A DNA stretch of 64,000 bases, taken from Phallus indusiatus (Eukaryota > Basidiomycota > Agaricomycetes > Phallales > Phallaceae). The DNA is taken from positions 372,001-436,000 of the forward strand of contig JAQFWX010000037.1 in the NCBI GenBank assembly GCA_027605045.1, read 5' to 3'. Position 1 is the first letter of the stretch, and each line of letters opens with the position of its first letter. Position numbers and translations under genes: made by a program. The notes below the pieces were generated by a model that searched no databases, was not told the DNA's origin, and was given only the letters and a program-made list of their open reading frames with translations. This document shows positions 1 to 64,000 of the stretch, one piece after another.

Positions 1-619
1 CCACCTCGGAAAACAAAAAAACAACGGCGGAAAGCAGCGCGGTTACTTGCAGAGGTCAGTCGATTCTTTCTTTGTCCTCCGTTTATCACTCTCTGATACA
101 ACTCAAAGAGACGTGCTTTACAAGAAGAACGACGGAAGCGACGATTATACGCTGCTATACCATCAGCCAAATCTGTACGAACTGGGATAAATAAGTCATT
201 ACGTTCTCGTCGCGAGGCTTTGGATACCCGGCGGGCGATGCGGATCTACCGCCTAAGACGACTAGGTCTCGCTGGACAAAAACTTGGAAAGTTCCGAGTG
301 AAGGAGAATCCAATTGATGTCCAGTTGAATGAGGAGTTAAGTGAAAATTTGCGAAGGCTAAAAGTATGGACACCTATACTCCAAATTCTTTTGGGAAACT
401 TATATGTTTTTTGTTTAAAGCCTGAAGGGAACCTCTTGCGAGATCGTTTCATTAGCTTTCAACATCGTGCTATGCTCGAGCCCCGAGTCCCTGTTTTGTG
501 CGTTTTTTCCTGTTTCCGTCTTGTGCTATACTCAAATTTCTCTTAGACCCAAGAAGAGACGAACCAAAATTAAGGAATACGAGAAACACGCTTGGAAGAA
601 ATTTGATAGAGATCAATAG
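1..619 (+). CDS. NOP53: NOP53 ribosome biogenesis factor, 3' part (partial)
   Basis: C-terminal end of the nucleolar Nop53/GLTSCR2 family; the 5' part lies outside the window. Exons read as <1-54, 109-363, 421-497 and 549-619, with GT..AG introns between them. The spliced protein has a basic K/R-rich stretch, then PEGNLLRDRFISFQHRAML, then EPRVPVLPKKRRTK and a C-terminal EYEKHAWKKF. This is the conserved end of the family. Nop53 is known to act in 60S subunit maturation, where it recruits the Mtr4-exosome for 5.8S/ITS2 processing. The gene is convergent with the palmitoyltransferase downstream. Confidence 0.9.
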
Positions 620-967
620 ATTCAGCGCGGTCCATGTTTCAGGTCGCTTGATGTATACCAATCTTTTTTACCCAGTAGTAAACTGTTCCTTCAATCCCTT
701 TCAAAAGTAGTTGTGAAAGCCATCGCATGTGCGTCACAGTATAGAGGTACGAAGGTTAGGATCATTAATTGCACAAAAAATAAATTATTCCTCGTCTGTG
801 TATTCCTCATTCTCCCTGATTCCGTGATGCCGTTCCATCCCTTCCCGCTTTGCCCAACCGATACCGTCAGTGTAAGGTGGTACACGGAGGGGTAATAATA
901 ATGTATATATAGGGCTGAAACGCTCGGTCATTCCGTTTGAAGTAGGGCAAGTAATATACAATGCTTA
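620..967. other. convergent intergenic spacer
   Basis: 3'-to-3' spacer between NOP53 and the DHHC gene. I see no further gene; it should hold both 3' UTRs. Confidence 0.6.
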
Positions 968-2280
968 CTATCGTCCGGGCCCGATATTGAAAAAAAGCGC
1001 AAGATTTTTCCGATACCTGACATAATATGAGAATATGAATTGTAGCGACAGTGGAATCGATATACCCAAGATCGAATGCATTTACAAAAACCTGGGAAAT
1101 ATCCTAAGATGAAATATCCCGTTTTTATTGATATGATACGTACTTCTCCCCGAGCTTTAGCGACACTCCGGTAAGCTTCAAAATCATGCCCTTCTACGGA
1201 GGTTTCTCCTTTAGCGACGCTCCAGATATGCCAACCGCACATAATTATGAGAGCAAGGCATATCACAGCCGATAAAATGAATAGAAGCATGAAAGCAGAC
1301 GTTGGTGTCCGATACGGCCACTATGTACGGAAGATAAGCTTTTTTGCGAACAATGGGGGAAAGACGTTACTGACTGGTTCGAAGAATCGCGTAGCTTTTA
1401 AGAAAAAGGGTAATCCAAGAACGACGAAGCATAATGAACATATGATTAAATAAGACCTATCTCTTTTTGTTAAAACAGAAACTGTGTGCTGTTTTTATAA
1501 CATACATAAATAAAACGAAATGTCGTTCGTTGTGTAAACCAACGCATTGGTTGATCCCTAGAAGAACTCAGCTCGCAACCTGGAAGTTCACAAAACGGAA
1601 CAGCAAACCGAACACTTGAAAGGAGGAAGAACAGATTAGAAAAAGGTAATGACAAAAAAGGTAATCATACGAACTGGACAGTGGTGATCGTATTTCAAAA
1701 CGCATCTTTTGCAAATTTTACAATGATGCGCCCTCTTGAGGAGGAGACGAAGTCAATTATAGTCCGACAAGAAGGAAAGACATTAACCTCTGGACGTGGT
1801 AATCCGCACCTTCTGCACTTGTTGTATTTCGGAGGAGATAGTTCGTCGTAAAGTTGGATATCTGCACTTGCGCTCGGTTTCTTTGCCCATGTCCATCCAA
1901 CGGGCCGACTCAAAGTTGTCGGTTCATCTGCAAATCCTGGTGGGGTTGTCAAAACGAAGTAGTAGTGGGCGAACAGATTAATAATTAATAAGATGCAGGG
2001 TGGTATAGTAATTAGAGGATAGGAAAGCGTCGGCGCCATGATTTCAACTGCACTAGGTCAGTTTCTACAGCACTAGACAAATAGTTGAAAACGTACAGAA
2101 TATTACGACGCCTGTTAGAATGAGAAGCCATGCTGACGCAACGAAAAGCGGACCAGCTGCTCCCGTTACCCGATCGGCGAGTCGCTCTAGTGATTTAAAG
2201 CATTGGAAAACTATTCGAGGGAAACACGACATAAAGAGATGTGATAGTGGGGTTACAGAATATTGTATAACTGCCTCCAC
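968..2280 (-). CDS. DHHC-type palmitoyltransferase
   Basis: Multi-exon S-acyltransferase of the endomembrane system. The start at 2280 begins [14 protein letters not shown] and leads into TM1 ([17 protein letters not shown]) and TM2 ([20 protein letters not shown]). The cysteine-rich domain follows as [33 protein letters not shown] and [17 protein letters not shown], so the DHHC catalytic tetrad is present. Two more TM segments follow (one is [20 protein letters not shown]), then a TTxE-like ETSVEG. The end [20 protein letters not shown] is typical of the family and requires a last intron of about 48 nt before the TAG at 968-970. Odd point: the Trp after CysPro is not encoded; the best splice choice reads CP-VR-INQ. 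Substrates cannot be inferred; a Pfa-type enzyme is likely. Confidence 0.85.
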
Positions 2281-2742
2281 ACTGCGGCCCCGCCAAGCTT
2301 AGAGAGAGTTTGATTGGATCAAGTACGTCAGCCTGCTTAGTCATTCATTCTGTTAGACCCGGAGCTGGTCCGGAAAGCATCTCGGAAAGCGCCACATACG
2401 ACACACATAATTTCCTCACCACAGCCCGAAAAGCGAGTAAATAAGATCTTGAACGTGCGATTTCTCGTCGTACCTGTACCTGAATCGTCTCCACAATTAC
2501 TTAGTACTGACAACGACGCGGATGACATCATGAAAATTGAACTCCACTGAACGCACATCATTGAGCAGACGAGATGATGTTCTTAAGACTGTACATGTGA
2601 TTTTTATTTATACAATGAGCTCATAATGCTCTTCTCGCCCTGATAAATTGGACCTGGAGACTTGAGCGCTTCGCCTACGTAACGTTACCAGGTCGGTCAT
2701 TCTGCTCAAGTATCATCGAGCACGCATTCGATACACCTTACA
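2281..2742. promoter_or_regulatory. divergent promoter region
   Basis: About 460 bp between the divergent DHHC and phospholipase D starts. Only short non-conserved ORFs occur. No clear TATA element was identified. Confidence 0.4.
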
Positions 2743-5700
2743 ATGGGCAACGAGGGCATCGAAGGCATCGAGCAAGCCCTCGACGCGCTCACGAACAAAC
2801 ACAATGAGGCTCGTCGACCCGCCCTCTCCTGTGACACCGCCAACAAGACCAAAACAAATTCCAGCCAGAGCGGAATGAGGGTTCGCAGTCCCTCGAGTCC
2901 GTCAGGTAGAACAGGCGTGCCGCGTTCTTTGGACTACATGTCACCGCTTGTTCACAATTCTAGCAAAAATCCTTTTGAATACACGTTAGCCAAGGGCATC
3001 AAACCCGATGAAGAAGCTCCCCCAGATCCGTATCGTCGCCGATTTCATAGCGCTGACACAGACTTCAGAAGCGCTTTAGACTATGATAATCCAGGACAAC
3101 GAGAGAAAGAAAGGGAAGCTTTTGAGAAGATAAAACGCGCTAAACGTCACGAAACATGGTCAGACCGAGATAACTGGAATCCAATGAAATGGCTCGCAAA
3201 CGTGGAAGATCGTACTCCAAGCATTCTTCACGAGGAGCCCAAGGCTTCAGGCACAGAACTAGAACATAGTCGTTCTGCTTCACCACCACCGCCTCCTCCT
3301 CCTCCGAAACTGGTATTATCTCGAAGTTTGTCTCAACCCCAATCGCCAAAAGCACAACGTGGTCAGGCTGCCGGCTGGGTAAAGCTCCGGTCCTTCTTTC
3401 CACACATAGGGGGCTCCGCGCAAGCAACTCAGCAAAACACAGCTTCTTCCGTTGCCGGGAAATCAGTTAATATTACTGATGAGTTAATTACCGGAGGTCT
3501 CTCGGGTTTAATGCTGCGAATGTGGTTTGAGCGCGACGAGCACGGCACCCGTCGGATTCCCGTTTTATTACATCGTCTCCGGATTCGTGTAAGCGATAGT
3601 TTGCACCCTCTCCAAAGCACCAAAACTGTGTTTCGTATTGAGGTAACGATCTTATTTCATCTCGTGCAATGTTTCCTCTGACTTGTTATGTAGTGCGAAT
3701 ATGCCAATGATGCTGCCAAATGGGTCATATACCGACAATTGCGAGACTTAATCTCCCTCCATACTCACTATCGTTTCTCTAACGCCTACAACCGTAATAT
3801 TGATGCCCTACCAGAATTTCCTATGACAAGTTCGTAAATGGCTTGTGATATTTAGATTCATTTACTAATAGATGGTCTTTCTAGGCATACCATATCTCAA
3901 TATTTTGAAAAAGCAAAGCCGAGAGAAGGGTTATGCTGACCCCGGAAGACGAGAGTTTGCTCGTCTCCAGCGTGAGGCCGTAGAAAATTACCTAGTGGGT
4001 CTCATTCGTGCTGTGGTAAGATCATGTGTTTCAGAAGTATTTTGTCTACTGATTGACAGCTTGAATCAGATGTTCCATCCTACTTCAAATCGTCTGTCTC
4101 GGTTCTTCGAACTATCTGCCTTGTTCATTCAACAGGCTCAAAGTGGTGGATATCAATCAAAAGCAGGATTATTATCTATCGAAGGAGCATCGAAAACGAA
4201 AGGTGCTTTTGGTAGAAAAGGTCTGAATTGGTTGGAAAAGAAACAGACTCGCTGGTGTGCCGTACGGGAGAGCTACCTTGTTGTATCCACTGATCCAGGA
4301 GAGGCACGTCAAAGAGATTATCACCACTTATGTCACTGGTATTGACTTGCATACTTTTAGACTGATATATTTGAGGTTTTTCTTCTTGACTCGGACTTCA
4401 AAATCGAACGTCCTGTTCGTGTATATCGCCAAGGTTTTCATCTCCTACAAGGTCGCCATGCTACCGAAACCCTTGACTTCGACGATTCTGCAAGCATTCG
4501 AAACGAAGACCAACAGGCAAATGGTAGAGCCTCGACAAGTACATTCGGCAAATGGACTCTTTCTAGCGTGTTTACTCACAAAAAAACCAACTCCACCAAT
4601 TCAACGCGTCGTGGTCGGTTTTCTTTCCAGTCTGATAATAGTTCTAGCGATTCGGACGACGATCAACCTGTTCAAAGGCGGGGCACCCCTTTGGTTGATC
4701 CTTCTACCAATGCGGATCCGCTTCGAGAGCCATTGAGCGATGACGAAACGGACTTGAGACCAAATCCTAATCCCGAAGCCATTGAGCGAGAAATCCAAGC
4801 CAAAAAGCGCAAGCGCCGGAAGGACGTGTCAAAACATACGTTTTTCATAGAGAACTCTCAGATGAGGTTGAAACTGTACGCCCGGAATGCCGTATGTGCC
4901 CTTATCGTTGGCATATAGCATACAAATACTTAACCCTAGTGACGTTATTAGCGACAAATGCAACAATGGATCACATCGCTAGAGCGCATCGCAGCTACCT
5001 CTCATTGGACTAACCAAAATCGGTTTGGCAGCTATGCACCGATCCGTTTGAACGTTGCAGCCCAGTGGCTGGTCGATGGGGTTAGTTCCACACCCATCCA
5101 AGTTATGATACTCATTCTTTCAAATAGCGAGATTATTTCTGGAACCTATCGCGTGCGATTACACTAGCGAAGAAAACAATATATATTCATGACTGGTGGC
5201 TTTCACCAGGTAATCTTAGTTGTTTTCCCAAACCCTCCGTTGGTACTCACCACATGCTAGAATTACTTCTCCGTCGTCCAAATAAATCGAAATATCGATT
5301 GGATCATCTTTTGGAACGTAAAGCCAAAGAGGGTGTCAAAATATTTGTTATTGTCTAGTATGGTTTTTATGGCCTTTTATTACACCAATTCAATGGGCTA
5401 ACTTGTATATCAAGCAATGAGGTCTCTAGCAGGACTACTCCAACAAATAGCAAGTAAGTGTTAACCTTCCATTGCTCCCTAACTTGCTAACACCCGCCAG
5501 TTATACCAAACAGCGGTTAGCCGGTCTTCATGAAAATATCTTTATACAAAGGTCTCCATCGCATTTCCAAACGGGCACTTATTATTGGGCACATGTAAAA
5601 ACTTTACTCCCGCTCAGGACCGATTGAGAAAACTAACTTGTTTTAGCATGAAAAATTATGCGTCATAGATGAAGTAGTTGCTTTCATGGGTGGTTTGGAT

Positions 5701-8700
5701 CTATGTTTTGGAAGATGGGATACCCCTCAGCATGTTCTTATTGACGACGGAGATATGACAGGGGGAACACCGGGAGAGTATATTTGGCCTGGTAGGATGC
5801 TTGTTCCTTCATGTCGTTTCGCAATTGCTCATGGGCCCGGCATAGGCAAGGATTATAGCAATGAACGTGTTGTCGAGTTCCATACACTCAATAGGCCTCA
5901 TGAGGATATGTACGACAGAACAAAAGTTCCTCGAATGCCCTGGTGAGAAATAGAGATAGCTGTCCTTGGATTAAATCTAAGTCCAACTTCTTATAGGCAT
6001 GACGTTGGCCTTCAGATGGTTGGTGCTCCAAGCCGAGACTTGGCACGGCATTTTGTTCAAAGGTAATATAAAAAGGCTTGTCTATTTTAGTCCGCTGCTA
6101 ATTTTACTGCCAAGATGGAACTTTCTCTTGCGAAACAAGGTTAGTCAACGCAATTCTCGAACATGTTCACTAGGTTTCTTACATTCATCCATAGAATCAT
6201 TCTCGCGCAATGCCGTTTCTCCTTCCTCCACCAGAATTCAAAGCCATGGAATTGACTGAAAACGGTCTAACCGGAACGTGCGAGCTACAAATTTGTCGCT
6301 CTGCTGGCCCTTGGTCTCTCGGAACACCCGCTAGAATTGAACATTCTATTCAAAATGCGTATCTTAAAGGTAGGAACCTCTACTATCTTATGTTTGCAAT
6401 CCATAACAAAATTTATCTAGCAATTCAACTATCTGAACATTTTGTATATATCGAAAATCAATTCTTCATCACATCGTACGTTTCCTTTTCGTGTCCTGTT
6501 TAGACAACAATCTCTCATCATGAAACAAAGGACGGTTGTCAACGATGTACGCATTGAGAATAGAATTGGCGATGCTCTCGTCCATCGAATCATTCGCGCT
6601 CATCGCGAAGGAACTAAATGGAAAGCGATCATTGTTATACCTTTATTACCAGGATTTCCATCTCCAATTGATCAAGGAGAAGCTAGTTCTGTTCGTTCTT
6701 TCATCTGCCTCTACTTCTAACCTCTAATTATTCTCACTGTTTTAGATACGGATAATTCTAGAATGCCAAAACCGAACAATTGGTCGTGGTCCTAACTCAA
6801 TTTTTGCGAGATTGAGAAAGGAAAATATTGATGTATGTCCAGATCCTTCTGATGCGACACAAGGTTTATTCCGATTCTTCACAGCCGGATGATTACATTA
6901 CATTCTTTTCTCTACGTGGGTGGGGTAAGCTCAAAGGTGACGTTTTGACCACTGAGCAGGTATGAGAGCGATATTTGCATTTATAGTGGTCTCGAATACT
7001 GACAACTACGAAGGTTTATATCCACGGCAAGGTTAGTATTCCTTTTGATACCCGACCGATTCAATTGAAACCAGGAATAGATTATGATTGTGGACGACCG
7101 ATTAGCTATTATTGGTTCCGCAAACATCAATGAAAGATCGCAACGAGGTGACCGAGACTCGGAGCTTGCCAGTATCATCCGAGACACCGATATGATTGAC
7201 GGGTTTGTTATAGCTGTCTATTGGCTTTTTCATTACTCATGGCAATCTTAGAAAAATGGACGGAAAGCCTTTCAAAGTCGGTCGATTCGCTCATACCTTG
7301 CGAGTCAGGCTTATGCGCGAACATCTGGGAGTGGACGTCGATAGTTTATATGAGGAGGAAGTGGAAGCTTCTTCTCCAGTAGATCCCGCATCGGATAGTG
7401 AGATGTGGGATCCTAACAATGAGCAAGACGCCGGGACTACGCAGCCTGACGTTACGCATGTTGGCAAGACCTCAGATGGTAAACCTATTGGGACTATGTT
7501 TTCTGATTTCAAAGACGCGGCTACTCAAGGTAAGAAAGGCGTTTTCTTATGTACCAAGACTGTTGTTTATCATCAACGTTCAATAGCTATTCATGGTTCC
7601 GCCGATGCAACCTCCAAAGACGCAGGAATCGCGCTACGGAGGGCCGGAATTAAGCCTAGCAATATCGATAGTACCGCAGACGATAAAGCACTAGAAGAAG
7701 AGCGTCAAGGTTATGATAGAGAAGGAAATAAAGTACCGAACTTTGCGACATCTCTGGTTCCAACTCTGGAAGAGAAGACTGTAATGGAGCATCGACCTCC
7801 GGAAAACCAAGCAAATGACAAACCTATCTTGGATCAAATTGATGAAAACACTGGGTCGAATGGCAATGCTACTCCTACTGACCGAGAACCCCCTGAAGCT
7901 CGGGTTCACGACGGATCGGGTGAATTATACGGTGCACCAGCTGATGCCTCTAGAAATCCTCAAACTGATGATCAGCCACCGCATGCCAGACAGGGCAAAG
8001 ACGATTCTAGTGAACAGGAAAAAAGCGCTGTTCGCGGACGGTCGATCTTAAGGCATCATCTTTCTGCACGGATCGGAACAAAGCCTTGGACTGTACCGGT
8101 TCCCGCACCCAAGATCGATCCCCATGGCTTTGAGGACCCTATTGCAGATGAATTTTTCAAAAATGTGTGGGTGGCTGCTGCCGTACATAACGTAAGGATG
8201 TTATTTTCAGATTGTAAATCCTAACTGATCATTCTGGGTTCAGACTGAGATATATCGCAAAGTATTCCATGCTATTCCGGACGATTTGGTTACAACATGG
8301 AAGCAATATAGAGAATTCATTCAGCATCACGATCGATTGCAGAAACCGGTACGTCCGACACATGATTGTCCATCTCATATACTCTTCCTCTGATAACCCA
8401 TTATAGGTAAAAGGAAAAGAAACGTCCAATTGTGGAACGTCGGAGAATGTTGCACAATTGCCGTCAGAAATGCAGTATCATTCTCTAGCACCTTCGGATC
8501 CGGCTGCCGAAAGTGAAAGGAACAGCCAAGATAATGGTGGCACGTCTAGGACTCCTTCAGTAGCAGGATTGGATGGATCGGAACCTCGACGTCGTTCGAG
8601 GCCTGACGAGCCGTTTGAACAATGGGAACGAGATGAAATGGAAGCTTCGTTGAATCAGATTCGTGGCCACCTAGGTACAGAATGTTGCGCTGAGTTGCTG

Positions 8701-8877
8701 ATTATTCTCTATACTGACCGGAATGTTAGTTGTATACCCTACCCGGTTCCTAGAAGGCGAAGACGTTGTAAATAATTTCCTTTTCCCGTCTGATAGGTTT
8801 GGACTTTCTTCTGTCTGCTGGAGTTTATGTGCTGATTCGTCTATAATAGGCTTCTCCCTTTACCTGTTTATGTTTAG
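2743..8877 (+). CDS. phospholipase D1 (PX-PH-HKD)
   Basis: Large PLD1/Spo14-type enzyme that hydrolyses phosphatidylcholine to phosphatidic acid at membranes. A disordered N-terminus with a proline run leads into a PX domain spanning about 3.5-4.0 kb ([19 protein letters not shown], then [19 protein letters not shown]). A PH domain follows near 4.16-4.9 kb ([24 protein letters not shown]). HKD motif 1 is [16 protein letters not shown] near 5.65 kb. HKD motif 2 is [19 protein letters not shown] near 7.0-7.1 kb, split by an intron. Both HxKxxxxD motifs are intact, so the enzyme should be active. [11 protein letters not shown] and [10 protein letters not shown] are also family blocks. A disordered linker covers 7.3-8.2 kb. 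The end was placed after a last intron giving [12 protein letters not shown] and TAG at 8875-8877; without splicing the frame would run to 8956 with an atypical hydrophobic tail. Confidence 0.9.
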
Positions 8878-8990
8878 TTTTCTCGCATTTTACGGATATT
8901 TTTACTTTACATTACAGAAAACATTTACCGTGCAAATGATTAATTTGGACTTTTAAACAGTCAATTGTTTAATTTATTTATACATTTTTC

Positions 8991-10826
8991 TTATTCGTCA
9001 ATTTGTTTACAAATCCAACCGTCTGGACTAGGCAATAAAGTCACCTTACCCCCTTTAATGTTCCTCCTCTCTTCGGTCTTAAATCGTGCAATAATTAATT
9101 CTAGGATATCTTCCACACAAATGCCAACGTCCGCGCCGAGTATATCCGCTTCACCTACATAGCTTAAGTCGCCGGAGTTGAGTCCGGAAAGAGCAACGAA
9201 ACGGTTGTATATAACCAGTTCTGATTCTGCATCAACTTTCTTCTTAGTCGCGCTTGTTAGCGACAGTTTCATTTTCAAATTCTTTTCAACGTCCTCACGG
9301 ACCCAATGCTCCAGTCTCCCACGAATCTTTTGGTTCTCCCTCAGTGGGTATGGTCTCGAGATGGATGACTGCAATTTCATAGGGTGAGTTGATTGAGAAC
9401 GTAATAAACGTGGGTATTCTTCTGGCAGAAGAAGAACCATCCTGCGAACGGGAAGAACGGTCTTCTTTATGCTAAACCAAAACGCGTCATTTGTAAGGGT
9501 AGGAACAGCGATAAGCACTGTCTGAGGGCGTCGAATTGTATTGGAATCCAGATCAAGATCGGGTATATCATTTTGGCTTCCTGAGTGTGGCAGTGACATT
9601 GGTGAACCTAATGAGTCATCGTCATCATCGTAGTCTGACCAGCGTCTCCCGATAACCGCTGGTTCTCTGAAAGGATCGCTCTTGACAGGCGGGGGAGGCG
9701 GTGTCTCCTCTGGGGGTGGCGTCTGGGGAGGTGATGGGGGAACTTCGATGCGCCGCGCGACCCAGTCTAGTTGCTTGACGTTTGGGGAATTACCAATGTC
9801 GAATACAAATTGCTCTAGCCTGAATTGCTCCGTCATTATTTTTTTAATGCCACCGAAATGGAAAATCAAAGATATCGGCTGAACACACACCTGGTTGTAT
9901 CGTTTCGGAATAAGCCGTAGCATCGACGAAGGGCCACACACGTGTCCCGCAATGCTATACAGGAGAGCTTGTCACCCGTACTCATGCAGTATGTCATGAC
10001 CGGGTACCAGACTAGGATGGCGAGGGAGGTGAGAGAGTCGGTATAGCCATTTGAGGCGCAGTTCTTGGCAGGTTCAAAAAAGTTTAAAAAGGTGGGCTTG
10101 TCACTTTCATCAGGCTCATCAATGGAATTAGCTGCTTTGGCAGCGAGAAGAATCCTGTTGATAGGAACGAATGACGCTGTGCCCATTGCGACGGACCACG
10201 AGGTTTTATTGAGCCCTAAGGGAAAGATTCGACGAGCGTGGTTGATTCGATGCGGGTAGATATCGCGGCTCATTGATTGTCTAAGATTAGAGAATGCGAC
10301 CATGAAACTAGACAGGGAGCATGTAGGCGACGAGAATTAAAGCTTGATAATTCTGGAATTTTGACACACCTTTGCGATGGATGAGCCAGCATCTTGCCTT
10401 TCATGTTCAGCATCTGAAAATCGTAAGATTTCATCGCGTTGTCGTTAAACTGATCAATCTAGCGGGGGCGATACGATTAAGGACATGTGTATGTGTGAGG
10501 GAGACAGTCAAAAAAAGCATACAATTCGTGCATCGATCTCATCTTTGAGACGTGTAGTTCTTTTCAGTGCCTCCTCCTTCCCATTATCATTATTAATTTT
10601 CTTTGCGAGCTGAGAAGATTCAAAAGAGGAGGTATGTCAGCTGGGTTGGGTTGCTAGAAGGAACGCACAACTGGACATCGTGCTGGAGGATGAACAAAAA
10701 TACCTTTTTCTTCTGTGCTGCTTTCTTTTTCTTTTGACTTTTGGATAGTTTACTTGAGAGCTCCGCTTTCTCAACTATCGCAATCATTAGGTTTCGTAAA
10801 AAAAAACCACGCAATCGCTCGGCCAC
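8991..10826 (-). CDS. conserved-looking protein of unknown function
   Basis: Not recognised. The start at 10826 reads MAERLRGFFLRNLMIAIVEK followed by a lysine-rich stretch. Later exons give a probable coiled coil (EEALKRTTRLKDEIDARI) and DNAMKSYDFQMLNMKGKMLA. A block at 9.9-10.3 kb includes GLNKTSWSVAMGTASFVPIN. The last long exon (about 8991-9850) has a proline-rich stretch (PPSPPQTPPPEETPPPPP), an acidic SDYDDDDDSLGSP patch, and an ordered C-terminal part ending LPSPDGWICKQIDE. Introns have GT..AG ends, which supports a single gene, but the middle exon boundaries near 9.85-9.95 kb are uncertain. FRLEQFVFDI recalls HORMA proteins, but the rest does not fit. Confidence 0.5.
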
Positions 10827-11631
10827 GCAGGTCGTGAAGTGATAATTGATCAGAGGTGTTTATATAATATAGGCCATATTCCCGGTCACGCGGCGAAGCT
10901 GAGAGCTTTTGACCTACGGCCAAGTCCGAATTCACTAACCAAAACTCGCTCCGGATTCACCGTGACCTTGTATTAGCTCAAAACTGTTAAAGCCCGTGGG
11001 GCCATTAATACATAACTTCGCTTTCAGATAGTTCCATAAATTCGCTGGAGAACGGCGTAAATATTCTCCAAGGTTTGTGTATTTAATATATATCACTGTG
11101 GATCATGGTCGAGATCCGACCATTTTCAAATTCAAGTGCTTATTGTGATAATAATTATTACTTCATACAGTACGATAGTAAAATCGATCCATTCTGCCTG
11201 GGTAAAATACAATGCGAACACGTTCTTGTACCTCGGTCCGAAACGCAAGAAGATTAATTCTTTGAATTCGATCGGTAGTCGATATTGGCTTCTCAGTATC
11301 GTGGACTTGCGGAGATGAATGTTACTCCAAAAATAAGACCATAGGATTTAGAAATACCTATACGCATCATAGCAGGTACAGTGTGGTGCCACTGGGGTAA
11401 ACAGGGACTCGCCCAAGCGTCTCGCCGCTCCTGCGTGCGGAACACGGTGCAAATTAGGCTCCGCTCAAATGCACGTGACTGTCGTAATAATTTACTCTAT
11501 CCCAAAAACTTTCCCGAATCCACACCCAAAAAAAGACTCCAAGCTTTTACTTGAACTGACCACTTTGCTCAAGGTCATAGTCCAGCGATACAGTCGTTCA
11601 AGTGAAACTGATATCTTTTTCGATCCGCTCA
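10827..11631. promoter_or_regulatory. divergent intergenic region
   Basis: About 800 bp between divergent starts. No ORF of substance was seen. TATATAATATAGG lies just upstream of the minus-strand gene at about 10859-10873. Confidence 0.4.
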
Positions 11632-14007
11632 ATGTCTCAGCCTTCGAGCTTGGTACGCCCGGCTTCCGACGATGCACTTGCGGCGACATCTTCCAGAGTC
11701 AATCTGTCTCGTAATACGTCTGTCATATCGACAGTGTCTTCCAGCTCTTCTCTGGACGTTCCTCCGCTCCAGACTCGGTCCCATTTGTCTGATACTTTTC
11801 TTCATACGCCAGAGCCCAAAGGGCGTCCTCCTGCCTGGCTGTCCAAAAGATTCAACAGGGACGCGGACGATAACGGGGGCACACAGACTCCAAGGGCAGC
11901 TGCATCACCAGCTCCAACGGCTAATGGTGCGGCTCGAATGTCATCACCCGATGGTTTTGAGTTCGGAGAAGAAATTGGCGGAGGTTCATGGTCAATCGTA
12001 TGTAAAATGTTATTTCAAGCACTTTTTTTTTCATTGTTTCGCTAGGTTGTAGACGCTACTCATAAATCAACGGGCAAACATTATGCGATTAAGATTTTAA
12101 ACAAAGCACAGCTAATTAAAGAAAAGATGGTGCAATCTGCCTCTGCAGAAAAGAATGCGCTAGCGACCTTGAGAGGGGGAAATCACCCGGGGATTATCGC
12201 ACTACATTCTGCGTTTCAAGATTCCACATCATTATGTGCGTTGTTTCTTTCTCGTTTGCTAATTGTTTTCTTCGAGAATTTGCTAATACATTTCTACAGA
12301 TTTTGTCTTATCTCTAGCACCAAATGGTGATCTGAGAGAGCTCGTCAAAAGTGTCGGCTCTTTTTCCGTCGACTGCGCCCGGTATTATGCGGCGACAATA
12401 GTTGATACCGTGCAATGGATGCATTCAAAGGGCGTTTTGCACCGTGACCTGAAACCGGAAAATATCCTTCTTGACGCGGACATGAGGATAAAACTTGCAG
12501 ATTTTGGTTCGGCCTATGTATCCGAAACTTTGGACTTATGTCTGTCGAACGATTTACATTAGTTTAACGTGGACTGATGTTTATTCATTTTTCTCATTTA
12601 GCGCCTCGAACGAGCACATTCGTTGGTACCGCCGCTTATGTCTCGCCTGAGCTACTTTCTGGGCCACAAAAAGTGACCAGCCTTAGGTCAGTGAGAACAA
12701 TTAATTTACTCCGTATTATTTTTTGATATGATCTAAATCTTAGCTCGGATCTTTGGGCTCTCGGTTGCGTTATATATTTCCTTCTGGTTGGGCAGTCACC
12801 GTTTTTGGCATTAACCGATTACCTCAGTTTCAAGAAAATTGAGAAATTGGACTATACTTTTATGGAAGGATTCGATGTCGATGCTAGAGATTTAATTCAA
12901 CGTTTAATTGTTAGTTCATTCATTACTTCTTAACCTTTTTTGTTAACATTTGACTCTGGACAGGTAACAGATCCTGCGAGCCGATTAGGAACGCCGCCCA
13001 AATCATCTCCTCAAGAGCTGCGAGATCATCCCTTTTTCATCGGTCGTGGATCGCAAGGCCCAGATTTGGCAGAGAAATATATCAATTGGCAGTCGCTATG
13101 GTCCGATCCCCCTGCACGCATCGAATCTGGTCTGGTTCATCCTCCCCTCCCACTTCCAGGCGATGATAAATTGGCCAACGGACTTGCTTGGGTCGATTTT
13201 ATTAACGAGTTTAGTGTTATTTCACTGGACCAGGATAGACCTGAAGCGAGTCCGGCGACACCTCGAGTTGAAATTGCTGATGAAGAGTTATACCCTGAAG
13301 ACCCTCGGACGCCCGTCGCCCCTACGTTCGGGGACAAGCTTAATACGGTCGTCCCTACAATAGGTGTCGTGGATGCTTCGACCATACCAGTAATCAATGG
13401 AAACGGGAATAATAACTTTACCAATGAAAAATTGGACGACAAGGAAACGTTGAAGACTATTACTCCTATTGATACCAAAAAACCTCCTGCGTCTTTGAGG
13501 CCGGAAGAGTTGAAGATAGTAAATGATCATTCTTGGTAAGAAAATGTCTCGTTATGACACCAAAAACTATCTTTTTAAAATGTAACCAGGTCGTTGATAT
13601 TGCTACCACAGGAAACCATATTTCGAGTCGCCAAAGTGGAGGTGAAAACTGGACGCCGACCCTTTCAGAGAACAGATCAGAGGATACTTGCTTTCACGAC
13701 ATCTCCTCGATTACTATGCGTGAAAGCGAGACATTCTTTGACGGGGAATGGAACACTAGTTCTCAAACAGGAATTTCTATTTCCTACGTCGCCTGTTGAT
13801 CGTCCGGGAAAAAGAGTTATAAAGGTAACAACCGACAATGGAGGAAATCTAATTCTTGAGACGGTATTTGATTATTTCATTAGCTGAATTATACTTTCAC
13901 GAGCTGATTCGCCTTTGAAAAAGCCCGAGAAATCATACACATATCGAATACTTATCAAAACTGAAGCACAATCATGGTGTCAGCACATTCAAGAACTATT
14001 GCGGTGA
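11632..14007 (+). CDS. PDK1-type AGC protein kinase
   Basis: 3-phosphoinositide-dependent kinase 1 homologue, the upstream activator of AGC kinases (Pkh-type in fungi). A Ser/Thr-rich N-terminus precedes the glycine loop [12 protein letters not shown], followed by AIKILNK with the catalytic Lys. Further motifs are [22 protein letters not shown] and [16 protein letters not shown]. Next come a Ser/Pro-rich linker (13.2-13.5 kb) and a C-terminal PH-like domain starting [15 protein letters not shown] and ending [20 protein letters not shown]. The stop is TGA at 14005-14007. The domain order kinase-linker-PH is diagnostic of PDK1. About seven short introns are used; one near 12.53-12.6 kb in the activation segment is uncertain. 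An in-frame ATG at 11602 is a less likely start. Confidence 0.9.
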
Positions 14008-14876
14008 TCATTAGCAAACAAATACTTGCGCATATTCCGACTCTTTGGTTCTCTTTCTTGCATATTCATATTATTATTTGGAACATTCTTTTTTTTTCAT
14101 TTCAGGACTTTTTACACTGAAAACCTTTCGCTTCATTTTTTGCTTCATTATTTTTACGGAAAATCATTCAGATCTGTATATTGGTTTGTATAATTTTTTT
14201 ACATACAAAACAGCTAACATTCCGAAAGGAGTATATCCACCATCCGTATATATCACCACCACAATTGTACTATAGACAATGTTCAAATAACTTGGACGAA
14301 ATGTATTGTTTTTTGCTGATACATTTTTTTCTTTGATATAAGGACACAGGGACCACGAGGCAACGAAGAGATGTCAGGCAGCCTCGAGGCGGCTAATCAA
14401 TTTAGTGCTGTCACTGGACAAACAAAGATGTGACTAGCCCTGCAGTGCGGTCAATCTCATCCGTCGCACCAAGCCTGAGATTACATACGATTACATATGA
14501 TATTTGTGAACGTGGACGAGACTGAAAATATCACATCAAACGTACTCATTGTTCTTGTTTACGTTCACTACTGGCCTCGGACGAAGCAAGTGGTAAAAAC
14601 CCCACAATACGACGGAGAACCAGGAACTTCGCACGGGTGTGTGTTCGACAATAAGATCAATTGATGGATCACAGCAGACTATAAGTTGTTATTCAATCTG
14701 TTATAGAGCGCCGTTACAAAAATAATCGGGTTTTCATTACTTATCTCTTTTTCCTTCCCTCCCTCGGCTGTGTGTCCTTGTCCTTATTGCCCAAGCTGTC
14801 GTCGACATCCGAACCCACATACTCCCGTTCCCTCCTTCGACGCCAGCCGCAACCTTTTCATGGAGCAGATGAGGGG
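14008..14876. other. intergenic region, AT-rich
   Basis: About 870 bp of AT-rich DNA after PDK1 with short non-conserved ORFs only. It should contain the promoter and possibly a 5' non-coding exon of the kinase-like gene. Confidence 0.4.
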
Positions 14877-16560
14877 ATGGAGAAGCTCCAAAACCTCGTC
14901 AATGAAACTGCAACAATCGCTGATTCCCCGGAGAGGCTGAATCCTCCCGAGTGGTGGTGGTCAAAGCACCAGCCATTTCTTGCAGAGAAGTGCGGGTGCA
15001 TGTTACGGACCCGATATAAACCCGCCTGGATTCCATCGTGGTACGGTACGTACAAGAACCCTCGGAAATGCGAGGACGGTATTCCAACGCCCGTTCTGGT
15101 GCGTCCGCTTTCCGCTTTTTGTCTTCTTCGCTTTTCGTCCTTGTGTTTCCCTTTCTCGTCCTTCTTTATCATGTTTCCTCTCGATTTGCGATTGCTCAAA
15201 AAAAGCTTTTTCTCTATTTAGCAAGCCCATCATTATATGGATGCTATCCGCATGGTGGACAGTGAGCCGGTATTATTGAAACGCGTCAGGGCAGTGGCGG
15301 ATTCTCCTGAGGCACGTCGAGCTGGTGCAAGTACGAAGACCAACGGCAGCGTATCTCGCGAACAAAGTCGAACAAAGAGAAAACATTACACCACCGGAGG
15401 AGACCATTCATCATCATCTGCAGCGCCGTTGTCGCAGACATACATCAGCAAAAATGGAAGCAGAAGTTTCAAAAGCAGCTCAAACGCTTCTGTTCACGTT
15501 AGCACGAAAGAAGAGAAAGCGAACAGTGTTGAGCCGGATCCTCGGGAAGTTCAAATTCTCAATATGCTTTCAAGTAAACATTACGACCTTCCTACCAACT
15601 ACTGCGCGCGCTTAATCGATGTCTTTGATATTTCTGATAACTCTGGCAACATCACCGATATCGTCCTTGTCCTTCCGTTTCTCAGACCGTTTAATGATCC
15701 TCCATTCTTGACCATCGGAGAGGGCTTGGACTTTATTAGACAAGCTTTAGACGTACGTGAACCTTAAAAAAAACTCTGTGCGTTAATATCTGAAATTAAT
15801 GGGCTTCTTTTTCGGTTCCAGGCTGTCCTTTTCTTGCATTCTAACAATATCGCTCACAAGTTCGTCAAAAGGCATTCATCCTATCGTGGATCTTATGGTT
15901 GACTTTTGTCTCCTTTGTGCGTAGGGACTGCGGTGCCGCCAGTTTCATGTACGACCCTTCATACATTTATCCGGAGGGTTATCACCCCGTTATGATACAA
16001 ATGACCCGGGATCTCAAAAGACGTGCCAAACACCACTCGCGCACCGAATTTCCGCCTCGATATTATATCACAAATTTCAGTCATGCCAAGCTCTATGATC
16101 GATCTGAAGGAGTTCTTGATTATGCTACTTATGGATCTGATCATACTGTACCTGAATACGTTGGTTTGGACTATTCTGGTACAATTGATCCGTTTGCAAC
16201 AGATGTATATCTATTTGGAAATATGCTCAGGAAAGAATTCCTAGAGGTGAGTAAAAAATCAATGGATATGCAGACTTTGGGGGCTTTTCATTGATGAGGA
16301 CCTTGTTTTATATTATTAGAACAAACAGGGTTTTGAATTCTTAGCCCCCCTCATCGATGCCATGACCGATCCTAAGCCTGACCGGCGACCAAGATTTAAA
16401 CAATGCGCCGAAAGATTCTTTTCTCTTTGTGTTTATATACCAAAAAGTCGCTTGAGAAAACGTTTTGTGTCTGGACTAGAAGGGGAGAGCGAAAAAATAT
16501 TGAATTCGGTTTCACATATCTTTCGGAATGTCAAATATTCAGTGTTGGGAATTCCTCCAG
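14877..16560 (+). CDS. degenerate protein-kinase-like protein; 3' end unresolved
   Basis: Member of the kinase-like families expanded in agaricomycetes. It starts MEKLQNLVNETATIADSPER, then WWWSKHQPFLAEKCGCMLRT and PAWIPSWYGTYKNP. A Ser-rich insertion lies at 15.3-15.5 kb. The lobe follows with FIRQALDAVLFLHSNNIAHK. The catalytic loop reads AHKDCGAASFMYD (HxD kept, the usual Asn missing) and the DFG position reads ITNFSHAKLYD, so activity is doubtful. The domain closes with MTDPKPDRRPRFKQCAERF. The frame stays open across 16560 and continues into the downstream C2H2 protein through a 57-nt GT..AG intron. I therefore cannot place a stop, and the two may be one gene. The upstream start is also tentative. 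Confidence 0.65.
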
Positions 16561-16622
16561 GTTTGTACTTTCGGTTATCGCTGCACTCAATATCACTAAT
16601 TTATATTCTGGGTTCAGCTTAT

Positions 16623-18943
16623 ATGGGACAGCATATCGGTAAAACGGCCGTGAGTGGTTTAGCTTTTAGTTCCATTGACTGCTTGAAAAATCATTTCCTT
16701 AGCGACATTACGAAGGTGCTGAATCACCATATTTATGGGGAAAACTCGGAGAAAGTCAGTACAAGGCTTCGTTTTTTTCTTCTTTCTCTATGGTCTGACG
16801 ACCCTTCATCCAAAGCTACATGGAGGGTATCCTGTGAGTTGGTATATTTGCGTTTAGTCGTATGTCTCTCTATCGTTCTTTATGCATATCGATTCAATCT
16901 GATTCTTTTCGTCCTTAGGATATTAGTAACTCAGTCCACAACAGTATCAGCGCCGCCTCAGCGTTCTCACAGCTTCTCCCATGCGCGTCCAGGTAATGAG
17001 TGCCATCGCCATGAAACTCCATTTTGAATCTAAATTTTACGCAGCCGAATGGAAGAGTGAATTTGTCAGACAGCAAAAAATGCACCGAATGCAGCTGGAA
17101 AAACGCGCACATGAAAGTTTCTCATTTAACCAACCTCAGAACTCACACGAAGCTGGTGTTTCAAGTAAGAAAAAATTATTTCGACGAGTTTTATGTTGTT
17201 GAATTGCGTGTGATATTTTCAGGACGGGAGCAGTTTTTGATCCACCAGCAACCTTATCAGAATCGAGGCAGAACTGTGAGAGTTCCTTATAATACTACAC
17301 AACGGGTCTCTTTTTACATACATGCATGATTGCTAGGCCTCTGATTCGGGTTATTATTATAATCCGCGCATCTCTTCGACTTCCCCATCCCCGGGACGTG
17401 TGCCACCTACATTCACCTTTTCGGGGAAACGAACCACACCGCCATATAGTTCATCTGGTGCACAGACGCCTTTGACAGGTACAGGTCATACCCAGGGACG
17501 TGAATACCATCCTCCGCGTAGCAGGGTTTATACCGACGACACGGATAATACGGAGACGACGCATATAGAATCTATTAGTTCTGTGACACAGACGCAGGAG
17601 ACTTTCGTCGAGAATGGAAATGGGAATGCCAATAGGGATGGAGGGAATGTTGTTGTTGTTGCTGTCGTTGAGGGTGGTGGTGAGGCTGATGTTAATGGGG
17701 ACGTGTCGCATTTGGATTTAGGTCTCGATGGACCTGATGCGAGTGAGTCTGCAGGACCGGCGGGAGCTAGGACGCCTAAGGAGTATCGATTACTTGACAA
17801 GGTTGAAAAAGAGGAGCAAGAGGCTGAGATAAGGGGCTTAACATCCAGACTGGAAAGTGAGAGGGCGAAGGAATTTGATAATGCTGCTACTAGGAGAGGC
17901 AGTAAGTCTAAACCTGCGCATTCCGGCACTGTTAGGTCAACGGAGTCGTCCCGAGACAACGATGGGCGTCACGGCGCGTCCACGTCCAAATCTAAATCCA
18001 AGTCTAAGTCCAAACCCACGCACGAATCCGTTTCCAGACTGAAAGACGAGAAACGGGACAGCATTCGTACACGGGGTACGGCCGAATTCAACATAATGTT
18101 CCCCGAACCCGACGCCCTTTCGCCTGTATTATCTCCAATGTATAAAGTCAAAAACGACCGCCACAGTTATATTCAACAAGAAGAAGGAGAACGAGCGGCC
18201 AGTCCTGCTACTATTCCAACTATCCCGCCTCATAGTCCCACGATGGGTGGCAATGGTAATGTTCCCGCGAGTTTACTTACCGGACCGGCGTTGACAAATC
18301 GGGAGGGGTCGATTCGCTCTTTCGTTCCGGTACCTGCTAGTCAAGTGTTTGAGGATGGAATATCGCCTGTCGATAATGTTGTTGGGGAGGAAGGGAGGAA
18401 GGAGTTGAATGGGGCTAGGCTAGCTCAGGAGGGAAGACATGAGGCAGGTGAAGGGGATAAACGACAGCATCGTCATAAACATAAAAGTGGGGAGCACCAC
18501 CATCACCATCATCATCGACGTGAGTCTGCTATGGATGAAAGTCCCAAAAGGGAACGCTCTACGAAATGGGACTGTGTACTTTGTTTGCAACAATTGTCGA
18601 GTCGGGCTGAATCAATTGTAAGCTCTTTGAGTTTATTTCGTGTATTTCAAAATTTTGATTTTTTTCTCGTAGGAACATATGCAAAGCAAGCATAGCTCAT
18701 GTATGGATATCTTTCTTAATTTCTTTTCTCCAACAGCTAATTTGCGATATTTTTTTTCCTCCAAAAGATCACATATGTCTTCAATGCGGCAGTTATTACA
18801 CCACAGCGAAACACTTGAAACTTCATCAAGAAAAAAGAAGACATACGAACACGGTTAATCCGCATCCGCACGAGAGCCGAAAACATAAGCATCATGATGG
18901 CGAGTATTATGACTTTCCCAGTTCGAATCCCGATCGTCAGTGA
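16623..18943 (+). CDS. disordered protein with two C-terminal C2H2-like zinc fingers
   Basis: Spliced exons read MGQHIGKTARHYEGAESPYL, then a basic segment (EFVRQQKMHRMQLEKRAHES), then a long low-complexity exon at about 17340-18618. That exon contains a KSKSKSKSK run and an HHHHHHH run (18498-18518). The C-terminus holds two finger-like units: DCVLCLQQLSSRAESIEHM ending QSKH, and ICLQCGSYYTTAKHLKLH ending EKRRH. It stops with TGA at 18941-18943. A nucleic-acid-binding regulator is possible but not shown. The ATG at 16623 is only 62 nt after the last recognisable kinase-like exon and in an open frame with it, so a fusion with the kinase-like protein is a real alternative. Confidence 0.55.
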
Positions 18944-19500
18944 TTTGACGAGGAAGAGTGAAATATATGCGTCCTTTATTTTCTTGAATTACCGGTTTAA
19001 GGTGCTATATTTAAAGAAGAATCTTGTGCATTAGTTGTCATATGAAAATGTACTCGACTTGATGATTGTATGAGCTGTGTAGGTTCATCTATAACTTAGG
19101 AGTAGTAACCCATACGGATCCTAGTAATGTAGTTCGTTGATTTTGTAATTATTATGTAGCTTAAGTAGATTATATATAGCTGAAATTGTTCCTGTTTGTA
19201 TAACGATATCGTAAAAACTTTTAAGATCTTTACGCTAGTAGTGCACGGTGCTTCGCTCATTCATTCATTCATCTATCATTTATTATCGTACGAAAACAAA
19301 GTGAACACACATTCAGGTACTGCCTTTTGACCAAGCAAGCCGTGAACGCTTCTGGTCATCTTCGCGTATCAAAATTGAACATGTCAAATCTATACTTTTT
19401 TCTTTACTTAATTGTATTCTGTTCATACAAAGTTTACGGAACAATATCGATAACGTTATGGCCTCTTTGTCAGGAAAAAGTCTTAACATACAACTACAAT
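18944..19500. other. convergent intergenic region
   Basis: 3' flanks of the C2H2 gene (+) and the aldo-keto reductase (-). It contains a short CATT tandem repeat (TCATTCATTCATTCATC at about 19257-19273). No gene was seen. Confidence 0.5.
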
Positions 19501-20985
19501 TTACCAGCCCATCTGCTCATACGTCCAACCAAACACTCTGTCGCGCGGTTCCCCATAATCGCAATAGTGAATGTTCTTGTGCAAAGAATTGAGCTTGTCG
19601 ATATCTTCTTGCTCAAGAACAGGAAGCTGAATAAGTGTCAAGTGAATTTCTCCCTTTTCTGAGGAAAAGGAAAAAAGCTTCACTTACGGTGAGATTTTCG
19701 ACTTGATGTTTAGAGCTTGATGATTTCGGGACAGCAGCCGTTCCTCTTGCCAGATGCCAGGCGAGAACGGCTTGTGCGGGAACAACGTTATACTTCTTTG
19801 CTACCTCGACGACAACGGGATCGTTCGCGACGTGGCTGTATCCTTTGAAATTTTATAATTAAAATCAGTCGAAACGTGATGATTTGGTATGTTGAATACA
19901 TACCGGTAGGACTGTAAGCCGTCAAACGGATTCCGTGACGGTCGCAAAACTCCTTCAATTCTTTCTGATTTTGATGAGGGTGCATTCTAAAAATAAGTTG
20001 ATAAGGAAAGCAGCAGAGAGGAGCTGAAATTAACGAACTCGACTTGGTTAACCGCAGGAACGATTTTGGCATGTTCGAGCAGTTCAGTCAATCTTTTTCA
20101 AAAATATTGTTAGATATTTATTCCTCATAGTGAGTAAGATTGAAATGGGTCATTACGTTTTTATTGAAAAGTTGGAGACGCCGATAGCGCGGGCTTTACC
20201 GGTCTCGAGCACCTGCTCCATCTGAGCCCATGTCTCTTTAATGCCCGGGGGATCGGCAACTTCATAGTGACCGTCTGGGAGACGAGGGTCGGTGTCATCC
20301 TCTGGGAAAATCGATCAAAAAATGACGTGATGTGTAAATAGATTTTTTTTAGACGTACCTCCTTTGTACTTATATGCTTGAGGCCAGTGAACAAGGTACT
20401 AAATAGTGTGACAAAAGTCATGAACGCTATATGCGTGCGCAATATTTTGCTACATACCAAATCGTAATAGTCGAATCCGGCTCGTTTCAAGCTTATTTCC
20501 AGAGATTTAGCGACAAGACCATGATGATGATTACTGACAAATTTTATTTTAGCATATCATTTAGGTTCTTCAGTCTAAAATTGTAGTTGTAAAGAGTGAA
20601 CTTACGGAAGTTTAGTGGTGACAAAGACTTCTTCACGTGGAATGCCGACTTTTCGAATAGCGTTACCCACACAATGCTCGGTCCCATAGCCATAGGCAGT
20701 GTCCATGTGTCGATATCCATTCTATAGCGAGATTTGCTAGAACTCAAGGAAGAAGGAGATAGAAAGACAAAGATTCACTTGAAGTGCTGTCTCCATCCAT
20801 GCCTGTCCAGCGTTTTGTTGCTCTGGAGTCGTTCCGGACCAACAGCCCAGACCTTTTTTTTTGGCTCGTTCATTAGAATATGTTTCGATAGATGTAAGGG
20901 TTATTGATTCTGTGTACGCACCGATTCCTGGCATTTTGACGCCATTGTTCAACGTATAGATGGGGATGTCCAACTTGGAAGTCAT
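19501..20985 (-). CDS. aldo-keto reductase
   Basis: NAD(P)H-dependent cytosolic oxidoreductase reducing aldehydes and ketones (Gcy1/Ypr1-like). It starts [20 protein letters not shown] at 20985. The catalytic residues are visible in order: Asp and Tyr in [11 protein letters not shown], Lys in VFVTTKL, His in LVHWPQ. Other family signatures are [40 protein letters not shown] and LTAYSPTG. The cofactor-loop region reads [14 protein letters not shown]. It ends [10 protein letters not shown]. At least six short introns interrupt it. An extra coding segment lies after the Trp-Ser-Gly near the N-terminus. Confidence 0.9.
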
Positions 20986-21617
20986 CGGTCAGAAATGAAG
21001 ATAAGTGAATTGAATGAGAAATTTCGCGATTGGGGCTAATATATCATTGACTATCGTCCGGCCCGAAGAGTACTGGTCAGTGGGGTCCAATCGACCCTGG
21101 ATAATCTATTTTCCAGAGTGCAATGACAGGTTCCGTTAATGTGGTTTCTTTGTCGAATCAACCAAATAGGACAAACGATCGTATCGACTTCATGCTCCAT
21201 TAAGGCGGATGGGAAGAGAGCTGCAGAAAGTCCTCAAAAGACTCAGTTGAGTGCCTTGGGGGTAAAAGTGCGGGCAGGGGCAGAGCACTCAGCATGTGAC
21301 AAAAATACGTGTCACATGTCACTTGAACCGGCTAAAACTCGGGGCGGCCGCCGCGGGAGACGGAGAGATAATCTGTTCGGAGTAGTATTGTGAGTCTTGC
21401 TTGAGTTGAATCCATTCTTTCAATTATGTTGCTTTGTTGATTATTTAGTCATTAATTGACGAATATTGAGCTGGGTCCATTCTTACACGGCTTTTTTAAT
21501 TTACCGTATAAGCGTTGTACAAGCGAACCATTTCTGTCTGTGCACTGCGTACACTGTCGGTCGTCTCTTCCTAAATCGGTATACAGTAACTCAGCCCATC
21601 CGCATCTCTAATTCCTT
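20986..21617. other. intergenic region with small inverted repeat
   Basis: No gene recognised. Contains the short inverted repeat TGTGACA / TGTCACA at 21295-21318 and a GC-rich patch with a NotI-like GCGGCCGC at 21343-21350. The last 100 bp resemble the promoter of the U2 gene at 35.4 kb in reverse orientation. Confidence 0.4.
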
Positions 21618-21811
21618 ATCACCCTGGCCTTCTGGTGAGTTTCGATTTCAATCGTAGCAATAAGCTAGACTTGCTTACTTTCCTGCAGGGTTAAATAGTA
21701 TCTGTTCTCTTCAGTTTAACCACTAAATTGACCACGGTGCGATCATTATTGGTTAACGAATTTTTGTCGCCCTCCGTCCTTCAATCTCTGTTTGCACGCT
21801 CTCTTGACTTC
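21618..21811 (+). pseudogene. truncated, degenerate U2 snRNA copy that retains the intron
   Basis: Homologous to the U2 gene at 35128-35381. Exon 1 (21618-21634) reads ATCACCCTGGCCTTCTG. A 54-nt GTGAGT...CCTGCAG intron (21635-21688) sits at the same position. Next come ATAGTATCTGTTCTC, the IIa region (CAGTTTAACCACTAAA), a weakened IIb region, and GAATTTTTGTCGCCCTCCG including the Sm site. Defects: the GATCAAGT segment before the branch-pairing region is lost, GTAGTA has become ATAGTA, the upstream TATA is altered to GGTATACAG, and stem-loop IV is missing. It stops where the duplicated secreted-protein segment begins (about 21812). Confidence 0.75.
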
Positions 21812-22564
21812 CTGACAGTCTTTCATAGACCGTGTGAATAGGTCAACGTCAAAGTTTTGTAACTTTATTTATTTTTTATCGTTGAGTACTATTGTCTTAC
21901 TAATTCATGTTATCATCTGCACAGCTTTATCTTGCACTTCCTCCATCATCGCCGACACTCTCTTGGCTTCAGTAACGGGGTCGATGTCAATCTTATCAGC
22001 TCAAGGAGACCTCCATCCACTTCGGCGATACTGTTCCATATTGTTGCGTCCTCGTTCTAGTTATGAGAGATCGATTCATTATCTGGATCCAATATAATCA
22101 CGGATGGTCTTGTATCTCGCTCAGAGTTTATGATGTGTGGCTCTCACACATCCATCCACAGGAATAAAATCAGGATGACGGCCGACGGTGAAGATTAACA
22201 ATCAAAATCACCGGTTTCAGGATTGGGACGAGGCACCGGTATTGAGAAATAGAAATAACTCCCGTCGGCTTTGAGGCTATGATGATGGCTATACTTTCAG
22301 CCAGGAAACTCTTCTGTCAATCCTTTTGCCATTTAATGGTATGCATGTACCTCAGGCTCTGACTATCGTAAGAGATCACGCGCGCACGTTGAAGCTGAAG
22401 AAAACCTCGAACCCAAAATGCAAACGATGACAAACCAGCACCGCCTACCCGCTGTTTGAACGTTTACTAAGTACGGAGGGCTGCAGCTTAAAACGGGGGC
22501 GTGACCCCGATGCCTAGCGGCCCTATGCTTTCTCGGGACCTGCACTCCGAATCTCAAGCCTCTG

Positions 22565-22572
22565 TATATAAA
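22565..22572 (+). promoter_or_regulatory. TATA box of secreted protein A
   Basis: TATATAAA about 95 bp upstream of the ATG at 22667; the paralogue has TATAAA at 33245-33250. Confidence 0.5.
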
Positions 22573-22666
22573 TTGAATCACAGAATGATCATTTTTTCCC
22601 CAAGCCTACTATCATACCTTTAAATTTTTCCATCAATTTTTTATTCATTCAAATTCAAACATCGCG

Positions 22667-23652
22667 ATGTACTCTTTCAAAACCCCCTACATTTTTCTCG
22701 GGATGACCTTGGCCACCACAATATTAGCAGCTCCTTTTAAGTCGGATGTTTATGTTCGGCAGGACGTGACTCCGGATCTTGATGATATGATTAACCCACT
22801 TTCTGAGAGTGTTGTAAGTCTTACTGATGTCTGTATTACTCTGCCTTCTGCACATTGACTGAATTTATTTTTCCTCTTTCACTCTTCATCCGGATCAGGA
22901 TAGCCTCTCCAACAGTATTAATGGACTCACCCCCGATACTGATCCAACCACCGTCGAAGTAGGTCACTAATCAAGTTAAATCATTTCGTGCAGTCTCAAC
23001 TTCTATATCATGTCTCAGGAGTTATTCGAAGATTTCTCCATCGTCTCATCAAACTTGGATGCAGTAAGAACCCTTTGTATTGCCCTCGTTGTTAAGAACT
23101 GTGTCTTATATCACCCACAAATAGCTAACAAACAGTATCACTGTGGGTTTCAAATCTGTATATCCCAATATCTTAAATGAATTGAGTTTAATGTCAACAA
23201 AGACGATGTCATCTCTTGATCAACTTAGTCCTGAAGATGATCTAACCATCACGGATCTCCAATCGTTCATTGCTAAACTGGGCGGCCCCGGTCAAAAGCT
23301 AATCGAAAATGAGCCCGCCATCGATAATATACGTGCCCAAAACATTGTCTACGACTACCCTGACCACACAGACTTTACCGCCAGCCTCAAACAAGTGTAC
23401 CAGCAATATAGAAACGACGTTGGGGTAAGTCAGTTTAGCTATATAATATTATCACTAACGATGTTGTTTTGATTTTTTAAAGAGCCTTATAGTGACCATG
23501 CAAGCTAATTTTCCCAGCGTATGTGTTTTTTTTTCCTCCTAACGAATATCAGACACTCACAGTCATGCGTGTAGGATGTCCTAAGCCTGGTGACAAATCA
23601 GATGGATGAGGCATCAGCACTCTTAGACGTTGCTTCGAAGCTTTATCCATAA
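22667..23652 (+). CDS. small secreted protein A (possibly HsbA-like)
   Basis: The signal peptide is MYSFKTPYIFLGMTLATTI followed by LAAPF, then a predicted helical, cysteine-free mature protein with motifs such as PDLDDMINPLSESV, NSINGLTPDTDPTTVE, LDQLSPEDDLTITDL and FIAKLGGPGQKLIENEPAID. The last exon ends DEASALLDVASKLYP and TAA at 23650-23652. At least six short introns; intron positions match copy B. Size, signal peptide and helical repeats recall fungal hydrophobic-surface-binding protein A / cell-wall galactomannoprotein proteins, but this is tentative. Likely extracellular. Confidence 0.65.
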
Positions 23653-24149
23653 GTGAGCAGCTTATAGGTTCTTTTTGGGTTTGGAAACTGTAAATCGTCG
23701 ACATATTTATATTGTGTTTATATGGAAGTTATGAGGATCTAAGTTTTTTTTACCTGATTGATTCTCAAGAAAATAGAATCAGATGCCGAAGTAAATGTGT
23801 ACAAAATTTGTACATGATTCATCTCGCAATAAATAATGGTAAAATGAACGTCACGAACATTAACAACTCCAGGGACCCACCACATTAGCGCTTTGGTAAT
23901 CGGAATTCTCCGATTGATTTTCGCTGCGTACGTAATACGCCGGGAAAGCTGCAATCTTCAGAAGTTCAACTTAAACTTGACTTAAACTCATTAAACTTAT
24001 TTTATCTTTCACCCGATCCTTTCCGTATACAAACTGGGTTGTGTCGCGGAGGCTGTTCTTATTCCTAAGACCTCTTTCAGTCGAAATAACGACACCGCGG
24101 TGACGGAAACGCTGATCACTTGAAAAACGAAAAGAAAAGCTACTAGATT
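23653..24149. other. intergenic region with a short inverted homology
   Basis: No gene. Positions about 23818-23880 (CATCTCGCAATAAATAATGG onward) recur inverted at about 34610-34680. Confidence 0.5.
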
Positions 24150-26690
24150 ATGAAGCGAACTACGAGTGCATCACCGCAAGCAACGAAAAAACCACGATTG
24201 GATGACGCAGAGGTCGATAAGGAAAAGGCAACTATGGAGTTACATCAGCATCAATATCAGAATCAAAATCGATATCAGCATTTGGACTCTAGTTCAAATT
24301 CGCTATCTGGTCTTGGTACAGACCATAATCTGCAATCCGGGACCGCGTCAGAAACGACCATCGTCGACGATATGTCACCCGCAAAAATTACTGATGCTGA
24401 TAGGGATGCGAATGACACGCATGGTTGGAAAAGAGTCGAGAAGAGGAAGATGAAAAAGGTTAGGAATCTGGAGTTGAAGATGTCGGTATGTTACGTCAGG
24501 CGTGTTTTATCTTTTATTTTACGATTTTACGTCGTTTGCAGAATAACCCACCTCGGTTCAGTTACTCCATCAAGGGTATAAATGCCAAAAAAGAACCTGT
24601 AAACATTTCGGTACTTCTTACTCCCGCGGTCTTTTTGCCAGTTTAAACAATCTAAAGTGGTTCTCTATTCTACATAGGATTTACGAGAACTTATCATCCA
24701 TTTGATTGGCAGTGGGCCCGCTCAAACGTGGTTACAAGTTGAGGTGAATGATTGTCCGCGTCTGTAACCGCTACTGGATTTGATCACACTATCCAAGAAC
24801 CGCACCTCGATTGGAAAGGTCGTAGCACTGCAAATACCCGGTTTAACCAATTCACTTCTTAATATCCCCCCTCTTCCAACAAATCCAACCGTTAATCCAC
24901 ACCTCCCGATCGCTATTCCAAACGCAGGTCCTTCCACATCGCCCTCCTCCTCTCCTCCTCCATCTCCGCAATGTCCAGTCCCTTTCATATCACAAACATT
25001 CATGCACGCACTTCCCACCCGTGCACCCGGAGAGCCAACAAAAATGCATAGCGTTCTCGGCTCGTTCTTCATGGGTCCCGTCAGTGCTGAAGAAAAGAAA
25101 CGGAGGGTTATCGCGCGTGCTGAGGGAGAGCGCAAAGCCGCACGGAGTGGGGGTGGGAAGGAGGATCCGTCGTCGTTCGTGTTAAGTGCAGAGGAGATGT
25201 GTTTGCACGAGTATCCGATTCCGAGTTATATGGCAGATGTTGGGGTGCAGGCTCAAGTTCAGCTTGAGGCTGGTTGGGTGGAGAGTCCGGAAGTGAAAGA
25301 GAAAGTGGAAAAGGAAGATGGGGAAGAAGAGGGAGAAAAAGACGAGGTTCCGGATGTGTTTGTACTTGATTGTGAGATGGTACGTGCTTTGTAAGGAGGG
25401 TCCTTGATGTCCTTCTTGCTTCATCGGTTTTACAGTGTCAGACGGAAGATGGGAAGGAGCTTACAAGAGTTTGCGTTGTAGATTATCATACTGAAAAGGT
25501 TTTACTTGATGAGCTTGTTAAGCCTGTCAAGCCTATTCTTGATTACCTAACTCGGTGTGTTTTCTTCCTCCAATCCCTGTGTTTAACCTTTGAACTTAAA
25601 AGCCGGGTTGGGTCAGCTTTTCAGGTATAACCGCTGAACACCTCTCAACAGTCACAACAACCCTTCCTGTAGTTCAAGCAAGTCTACTCCGAGTATTGAC
25701 ATCGCGCACTATTCTCGTGGGCCATTCGTTAGAGCAAGATTTAAGAGCATTAAAACTGGCCCATCCACGGTGCATTGACACGGCGTTGTTGTATCACCAT
25801 CCTAGAGGGCCACCACTAAAACCGGGGTTGGCGTGGTTGACGAAGAAGTGGTGTAACAGGGATATTCAAAATCACGGAGTAGGTGGACATGATCCTGAAG
25901 AAGATGCCAGAGCGTGTTTGGAGTTGGTGAAAAAGAAACTGCTTCATGGTAACGTTGACCATTAGCTGTAACTGGATCTGATGAGAAGCTAAGATTCTGT
26001 TTTGTTGTGTTTTTGACACAGGACCTGGTTATGGCGAGTTTAAACTGGATCAAGAATCGATCCTCGAGAGACTTGGGCGTGCAACTACGGGTGTTTCGGG
26101 TGGTGTCAAGACCGCTGTGGTGGACTATGGAAATCCATCTACATGGCACGGTGCAAAAGCCACGATCGCTATCGCGTGTAAATCAGACCAAGATGTGGTG
26201 AATGGGGTGATAGAATGTATAGGACAGTGTCAATTTATATTCGGCCGGTTTATGGAGTTGTCGGAAGCTCTTGGATGTTCGTAAACTCTCAGCTTATTCC
26301 AGGGGGATTTACTAATTTTGCATGAAAACTTTTTTTATTCATTTGTCAGGGTCTTCTAAATCGCAACAACAACAAGCTGAGCAACAAAAACAATCACCCA
26401 TTGTCGACATGGAACAAACACTCTCATCGCTCGACACACGTCTGAAAGCTATACACAACGCTCTTCCACCACGGACGGCGCTTATCATATTTAGCGGGCA
26501 CTCTGACCCGCGTACTATGGCCAGTCTAAATCAGCGCAAAAGTAAATTTGAGAATGATATTCGAGCGGGGAAAACGCCCGAGGACATTTCGAAGGAGGGC
26601 GGTGGTTGGACAACGAGCGATGCGAGAGCTCTTGAAGAGGAGACTGCTAAGGCGAGGAGGGGGCTTGCGTTCTTGTGTTTAAAATCTTGA
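24150..26690 (+). CDS. REX1-type RNA exonuclease
   Basis: DEDDh 3'-5' exoribonuclease of the Rex1/Rnh70 type, known for trimming 5S rRNA and tRNA 3' ends in the nucleus. The N-terminus is disordered and basic (MKRTTSASPQATKKPRLDDA). A conserved pre-domain includes HSVLGSFFMGPVSAEEKKRR. The exonuclease motifs are complete: Exo I VFVLDCEM (split by an intron after Met), Exo II GHSLEQDLRAL, Exo III HDPEEDARACLELVKKK. A C-terminal extension has a Gln-rich stretch and ends ARRGLAFLCLKS. Several short introns are used. A piece of this gene (about 24988-25520) is present again, inverted and decayed, at 32205-32633. Confidence 0.85.
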
Positions 26691-27062
26691 AGTGCTCAGA
26701 GTGAATAAACGGAAATGAAGATATGAGCGTATGTGTTATATTGCTACGGCGCATGATGTTACATAGTCGTTGGCATAGGTAAGGAGTTTCGGACTCCGCC
26801 CTCAACACAGACCGCGTCCTGTCACTCTTTCGCACATTGTCCTCGGTAGTTTCGCTCCTTTATCTTCACCAACCTCAGCATTTTTATGATGAGTTATGAG
26901 CAACGTTAGTTCATTGCATCGACGCAAGTCAAGCGGGGATAAAGAAGATCAATCTCTTATGGTTACGATCATAGAACCTACCACTGTCACGTACTAGAAT
27001 CAAAATCAAAAGATGATCTTCAAAATTCCCCAGTTCAAACTCGAAGTCCAAGTCAACAACAT
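26691..27062. other. intergenic region
   Basis: About 370 bp with no gene seen. Confidence 0.4.
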
Positions 27063-29290
27063 ATGATGCATTCACTGCGCAAATTGACGACTTTGTCTCC
27101 CGACCCACCACTGCTGAACGGCGTTCTTTTTCTATTATCTCCATCGTCAACGCGTTCTTTCAACACTGTCTCAGCCGTCTCCTCAGTTCCCTCTTTCTTC
27201 CTCGACTCATCATCGGACCAGTTTTGGCTCGGCGGCTGCTCCAAATCATTATTCTCATCGTCGTTCTATACCCCCGGACCAGGGCCGTCACCGCTATCTG
27301 CCTTATTCCCTTTGCCTCCTCTTTCAGATAACAACGTCCCATTAAATGAGAATGCAAGTGTTAATATTGCTTCACAACCGCCTATGCTTCATCGACCAGC
27401 TCCACTGCCTGCAAAAAGGCATTCCCGAATTCATTCCAGAAATTTGTCGGTCTATTTCCCTAGACCAGATACAGGTCCGCCCTCATTTGCCGAAGATGGA
27501 ATTCAAGAAGCCAATCATATGATTCCTGCTCCCGAGACTTTTCTGAAAAGCAATGGAGGTAACTCTCCATTACAAGAGGGGAGAGAGCTGAACTCTTCTT
27601 TCACTTTCGGTGGAAAAAAGTTAATCGAAAACAGTCGTGATAACGGGAATGATAGCTTGCAAGCCGAAGCACCCACTCGAACTCAAGTCCCCCGGCGGAG
27701 TCCCCTCATAAACATAGAATTTTCTCGTTTATGGAGCCTGAGCTGCACGCATTTACTTCCGGAGCTCTGACCTCTGTACCAACAACATTCACCCGTTCTT
27801 GCCACTCCCACTTTAGGCATTCCTTGGACCCGAACACCGTCTCCTCAGCCTTCTCAACCAGTAATCGAGTAGACATTCGCTAATATACCCCCTCAACGTC
27901 ACGAACCATCTGCTTCATTGATATCATCAGCTTCAGCAAGTGCACTAGTGCGATTCCTGTTAGTCGCTTTTCTGTGGATACAGGGACAAGAAGCTGGCTC
28001 GCTATCATCCAATGGCTTAGGCTACTAGATTGTATTCGACTCCTTCGGGATAGCCTTAGTTAAAGTCCTTTCACAATGGCTCACTTCCGGTCCCTCGTCT
28101 GGGTAAGAAACAATTCTGAAAACAACCTTTTGTACGAAATTATTGTGGATAACACAATACAATTTCCCCTTGTGATTTATAGAACCGCGCGAGTAAAGAC
28201 TTTAGCGATGTTTGCTTAGAGCATTTATTTGATATTTGTATCCGTTTATGTGTGCAAAGAAGCTGTCGAACACGCTCTTCCGACACATGATCAAGGTGGT
28301 CATGGACATCACCATCATCGGGGAGACGAGCAAGAGGGCGATTATGGGTACGCGTTTATTTTCTGAACTACTCTTTTTTGTTCTGAAATTCAATCAAGAA
28401 TCGAGTTTCCCGATTTTCTCATCTTTGCCGTGTTAAGCACTTTACTAGCGAGCAGCGTCAAATTTGACAATAATATGAATATAGTAGGTGGTATGATGTG
28501 TCTTAATCAATTAGAATTTTTGGTTTTTATCTTTCTGAAATTCTTCGTTTAGCAACTTCGAATAGACTCCCTAGTCTAAAGTCATTCTTCGAACCCGATC
28601 AACATATCTCTGAGCCTAATACTCTCCTCGGAAAAGCATCCTCCAATCCGTATACCGCACTCCCATTTAACATGGGATTATGCATTTTGGGTATTTGGAA
28701 CATGAGTAACGTGTATGTACAAATTCTCTCGGTTTCGGATTGGTTTATAGAACAGTTTCTCGAAACACGTTTATAGATCTTATCACCGGCAAGCCGACTC
28801 GTTGTTAGCATTTGTGGTGGCTGTCATTACGTCATTACGTTTTGGGCGTCCTACCCAGCCGTTGTAGCTCTCGGTAAAATGCTTTACAAACTGCGCAAGA
28901 GAGGAATAGAGTAGGGGAAAGGCGTTATGCGAGGTGATGTGAGGATGGAGGCATTCTTGCGCGTTACGCGAGAGGTCTACTCTTTTATTCATTTATTTTC
29001 TCATCATCAAACTTATCACCATTTCATCTTCTCCCCGATCACGATCTAAATTAGTTTGAGATACATCCACAAATTCTTCACCTTCCGCCTCCGCATATTT
29101 GGCAGCTCACACCCTCTGTCACGTTTACTGACTCTTCATCCTCGCACTCCTTACCGACGCTAATCTTTGCGCTCGAACTCCATATTTCACAAGTTCTCGA
29201 TGATGAGTCCGTTTTGAAACTAACTAAGTGGGATGGGAACGATGTATAGGAGTTTTGAGAGGGTGTGCAGAAGTAACTGTAAGAGGATGG
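27063..29290 (+). pseudogene. CDF zinc transporter (MSC2-like) pseudogene
   Basis: Recognisable pieces of a cation-diffusion-facilitator zinc transporter lie in order but in changing frames. The N-terminal part is open (27063-27720, with NLSVYFPRPDTGPPSFAEDG). The frame shifts near 27705 into FSFMEPELHAFTSGALTS. The stretch GIPWTRTPSPQPSQPVIE runs into a TAG at about 27871; LVAFLWIQGQEAGSLSSNGL is followed by a TAG at about 28028, then VFDSFGIALVKVL. A His-rich loop (VYVCKEAVEHAL, then HGHHHH near 28.31 kb), NPYTALPFNMGLCILGIWN (28.65 kb), and a C-terminal HLPPPHIWQLTP ... LELHISQVLDDESVLKLT (29.08-29.23 kb) follow, then more stops. Several disabling changes make it a dead copy rather than a sequencing error. 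Confidence 0.8.
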
Positions 29291-30609
29291 TGTAGCTGGA
29301 AAGATAAGCAGGTAATCTAACCAAAAAGAATGGGGAATTTACGCGAGAGAACTCGGGCTGAGTAATTATACGGTAGCATTTCTCCAAAACAACACTTGCT
29401 TTATCCGTCTTCTTGACTCCCCTGTTTTTTTTTCTGCAGTCATTATTTGCAAATCGTAAGCGAATATTTTTTCGCTTGGTTAGATAACTTGGTGTTATTT
29501 CATCTCAAAATGGCTATGACGAACGAGACAAGTATATACCGAGTAACGCGAACACGCATTTTTCCATTCATCAGTTCCGTTCCGACTATGTGGCACTGAT
29601 CGGCTTGCTAGGGAAAATTCTGACGGCAAGCGACGTTGCGGGCTTTTCGCCGCCGTCAGTCTCCCAACCGAGCCAGGTACCTGCATACCTTAATTATCCT
29701 GCCTCCTGTCTCAATTTCGGAGATTTCCTGTCCTCGACGTCATTGGAGTCCACCCTCTTTTTATCTATTTTGTGCTAGCCTCTTTTGGTAGGGATTTGCC
29801 CTTTGGTTAGGCTGCGTCCTGGCTGGATTGCGGTTTCTCATTCGTCTCCCTCAGCGTATATTTTTTTTCGTAATTGTCAAGGTCTGCTGTATACACCCCT
29901 GTACACTTCTGGAAGGCTCTTGTGAAAGTAATATCGCTTGGAAAGAATTCCACAGTTGGGAATTCGAAACACGCCTCGCGCTCTGGTTTGTTCAAGTTTT
30001 CTTTTTTGAAATTCGGTATTGGTGTATGTCTATGTGAGTGTTTCTTAAAAAAATGATTGTTCCGCAGCGTTTATTAAACGATGTCATGTCGTAGTGTGCT
30101 GATTTGCTGATGAGAAAATCAGGTGTGATGTGAATGTCGTTCGGTTGTGAGTTACGCCACTAGATTGAAGCTCTTCCCGCTGCTCTTGCTTTTCGCGCCC
30201 GTTGTTCATCGCAATGATGTCACTGCCTTCTATGCAAATGATTTCGAAGGTCAAGATTACCGAGGCGAGTTTCATCCGAGGCTTTCAAACTTCAAGTTCC
30301 GTCATTTCAGAAGTAATAGGGAAAAAAAAGGCAACCTCGCAACAAACAAAGAAAATTCGAGAAGATATTCCTTTTATTTTTCGCTGACATCGGTTGCGAA
30401 TAGCCTCCTAGTCACCTTGCTACCCCTTACGACCATTCGAGTTATGGAAATCACTGCAAAGACCAGAAATTTACGGAGCGGTATTCCGAACATAACAGGG
30501 CCGTCTTTGGGATATAAAAACACGCTGTTTTTTCGTTCTCATTTTTATTTCTCCAGCTCCGAAAACACTACTTCGTTGAATCAAAACCATCTTCCTTCAA
30601 TTAAACACA
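29291..30609. other. intergenic region upstream of hydrophobin
   Basis: About 1.3 kb with only non-conserved short ORFs. TATAAAA at 30513-30519 lies about 95 bp before the hydrophobin ATG. Confidence 0.5.
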
Positions 30610-31149
30610 ATGATCTTTGCAAAGCTCGCTGTTGTCGCCGCTGCTTGTGGTACCCTTGCATCTGCTTGGACTACCGTCACTGCTGAGCCTCCCACTGCCA
30701 CCACCGTTCAGCAATGCAACAATGGTGAGCATTGATTGGTTCACAGACCGGTGATTATTGGTTAACCAACCTTGTCTTCGTGTAGATGACCTTCAGGCTT
30801 CTTGCTGCAACGACGCTGGCACTGGCATTAGCCCTCTTGTTGCCCCCATTCTAGACACCTTAGGGATTGTCCTCGATGACCCCACTGTTTTAGTCGGTAT
30901 TGACTGCTCCGTCCTGTTCGTAATTTTCTTTTTCCTGAACTTTTCGTGCCCGGTGCTATTCAATTTCCCTTACTAGCAATGCCGGCGGCAATTGCAATGC
31001 CAATTCTCTCTGCTGCGCCAATAACAACTTCCAGTCCACTGTCAGTTTTTTTTACATATTAAATCATTGAGTTAAATATCTCGTCACTAATATCGTTCTT
31101 CGCTTAGAACCAGATCGGTATTGCTTGCAGCAACGTGAACTTGCTGTGA
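30610..31149 (+). CDS. class I hydrophobin
   Basis: Secreted amphipathic surface protein that self-assembles at air-water and wall interfaces. The signal peptide is MIFAKLAVVAAACGTLASA. All eight cysteines fit the pattern: QQCNNDDLQASCCNDAG (C1-C3), VLVGIDCSVLNAGGNCNA (C4, C5), NSLCCANNN (C6-C7), IGIACSNVNLL (C8), with C-x5-CC in the second doublet. Introns fall after the first Cys-Asn-Asn, after CSVL and after FQST. The stop is TGA at 31147-31149. Normal length (about 100 aa). Confidence 0.9.
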
Positions 31150-31332
31150 TCACACTAAGGCTAGCTCGTTCCCCGCCTAGAATATAATTTACACAAACTG
31201 TGTTTGTTTTATGTTGTTCGGTCATGAATACATGTTTCTTTTTGCCGTTTCAAATTCGCGTCACAGAAATCAAAAGTCCGTGCTCATGAAAGAAGTCCAA
31301 AATGGAAATACTGGAAGGAATGAATGGTCTAA

Positions 31333-31931
31333 CTAAAAAATATAAGCCCAGAGGCATAATCCGAGTCCTAGTACTTGTCCAAACATCAAAAGCGAAATTT
31401 CTCTTCCGGTGTTGGATAAGGAGCCGCTAGTATTTCCGAAGGAGGCGTCGGTTGCTTGACCGGCACTCAGGACAGTTTGAGTTGTTGTTGGACTTTGATT
31501 TTGTCCAGAACTGAATTGCAGATTGTTATAAAATAGCATGGAAACGGTCAAGAATATTTTCACGGGAATATTACTCACACGGACGACGATGAGATTAGAC
31601 TGTTGCATTCGTTTGTTACGAAACTGATTCCTTCTTGTGATTGCGTTGGGCTAGTGGTGCAATTTTGTTTGATACATGATTGAACAAGTGGTAGGGTTAT
31701 ATTAGTGCAAAGGCAGGCGGTGGTTGAAGAATCAGAGTTACAGTTGGCTAATTAGTTTATTTTAGATGTCAATGGAGTAGGTACTAAAAAAAATGCCATA
31801 CGATAGTTTTCTGGTATAATACATGACAACGCACACTGAGGTGGTGTATCCGCTAATTGAGTTTGTACGACTCGTGTGGAGACGCAGATCCAATAGAATA
31901 AGCAGAAAAGGCCAAATTGGTGTCGATCCAT
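31333..31931 (-). CDS. CFEM-domain GPI-anchored protein 1
   Basis: The signal peptide is MDRHQFGLFCLFYWICVSTR. The CFEM region follows as LADTPPQCALSCIIPENY, then ANCNSDSSTTACLCTNITL, LVQSCIKQNCTTSP and a later Cys, matching the spaced-cysteine pattern. A Ser/Thr-rich stretch (SPTTTQTVLSAGQATDASFG) precedes a hydrophobic tail ending VLGLGLCLWAYIF, consistent with a GPI anchor. CFEM proteins sit in the wall or membrane and some bind haem; that role is not shown here. Convergent with the hydrophobin. Splice sites near 31.53-31.62 kb are approximate. Confidence 0.8.
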
Positions 31932-32204
31932 CGTATGAACAGAGTCTGAGGCAATGAGAGAGATTGTGGGGTGTTAAACGTTGAGGTTCTTGCTACATAG
32001 TAAACAGTGACCGTCACTGACTAGTACTGACTAGGACTCACCGTCAGTTTAATAATAGCATGTTCACAGCACTTTGTGCACATCTATTTATATACATCTT
32101 GATGGTATTTCAGCGAGCATTCAAGGAAAAAACCCAAGGAATCAGAAAAAGTTAAAAAAAAAAGTTCAAAATAGAAGATTATAAATTTATATTTGCGCTT
32201 CATT

Positions 32205-32633
32205 AGTGCCTAAACGCGTAGCGTTACAAGCTCAGCGCCCTGAGATCAAAACCTTTTCAGTATGATAATCCACAACTCAAACACTTGTAAGCTTTTTCCC
32301 ATTTTCCGTAAAACCACGTACCATCACGTGGCAATGAATACAAACATGTCCGGAGCCTCGTATTTCTCTCCCTTCTCTCCGTCATCCTTTATCACTTTCT
32401 CATCGAAATCGTATACTCGTGCAAACACATCTCCGTGCTCAATGCGAAAGACAATGGATCCTTTTTCCCATTCCGTGCGGCTTTGGGCTCTTCTCCAGCG
32501 CGCGCGATAACCCTCCACTTCTTTTCTTCAGCACTGACGAGACCCATGAAGAACGAGCCGAGAAAGCTCTGCATTTTTTGGGCTCTCCGGGTGCGTGGGA
32601 AGTGCGTGCATGAATGTTTGTGATTCTGACAGT
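32205..32633 (-). pseudogene. inverted fragment of the REX1-type gene
   Basis: Reverse-strand match to about 24988-25520 of the REX1-type gene, including FLGSFFMGLVSAEEKKWRVI and MCLHEYTI. The DCEM catalytic motif is destroyed (an in-frame TGA replaces it), the following intron is partly deleted, and the match ends after GATTATCATACTGAAAAGG near 32.2 kb. No N- or C-terminal coding parts are present. It abuts the duplicated secreted-protein segment at about 32631. Confidence 0.8.
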
Positions 32634-34350
32634 TTGCTATAGGCCGTGTGAACAGGTCAATGTCAAGTTTTGTAGTGTTTGTTCCTGCCAGCTCAAGGAG
32701 ACCCCCATCCCACTTCAGCGTTATTGTTCCGCGTTATTGGGGCGTCCTCGTTCTAGTTACGACTCGGAGTCGCATTATCCAATATGATCACGGACAGTCT
32801 TGGGTCGCTCAAATTTTATGATACTTACGTTGCTCTCACAAATCCATTCACAGGAACGAAACCATGATGACGGTCGGCGGTGAAGACTAAAAATAAAAAT
32901 TATCGGTCCAGGCAGCACTGGTATGGAGAAACAACTCCGCTCGCCCTAAGGTTATGATGATGGCTGTACTTTCAATCAGGAAGCTCTTCCGTCGATCCTT
33001 TTGCATTTGGTGGCATGCGTGTGTCTCTGGCTAATCAGTTGAGGTAGTATCGTAAGAGATCATGCGCGCATGTAGAAGCCGATGAAATCCTCGAACCCAA
33101 AATGACAACGATGACAACCGGCACGGCCTATCCGCTGTTTAAACGTTTACTCCGGAGGTTTACAGCTTATTGGAATAATACAAGGGCGTGAACCCGACGC
33201 CTGTACTTTCTCGGGATCTTCACTCCGAATCTCAGACGTTTGCATATAAATTGATCCGGGCTAATGGTCATTTCTTCCCCAAGCCTACTATCATACCTTT
33301 AATTTCTTCTCTCAATTCTCTTTTTTCATTCAAATTCAAACATCGCGATGTACTCTTTCAAAACCGCCCACATTTTTTTCGGGATGACTTTGGCCACGAC
33401 AATAATGGCAGCTCCCTTTAAGTCGAATGTTCATGTCCGGCGGGACGTGACTACAGATCTTGAAAATATGATTAATCCAATTGCTGGGCGTACTGTAAGT
33501 CTTACTTATGTCTGTATTACTCTGCCTTTTTCACATTGACTGAGTTTATTTTTCCTTTTTCACTCTTCGTCTGGATCAGAACGACCTCGTCAATAATATT
33601 AATGGACTTACCTCCGATAGTGATCCGAACAACGTCGAAGTAAGTCACTAATCAAGTTGAATTATTTTGTGCAATCTAAACTTCTATATCATGTTCTAGA
33701 CAATATTCAGAGCTTTCAATACCATCGCAACAGAGTTGGATTCAGTAAGAACCATCTCCTTGCATTGCTCTCCTTTATTGGGAACTATGTCTTATATCAC
33801 CCATAAATAGCTAGCAAATAACATCACCGTGAGTTTTTAATTTGTATTCCAATATTTAAAACAAATTAAGTTTAACTTCAACAAAGGCATTGCCAACTCC
33901 TATTACTACTGATAATGTTCAATTCATCGTTGGCTTCCAAGATTTCTTCACTTTATTGGGCGACCCCGGTACAGATCTGCTCAATAAGAGTGCCGTTATC
34001 GATGTTATAAGTACCCAACACTTTGACTACGTCTTCCCTAACAACTCGAACTTCACCGACAGCTTCAAACAAACGTTCGGGCTATACCTAAACAAGGTTG
34101 GGGTAAGACAGTTTAGCTTGCGAATGAATATAATATATTATCACTACCGATAATTTTTGATTTTTTACAGAATCTAGTAACAATCATGGGGGACCAATTC
34201 TCCAGCGTATGTTTTTGTTTTGTTTTTGTTTTTTAAAAAAATTTCAAACACTCACAGTCATGCGTGTAGAATGTGACAAGCCTGTGGACAAATCAGATGT
34301 CTGGGACATTAGGAATCTTAGTCATCACTTTAGAGCTGTTTACTTGAGCG
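32631..34350 (+). repeat. duplicated segment, copy B (carries secreted protein B)
   Basis: Partner of copy A at about 21812-23660, same orientation. About 710 bp of non-coding upstream DNA, the promoter and the whole intron-exon structure are shared, so the duplication was at DNA level. Its 5' edge joins the REX1 fragment, whereas copy A joins the truncated U2. Confidence 0.8.
33348..34347 (+). CDS. small secreted protein B (paralogue of A)
   Basis: The signal peptide is MYSFKTAHIFFGMTLATTIM followed by AAPF. The mature part parallels protein A: TDLENMINPIAGR, NNINGLTSDSDPNNVE, ALPTPITTDNVQF, FFTLLGDPGTDLLNKSAVID and NFTDSFKQTFGLYLNKVG. The last exon ends NQMSGTLGILVITLELFT with TGA at 34345-34347. 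No disabling change was found, so it is probably functional. Charge and polar residues differ from A more than the signal peptide does. Family assignment (HsbA-like) is tentative as for A. Confidence 0.6.
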
Positions 34351-35127
34351 ACTCGGAGCAGCTTGTAGGGTTCTTTGAAAACCGTAAATTGTCAAGCTTC
34401 AATGGAAATTATTTACGTCTTGGTTTTTTTTTACCTAAGAATATTCTTACAATCAATTAATCACAATTGTACGTGGAAGGGGTATAGGGATCGGCACCGT
34501 GTCCGTTACACGTTGACTTGCGAGGGTGTCGTTTGTTCCACCCGCATACCGAATTACAACTTTTGATATGCGAATAATATCGCCAAGGCGATGGGTATGA
34601 TCCGTTGTTTATTGTCTTCCCGGAGTTGTTACAAATGTTCATGATGTTCATTTTACCATTATTTATTGCGAGATGAGAGATTATAGATGAAAGTGACCCG
34701 AAGAAATCATTATGTATACTTACTGTAAATGATTGTTTCCTTGAGATTTGATATACACATTGAGTCAGATCCGGAGTTGCCCGGACAGCTGAACTCTAAC
34801 CCATCCACATACAAAAATGTGCTGTATGTCCAAGCATTCGGGCTTTGAGTTTAGGGTTTGAAACGAGAGATTTGACCAAGTCCACCGCGTTAACAAGCTG
34901 TGACGCCACAATGCCCCAAACGCAGTGCAATGAACTCAACTAGAACAATTCTAAACAATCCTAAAGCGGTGGCGCCAGGAAAATCTCCGAAAAACGTCGG
35001 GTTCTTCATATCATTAAGCATATCTATAACTAACAACTCGGACAGAACTATGGCAACTCTCTTTCGTTTGAACCAAGCTTGTTCTTGCATAAAACGCAGA
35101 AAACTCGGCAATAGCTCAAAGTACTCG
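34348..35127. other. intergenic region 3' of both neighbours
   Basis: No gene supported. About 34610-34680 is an inverted copy of sequence found at about 23818-23880. The ORFs at 34.9-35.2 kb overlap the 3' part of the U2 gene and look spurious. Confidence 0.5.
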
Positions 35128-35381
35128 AATAAGACCCCTGACGACATAAGCTGGTACTGTAATAGCATAGTCATCGTACCCTTCCACGTGCAAGCAGAGG
35201 CCGAAAGACGGAGGGCGACAAAAATTGGCTAACCAATGTTGATCGCGGTGCGATCATTTTAGTGGTTAAACTAAAAAGAACAGATACTACACTTGATCTA
35301 AGCCTGCAAGAAAGGAACTTATGAGAAAGAAACTCTAGCTTATTGATTGAAGTCGAAGACTCACCAAAAGGCCAGAGTGGT
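35128..35381 (-). ncRNA. U2 spliceosomal snRNA gene interrupted by an intron
   Basis: Reverse-strand reading. Exon 1 (35381-35365) is ACCACTCTGGCCTTTTG. After a 61-nt intron, exon 2 starts GCTTAGATCAAG and continues GTGTAGTATCTGTTC with the branch-pairing GTAGTA at 35290-35285. Stem-loop IIa follows (TTTTAGTTTAACCACTAAAA), then a perfect IIb hairpin GATCGC-ACC-GCGATC (35255-35241) and an Sm site AATTTTTG (35226-35219). The terminal stem-loop IV has loop ATTACAGTACC (35163-35153), the U2B''/U2A' binding element. Length without the intron is about 193 nt, matching U2 (about 190). A TATA box lies about 30 bp upstream. The exact 5' and 3' ends are inferred from known U2 structure. U2 pairs with the pre-mRNA branch site and with U6. 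Confidence 0.9.
35304..35364 (-). other. spliceosomal-type intron inside U2 snRNA stem-loop I
   Basis: 61 nt, beginning GTGAGTCTTCG and ending TTTCTTGCAG, with a CTCAT branch-site candidate about 20 nt before the AG and a pyrimidine-rich 3' part. Removing it joins GGCCTTTTG to GCTTAGATC, restoring the universal U2 5' sequence exactly. It is the same size and type as the protein-gene introns around it. Confidence 0.85.
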
Positions 35382-35409
35382 AAGGAAATAGAGATGCAAA
35401 CCGTCTGGG

Positions 35410-35416
35410 TTATATA
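35410..35416 (-). promoter_or_regulatory. TATA box of the U2 gene
   Basis: TATATAA on the minus strand about 30 bp upstream of the inferred U2 5' end, the expected spacing for Pol II initiation. It is altered in the truncated copy. Confidence 0.6.
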
Positions 35417-36341
35417 CTAAACTGAAGACGCCGACCGTGCACAGACCCAAATGGTTCGCGTATCAGAGAGGCTGCAGAGGCATAAGTTGTACGGTGAATT
35501 AGAAAAGCCGTCATCAAGTGTTTAAGATCTGGAGCGGTTTTCCTCTCTCATGATCCTCTCCCCATCCTGGGCACATGTGTAATTTATGAAGCCTGGGTAC
35601 TCAAGAGATTCCCGAGCCGCGAATGTGCTTCGGAGATAAAACCAAGATCACTGGTACGTTTCTTTAAACCATTTCATGAGTATATTTTCCTTTCGCGCGA
35701 CCTCGGTTTATTAACCAGAGGCACATGCACGCGAATAATTCACATCACTAACCAGGTTCAAATGTGAGTACTACCTTTCATAACTTCCTGGCGCCATCGC
35801 CATACTGAGGGTTTTGTAAGGTGCACCATCCTCCAATGGCTGAATGACGAAACATTGGCGATCCGTTTCCTCTCTGCCTCTTATTTTCGACAGATTGGGC
35901 ATTGGATGTGCATTGATAGACGCTGCAATAAATTGCCCTGTTGCATACGGGGGTCCGCTAGCCTACCCAGTGATCGCCATTGAATAAATTCAGGACATTT
36001 AAAACTCATCAATGAACATCATAAAATGTTCAACATGAGATACTTAATGAGCTCAGTGGTTGAGTGCTTCCACGTCGGCGACATTGCATAGAGTAGCTTT
36101 ATAGGCTTGCGAGAAAACATCAATGTGCTACATGACTAATCCCTACATACGTGTGATTACTGAACTTCACATCGCCCCAATGGTGGGGAACAGTCGCGCT
36201 AGAGAAGATGGACAAAATTAGTAGTTATCGATGCAAGTCCATTTTGATTAGACCGTCCTCAAATTCGACTGTGAGCCTAGTAACTGATTCAACGAGAATA
36301 AATAGTGATAAGACTAACAAGGAAACGAAGATATATATACA
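35417..36341. other. intergenic region
   Basis: About 900 bp upstream of U2 and downstream of the F-box gene. No coding signal was seen. Confidence 0.4.
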
Positions 36342-37887
36342 CTATAACCCCACGAAATAATCCCCCCATTCTGACGGAGGTGCACCAGTTTCGGATTTAG
36401 AATACACGACATCATGATGCCTAATAAGTTTTCCAGACGAATTTCTTTTTATCACTTCACAAAGGCGAGAAGGATGGCGTTCATGTGGGTTCACAACGTA
36501 TAGTTGCATATATTGAAGAGTCTTGATGCGAGAAAATTGCTTCATTATTCTCTCAGCTTCATTTGGATGAAGGCTTGTGGACAGGAACACGTGCGTGACT
36601 TGAGAATATGATGCCAAAGCCGCCACCCAGCGTTTCTAATTTTAATAAGAAAGATAAATAAAAAAGTGACGGTATATTGTGAGTCAATATTAAAGACTTA
36701 CTATATCCATTGGCGATAATGATCCGAGAATATTTATTTTTCGTAGATTCGGCGCGCTTTTCACAATATCCGCCAGATCAGAATTATCATATTTGTAGGA
36801 GGAGGCGAACTGTAGGGTTTCGAGGCTCGACATTTGGACTGTATGATCGAAGTAACAGCCATTTGTTTTGTAATGGACTAGATTAGATAGGACGCTCTTG
36901 GAGAGGGAAAATGACGGTTTGAACATGTAGTAGTAAAGGTCTAATGAAACAGAACGTAGCATCTGCAAGGAGGAGTCAGGTAAAGGAGGTAAGGGAAGGT
37001 CGGCAGTCGACATCAGGCTTTCAAGATTTGGCTGTCTCTGAAAAAAATCGGCCATAATCGTTTCTCTTTCCATCACGGGTAAATGATTAAGGAGAGGACT
37101 GCCACTGAGAGATAGACGTCGGAGCTTTTTCCAACTTCCGTGTTTGAAAATTGAGAGGCCCCTGGAGAGTGTCATTGATAGAGACAAATCTTCGAGATTA
37201 GGACATCTTTGAATGAGCATCTCCTGGGCTGATTCACACGGTTCATGCAGAATGACTCTGACAAGAGAGCACAGTTGCCAAATCTAAGGTCAAACAGAAA
37301 TATGAAAAGAAAATTCAAACGCAAGAAGTAAAAAAGAAAACACAAACTGGAAGGAGGTTTGCATCTTCACTAAATCCGAACTGATACAGTGTCAGGGCGT
37401 GTAAACGAATGGGCGCGTTCAACAAAGCATGAGAAATGTCGGACACATCAGAAAACTTGTCGGCGTTCGTAAATCTCCACGTGAATATGCTCATAGAAGA
37501 CATGTAGGAGAGCGCCTTGACCAACGCTGACACAGCGGCAGGTGATGGAATATACGGAGAATAGTCTGGAGGCGATTGTGACAAGGCAGGAGGAAGCCTA
37601 AGCTTGGTGTCATATCTTCCGATAACGATATCCAGACGACGAACGGCTTGCGCACAAAGAGGATGTGCAGATAGATATTCCCATACATACTTTCTGCGTA
37701 CGTCACAGCGGATGTGGCAGAACGGGAGATGATGAGGTAATATTATTAAACTGAGAGTTCGAGAGACAAGTGCTAAGGAAAGTAAGTCGCGTCTTGAATC
37801 GATGCCACATACTACCTGCTGCCATAACTCGACGGGAAGTGACTTGGGGAGCATTGGTCGGAGAAGCGGATTGGCCGCAGTTATCAA
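36342..37887 (-). CDS. F-box protein
   Basis: Starts MITAANPLLRPMLPKSL; the F-box is LPVELWQQVVCGIDSRRDLL followed by SLALVSRTL (residues about 15-45). The rest has irregular leucine-rich segments, for example CPNLEDLSLSMTLSRGL, WKKLRRLSLSGSPLLNHLP, LETLQFASSYKYD and APNLRKINILGSL. It ends EWGDYFVGL. Two or three short introns (about 37.22-37.34 and 36.63-36.7 kb). F-box proteins act as SCF ubiquitin-ligase substrate receptors; the target is unknown. Such genes are greatly expanded in agaricomycetes. Confidence 0.8.
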
Positions 37888-38194
37888 ATCTTCGTTACGT
37901 AACTAAAGTTACCAAACCAGACCATGTGCTGAAAGTTTCCACTCAATCTTACAATACGGACATATTTTGAAAATTTCCTAATCTATATTGGTTGGGCATG
38001 AAAATTAACTATACATTCGAATCTCACTCGCTTCATTCCCCGAATTTCAGCCCACTTCGGGTCTCGAGTCCGGGGATCGTTAGCCGTTGAGTGTTTTTGC
38101 ACTTATTTAACGCATTCAACTCTTCAGAGGCCAGCTGCCAGAGAAACGCTCCGAGATAAACAGCTCAAAGCCCCCTTGAAGAAAATCTATCGAA
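37888..38194. promoter_or_regulatory. divergent promoter region
   Basis: About 300 bp between the F-box gene (-) and the SDR (+). No gene. Confidence 0.5.
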
Positions 38195-39291
38195 ATGGTC
38201 AACCTCTCGAATAAAAGAATACTTATTTTCGGCGGTAGCTCCGGTATGGGGTTTGCTGTTGCAGAAGAATGCCTCAGAGAGAAAGCCGAACTGGTCGTTA
38301 TCTCCTCTTCAAATCCAGATAAAGTAAATCAGGCCGTTGCAAGACTTACAGAGTCCAATCTGGGTCCAGGAAAGGCTATAGGACGTCCTGCGGATGCCAA
38401 AGATGAAGCCGCTATTATCGCCTTGCTCAATGAGGTCGGTGAGATGGATCATATCGCATGGACCAGCGGAGACAAAGTGGGGGCTTTCTTCCCGAACTTT
38501 GAGCTAAAGGACGCCAAATGTGAAAATAAAATTCCTGCGAATATATTTGGGTGTTTGAAGTGACCTTTCGTTTTGCAGCCTTTTTTGACGTACGTTTTTG
38601 GGGACCTGTTATTGTCGCAAAGAATGCCAAGTTCAGGACAGGTGGATCACTTGTTCTCACCAGCGGTAAGTTATTAAACTAAAAAGATCGTCTTCTCAAA
38701 AATGACCTGTTTTTTTCTTCTTTCCAGCCAGTACAGTTATTAAACCTGTACAGTCAATGTCGCTGTCCACCTGTACAGCCGGCGCCGTGGAAACGCTGTG
38801 TCGAGGCTTAGCCGTCGATCTTGCTCCAATTCGAGTTAACACCGTTCGAGCGGGTGTGGTGAGCTTGAAACTCTGCTGTTTCGGCCGACACCGACTATCT
38901 GACCCACCGTTTCTTTCCATAGATCGATACGGAGGTAAGTCGTTCATTTTTCTGCTTTGAGTAGTATGTGGTTAAACCATTCATTCCCACAGTTATGGCA
39001 AGAAAGCAGACCTGAGGTTAAGGAATATACGTTCAATTTAGTAAAGAACACTTCTCCTGTCAAACATGTTGGAAAACCTGAAGAGGTGAGCTACATCTAG
39101 ATACAATGTCTCTCTCTGTTGCTTAATAACAAATAATGCCTACAGGTAGCCGAGGCCTTCATTTTCCTTATGAAGTAAGCCTTAAAATCGCTAAAACAAC
39201 ACTGAGAACAAAATTTACGAGACATTTTTACAGATGCTCCTTCATTACTGGTCAAACCATTACCGTAGATGGTGGATACACCATTGTCTGA
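38195..39291 (+). CDS. short-chain dehydrogenase/reductase 1
   Basis: Rossmann-fold oxidoreductase. It starts MVNLSNKRILIFGGSSGMGF with the cofactor motif GGSSGMG, then ADAKDEAAIIALLNEVGEMD and GGSLVLTSAST. The helix after the active site is present (GAVETLCRGLAVDLAPIRVN), as is the C-terminal SFITGQTITVDGGYTIV. The TGA is at 39289-39291. The Tyr-xxx-Lys pair is not visible; the segment reads SLSTCTAGAVETL. A fungal SDR subgroup lacking this pair exists, so activity is uncertain. About six introns, one near 38.51-38.58 kb approximate. Confidence 0.85.
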
Positions 39292-39457
39292 TAAGGATCA
39301 AGCCAGCAAACGCGCGTTTCTCGAGAATATAATCAGTGATATATTGTAAAACAACCCACTAAGGTAGATTGTACATAGGTTTTAAATAGTATCACAATCG
39401 ACTCGTGTGCATCATAATAATTGAAGAGAAAAATAAAATAAAAGGAGGCCCCACCTA

Positions 39458-40885
39458 TTAGACGTTATCTGAGAATGGGTCGCTGGCATTTGGCTTTTCC
39501 TTGAAATCTCCAAAGTCATCCTTGGAAGTTCCGTATCCGGGAAGTTTATTGCCTTCGTAAGGGGGGATATTCGATGAAGCATTGCTTTCGAAGCCTGGAG
39601 GAGGACCTGGGGGAGGGGCAAATGTTGGATACGGAATTTGACCTCCGCCATATCCATGGGGTTCGTAATCATCTTGGTCGCCGTAATGGTCGTACCTGAG
39701 ATTATCAAGGCGGACTTGATCTGACCGGACCTGCGCACGTGAGGAGCTTGGATCTAGCACTTGCCGATAGTGGGAATAAGCTATGCTGGCAAACAGAAGT
39801 GCAAGAACTGTGGCAAGTAACAACCACACAATAACAGCGAATGAATCGTGATTGAAGAGATCGTTACAAACTACAAAAAGAAGGTTAGTGTGACTCAGCA
39901 TGGCATTTACAATAGCAATGGAATTTTACATTGGGGGGCATCTTGTGTCGTGACCCTGAATCTACCCCAGAATCCGAAACTCTGCGTGAAAATTGAAAGC
40001 AGCCCAAGGTTAAGAGTCGAGAGATACTCACTGAGCCCTTTGTCTTGCCTGTGGCTACGTTAATGCATTCGTTTATCAATGTACTCTAAAAAAGTTAATG
40101 TAAATCAATGTCTGAAACCTAAACAGGACCAATCAGATGGATGAAATTACCTTGAACGCAAAATGGACAATGGTCCGCAAAAGCTCGGCACCAGCCACTA
40201 AGAATATCACTACTACCGATAATCCCACGAAAATTTTGGCAATAGCAAGGCGACGCTGATATCAAAGCCAATCAATACGCTTCACAAAAAAAAGCCAAGC
40301 CACCGGAAGACGCACAGATAATGCTCCGTAGAAACCTATCGCCTTGAAAGAGAGATGTCGGGTAAGATATAATACAGATACATCGCAGAACTGTCAGTAC
40401 ATACCTCGATGACTGCAACGCCGGCATATACAGCCCCAATGATTATATCGAAAATAATAAGCTTGTTGGCTGAAAATAGCGTTACTAAGACCAAAGGAAG
40501 ATGAGAAGGTTCAGGGTTCACCATTGTTGCTTCTATCGGAACCTATGTCCTGGAAGGCACCAATCTATCCCGATGCGAAACATATGAGCTGAAGAAATAC
40601 AAATGATACTCAGGCAAATCCGAAGGTACGTACAGACCTGTCAAGGGGAGGTGAGATGGCAACTACATGACATTCACGCCCCACTCACCAAACAAGAGAC
40701 CATATTACTGCCAGAATAGTGTAGCCCATAACAATTGGGCGAAGATTCGCTCGTCCAAACATCCGAGTTGCGATTGCATATGGGGGTGGACGACCTTCAA
40801 TGGTGGCGGAGAAGTCATTACATTGGTAATGATAGCTGAATGGTGTTCTGTACTTACCCGAAGGTGGAGGTGGTCGTGAAGACAT
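39458..40885 (-). CDS. four-TM membrane protein with proline-rich tail
   Basis: The proposed start at 40885 is MSSRPPPPSG. TM1 is RPIVMGYTILAVIWSLVW, TM2 FSANKLIIFDIIIGAVYAGV, TM3 AIAKIFVGLSVVVILLVAGA, and TM4 AVIVWLLLATVLALLFASIA. A C-terminal cytosolic tail of about 110 residues is Pro/Gly/Tyr-rich (YPTFAPPPGPPPGF) and ends NASDPFSDNV. The topology is tetraspan-like (MARVEL/tetraspanin size), with no decisive motif. Joining the TM1 and TM2 exons (40.54-40.69 kb) needs either a 4-nt micro-exon or a splice I did not find, so the 5' model is uncertain. Confidence 0.6.
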
Positions 40886-41299
40886 TGAATATGGATTGTC
40901 GTAAGGTAAAAAGTGGTGAGGAAGAATACAACAGGAGAAAAATAAGTAGAAAAGTTGTGGATGGGTTGAAGAGGGAGAGAGAGAGAAAATGCTGCAAAGG
41001 GGCGCGGACAAAAGACTGCCACGCACAGGGCGGACCACAGCTCACGTAAGCACGAGACAACTCCTCGGACCCCAAACAATGTCGGGACTAATAAGCGATG
41101 CTGAATCGGTGATACTTTGGACCGTTCTTTCCATTATTGGAAGGGTAAAAAATGTTTCAATTAAAGTAACATCCACAGAATACAGTTTTCTACTCATAAT
41201 GATATGCCACTACTGAAGAAAAACGAAATAATTTTGAAATGTAGTAACAAATATGCAAAGTGCAGGAGAGAAAGGCTATAATAACACGCCGACATCGGA

Positions 41300-41966
41300 T
41301 CAGAGAATCATGGCGATGCCAGCTATAGTAAGGAGCAACCCAGCAGCTGCGCGGACATTGAGAGAGGTAGCCCCGCTGGTTTGGGTAGGAGACCTGTTCC
41401 GGTGTCAAACGTTTTCACCAAAAAAAGGAGAACGAGATACGTACGGAGAGGGAGAGGATCCGGAGGGGGAAGTTGCAGAAGGAGTAGGGGAGTTTGTAGT
41501 AGTAGCAGGGGTGGAACCGGAGCCTGAGGCATCAGCTCCAGCAGTCCCCTGGGGTAACAGGCTGGTATCCGTAGTCAAATCAACGCCCTATAGGTGAAGT
41601 AAATTGGCCATTCGAAGAATATAAAGCCCTCGCTAACACTCACAAATTCTTTGCAGAGAGCAATTGCAAATTGTTCAGCCGCTTGAAAGTCGGACGTAGA
41701 TGTGCAACTTTTTTTGACACAAGCCAACTCGGCTTCAAGGAAAGTTTCATCATGACACAGGCAGGTGTTGTTAGTACCGCAAGAACCTGTTATTCGATGT
41801 TCAACTACCCATTCAGCATCAAACAAAGAAGAAAAAACATACCAGGCGAGGTGGTTGCTAGGCAAGTGAGGGCACAGTTGGGGGCACCCTGTTGGCGGGG
41901 GACGAGTGAAAAGCTACTGACACCTGAGAACAACAAAACCAAGACGGAGAAGAAGATGAATTGCAT
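41300..41966 (-). CDS. CFEM-domain GPI-anchored protein 2
   Basis: The signal peptide is MQFIFFSVLVLLFSGVSS. CFEM cysteines: PNCALTCLATTSPG, GSCGTNNTCLCHDETF, ACVKKSCTSTSDF, FAIALCKEF. A Ser/Thr/Pro-rich stretch follows (TTDTSLLPQGTAGADASGSG, then TSPSGSSPSP). The last exon reads TQTSGATSLNVRAAAGLLLT and ends IAGIAMIL, a typical GPI-signal tail. It stops at 41300-41302. Three short introns. It is more distant in sequence from the CFEM protein at 31.3-31.9 kb than a recent tandem copy would be. Confidence 0.85.
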
Positions 41967-42526
41967 GATGAAGAACAGGCAGAGAGCGACGTTGGAAAAC
42001 GAACGAAGGGCTGAGGGTGTGTATGGAGCTAGAGCTGGTAGAAGACTAAAAGAAGTCTGAAGAGGGACAGGGAAAGGAAATAACCAGCTACTTTATATAT
42101 TCGTCCAAGGGTCCAATATCGCTTCGAAGGAATATTGTTCCAGATAAGACGGCGACTGGTCATCGTTAGCCTTCGATAGCCCGTGTAATTCACACAAAAG
42201 GAACCCATTGTTCTAGAAGGGATTATTATTCCTTGATTATCCTCGAGTGCTTATGCATCACTAGCTTGAGGAAAACGAAAAACTGCTTCCATCTTTTGTT
42301 GCATGTGTGGACTCGAACTACACGCGGTAAACAATGTAATTCCAGACCGAACAATGGGAAAAGGCACGAGCGGAAGTAGCCGAGTTTTTCTCCCTGAGAA
42401 TTTCACACGCCTTTCAATATAGACGCCCGATAACCGAGAACCGGTTGTTTCCGGTAACTGTACAGTCTCTCACGTCAGCATTTTCACTTCACCTTCCCTC
42501 AACACCTCAGCAATCCGGCCGCTCAA
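41967..42526. promoter_or_regulatory. divergent promoter region (CFEM 2 / eL31)
   Basis: About 560 bp; contains a pyrimidine-rich stretch just upstream of the eL31 start (CACTTCACCTTCCCTC), common in fungal ribosomal-protein genes. No gene. Confidence 0.4.
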
Positions 42527-43196
42527 ATGGTAAGTATCGTCAATGTCATGCAACGATCTTGAGCATTGAGAATGTAATGATAGGCACCCACTGACCGCAA
42601 GACCAAGAAGGTAATGTTCTCATTACATGTCATACATTTACCCTGCGAACTGACAGGACTTCTTGTTCAGACAAAAACCCGTTCGGCCCTTCAAGACGTC
42701 GTAACACGGGAATACACCATTCATCTTCACAAGCACGTTCACGGTCGCTCATTCAAAAAACGTTCGCCTCATGCCATCAAGGCTATCACTCAGTTTGCTA
42801 CAAGGATGATGGGAACAAAGGACGTCCGTGTAGACCCCAAATTGAACGAAGTGAGGACTATCCATGCTTTCATCACTTTTTAGACACTTACGGACCGCAT
42901 TTATTTCTTATAGGCTGTCTGGGCTAGAGGCGTTAAGAGCCCACCGCACCGAGTTCGTGTCAGATTGGAACGTGAGTAGGGTTTCGCCCTGATATATTTT
43001 CTCCATTTTTTCCTCTCTCAACCGTATCACCTAGGCCGGAGAAACGATGAGGAAGATGCGAAGGAAAAATTATATACATATGCTACCTATGTTGCCGTCT
43101 CAGACTTCAAGGCAAGTCTAGTCCCCTTTAACTGTTCTCAAATGTGCTTATCTGTTTTCTTAGGGTTTGCAAACTGTTGTCGTCGATGCTGAATAA
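42527..43196 (+). CDS. RPL31: 60S ribosomal protein eL31
   Basis: Cytosolic large-subunit protein near the exit tunnel. The first exon is the ATG alone (42527-42529), then APTDRKTKK, then [92 protein letters not shown] and [13 protein letters not shown] is at 43194-43196. Six exons with short introns and an ATG-only first exon are common for fungal ribosomal-protein genes. Full family length (about 125 aa). Confidence 0.95.
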
Positions 43197-43937
43197 ATAC
43201 ACTGCTTACTATTATAGCATATGATTCAGACGTATGATATGCTTCTTATTACAAGTATGTTTTTACGGATACTGTACCCCCAAAAAACTGCATCAGTTCA
43301 ATCACCCAAAGCATCCCGATATTGACCCCCGGTAAATATGTTAAGAGCTAGTTCATAGTGGTTCCTGATTAGAATCATGCGTAATGATTCCGCTATTTTG
43401 AACAAAGGCCAAATCTGCAAATTTTATTTTCAATCTCCCTTTGTCTGTCCGAGATAACCTTGCCAAGGCTGACAGCTTGATGATAAAGATTGCCCATCAA
43501 CGAAGGCGACTCCGTTCTGATGGGACAAAGGGCTCGGACGTTGATGTCAGAAGTAGTTTTCGCGCAATGATATATATACCCTGCCCGGATGAGTGACGCT
43601 GGCTGGTGGGATCATTAACACCGGTGCTATAGTATTAGTACTATGTAATACCAACTCGTGTCCTAATATTTGATGATTGGTGATGCATAATCGTGCTATT
43701 CGATAATTCCTACCTTAAGCGGTATTTATATCCTTATGAAGCCATCCCTTTGAAGACCATATCCTCAATATGAGATTGGTCATCAGCATGATTCATTTCG
43801 ATTCGACGACTTCTGCTATCACGCACTGACAGCAATAAATCAACTATTCTTGGTAGCGAATGACATTCTCAGAATACGGTTTATTGACGTAGTATTTAGA
43901 CATAAGCATGAGCAAGCGGACATTTAAGTTTAGATGT
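43197..43937. other. convergent intergenic region
   Basis: About 740 bp between eL31 (+) and the second SDR (-). No gene supported. A UGAUGA-like box near 43.67 kb is not accompanied by a convincing snoRNA structure. Confidence 0.4.
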
Positions 43938-45468
<1,531 letters not shown>

Positions 45469-46490
45469 GATTATTGAGGAAAACCACAAAACCGATTCAA
45501 GAGCATAGTCGGAAGATCTATTCTGTCCCAGTCTGTATGACGTCAACGCCAGACCACGATTTAACTTAGAGAGTTGTCTGCTATCCCGATTCCCGACCGC
45601 ATCCTCAAATCTCGATTCTTTTGCGTTCCATTAATTGTGGAAATTTTTTTCGATACGTTAGCTTCTGATACAGTCAGCTAGTGCACACCTTTTAATCGAC
45701 TTCAAGCAAGCTTTTGAGTAATTTTGACTCCGCTCATAAAAAGGGGTCCGGTTGGCCACCGACGCTTGCCGGTCACACGATCACATCTGACGCTTTCTGG
45801 CTTGATCTAATTTGATGGCGGCATCAGCCCTAGAGGATATAACTTTGCGAAATGTACATTTGTATAGCAGCAACGACGGTAGCGAGATAGCTGTATGAAG
45901 TCACCGAAAACAAGCGCAAAGTTTATATGGATGACTAAACTCTCTCAGGTTTTTATCAGCATGGCGGCGTCTCAGATCTCAGTAGCCACATTTACATCAT
46001 GGTTAAGAGAAATTTGCATTTGCTCCGTAAAACTGTATTTATCCGTGTGATGCGAATAATGTTCGTGTGGTGACAGGCGTGATGGGTTTTGCAGCGTCGG
46101 ACTCTATACAGTACACTAGACATTACGTAATAGAATTGAGCTTTTCGTCTCTACCATCTTGTGCCCCATCTTGTGTCCCATCTTGTGTCCCATCTAGTGT
46201 CTCCCTCTCTTTCTTCCAACAAAGCCAGCCTCTCGGTCTCATAAGCAAAGACGAGATGACACCCGGTCATTATGTTATTTGCTCTCCAGGTAGGTTGCCG
46301 CGAATGATTTATGCCCTATCCATTAATTTTTGTGCAGAGCGCGTACTCCCGTCACCATTCAACTGACATCCGAAACTCCTCGAGCCCGAGCATACTCCAC
46401 TAATTACACCCATACATCTTGTGTAAGTTCTCACTTTAGTTTTTTTCCATTGACAGCTCTTTATGAAAATGAAGTCAACTGGGTTTAAAA
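45469..46490. other. intergenic region
   Basis: About 1 kb upstream of SDR 2 with no intact gene. It may include decayed 5' parts of the HNH pseudogene. Confidence 0.4.
46145..46203 (+). repeat. short tandem repeat, 13-bp unit
   Basis: About four imperfect copies of CATCTTGTGYCCC in a row, the last diverged (CATCTAGTGTCTC). Confidence 0.7.
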
Positions 46491-46505
46491 CGGGAAAGAG
46501 ATAAT

Positions 46506-47076
46506 CGTTGCTGTCTCACTGGACATCGGGTACCAGGTGGAAACTATACGGGTTACGAAGCTGCCCATATTTTCCCGCTTAGCGAAACTGATTTGGTAAG
46601 GTCATTGGTTTATTTTTATGGAATACTAATATGCATGAATTCTGACGTTTTCTGGAAGTGGGAATCCAACCATTTCAAGATTCATCACAGACGATATTGT
46701 CGAACCAGGAAAGGAAATTAACTCAGTACAAAACGGCTTTCTCTGCTTCTCTATGGAACACAGTTATTTTGATAACTACTAAATTGGAATTAATCCAGAT
46801 GTAATTTCTCTGTTTATCTTTTAAAAGAATGCTCCATTAAACTTTTATAGGAAAATGACCGCATATACGACTTTATCGGCTGTGATTCAGGCGCCAGCCC
46901 TCACGGAAATACATTTTATGATAATCCTAGTGTCGACAATCGCTACCTACTTTCGGATGAACGCTTACGACGAGATCATTTCGACAGTGTGTACGGAAAC
47001 ACGTGAAGGGAACCCCGGAACTGAAAGATTTAAAAAATAATTATAACCAGGATGATGACTTCGGTGCGTATGTTGA
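46506..47076 (+). pseudogene. HNH-endonuclease-domain pseudogene
   Basis: Pieces of an HNH-type domain protein of a family frequent in agaricomycetes. RCCLTGHRVPGGNYTGYEAA is followed by HIFPLSETDL (46506-46595), then RFITDDIVEPGKEINSVQNG, then MEHSYFDNY-stop-IGINPD with an in-frame TAA near 46783. In another frame follow YDFIGCDSGASPHGNTFYDN and RYLLSDERLRRDHFDS, then a degenerate tail. The in-frame stop and frame changes show decay. The N-terminal half was not found. Confidence 0.7.
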
Positions 47077-47997
47077 GTGAAGATCTGAGCTTCGGTCAAA
47101 AAACGAATGTATTAAGTTTAGCTAGACAAACGTACCTGAGGAGCTTCAATCACTATGTACAGCGCGTTATGAAATTGATAGAGTCAGTGTTATTCTTTGT
47201 CGCATGTATTCCATCTTTGTACATCAAATCTTGGAACGCGTGGTAAACTGACGGTGCGTTTTGAATCCAGTCCGCGTGAGAGCGCAAGAGTCTTTGTCCT
47301 CTGGGAAACAGGTGCCCAAGTGGAAGACCAAATTCAGGTCGAGTTTAAAAGCACCAGATTATGAAAAATCGTCCTCGAGTCCGCATATAGCTGCATTTGA
47401 GGCCTTCACTTTTAGCAATTTTGTTCGGATGGTTTGCTGTTGGAAAAATCCGAGAGTCGAGGGTAAACCGGTGACGGGCAGTGAAGCTCTCTCAGAGCTT
47501 AGAGTGAGTCTGGGACGGTTTGGGAGAGAACCGGTGTATCTGTGCGGAACTCTCGGTCAGCAATACCTAAGCAGTGACGATTACCTAAATACTAGCGTAC
47601 ACGGTCTGTGTGTAGTGTACAACCATATACTAATGTCGACTATCTCGTGCGAGACCCGGACTGTGTCGGGATGCGCAGTTCCCAGGTGATAGAGGTCGAA
47701 ATCCAACATTTGCCAGGTTTGGAGCCTAGGTTGGAGTGCTGCCCCCATTTTGAGCCGGGATACCAGAATACGGCAAGTTGTCAAAACAACTTCTTACATA
47801 AATACGTTAAGCCGACTCTCAAAATCCGAGTCCCGCATGCGCTGCTAGACATTCATTCAGTTACTATACTTTTCATCGTCGTTCTGCCATCAATACGTCA
47901 GTACCTCCCAGTTCAAAGTTCAGCATTCGCATAAGTTGATACAACAGGAAATATTTCTTGGCTCAACAATCGCGACAAACAGTGCTATACATGAGAA
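47077..47997. other. gene-poor stretch
   Basis: About 0.9 kb. A 142-codon ORF at 47261-47689 shows no recognisable domain and no conserved feature that I can see. Treated as non-coding. Confidence 0.4.
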
Positions 47998-49864
47998 TTA
48001 GATGACACCCTTCTTTCTCAATACGTCCATTTGTTTATCAGAATAACCAATTTCTCTCAAAACCTGTAAAATAAATCAAATCACTAAGTGCAGTCTCGAA
48101 GGATATAATTTACCTCGCGAGTATGCTGAGAATGCCATGGGGGCGGACGAGTGATAGGCATTCTTTTTCCATTGTACTGTACCGCTGGTGCTACCATCTT
48201 TACTTTCCCAATACGAGGGTGCTTAACAGAACACGTTAGTCATCTCAATCTTTTGTAAGGGACCATATAAGTCACTTACATCGACCTCAGTTACGAGATC
48301 ACGAGCTACCGCCTGCGGATGCTCAAAGGTCTGTCTAATATTATTAATAGGACCAAAAGGGACACTGACGGACAGAATAAGACGCGGAGAAAACAATTTA
48401 GCTCAGAAGAGATTACCCTTTTCCCTTAAACTTCTCTAACCAGTATTCTCTACTTTCTTCCAGTAACCTATTCTCGATAATTTCAATTAGCTCTACTCTG
48501 TTCTTCACCCTGTCGCTGGGAGCCATGAATTTGGGATCAGTTGCAAGCTCCGGAAGTTTTAAGATTTGAGTAGCCAAAAGCGCAAACTACGCAAAAGATG
48601 TTTGAATTTTAATTCGTCTTGCGAATATCGAAGCAACATACCTGGCGATTGTTGGCGGCACCAATCATGAGATAACTATCTTTACATTTGAAAACTTGGT
48701 AAGGAACAATAGAAGGGTGAGCAGTCCCTAGCCGAGATGCCTCCATTCCAGCCACAAGATAATTTGATGCAATGTTGGCTAGTCCAGCAACCTTGGTATC
48801 GCATAACGAGTCAGTGGGATTCAGTTTATTAACAAAGCAACGAAAAACCTGAGAGTCGAACAAGTTACAATCTATGAAAGCACCCTGCCCGGTTTGCTGA
48901 CGTGAAATCAAAGCTGCCATTATAGCACCATGGGCGTATAGTCCACATGCGATATCAGTGACTGCGACTCCGACTTTGACAGGGAGGCCGTCAGACTCGC
49001 CAGTACTAGATATGGATAAGATATCATTGTTGTGTGATACGGACGTGGGAAAAGACGTACATATGCATAAGACCAGCTTCTGCTTCTATGATAACGTCAT
49101 AGCCCGCCTGTCCGGCGTAAGGACCCGTTTGGCCATAACCTGAGCAATAAGCAACACTGGTTGAAACTAAACCCAAGATCCACATACCAGTTATGCTGGT
49201 ATAGATCAGCTTCGGATTGATCTTCTTACAATCCTCCCATCCCAGGCCAACCTTGGCCAGCTTCCCGGTAACGAAGTTCTCGACAAGGACATCCGCGCCT
49301 TTAATCAAATCTTGCATAATCTTCAAGCCTTCTGGCTCTTTGAAGTTTATAGTAATGGATCGTTTGTTTCGATTTACTGAAAGAAAATACGCAGATTCCG
49401 GAGGTAAGTGAGATGCCTCTGGCGGTTGATTCGGACTCAAAGGTGCACAAGGCGGATGCCACGATCCTATAGTTGTAAGGTCAGACATAGATGAACATCA
49501 GTGTATTTTAGTGCATTACTCGTGTCGTCTCCCTTCTCAACCTCTTCAACTTTAATTACGTCTGCACTAAAACGCATGTTAATTCGGTTCACTACCGGCA
49601 CGAAGAGCATTTTAGTAGCACACACCCCAGATCGGCAAGTAACAAAGTGGCTGTAGGAGCAGCCAAAACACGAGTTAAGTCAATGATTCGTATTCCTTTC
49701 AACGGTGGAGGAATTCCTTGCGCTGCCGAAGTGTTGTCAGAAGATATCGAACTTCCTGGCACGGCAGCGCGGACACTGTTCCATCTTCGAGTAATGAGAT
49801 GGCATGCAAAAGTTGAGTGATATGAGCTACACGGCAAAAATGCGTTGAATCTTCGTGGTATCAT
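47998..49864 (-). CDS. CoA-transferase family III protein, probably mitochondrial
   Basis: Starts [20 protein letters not shown]; the Arg/Ser-rich N-terminus looks like a mitochondrial targeting sequence. Domain signatures: [77 protein letters not shown], and [13 protein letters not shown], which holds the candidate catalytic Asp. Later come [40 protein letters not shown] and [20 protein letters not shown]. It ends DVLRKKGVI with TAA at 47998-48000. Overall similar to succinate-hydroxymethylglutarate CoA-transferase (SUGCT) and formyl-CoA transferase relatives; the donor and acceptor are not fixed by sequence. Roughly seven short introns. Confidence 0.88.
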
Positions 49865-50055
49865 GTCGACAAGGATCCAACCGAGGGGAATCCTTGGGAA
49901 ACGAGTGCTTTACTGCCGGCATGGGGCCTTCGTAAAAAAAGAGATGACTAAGCAAAAACCTTGCAACCCATATGACTCTTGTTTAGCGCTCAAAACACCG
50001 TATCGGTCTCCCAGCTTTCTCGATCATCTCTTGGCCTTTTGGAGCTGCGCTTGCT

Positions 50056-51248
50056 ATGAAAGATCTGGTTTCCAAAGAGGATTATGGTCGATTAATACAA
50101 GAATACGATACATGGCTTTTCGATTGCGATGGTGTTTTGTGGCATGGTGATAATCTGATTGAAGGCGCCGTTGAAGTGTTAAACTATCTTCGCAGCCAAA
50201 GTTCGTATTGTTTTATCTTTTGAAAGTTCATTAATCATCTTATCATATCTTTAAGAAAAACAGATTATATTTGTAACGAATAATGCAACCAAGTCCCGTC
50301 GTAGTTATAAGAGCAAGTTTGATAAACTGGGTGTTCAAGCAAACGTCGTAAGCCAACTTGTTTTGGGTCGATCTTAAGAGTTTATTGCGAAAAAGGGTGA
50401 AATATTCGGCTCAGCATATGCCTCCGGTATGGTTCTATTCAACTAAATGGTCCATCCATATTAATTGAGACCAAAGCCGTGTACCTGTCCTCTGTCATCA
50501 AATTACCCAAGAACAAGAAAGTATATGTTATCGGAGAAGCGGGCATAGAAGAGGAGCTTGCGGAAGAAGGTTACCAGTACCTTGGGGGAACGGTTTCGTG
50601 TTCTCAATTGTACATCTCTTCTTGACGCCTTACGCGGTACAGGACCCAACGGACAACACTCTAAATTCCTTCAAGATCGAAAATTTTGTTCCAGACCCGG
50701 ATGTCGGTGCTGTCATCTGCGGCCTGGATACGTCAATTAATTACACCAAGTACTGCAAAGCATATCAATATTTAGGAAATAATGAATGCCTTTTCATCGC
50801 TACAAACGAAGATAGGTGTGCTTAATCCATCTCCTGTCTGTCTTCAAACCCAATATCAGATTTATAGTACCTATCCTGCAGGCGGTGGAATTTTACCCGG
50901 AGCAGGTAGCATAATGGCACCGTTGACCTATGCGTCAAAGCGGATACCCGTAACCACCGGAAAGCCGAACACAACCATGTTAGATTGCATACGGGCGAAG
51001 TAGATCTCACCTTTATCTAACCGCTCAACTAATGATCTTCTTTAATCAGGTGCCATTTTGACCCTAAGCATTCCATAATGGTGGGTGATCGTCTTGAAAC
51101 CGATATCGAGTTCGGAAAGAAAGGCGGTTTGGCCACATTATTAGTTCTCACTGGCATTACTTCCAAAGAAGACCTTCTGAGTGTTTCGCCAGAACAGATT
51201 CCAGATTATGTTGCTCCGTCTCTCGGAAATCTTAGAGTTCTGATTTAA
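50056..51248 (+). CDS. HAD-type 4-nitrophenylphosphatase / phosphoglycolate phosphatase
   Basis: Pho13/PGP family, cytosolic phosphatase clearing 2-phosphoglycolate and related damaged metabolites. It starts MKDLVSKEDYGRLIQEYDTW. HAD motif I LFDCDGVLWHGD (nucleophile Asp), motif II IIFVTNNATKSRRSYKSKF, cap region VICGLDTSINYTKYCKAYQY, motif III Lys in TGKPN, and motif IV IMVGDRLETDIEFGKKGG are all present. It ends PSLGNLRVLI with TAA at 51246-51248. Introns include one near 50.82 kb whose acceptor was chosen to give DSTYPAGGGILPGAG. Divergent from the CoA-transferase with only about 190 bp between the starts. Confidence 0.9.
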
Positions 51249-51790
51249 TAGATACTAAAACTGTGGTAGAATTTGAATGATGTGGTTGTTGTCCTATAAT
51301 CAACAAGGGTCCAATGAGTTCCTGACCCACTTTGCTATGTCAGCTGATGATTCATAAAGCTGGGGACTTGCTGATTGAATAGAAAAGAAGTTAGAAGCAT
51401 ATAAATGGTATTCTTTATTACCGCTATGTCGAAGCTTAATGAATTAGATATGGATGCTGATGGTAGTACACTTCAAGCGCTGTTATTTTGAAATGTATGA
51501 AATGTATGCGATGTTTTTGCTGCTCCTCCAGCGATGCGCCGATTGTTCCTTGAAAAATACTTCGGTCTAATGAGAGACAATCCATATCTTCGAGTATTTT
51601 AATATTATTGACGCGAACGTCTCATGACGGAATGTAGGGCATCGAACTTTGAAATATATGCGCACTCATCCATTCTTCTCATAATTCTGAATCATCGCAA
51701 GTTGTCTGTAACTATTACACTCGGGTTCAAGACCGTGACAACAGTTTTGAAGGCAGGTAGTTACTGGTGTCTGAATTATGGTAAATGTTC
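51249..51790. other. convergent intergenic region
   Basis: 3' flanks of the phosphatase (+) and hydrophobin 2 (-). No gene. Confidence 0.5.
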
Positions 51791-52332
51791 CTACAATGAG
51801 ATAGGACTGCAGCCAATGTTAATCTAGAGTAGCACGATTAGCCTTTGAGTTTTATCGGCGAAAATTGAACGCACCAGTCCATTGAACTTGTCACCTGTGC
51901 AGCAAGCGGCTTGTTGAGTGCAACTAACACCTGAAGCGATACCACTTTATCCCAAGAGTGAGAAAAGGAAATGCAGAATGAAATGCGAAGATTCGTCTTA
52001 CACGACCGAAATAGGAGTACATCCGAGTCCGACAAGGACATCTACACCTTGAAGAACGACACCTAGTGGACCCAGTAAATTTGCCACAGAGGGTGAGTCG
52101 GCAGATTGAACAGAATTGCAACACTGGATATTTCCTAAATTCAATACATTTAGCATATCGGCAAAGTTATACATAAAGGGACACTTCTACCTGTGTTGCA
52201 TTGTGAGATCGTAGTTGGAGCGGGTGAGGTCACCGTGATAGTTTTGGTGACAGTTGTAGGGTACCATGGTTTAGCAAGAGCGATGCCAGTGAGCGATGAG
52301 GCTACAACGAAGAATAGAGACTTAATTTGCAT
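51791..52332 (-). CDS. class I hydrophobin 2
   Basis: The signal peptide is MQIKSLFFVVASSLTGIALA. Eight cysteines: ISQCNTGNIQCCNSVQS (C1-C3), VLVGLGCTPISVV (C4), GIASGVSCTQQAACCTGD (C5-C7), and last exon INIGCSPISL (C8). The start at 52332 was preferred over an upstream in-frame ATG (52410) because it opens the signal peptide. The last intron (51824-51872 or so, GTGCGT...CTCTAG) must be removed to reach C8; reading through gives a wrong tail. Stop at 51791-51793. A TATATA stretch lies near 52412-52418. Only distantly similar to the hydrophobin at 30.6 kb. Confidence 0.88.
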
Positions 52333-52998
52333 TTTTTGGGAGTTTGTCTGAGGAGTGGCTAGTGATGTGTCTGGGAGAGACTGAGGGGAAGGTAGATTAA
52401 ACACTGACACCTATATATCTTTTCAGAAACTCATGGACGCTCGTGTACATTCTTTCTGGAAATGAAAACAAATAAATTGGTTGAAATTTGTTGACAGATC
52501 CGACCGTTGTGTTCTTCGTGTCTAGAGATTCGATATTCACCCTGCGCCGCTGATACTTCGTGATCTCACAGTGGGCGAGCTGCCGTCCAAACGCAATGGA
52601 ATCGGCTTGTGACAAGAATTCACTGTTTCCACGAGCTTTAGAAGATGTTAATGGCACCTTACATCTTTGACTCAAATTTACAAACGCCTCACCATTCACT
52701 GTATTGACAGGAGAAATTTAATATATGATTGAGCGAAGTCTTGCCAGTGAATAAGCTGTTTTCTTAGAAATGATCAAGCTGATTTCAATTGAATTAAGAA
52801 CCAACAAACGAGCCTTGTCACATATGTTTCGGAGTTGTTAATTATTCAAAGTGATCTTCTAGCTGCGGATGTTAAGAATGAAACCCGTATACTAACCGGG
52901 CGACTCCAAGTTTTCGTGGTGTACGTATACATAATTTCATTTTATTCAACATTGTATTGGCTATGTAACATTGGTTCTTACCCTAGCTTTTGAAAAAA
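52333..52998. other. intergenic region
   Basis: Upstream of hydrophobin 2 and downstream of the polygalacturonase. No gene recognised. Confidence 0.5.
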
Positions 52999-54846
52999 CT
53001 AAGTTGAGATTCCATCAATAGTAGGGGGGTTGAAGAAGAAATTGGATTGCCCTCCTAATGTCGTCAACGACGTCCAATCCCAGGTACCTGAAGCGCGGTT
53101 GATATTAGAATGAATCAAGTTATTGGTTACTATGCATACCTGTACAAGCACCCTCTCCACAATTGATGGCGATAGGTGTAGCGCTGGATGCAACGGACAA
53201 GGTATTAGTTGCACCGATAAAATTGACATCCTGAGTATGATTAGTTGATAGAAGTTTTGAGCCCAATCTGTCAATTCCGCTCAATATATGTGTACTCACG
53301 CTCAGAATGACACCGGTTCCAGGTGTTTCTAGACTCAATTTAGCGGTCTTTAAACACAAGAGAAAATAATGCAGGCCGTACGCAATGTATCGGGATAGGA
53401 TTGATCAATTAGGACACCAAACTCGGTCAATCCTGTGCCGGTATTTCCCGAGTATGTAATGTTCGTGACAGTAGAACCAGTGGCCGTTGAATCCATTTTA
53501 ATACGTAAGGCTTGTTGACTGAGAGACATTAATTAACCGTTATTTACAAGAATGAGCTTCTCACTTGTTGATTACAGTGTTACCGGTAATTACAATACCA
53601 GAAACAGTGACATCGCTACTAATGGAACCCTATTGATCGCCAGGCTGAGAAGTTTCATAACAATTGCTCAATAATTGGGTACTCACGACGGAGATACCAT
53701 GTCCGCCGCTGCATGTATTGCCTTGAAAGACAATGTTTGAACCTTTGTTGATTGCTAAACAATCATCCTAGAAAGCGAAAGTCTGGTTGAGTTGATTGTC
53801 ATGAGTAGAATAAAGATGATGAAATACCATACCTGGTTCTTTACGGAGGAGTTTTCAATGACAAGGTTAGTAGTACTACAATCGAAGCCGTCTGTGTTGT
53901 GTCCGGCAGGTTGACCATCACTCTTGCTATTCGGAAGATCACCCTGAGCTATGCGATGTGTAATATGAATATTGGTGCAATCATCGGGGAAAAGAAAATA
54001 CATACAATTATCAATGTTAATGCCTGTAATGGTTAAAGGCCCGGGATTTGATACGCTGAATGTTTGAGCCGGTGAATTGACAACTATTGTGTTTTCGAAA
54101 GTTCCTGAAATTTTGATTCTAACTGACTGTGAAAAACTTTCTACTGTAGGAGACAACAACATTCACGCACTTCATCATAGGCCTCGGCTTTTCGACTCCC
54201 CCATTGGAGCCTTGGCCGTCCCAATAGAAAGGACCCCCACCATCAAAAGTATATCCATTTCCATTGACTGAAATAGGAGGCACGTGTAATTAGGGTTCAT
54301 GAAGATACTAAAATTGACAGTGACTTACAAGTGATGGAATCCCCACTGAAATTAAGTCAGAGGGTGAGGGTTTCTTTTTCTCCAAGAAAAACAAGTGGGC
54401 AAATTTTACCTAATTTGGAAAAGAGGGCCAGACCAGCTCAGATTTCCAAAAGCTACATCTCCGTCTAAAAATAATTATTAGACGTTTGATGGAATCTTCC
54501 TTGACAGAGGATACTTACACATGTTGACGATCGTGCCGTCGAGGAGTTCTAGGTTGAATGTAGAGCCTAACAGACTGAGTTTGCATAGAGAAATTGGTAT
54601 GTTACGGAATATAAGTCGTACCAGCGGGAACCTCCACGAAACAAAGGTATTAGTTTCCAGGCTGGGTAGAGCAAGCGTGATTTTACTTACTGTGAAGGAG
54701 TTAATGTTAACGGTGGTGCATTCAACTGCATCTGAAACATCGTCGAGGGATGAAATTGTTCCAGTGCACCTCTTTGCTGCTTCGCTAGCAGGTCGAGCGA
54801 GAGCGAAAGATGAGATGGATAGAAGAACACAAAGTATAAAGATCAT
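52999..54846 (-). CDS. endopolygalacturonase, glycoside hydrolase family 28
   Basis: Secreted pectinase cleaving homogalacturonan. The signal peptide is [20 protein letters not shown], then [20 protein letters not shown]. Substrate-cleft block [20 protein letters not shown]. Catalytic motifs: HNTDGFDCS (first Asp), [15 protein letters not shown] (the Asp pair), [11 protein letters not shown] (the His) and ALRIKMDS (RIK). It ends [28 protein letters not shown] and TIDGIST. About ten short introns. A TATA-like TATAAAA (minus strand) lies about 40 bp upstream of the start. All catalytic residues present, so probably active. Confidence 0.92.
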
Positions 54847-56310
54847 CGAGATGATTGTTGAGAGTGACGTTTTGAACTAGTCTTTTATACAATTTTGTCT
54901 CATTGAGATTTTGCTCGCTCCAAGGCCTTCACAAACCTAAATGTCCCAAAACTGAATACCCTTGACATGACCGGGCCGCTCTCAAGGCGAAATATCGAAT
55001 TATATCCCGTTTTTATCACATGTATGCGTTTTGACAGGTCGCAAGAGCTGCAACACCGAGAAAATATCGCTAGAAGTGAGAATTACACGGGCCGTTCTTG
55101 AAGTCTATGAGAATAGTTTTCGAGCATCGTTTACGGAGTTTGAAATTGATTTGGCCCATAACTCCCTCCAACGTTTCGTGTGTCGCTTTATTTAGGTTTG
55201 CATAACAACATATCATTTTCAAATCATCTTTCTGAATAGAAGGCAAAATTGTATCAAAATGTGCAATGTTTGGATCCTGAAAACCCAAATAACGTTTTAC
55301 TACAGCCCACCGGATGATCTCCACGTCGTTTATTCGGTTGCAGTTGTTACGACAAAGCTTCGACACTTTTCGTAATCACATTTGAAAGCCCACTAGACCT
55401 TTCGTGTTCAAATGAAACCTCGCTGGCGTCACTGGGCTTGTCGAAGCAACGGGGAAACCCTCTCAAGCCTCTCCTTTACGAGATTTTAAAACGGTCCGGG
55501 GACGGTCCATGTCATTCCGTTCCTCAGACTCTACTAAAATTAGAAGATGGAAGATTCTAGCGAACACACGCTATGCGAATACATGCACTATGCGAATTTC
55601 AGTCGTGCCGACCTTTTAGATGTCCAGAGAAATATTCTAAATGAAGTAATCGATTATTGAAGTCTCAAAAGCACCCGGATTCTAATTAAAACGTCTTTCA
55701 ATATGATGTATTGACACCCTTCAAGTTTCTGTCACAAAAGCTGAATAATTTTACTCGGGACGTACGCGAGTCTTCATTATGCCAGACTATGCCATGTCTT
55801 GAATTTGCACTCGTGACATACTGAAGCGATATCTACTCATTGAACCTGAGCTCAGGGCAATCCCTCATTTGTTTTCAAACAGGACACATATAACTCCCCT
55901 GACTCAAGATAGTGTTCTCGGTTGGTTATTATTCGGGCTAGGTGCGCAAGCGATGGTCAATTTATGACGTGTTACATACGCGTTACGCGCGTAGTCTCGT
56001 ACTGTATGGCCTAATAATTTATTTCCCGCTGATCGCTTATTTCACCAACTGCTTTGCTTTTTGATCTTGCAAATCCAATTGGAAATGATTTGGCGCCAAA
56101 TACCTCTTTATGCAACACGGCTTACATTGTGATTTTGCCTTTCAAAACACATAGTACTTGCGAAACACTCGTCCTCATCGTTCATATTGCTCAACAAAAC
56201 TTCGCTATACTGGCGCTAAATGTGACGGTCGCTTATACGTTCTGGAGCTTGGAGTTTTGGGTCTGGAGCCTTGAGCCCGAAAGCCTAAAGCCTCTTTCTC
56301 TCTAACTACT
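54847..56310. other. long divergent intergenic region
   Basis: About 1.46 kb between the polygalacturonase (-) and the MYND gene (+). No convincing gene; an ORF at 55070-55366 (-) has no recognisable feature. Confidence 0.45.
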
Positions 56311-58620
56311 ATGGGGAAAAACACGCTTTGGAAAGAAATCGAATCGGCACCGGGGTGGTCCAGGCGAATAGAAGTCTTACGTGAAAGATTCAATATACCT
56401 GGTAAGACTTTTTATCGTTAGTCTTTGGCGGATCTTCGATATTAATTTTCGTGTCCACGAAACAGACCTGACTACGCGTCGAGGTTTGCGCAAAATCCAC
56501 AAAAACTTTCCTGATCTATACAGAAGATTATCGGCATGCTATGACGACAACGCGGGGCACTACCTTGTCCAGGGCACGGTTGTGGCTATCTACGCACGCA
56601 TGTGTGTTGATTCTCTGCTCAGGAACAAACTAGCTTCAGAGAGTACGCTGTCAAGTTATTTCAGTTTTCTGTCACTGACATGCCACCTGTAGAGAGATTC
56701 TTCTCACAGGTAATCACTTTACTGCAGTTTCCTGAGTGCCGTACATCAACCCTGCGATGTCTTGCCATGATGACATGCCACGGCGGTATCGACGCTCGTT
56801 ACCGTGTTGCTAGCTATACATCTGCCATAGTCAAACTCGGTCAAAGCGATATCGACGATCCGTCTGTGACGGAGCCTTGTTCAATCATTATCTCACATTG
56901 CCTCACTGCAGTCCTCTCGCCAGGTGAAGATGTGCCCGTTGACCAAGAAATCTTGAAATCCGTTGGATCTTTGGTTCCCGTTTTCAAATTTGTCGAGGCC
57001 CTATTGAAAAGTTCATACACAACTTACAAATCGTTCAGTCATCTTGTATACTTCCTTATGGACACCAGTCAAAACGCGCGGGAGACTTTCCTTTCCGTTC
57101 GCTCTTCCATCTCTGTCATGGTTGCGTGTCTCCGCAGTAACGATCTTCAGCTTCGTATTCATGCCTTGGGTGGGATCATGCGTCTGCATTACGACGTTGC
57201 ATTCAAGGGCAAAGTTCAATGGGATCCGCAGACCATTATACAAAATTACGAGCGAAATGGCCGTAACACCCCCGACAATGTCACGGAAGTCATAGTGGAC
57301 TACGGAATGCTCCGAACGGATATGGTCATTGCGATGTCATGTCTGAAACAATACCAGAACGCCATGATGAAGTTTACGCAAAACAGGGACTATTATGCTT
57401 TAGGGCTGACTTTGTTCGATTTGATCAAGATCACCGAGTTTAGTGTCGGCGACGGTTTTTACGCTGACGAAAATGGCAAGCCGGTTCCTACGGGTTTTGA
57501 GTTTGAACGTTGGTCGGATGCTCTTCCACTTTGTGCTAAGGCTGTTCGAGAAAAAGGTGGTCCCCAAAAATACGACGTTGCGAATGTTATCGAGTTAAAA
57601 TACTACATAATGCACTCTAAATATGAAGAAGCTAAACGCCTTGCTGAGAAGGGGGTGGAAAGCAATCCCACTGTCGCTTTTTATTACTACGTATTGTCTC
57701 TTGCTACACCCAGTCAAGAGGTATCTTTGCGCTGGGCGAAAAAGGGTCTCATGGAAAAGGGATTAACAATGACACCATATGTGCGTTTCGGTTTGCTGTT
57801 TCGAGCCGTCATGAATGCCGGTCTTTTGGGCATCGAATATCTCGCGAAGGCGGACCAAGGGGCAAAACAATACGAAGAAGCTTACATTTTCTTGAGGGCC
57901 GCTTTGAACGATGCGATCATCTTTGTCGCAGAGGCACCACCCGATAACAGAAACATGCCTAACGCAATCAGTTGGTGCATCCTACTCATGCTCACGCTTA
58001 GAGGACCCGAGATTAGTCCCGATTTACGTGAGATTCAGGTGCGTTTTTCTCTGATTTCATCTTATCTATCATACTGATTTTACCTAGCCCTTTATCGACC
58101 GATACAAACTTGCTGAAGATGTTCAAAAATGGGTTATCGGTCGCGCTCCTGTCAACACGCAGCTTCGTCTAGCGCAGTTAGATGTTATCAAGTACTATAA
58201 ATCTGCAGCTAAAGAATGGGGTTCCATTATTTCTCGTTACGATACTGAGCGTGAACAAGAGGATCCTAGCCAGGAGCTTGTAGCCGCGCGTTCCGTAGAA
58301 GACGAGTTGGCCGATTGGCTTAACAAAACAAAACTGGATGATGACGAGGAGGAGCTTGAGCGTAACTACGGGCATGCCAACAGATCACTCTCGGCGTTTG
58401 GAAACGACATTGTAGAACTGTATACCTGTGCCCACTGTAGCAATCCTAGTGCTTCATTGAAGAAATGTGCCAGGTGTGGAAAAGTCAAGTAAGTTATTGA
58501 CGCTGTAAATATTGGTCATGATGGTTAATAGTTCCGTTATTCAGATACTGCGATGCTTCTTGCCAAAAGATGCATTGGCCGGAGCATAAAAAGGTATGCA
58601 AGGCACCCAACAATAGTTGA
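56311..58620 (+). CDS. helical-repeat protein with C-terminal MYND zinc finger
   Basis: Starts MGKNTLWKEIESAPGWSRRI. Two short introns lead into one very long exon (about 56695-58038) of alpha-helical, TPR/ARM-like sequence, e.g. YALGLTLFDLIKITEFSVGD, KYEEAKRLAEKGVESNP and FYYYVLSLATPSQEVSLRW. The C-terminal MYND finger has complete zinc ligands: CAHCSNPSASLKKCARCGK, then YCDASCQKMHWPEHKKVCKA. TGA at 58618-58620. MYND domains mediate protein-protein contacts. The architecture is common among agaricomycete MYND proteins; function unknown. The intron near 56.64-56.69 kb has its acceptor at CTGTAG. Confidence 0.85.
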
Positions 58621-59488
58621 ATACCCAACCAGTGACATAATAATTCGGCGATTCTGCATTCATATCTACATATATCTGTATGCTATACCCCTTATTGAAG
58701 TTCTTATTATGCCTCCAAGGATCTTCATGATCTGGTTGTATCGTATGAATGGGGTCCGGTCCTAACCCCACGACCTCTAATTCTACCGGACTCTAATAAA
58801 AACGCCAGGGTCTATTGATGAGTGAAAGAACCATTGTTTTTCGATTTCGTTGAGCCAGCACTGGCCCAACAATGTACAACCCTGGCTAACGGGTGCCTTA
58901 ATCGCCTGACACCCTGTCGGTGCCACATATCTAATAAATGGTTCATAAATCTGCTTGAATTAGGGAGGCGGCAATATACTCTACGACAATCTGAACTAGC
59001 CTTGGGTAAAAGGCAAGCCCGGGATAAATGCCCGAGGAAAAGCGTATAACCGTGCCAAATGAGAACAAAAGCATTCTTGTGTCGCCAAATAGAAATTAAC
59101 ATTTGGCCTGATTGATATTAATTATACTGAAGGTTAGGATGGCTAGAGCTGAACGAGAAAATGATGATTGGAACCCGCTTCCGCCGAAATCGCCTTGGGT
59201 CTAAGAACATTTTCTCTCCAAGGTACCATGTTTACGATGTGAAAATGGACCTTCTTATCTGGGTTTAAAGCTAGGCGATTTAACTTCGTACGCGCTGCTT
59301 CAAATCGATAGTTGAGTGTTTATGTTGTCTGCGGGGATGCCAAACCACGACAAATTCTAACGTACATGTACTGATCACGATAGTCATAGAATGCATGTCC
59401 ATTGAATTCGACAAAAATTTTACTTTACATAGATTGGATAAGATATAAACATGTCCAGCGGCACCCATCGAGAATGGCCAATCTTTCA
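58621..59488. other. convergent intergenic region
   Basis: About 870 bp after the MYND gene. ORFs at 58.8-59.1 kb and 59280-59489 show no recognisable domain. Confidence 0.45.
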
Positions 59489-60203
59489 CTAGAGCTTGGC
59501 GAAATCCTTAAGCTTAAACTAGTAAACCGAGGTCAATGAAAACTTAGGCCGCGGATGAACATGATGAAGAACAACTTACGCTTTTTGGTGCATCTTCAGC
59601 ACTTGACCGGGGAAAGCGAACCATTAAGATACCATTCTCCATGCGCACTTTTACATTCGTAGGCTATTGTGTGCGAAAGAAGCAGCTTGTTAGTAAGACG
59701 TTCCAAGCAAACAACGTGGATTTCAAGTCATAACTGACTTTGATGCCATCGGGTAAACCGATAGTTCTGACGAATCGACCCACTCGTCTTTCACGATGTC
59801 GATATCCTTCTTCGTCCAATTCAGTCAAAGACCTGTTGTGTCCGGAAACTCTTAGCCGGTTCTGGTGTATATCAATCGTGACATCGTCCTTCTTCATTCC
59901 GGGCATTTCAAAAGTTACGGTCACTTCATTATTGCCTTTGGATTCGTGTATATCCATCCTGCCGCGTTCACATTTTGGCCACTGCTACTTATGATTGACG
60001 GAATTTGAAGAGAAGCCATACCTCGGAATGTAGGTTACTTCAGGCCTTGAAGCGCCAGCTGTAATTGTGCTGCCAGAGCTGTCAGTACGTTTGTTATTAT
60101 TATGCCCATCCATCCTAGCTTTGATCAAATCCGAAATTATGAAGAAAGAGTCGTTGAGGAATGGATCATCAAGAAAACTTGAGGAAGAAAACGTGAGTGA
60201 CAT
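59489..60203 (-). CDS. small heat shock protein, Hsp20 family
   Basis: ATP-independent chaperone that binds unfolding proteins. The start at 60203 (MSLTFSSSSFLDDPF) is preferred to the in-frame ATG at 60227. An N-terminal arm leads to the alpha-crystallin domain: RMDIHESKGNNEVTVTFEMP, KKDDVTIDIHQNRLRVSGH, EEGYRHRERRVGRFVRTIGL and VKVRMENGILMVRFPRSS. Two introns are well supported. A third GTAAGT..CTAG intron near the end gives a tail APKSFKLKDFAKL (stop at 59489); without it the protein ends APKSVSCSSSCSSAA at 59544. A perfect heat-shock element lies about 110 bp upstream. Confidence 0.88.
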
Positions 60204-60258
60204 GATGGCTATGAGGTTTTTGTCCAAGTATTATCCACAATCCACAGACAATAATGGA

Positions 60259-60266
60259 GTTTATAA
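60259..60266 (-). promoter_or_regulatory. TATA-like element of Hsp20
   Basis: TTTATAAA, about 60 bp upstream of the Hsp20 ATG and between it and the heat-shock element. Confidence 0.45.
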
Positions 60267-60313
60267 ATTCGTACCTTCAATGAATCCACTTGCAACTGAG
60301 GACAGATATATCA

Positions 60314-60326
60314 GAATCTTCTAGAA
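60314..60326 (-). promoter_or_regulatory. heat-shock element
   Basis: GAA-tc-TTC-ta-GAA, three perfect alternating nGAAn units, the binding site for an Hsf1 trimer, about 110 bp upstream of the Hsp20 start. Confidence 0.8.
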
Positions 60327-60840
60327 CGGTGAGAGCAAGGTCGGAACCAAAATGACATGTGCATGTGATTAGTCAGATAGATAAATTTGATTCCTATTGG
60401 ATGATCGTGTTGACGATGCGAATTCACGTGATCCATTTCGTGACGCGATTGATTATTGGACGTCCTGGCATCGACGCGCAAACTTCAGAAATTCACCACC
60501 CGACATACAGTAAGCCCTCTAACTGTTAGCAACCGTATGCAATGAGTCAAATAATTTTGGTAATTCCGCAATTATAAGAGGCTTTGTATACTAGTAGTCT
60601 GGACACTGGTATAGTAAATATGTATATATGCAAAGTTACCGGCAGCGACCTTTGTAAGTTGATTTGTGTTTTGAAAGCAAGGTTTCAATTGTGATATAAG
60701 AATATTTTTTTCTGATCGTAAAAGTGGAGGACACAATTTCAACGGACCCATACTTAGGCCATCATGGTGCACCACTGTTCCCCGTAAGTTATATATCAGA
60801 CCTCTTTGTCACGGCATTTTTGGCATGCTCATTCGACAAT

Positions 60841-60900
60841 CTTTATATCTAATCTTTCGAATCTGAGCTCTCTGCATACGGCGGTTAGATAGATATAAAG
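60841..60900. repeat. 11-bp inverted repeat
   Basis: CTTTATATCTA and its perfect reverse complement with a 38-nt loop; function unknown. Confidence 0.6.
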
Positions 60901-63471
60901 TTTGTTCTCGCGTGATACATAAGTATTTGTTGATTTGGAGCTGTGTAGTACCGGTGGTATGCTCAACACGCCAAATGATGCCATTGGTGTGCTTTATCCG
61001 ATATCAGACAAATTTGTCGAGATAGGCTTACACGTGTATGTCCAATGATGGGCTCGACGTCGCTTGTTATCCCTAAACTTCGTCTTATGCATGGGGTTTT
61101 ATGCTGTCCTGTTAGCTCTCAACAATTCAGATATCTCATCACCAATTTTTTTGAACTAAAATTCATCTAACATCAAGTTTCACAATAAAACCCGTGCCCA
61201 TGGCGTGATAGTACTATTGCGTAGTACATACAATTCAGTACAGAAAGTTTGAATTAGAGGCTCTCAGATTGATTGATATAAAAAGAGCCATTTTTGAAAT
61301 GAAATCATCCCGACAATTAAATCATGGCGTATTTGATTCATTTCGGGTAAGACGAACGATATAATTCGTAGTTGAATGTGTTGAATGACAGCGGATAAGC
61401 AAAGGAAGTCTAAGGGGGGAAATAATCCACGACGCACGACGTGCTATTCAAATGGTGGATCAGAATCTGCACCTGCTTGGCTGATTGGTTATAATAATTA
61501 TTGAATTCCTCTCTCCCCTTGCGCCTTCCCCGTGGCACGAATATATTATATGACCGCTCGTATCAAATTTCAAAGAGAGCGGAAAAAAGAAAAACAAAAC
61601 CTGATCGTAAATATATATATATATAAGTACTGCGATATCTAACGGAAGTCAACTTCGAATCTTTTTTTTTGCTGCCTGCCGCCAATGAATGAGCGAGCTG
61701 ATATATGCACTATAACTATTCTTGGTACAAAGCAACTTGAAGGGCGTCGTCGATCATTGATCGAACTTCTGTCAAATCTGCTCTGAAAATTGGTTTTTTC
61801 AAGACATTGAAACAGGATTGGCTCCTCCCATTGAGTTCAATTTATTAGGTGATGAGACTCCGAGTCGTCGAATCAGAGTGTACTATGTACTCTTCTTCGA
61901 AGCATGCGCACTGGCAGGACTAAATAAAAACATTGCCGAGTCTGTGCTCACCGTTATGACTACAGGCGCGACGGTCGGTAATATCAATCAATCATCTTGT
62001 TAGTACCCAGGCCGTTGTAATAATAATAGACGAAACGATGCACATAGCTCAACGTGGATGACAACCGTGCGCTCTGTGGAGTGTACTACGCGCTCAAAAG
62101 ACCAAAACAGAACGGGAAGGTAATAAACATGTTGCGGACGTCCAGCTCGATTTCATCAACGTTAACTGACAATATTGACTCTCGTGAAGTTAGACTCAAA
62201 GCATCAAATCAGCAGTGGGCAAAGGCATATAACAGCAATAATGTAAATTAAAACGAGGCGTAGGTTTCTTCCCATTTGTAGATAACAGTCTGAGCGAACC
62301 AGGGTCCAGATAACGCAAAAAAGGAAACGGTGAGAAAAAGGAAAGAAGGAATCTCTAGTTCTAAATAGAATGCGTTACGCATTTAGTGATGTAACGATTC
62401 AAACGTGTGTACGTAAACGGTCCAGGATCGTCGAAGCAGGAAGAAGCAAAAGAAGGGAGAAATAGTACTTGCGGTGAAAAAAGTAATTTATAAAATAAAT
62501 GACGATCGCGTTCAATGCGATTACGTGAAAATGTTTGATTGGTGCGTCGATTTTTTATTATTATCTTGTGCGGTCCGAACTTCGAAGTGAGATAAGATAT
62601 GATTTGGGATTACAATTCTCAGAGCCTGAGTCGATGTCAAAGACGGGACGTATGTTTGTCTTCTCAAAAACGTGGCCATAGGATTATAAATAGTCCCTGT
62701 CCAATACTTTTATCTCGACTACTTCGTATTGCTTTCGAAGTGTTTCGGAGTCCGGAGTCGACGAACCTTTTCGGCACATACGTATGTTCTGGAAGTCTCC
62801 AGGTGAACCAACCCAACAGCTGCGGATTCCGAAATGTCAATGATGTTAACTGAGTGAAGGTGAATAGATGGAACCATAGTATGTACCGTTTGGTCTTGGT
62901 CCGTTCGTAATCAGATTCGATGGATGCCTGTCAATACATACTACATACATACATATGTTTGCAGGGAAAAGGAACAATCATCGCATCATGAGGGTTCACT
63001 TTTTCTTTTTTTGATAAAGCCAAGCCAGTCCCCCAAGCTTCAGTTATTGTTCACAAGACCCAAAGAGAAGCGCCCTTTTCTTTCCTACTGCTGCGAACTT
63101 GAGCTTGAGCAGATGACGATGGGGATGACGCTGAGGATGACGCGTACAAGTGCTTGGACTCTCCTCGAGATGGTTAAAAACGCCGATCACCCCACCATTC
63201 AGCCCCTTATGTTAAATTAGCTCTCCGTCGGAAGGCATTATAACTTGCGGGCTAGACCAAAGCCGATGTTTGAATTGGAGTGGACCATCGTTTGTGGCAG
63301 TAGCAGAGTTCGAAATGTGACCATCGCAATCACATGGTATCACATGCATGCATCATCCAACCGAAGCGCGCGTTCACATCCGAATAGTCATTATGACATG
63401 CAATACTAAACTACTACTAGTACATCATACATGTGATCCTAGCAACAGGTCTTCTTCTGTAAAGTACTTAG

Positions 63472-63489
63472 TCTTCTTCTTCTTCTTCT
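63472..63489 (+). repeat. CTT microsatellite
   Basis: About six CTT units within a pyrimidine-rich tract. Confidence 0.7.
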
Positions 63490-64000
63490 TTTCCGCTCAA
63501 CTCGCATTTCTCAAATCTGAATTTCAAATCCATTGACTTTGTGGCGCTTTTTTTTTACTATTGATTTGAATCATATTCCAATTGGCTGAGCTTCTTTCAG
63601 TACATTACTACTCCGAGTCCAAGTGTCCCCACACCGCCGGCGGATACATCGCATTACCGGTTCATCCGGCGTTTTATGTATATCACATAAACCCGAAGTC
63701 TTTCTTTTTGCTTGATTTATGGAACCCACGGTGCCTGTATGGGCAAGATAAAGTTAGATGTTGCCAGTGTAGACTACCTTGAATGAAGTGAGTGATATGA
63801 ATTCTGGGGTAAATATTAGAAGAGAAATGGAGAGATCCGAAGGCCCGGGGGACAGGAGTCACAAGACATAATTATACTTCAAGCTTCAAAGTTCAAGCTT
63901 TCAAGTTTTTACGTTTATAATTCAAGGGGCTCTACTTTCAAACCGGCTACTAGTAGTCCGGCATGGTGGATAATCCATTTTTAAGTTCAATTTCAAATAC

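Follow-up and report, generated by a model that had tools for sequence, protein, structure and literature searches.

A Phallus indusiatus U2 snRNA gene split by a putative spliceosomal intron beside predicted U6-pairing bases, alongside intronless U2 copies

The window, that is, the whole stretch of 64,000 nucleotides analysed here, corresponds to C137:372001-436000 of an assembly of 67.2 Mb in 206 contigs. Pfam searches with 10 of the 46 window reading frames of 120 amino acids or more gave nothing at E 0.001, and for one window protein the best named relatives were from Sphaerobolus stellatus (62%) and Gautieria morchelliformis (45%), which points to the Phallomycetidae as the likely group. 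The minus strand carries a split U2 snRNA gene that runs from 35381 to about 35136, with the following features:

35437..35447, minus strand: upstream element (USE) GGTCTGTGCAC, seen in the U2 alignment and common to U2 and U4 genes of the same genome
35411..35416, minus strand: TATA box, 30 bases before the U2 5' end
35365..35381, minus strand: U2 exon 1, 17 nt, with a predicted U6-pairing element (CCACTCTG) and the 5' strand of stem I; 8-bp complement to U6 CAGAGTGG
35304..35364, minus strand: intron, 61 nt, GT-AG (GTGAGT ... CTCAT ... TTGCAG), absent from 12 of the 14 U2 copies over the cut-off
35332..35339, minus strand: intron segment GCTAGAGT, complementary to exon 1 ACTCTGGC; predicted lock of the precursor
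35321..35325, minus strand: branch-site candidate CTCAT, its A 18 nt before the intron 3' end; a motif match only
35136..35303, minus strand: U2 exon 2, 168 nt, to just past stem IV, with GCU/GAUC (predicted U6 pairing), GTAGTA, stems IIa and IIb, Sm site, stems III and IV
35285..35290, minus strand: branch-site pairing sequence GTAGTA, read from the sequence
35219..35226, minus strand: Sm site AATTTTTG, read from the sequence

An Rfam cmscan of the whole window, a search proposed in the initial annotation and run on the unspliced sequence, matched the U2 model RF00004 at 35317-35133 on the minus strand with 103.3 bits, against a gathering score of 46. The match is proper over exon 2; with exon 1 located 61 nt upstream, the first columns of the model have been forced onto the last bases of the intron, and the true U2 5' end is ACCACTCTGGCCTTTTG at 35381-35365. 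As expected of a U2 gene, the locus has an intact 5' domain, the GTAGTA sequence, an Sm site and stems IIa, IIb, III and IV, and the parts named in the initial annotation (GTAGTA, Sm site, stems IIa, IIb and IV, TATA box) are all present. The spliced length had been put at about 193 nt. Counting up to the third base after stem IV gives 185 nt, and a gene end that yields 193 nt is possible.

The USE and TATA box lie 30-66 bases before the 5' end, with a spacing resembling that of other U2 genes of the genome. The combined USE and TATA pattern had 107 matches genome-wide, overlapping matches at one site being counted more than once, vs 8 for a reversed control pattern. A similar arrangement occurs inside a dispersed, MITE-like non-coding element of about 690 bp with terminal inverted repeats TGTCGCAAAAA...TTTTTGCGACA, which contains an internal U2-type promoter (GGTCTGTGCGCA and TATA, similarly spaced) followed by a TAGTAG-rich stretch. 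This element was aligned in L059, L060, L064, L082, L083 and L085, and further places were indicated by the USE and TATA pattern.

RF00004 returned 15 matches in the genome, 14 of them over the cut-off; the 15th (39.8 bits, below the cut-off) is a degraded pseudogene. Twelve of the 14 copies read CCTTTTGGCTTAG unbroken, and the other two, the gene in the window and its partner on contig C151, have an insert there. The intron coordinates of the initial annotation, 35304-35364, hold, as the insert sits exactly where the 12 paralogs run unbroken. The first 67 nt of the spliced U2 are identical in all 14 copies. By flank similarity the 12 intronless copies form five groups of 2 or 3, apparently five intronless loci on two haplotypes plus two extra assembled copies, and the split gene is apparently one of six U2 loci, the remaining five being intronless. 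At one intronless locus, one haplotype (L009, C78:827117-828305) carries an apparent insertion of about 390 bp that separates the gene from its USE/TATA promoter, and the partner haplotype (L010) has the normal promoter-gene arrangement.

Contig C151 represents the second haplotype of the window: each of the five C151 stretches sampled (26 kb in all) has parts that match the window in order, with 88.9 to 99.9% identity, and about 4.2 kb of the C151 stretch L089 has no match beside it. The intron is therefore not confined to one assembled haplotype but is found on both, with 59 of 61 bases equal.

The intron interrupts U2 after the 17th base, between G17 and G18. Its 5' and 3' sites are consensus-like, and its exact removal restores the paralogous exon sequence. 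The CTCAT motif is weak and fits loosely, and the CTTAC of a decayed second copy described below is not kept in the whole copy. Three actin introns (52, 58 and 64 nt), chosen by eye at breaks of the reading frame, have the same kind of ends as the U2 intron. The intron is likely removed by the spliceosome, the machinery to which U2 belongs. The view of the initial annotation, an mRNA-type intron in stem-loop I of U2, is upheld by the exact restoration of the paralogous sequence, the end signals, the promoter, the compensatory changes in exon 2 (see below) and the presence on both haplotypes. A self-splicing intron of group I or II was also considered and rejected, only U2 having reached the gathering score in the whole-window cmscan.

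The position of the intron relative to predicted U2/U6 pairings was then considered. Exon 1 (CCACUCUG) contains an 8-bp complement to CAGAGUGG of the genome's U6 copies (-14.9 kcal/mol), a pairing known as U2/U6 helix II. At the start of exon 2 lie GCU and GAUC, able to pair with AGC and GAUU of the genome's U6 in what would be helices Ib and Ia. The intron junction lies directly 5' of GCU, the complement of U6 AGC, and hence beside catalytic snRNA residues, AGC being the U6 triad with which U2 GCU is predicted to pair. Since the opening of exon 2 is able to pair with U6, the insertion lies at the edge of the presumed catalytic helix. The U6 copies of this genome (L026-L032) have an extra hairpin, CGACC TTCG GGTCG, between the U2-pairing CAGAGTGG and the 3' end.

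A DNA search with an intronless U2 sequence had 18 matches. Besides the 14 genes and two pieces of the pseudogene, these were a partial U2 at 21.7 kb on the plus strand of the window and the C151 partner of this partial copy, which also carries the intron. The initial annotation had noted neither the partial copy nor the intronless loci nor the haplotype partner of the split gene. The partial copy in the window consists of the following parts:

21618..21634, plus strand: exon 1 relic of a decayed U2, 14/17 identical
21635..21688, plus strand: homologous intron of the decayed U2, 54 nt (GTGAGT ... CTTAC ... CTGCAG), 44/49 aligned bases identical
21689..21798, plus strand: exon 2 relic of the decayed U2, 91/110 aligned bases identical

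The alignment of the two introns has gaps of 1, 5 and 11 bases, and none of 5000 shuffles scored as high. In the exon 2 relic, 7 bases of the AGATCAAGTG core are deleted and no clear similarity extends past the stem III loop. The decayed copy and the split gene share an extra C and a preceding T (alignment columns 110 and 103), both absent from the 12 intronless copies. A neighbouring block of 1.7 kb is also duplicated (21997-23674 and 32689-34376, 75% identical). The decayed copy has the same intron at the same site, and therefore the intron is older than the local duplication, of which one product, judging from its sequence, has decayed.

The exons of the split gene were compared with those of the intronless copies. 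Exon 2 has 14 fixed differences from all 12 of them, and this drift falls in stems IIb, III and IV. In a model of 35 pairs from stems IIa to IV, laid out by hand from the Rfam alignment, the split copies keep 33 standard pairs, and the intronless copies 31 (ten copies) or 33 (two copies). Two C-G pairs, one in stem IIb and one in stem IV, have become U-A by two-sided change, setting the split copies apart from every intronless one; in stem III, one pair (102-119 of A1) is lost on both haplotypes. A covariation test on the 10 distinct sequences, in which related sequences can beat shuffles without any structure, counted 12 cells with two-sided change vs a shuffled mean of 3.8 (0 of 500 shuffles) and 6 pairs with two-sided change (reached by 12 of 500). 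Further pair types showed no excess in this test (14 vs 14.4 in shuffles; 402/500). Allele differences amount to 4 in the 185 exon bases, 2 in the 61 intron bases and about 2.6% over 4.7 kb of flanks; the exons are thus not clearly less diverged than the flanks, in a comparison of low power. A downstream 3' hairpin beats shuffles (under 5%) in 3 of the 5 intronless copies tested and is not significant in the intron-bearing copies (99/300 and 50/300 shuffles), and we dropped it as support for the split gene. On balance, the pattern of substitutions suggests that the split gene has changed as a used RNA would.

Folding of the unspliced RNA gave a further prediction. In the predicted fold, a pairing forms between intron GCUAGAGU and exon 1 ACUCUGGC, which would bury the 5' splice site in a stem together with the U6-pairing element; burial of this kind could slow splicing. 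The 8-bp match was reached by 29/2000 and 18/2000 shuffles of the intron interior for the two alleles, and the folding energy by 22/2000 and 9/2000; a separate test with 200 shuffles gave z -2.43 (2/200). This lock was found after the fact and is offered as a prediction; in the decayed copy, GCTAGA is retained and the complement to exon 1 is incomplete.

Taken together, we consider it quite probable that a 61-nt GT-AG intron splits this U2 gene immediately before the bases predicted to pair with the U6 triad, and that the precursor of the gene is spliced by ordinary spliceosomes into a working U2 variant. The precursor would be transcribed from the USE/TATA promoter and capped, and spliceosomes supplied with U2 mainly by the intronless loci would join its 17-nt exon 1 to exon 2. 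The spliced product could then enter snRNPs as a minor U2 isoform. A weaker part of this proposal is that the burial of the 5' splice site and the U6-pairing element may keep unspliced U2 out of spliceosomes. An extended form, which we regard as speculative and unlikely, would make the split gene the source of a dedicated isoform whose maturation reads out splicing capacity: the pre-U2 would stay inert through exon 1-intron pairing until a spliceosome opens and splices it, and the isoform, distinct in the sequence of stems IIb, III and IV, would add to the pool from the intronless loci.

Several other explanations were weighed against the proposed splicing of a functional precursor. The split gene could be a young pseudogene or a silent copy, with the intronless loci making all U2 and the intron being without consequence. 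The existence of apparently five intronless loci, the decay already undergone by the sister copy in the window, the flank-like allele divergence of the exons and the lack of a significant 3' hairpin in the split copies would all agree with this. We nevertheless regard it as unlikely, as a neutral relic would not be expected to keep the first 67 nt, the Sm site and the promoter intact, nor 33 of 35 pairs with two of them changed in a compensatory way; the decayed copy, by contrast, has lost core bases and its 3' half. An insert that stays unspliced as an enlarged stem I loop of a functional U2 appears very improbable. The terminal G of the intron does allow a stem I that closes a 65-nt loop in the unspliced RNA. 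The insert, however, bears splice-site ends, and taking it out recreates exactly the sequence found in 12 paralogs; folding of a 123-nt piece, moreover, favours the exon-intron pairing over stem I by 2.4 and 4.3 kcal/mol. It is just as hard to credit a closed feedback through which splicing of the split gene would determine the overall amount of U2. A U2-type intron by definition requires U2 for its removal, so the precursor needs it too, and the initial annotation had accordingly made the level of mature U2 depend on existing U2. The genome-wide search for other U2 loci that it had also proposed yielded apparently five intronless ones, which could supply U2 without splicing, and the claimed dependence of all U2 on the split gene is therefore undercut.

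How the intron of the split, presumably spliced gene arose is a separate matter, on which the initial annotation suggested a possible arrival by reverse splicing into U2 inside the spliceosome; copying into DNA would have followed. We hold this route to be conceivable but doubtful. The site fits, as it adjoins the presumed U2/U6 catalytic helix, and the same pattern has been used to propose reverse splicing for the U6 intron of fission yeast (PMC10484740). On the other side, the genome contains no near-identical donor, the gain is unrooted, and other routes of gain leave the same trace. A 67-base intron query against the genome, able to detect near-identical copies only, gave 2 matches, both alleles. 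The diverged copy at 21635-21688, which shares no word longer than 12 bases with the intron, escaped this query, so only near-identical donor or introner copies are excluded. When both introns were compared by BLAST (word size 7) with the window and 104 partly overlapping loci (369,449 bases), matches were confined to the introns themselves, their allele copies and words of 12 bases. The searches thus lend no support to an introner family or a donor intron, of which they could miss diverged members. Between gain and loss, parsimony favours a gain, although unrooted, with one split locus and its relic vs apparently five intronless loci.

Other small RNA genes were also searched for. No intron-sized insert was present in the 7 U6, 6 U5 and 5 U4 matches of the snRNA model searches, which could miss copies split elsewhere. 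U1 (RF00003) and U3 (RF00012) had no match in the genome, and as the control genomes were also silent, limits of either the models or the search may account for it; a pattern for the U1 5' end had 15 matches, none resembling a U1 gene by eye. For 5.8S rRNA, 24 of the 26 matches listed were over the cut-off, with scores from 81.5 to 160 on contigs C5, C21, C42, C56, C84 and C140, a range that suggests heterogeneous rDNA copies. A 24-base U2 core was found in no viral contig and in 4 stretches (3 records) of prokaryote genome bins, which we took for contamination by non-fungal eukaryotes. Among five such cores from prokaryote bins, three show the junction directly and are intronless, another begins within exon 2, and the last belongs to a U2 fragment that lacks the 5' domain.

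Introns in spliceosomal RNAs have been used to argue for the location of the catalytic centre and for intron spread by reverse splicing. Here, one genome has a split U2, intronless U2 loci and a decayed intron-bearing copy, on both haplotypes. A single organism would thus allow tests of whether the intron was gained or lost, of how the isoforms are used and of what becomes of unspliced U2, free of the problem of an essential gene.

Introns in snRNA genes are known, one U2 gene included, and are rare inside spliceosomal RNAs. That U2 gene belongs to Rhodotorula hasegawae, a basidiomycete, and its intron, described by Takahashi et al. in 1993 (Mol Cell Biol 13:5613), is reportedly about 60 bp long and situated just downstream of the branch-site pairing region. 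Introns are likewise reported from U6 snRNA genes, both in Schizosaccharomyces and in other fungi (Tani and Ohshima 1989; Canzler et al. 2016). The Rhodotorula gene resembles the present one in being a basidiomycete U2 gene with a short spliceosomal intron. It differs in that its intron is reportedly downstream of the branch-pairing region, whereas the present intron is upstream, in stem I. Here, moreover, only one of apparently six U2 loci is split, intronless paralogs coexist with it, and the host is an agaricomycete. An mRNA-type intron in the U2 gene of Rhodotorula hasegawae is the subject of a title cited in PMC2586383. No report of a U2 intron in mushroom-forming fungi was found in the literature searched, which was covered in part. 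What is new is the restriction to one of several U2 paralogs, the fungal group and, as far as is known, the intron site.

The fungal U6 introns are like the present intron in being short, spliceosomal and near catalytic residues; U6 is a pol III gene, unlike U2, and the 7 U6 copies found in the present genome are unsplit. U3 and U6 are named as small structured RNAs often split by introns in PMC5832005. There, 138 of 310 fungal U3 genes are described as split, with introns almost all in the 5'-most stem-loop, and split and intronless U3 copies occur together in 8 of 147 genomes, that of Coprinopsis cinerea included. U3 acts outside the spliceosome, unlike U2. Otherwise, fungal U3 resembles the present U2 as a small structured RNA with an intron in the 5'-most stem-loop, canonical intron ends and a mixture of split and intronless copies.
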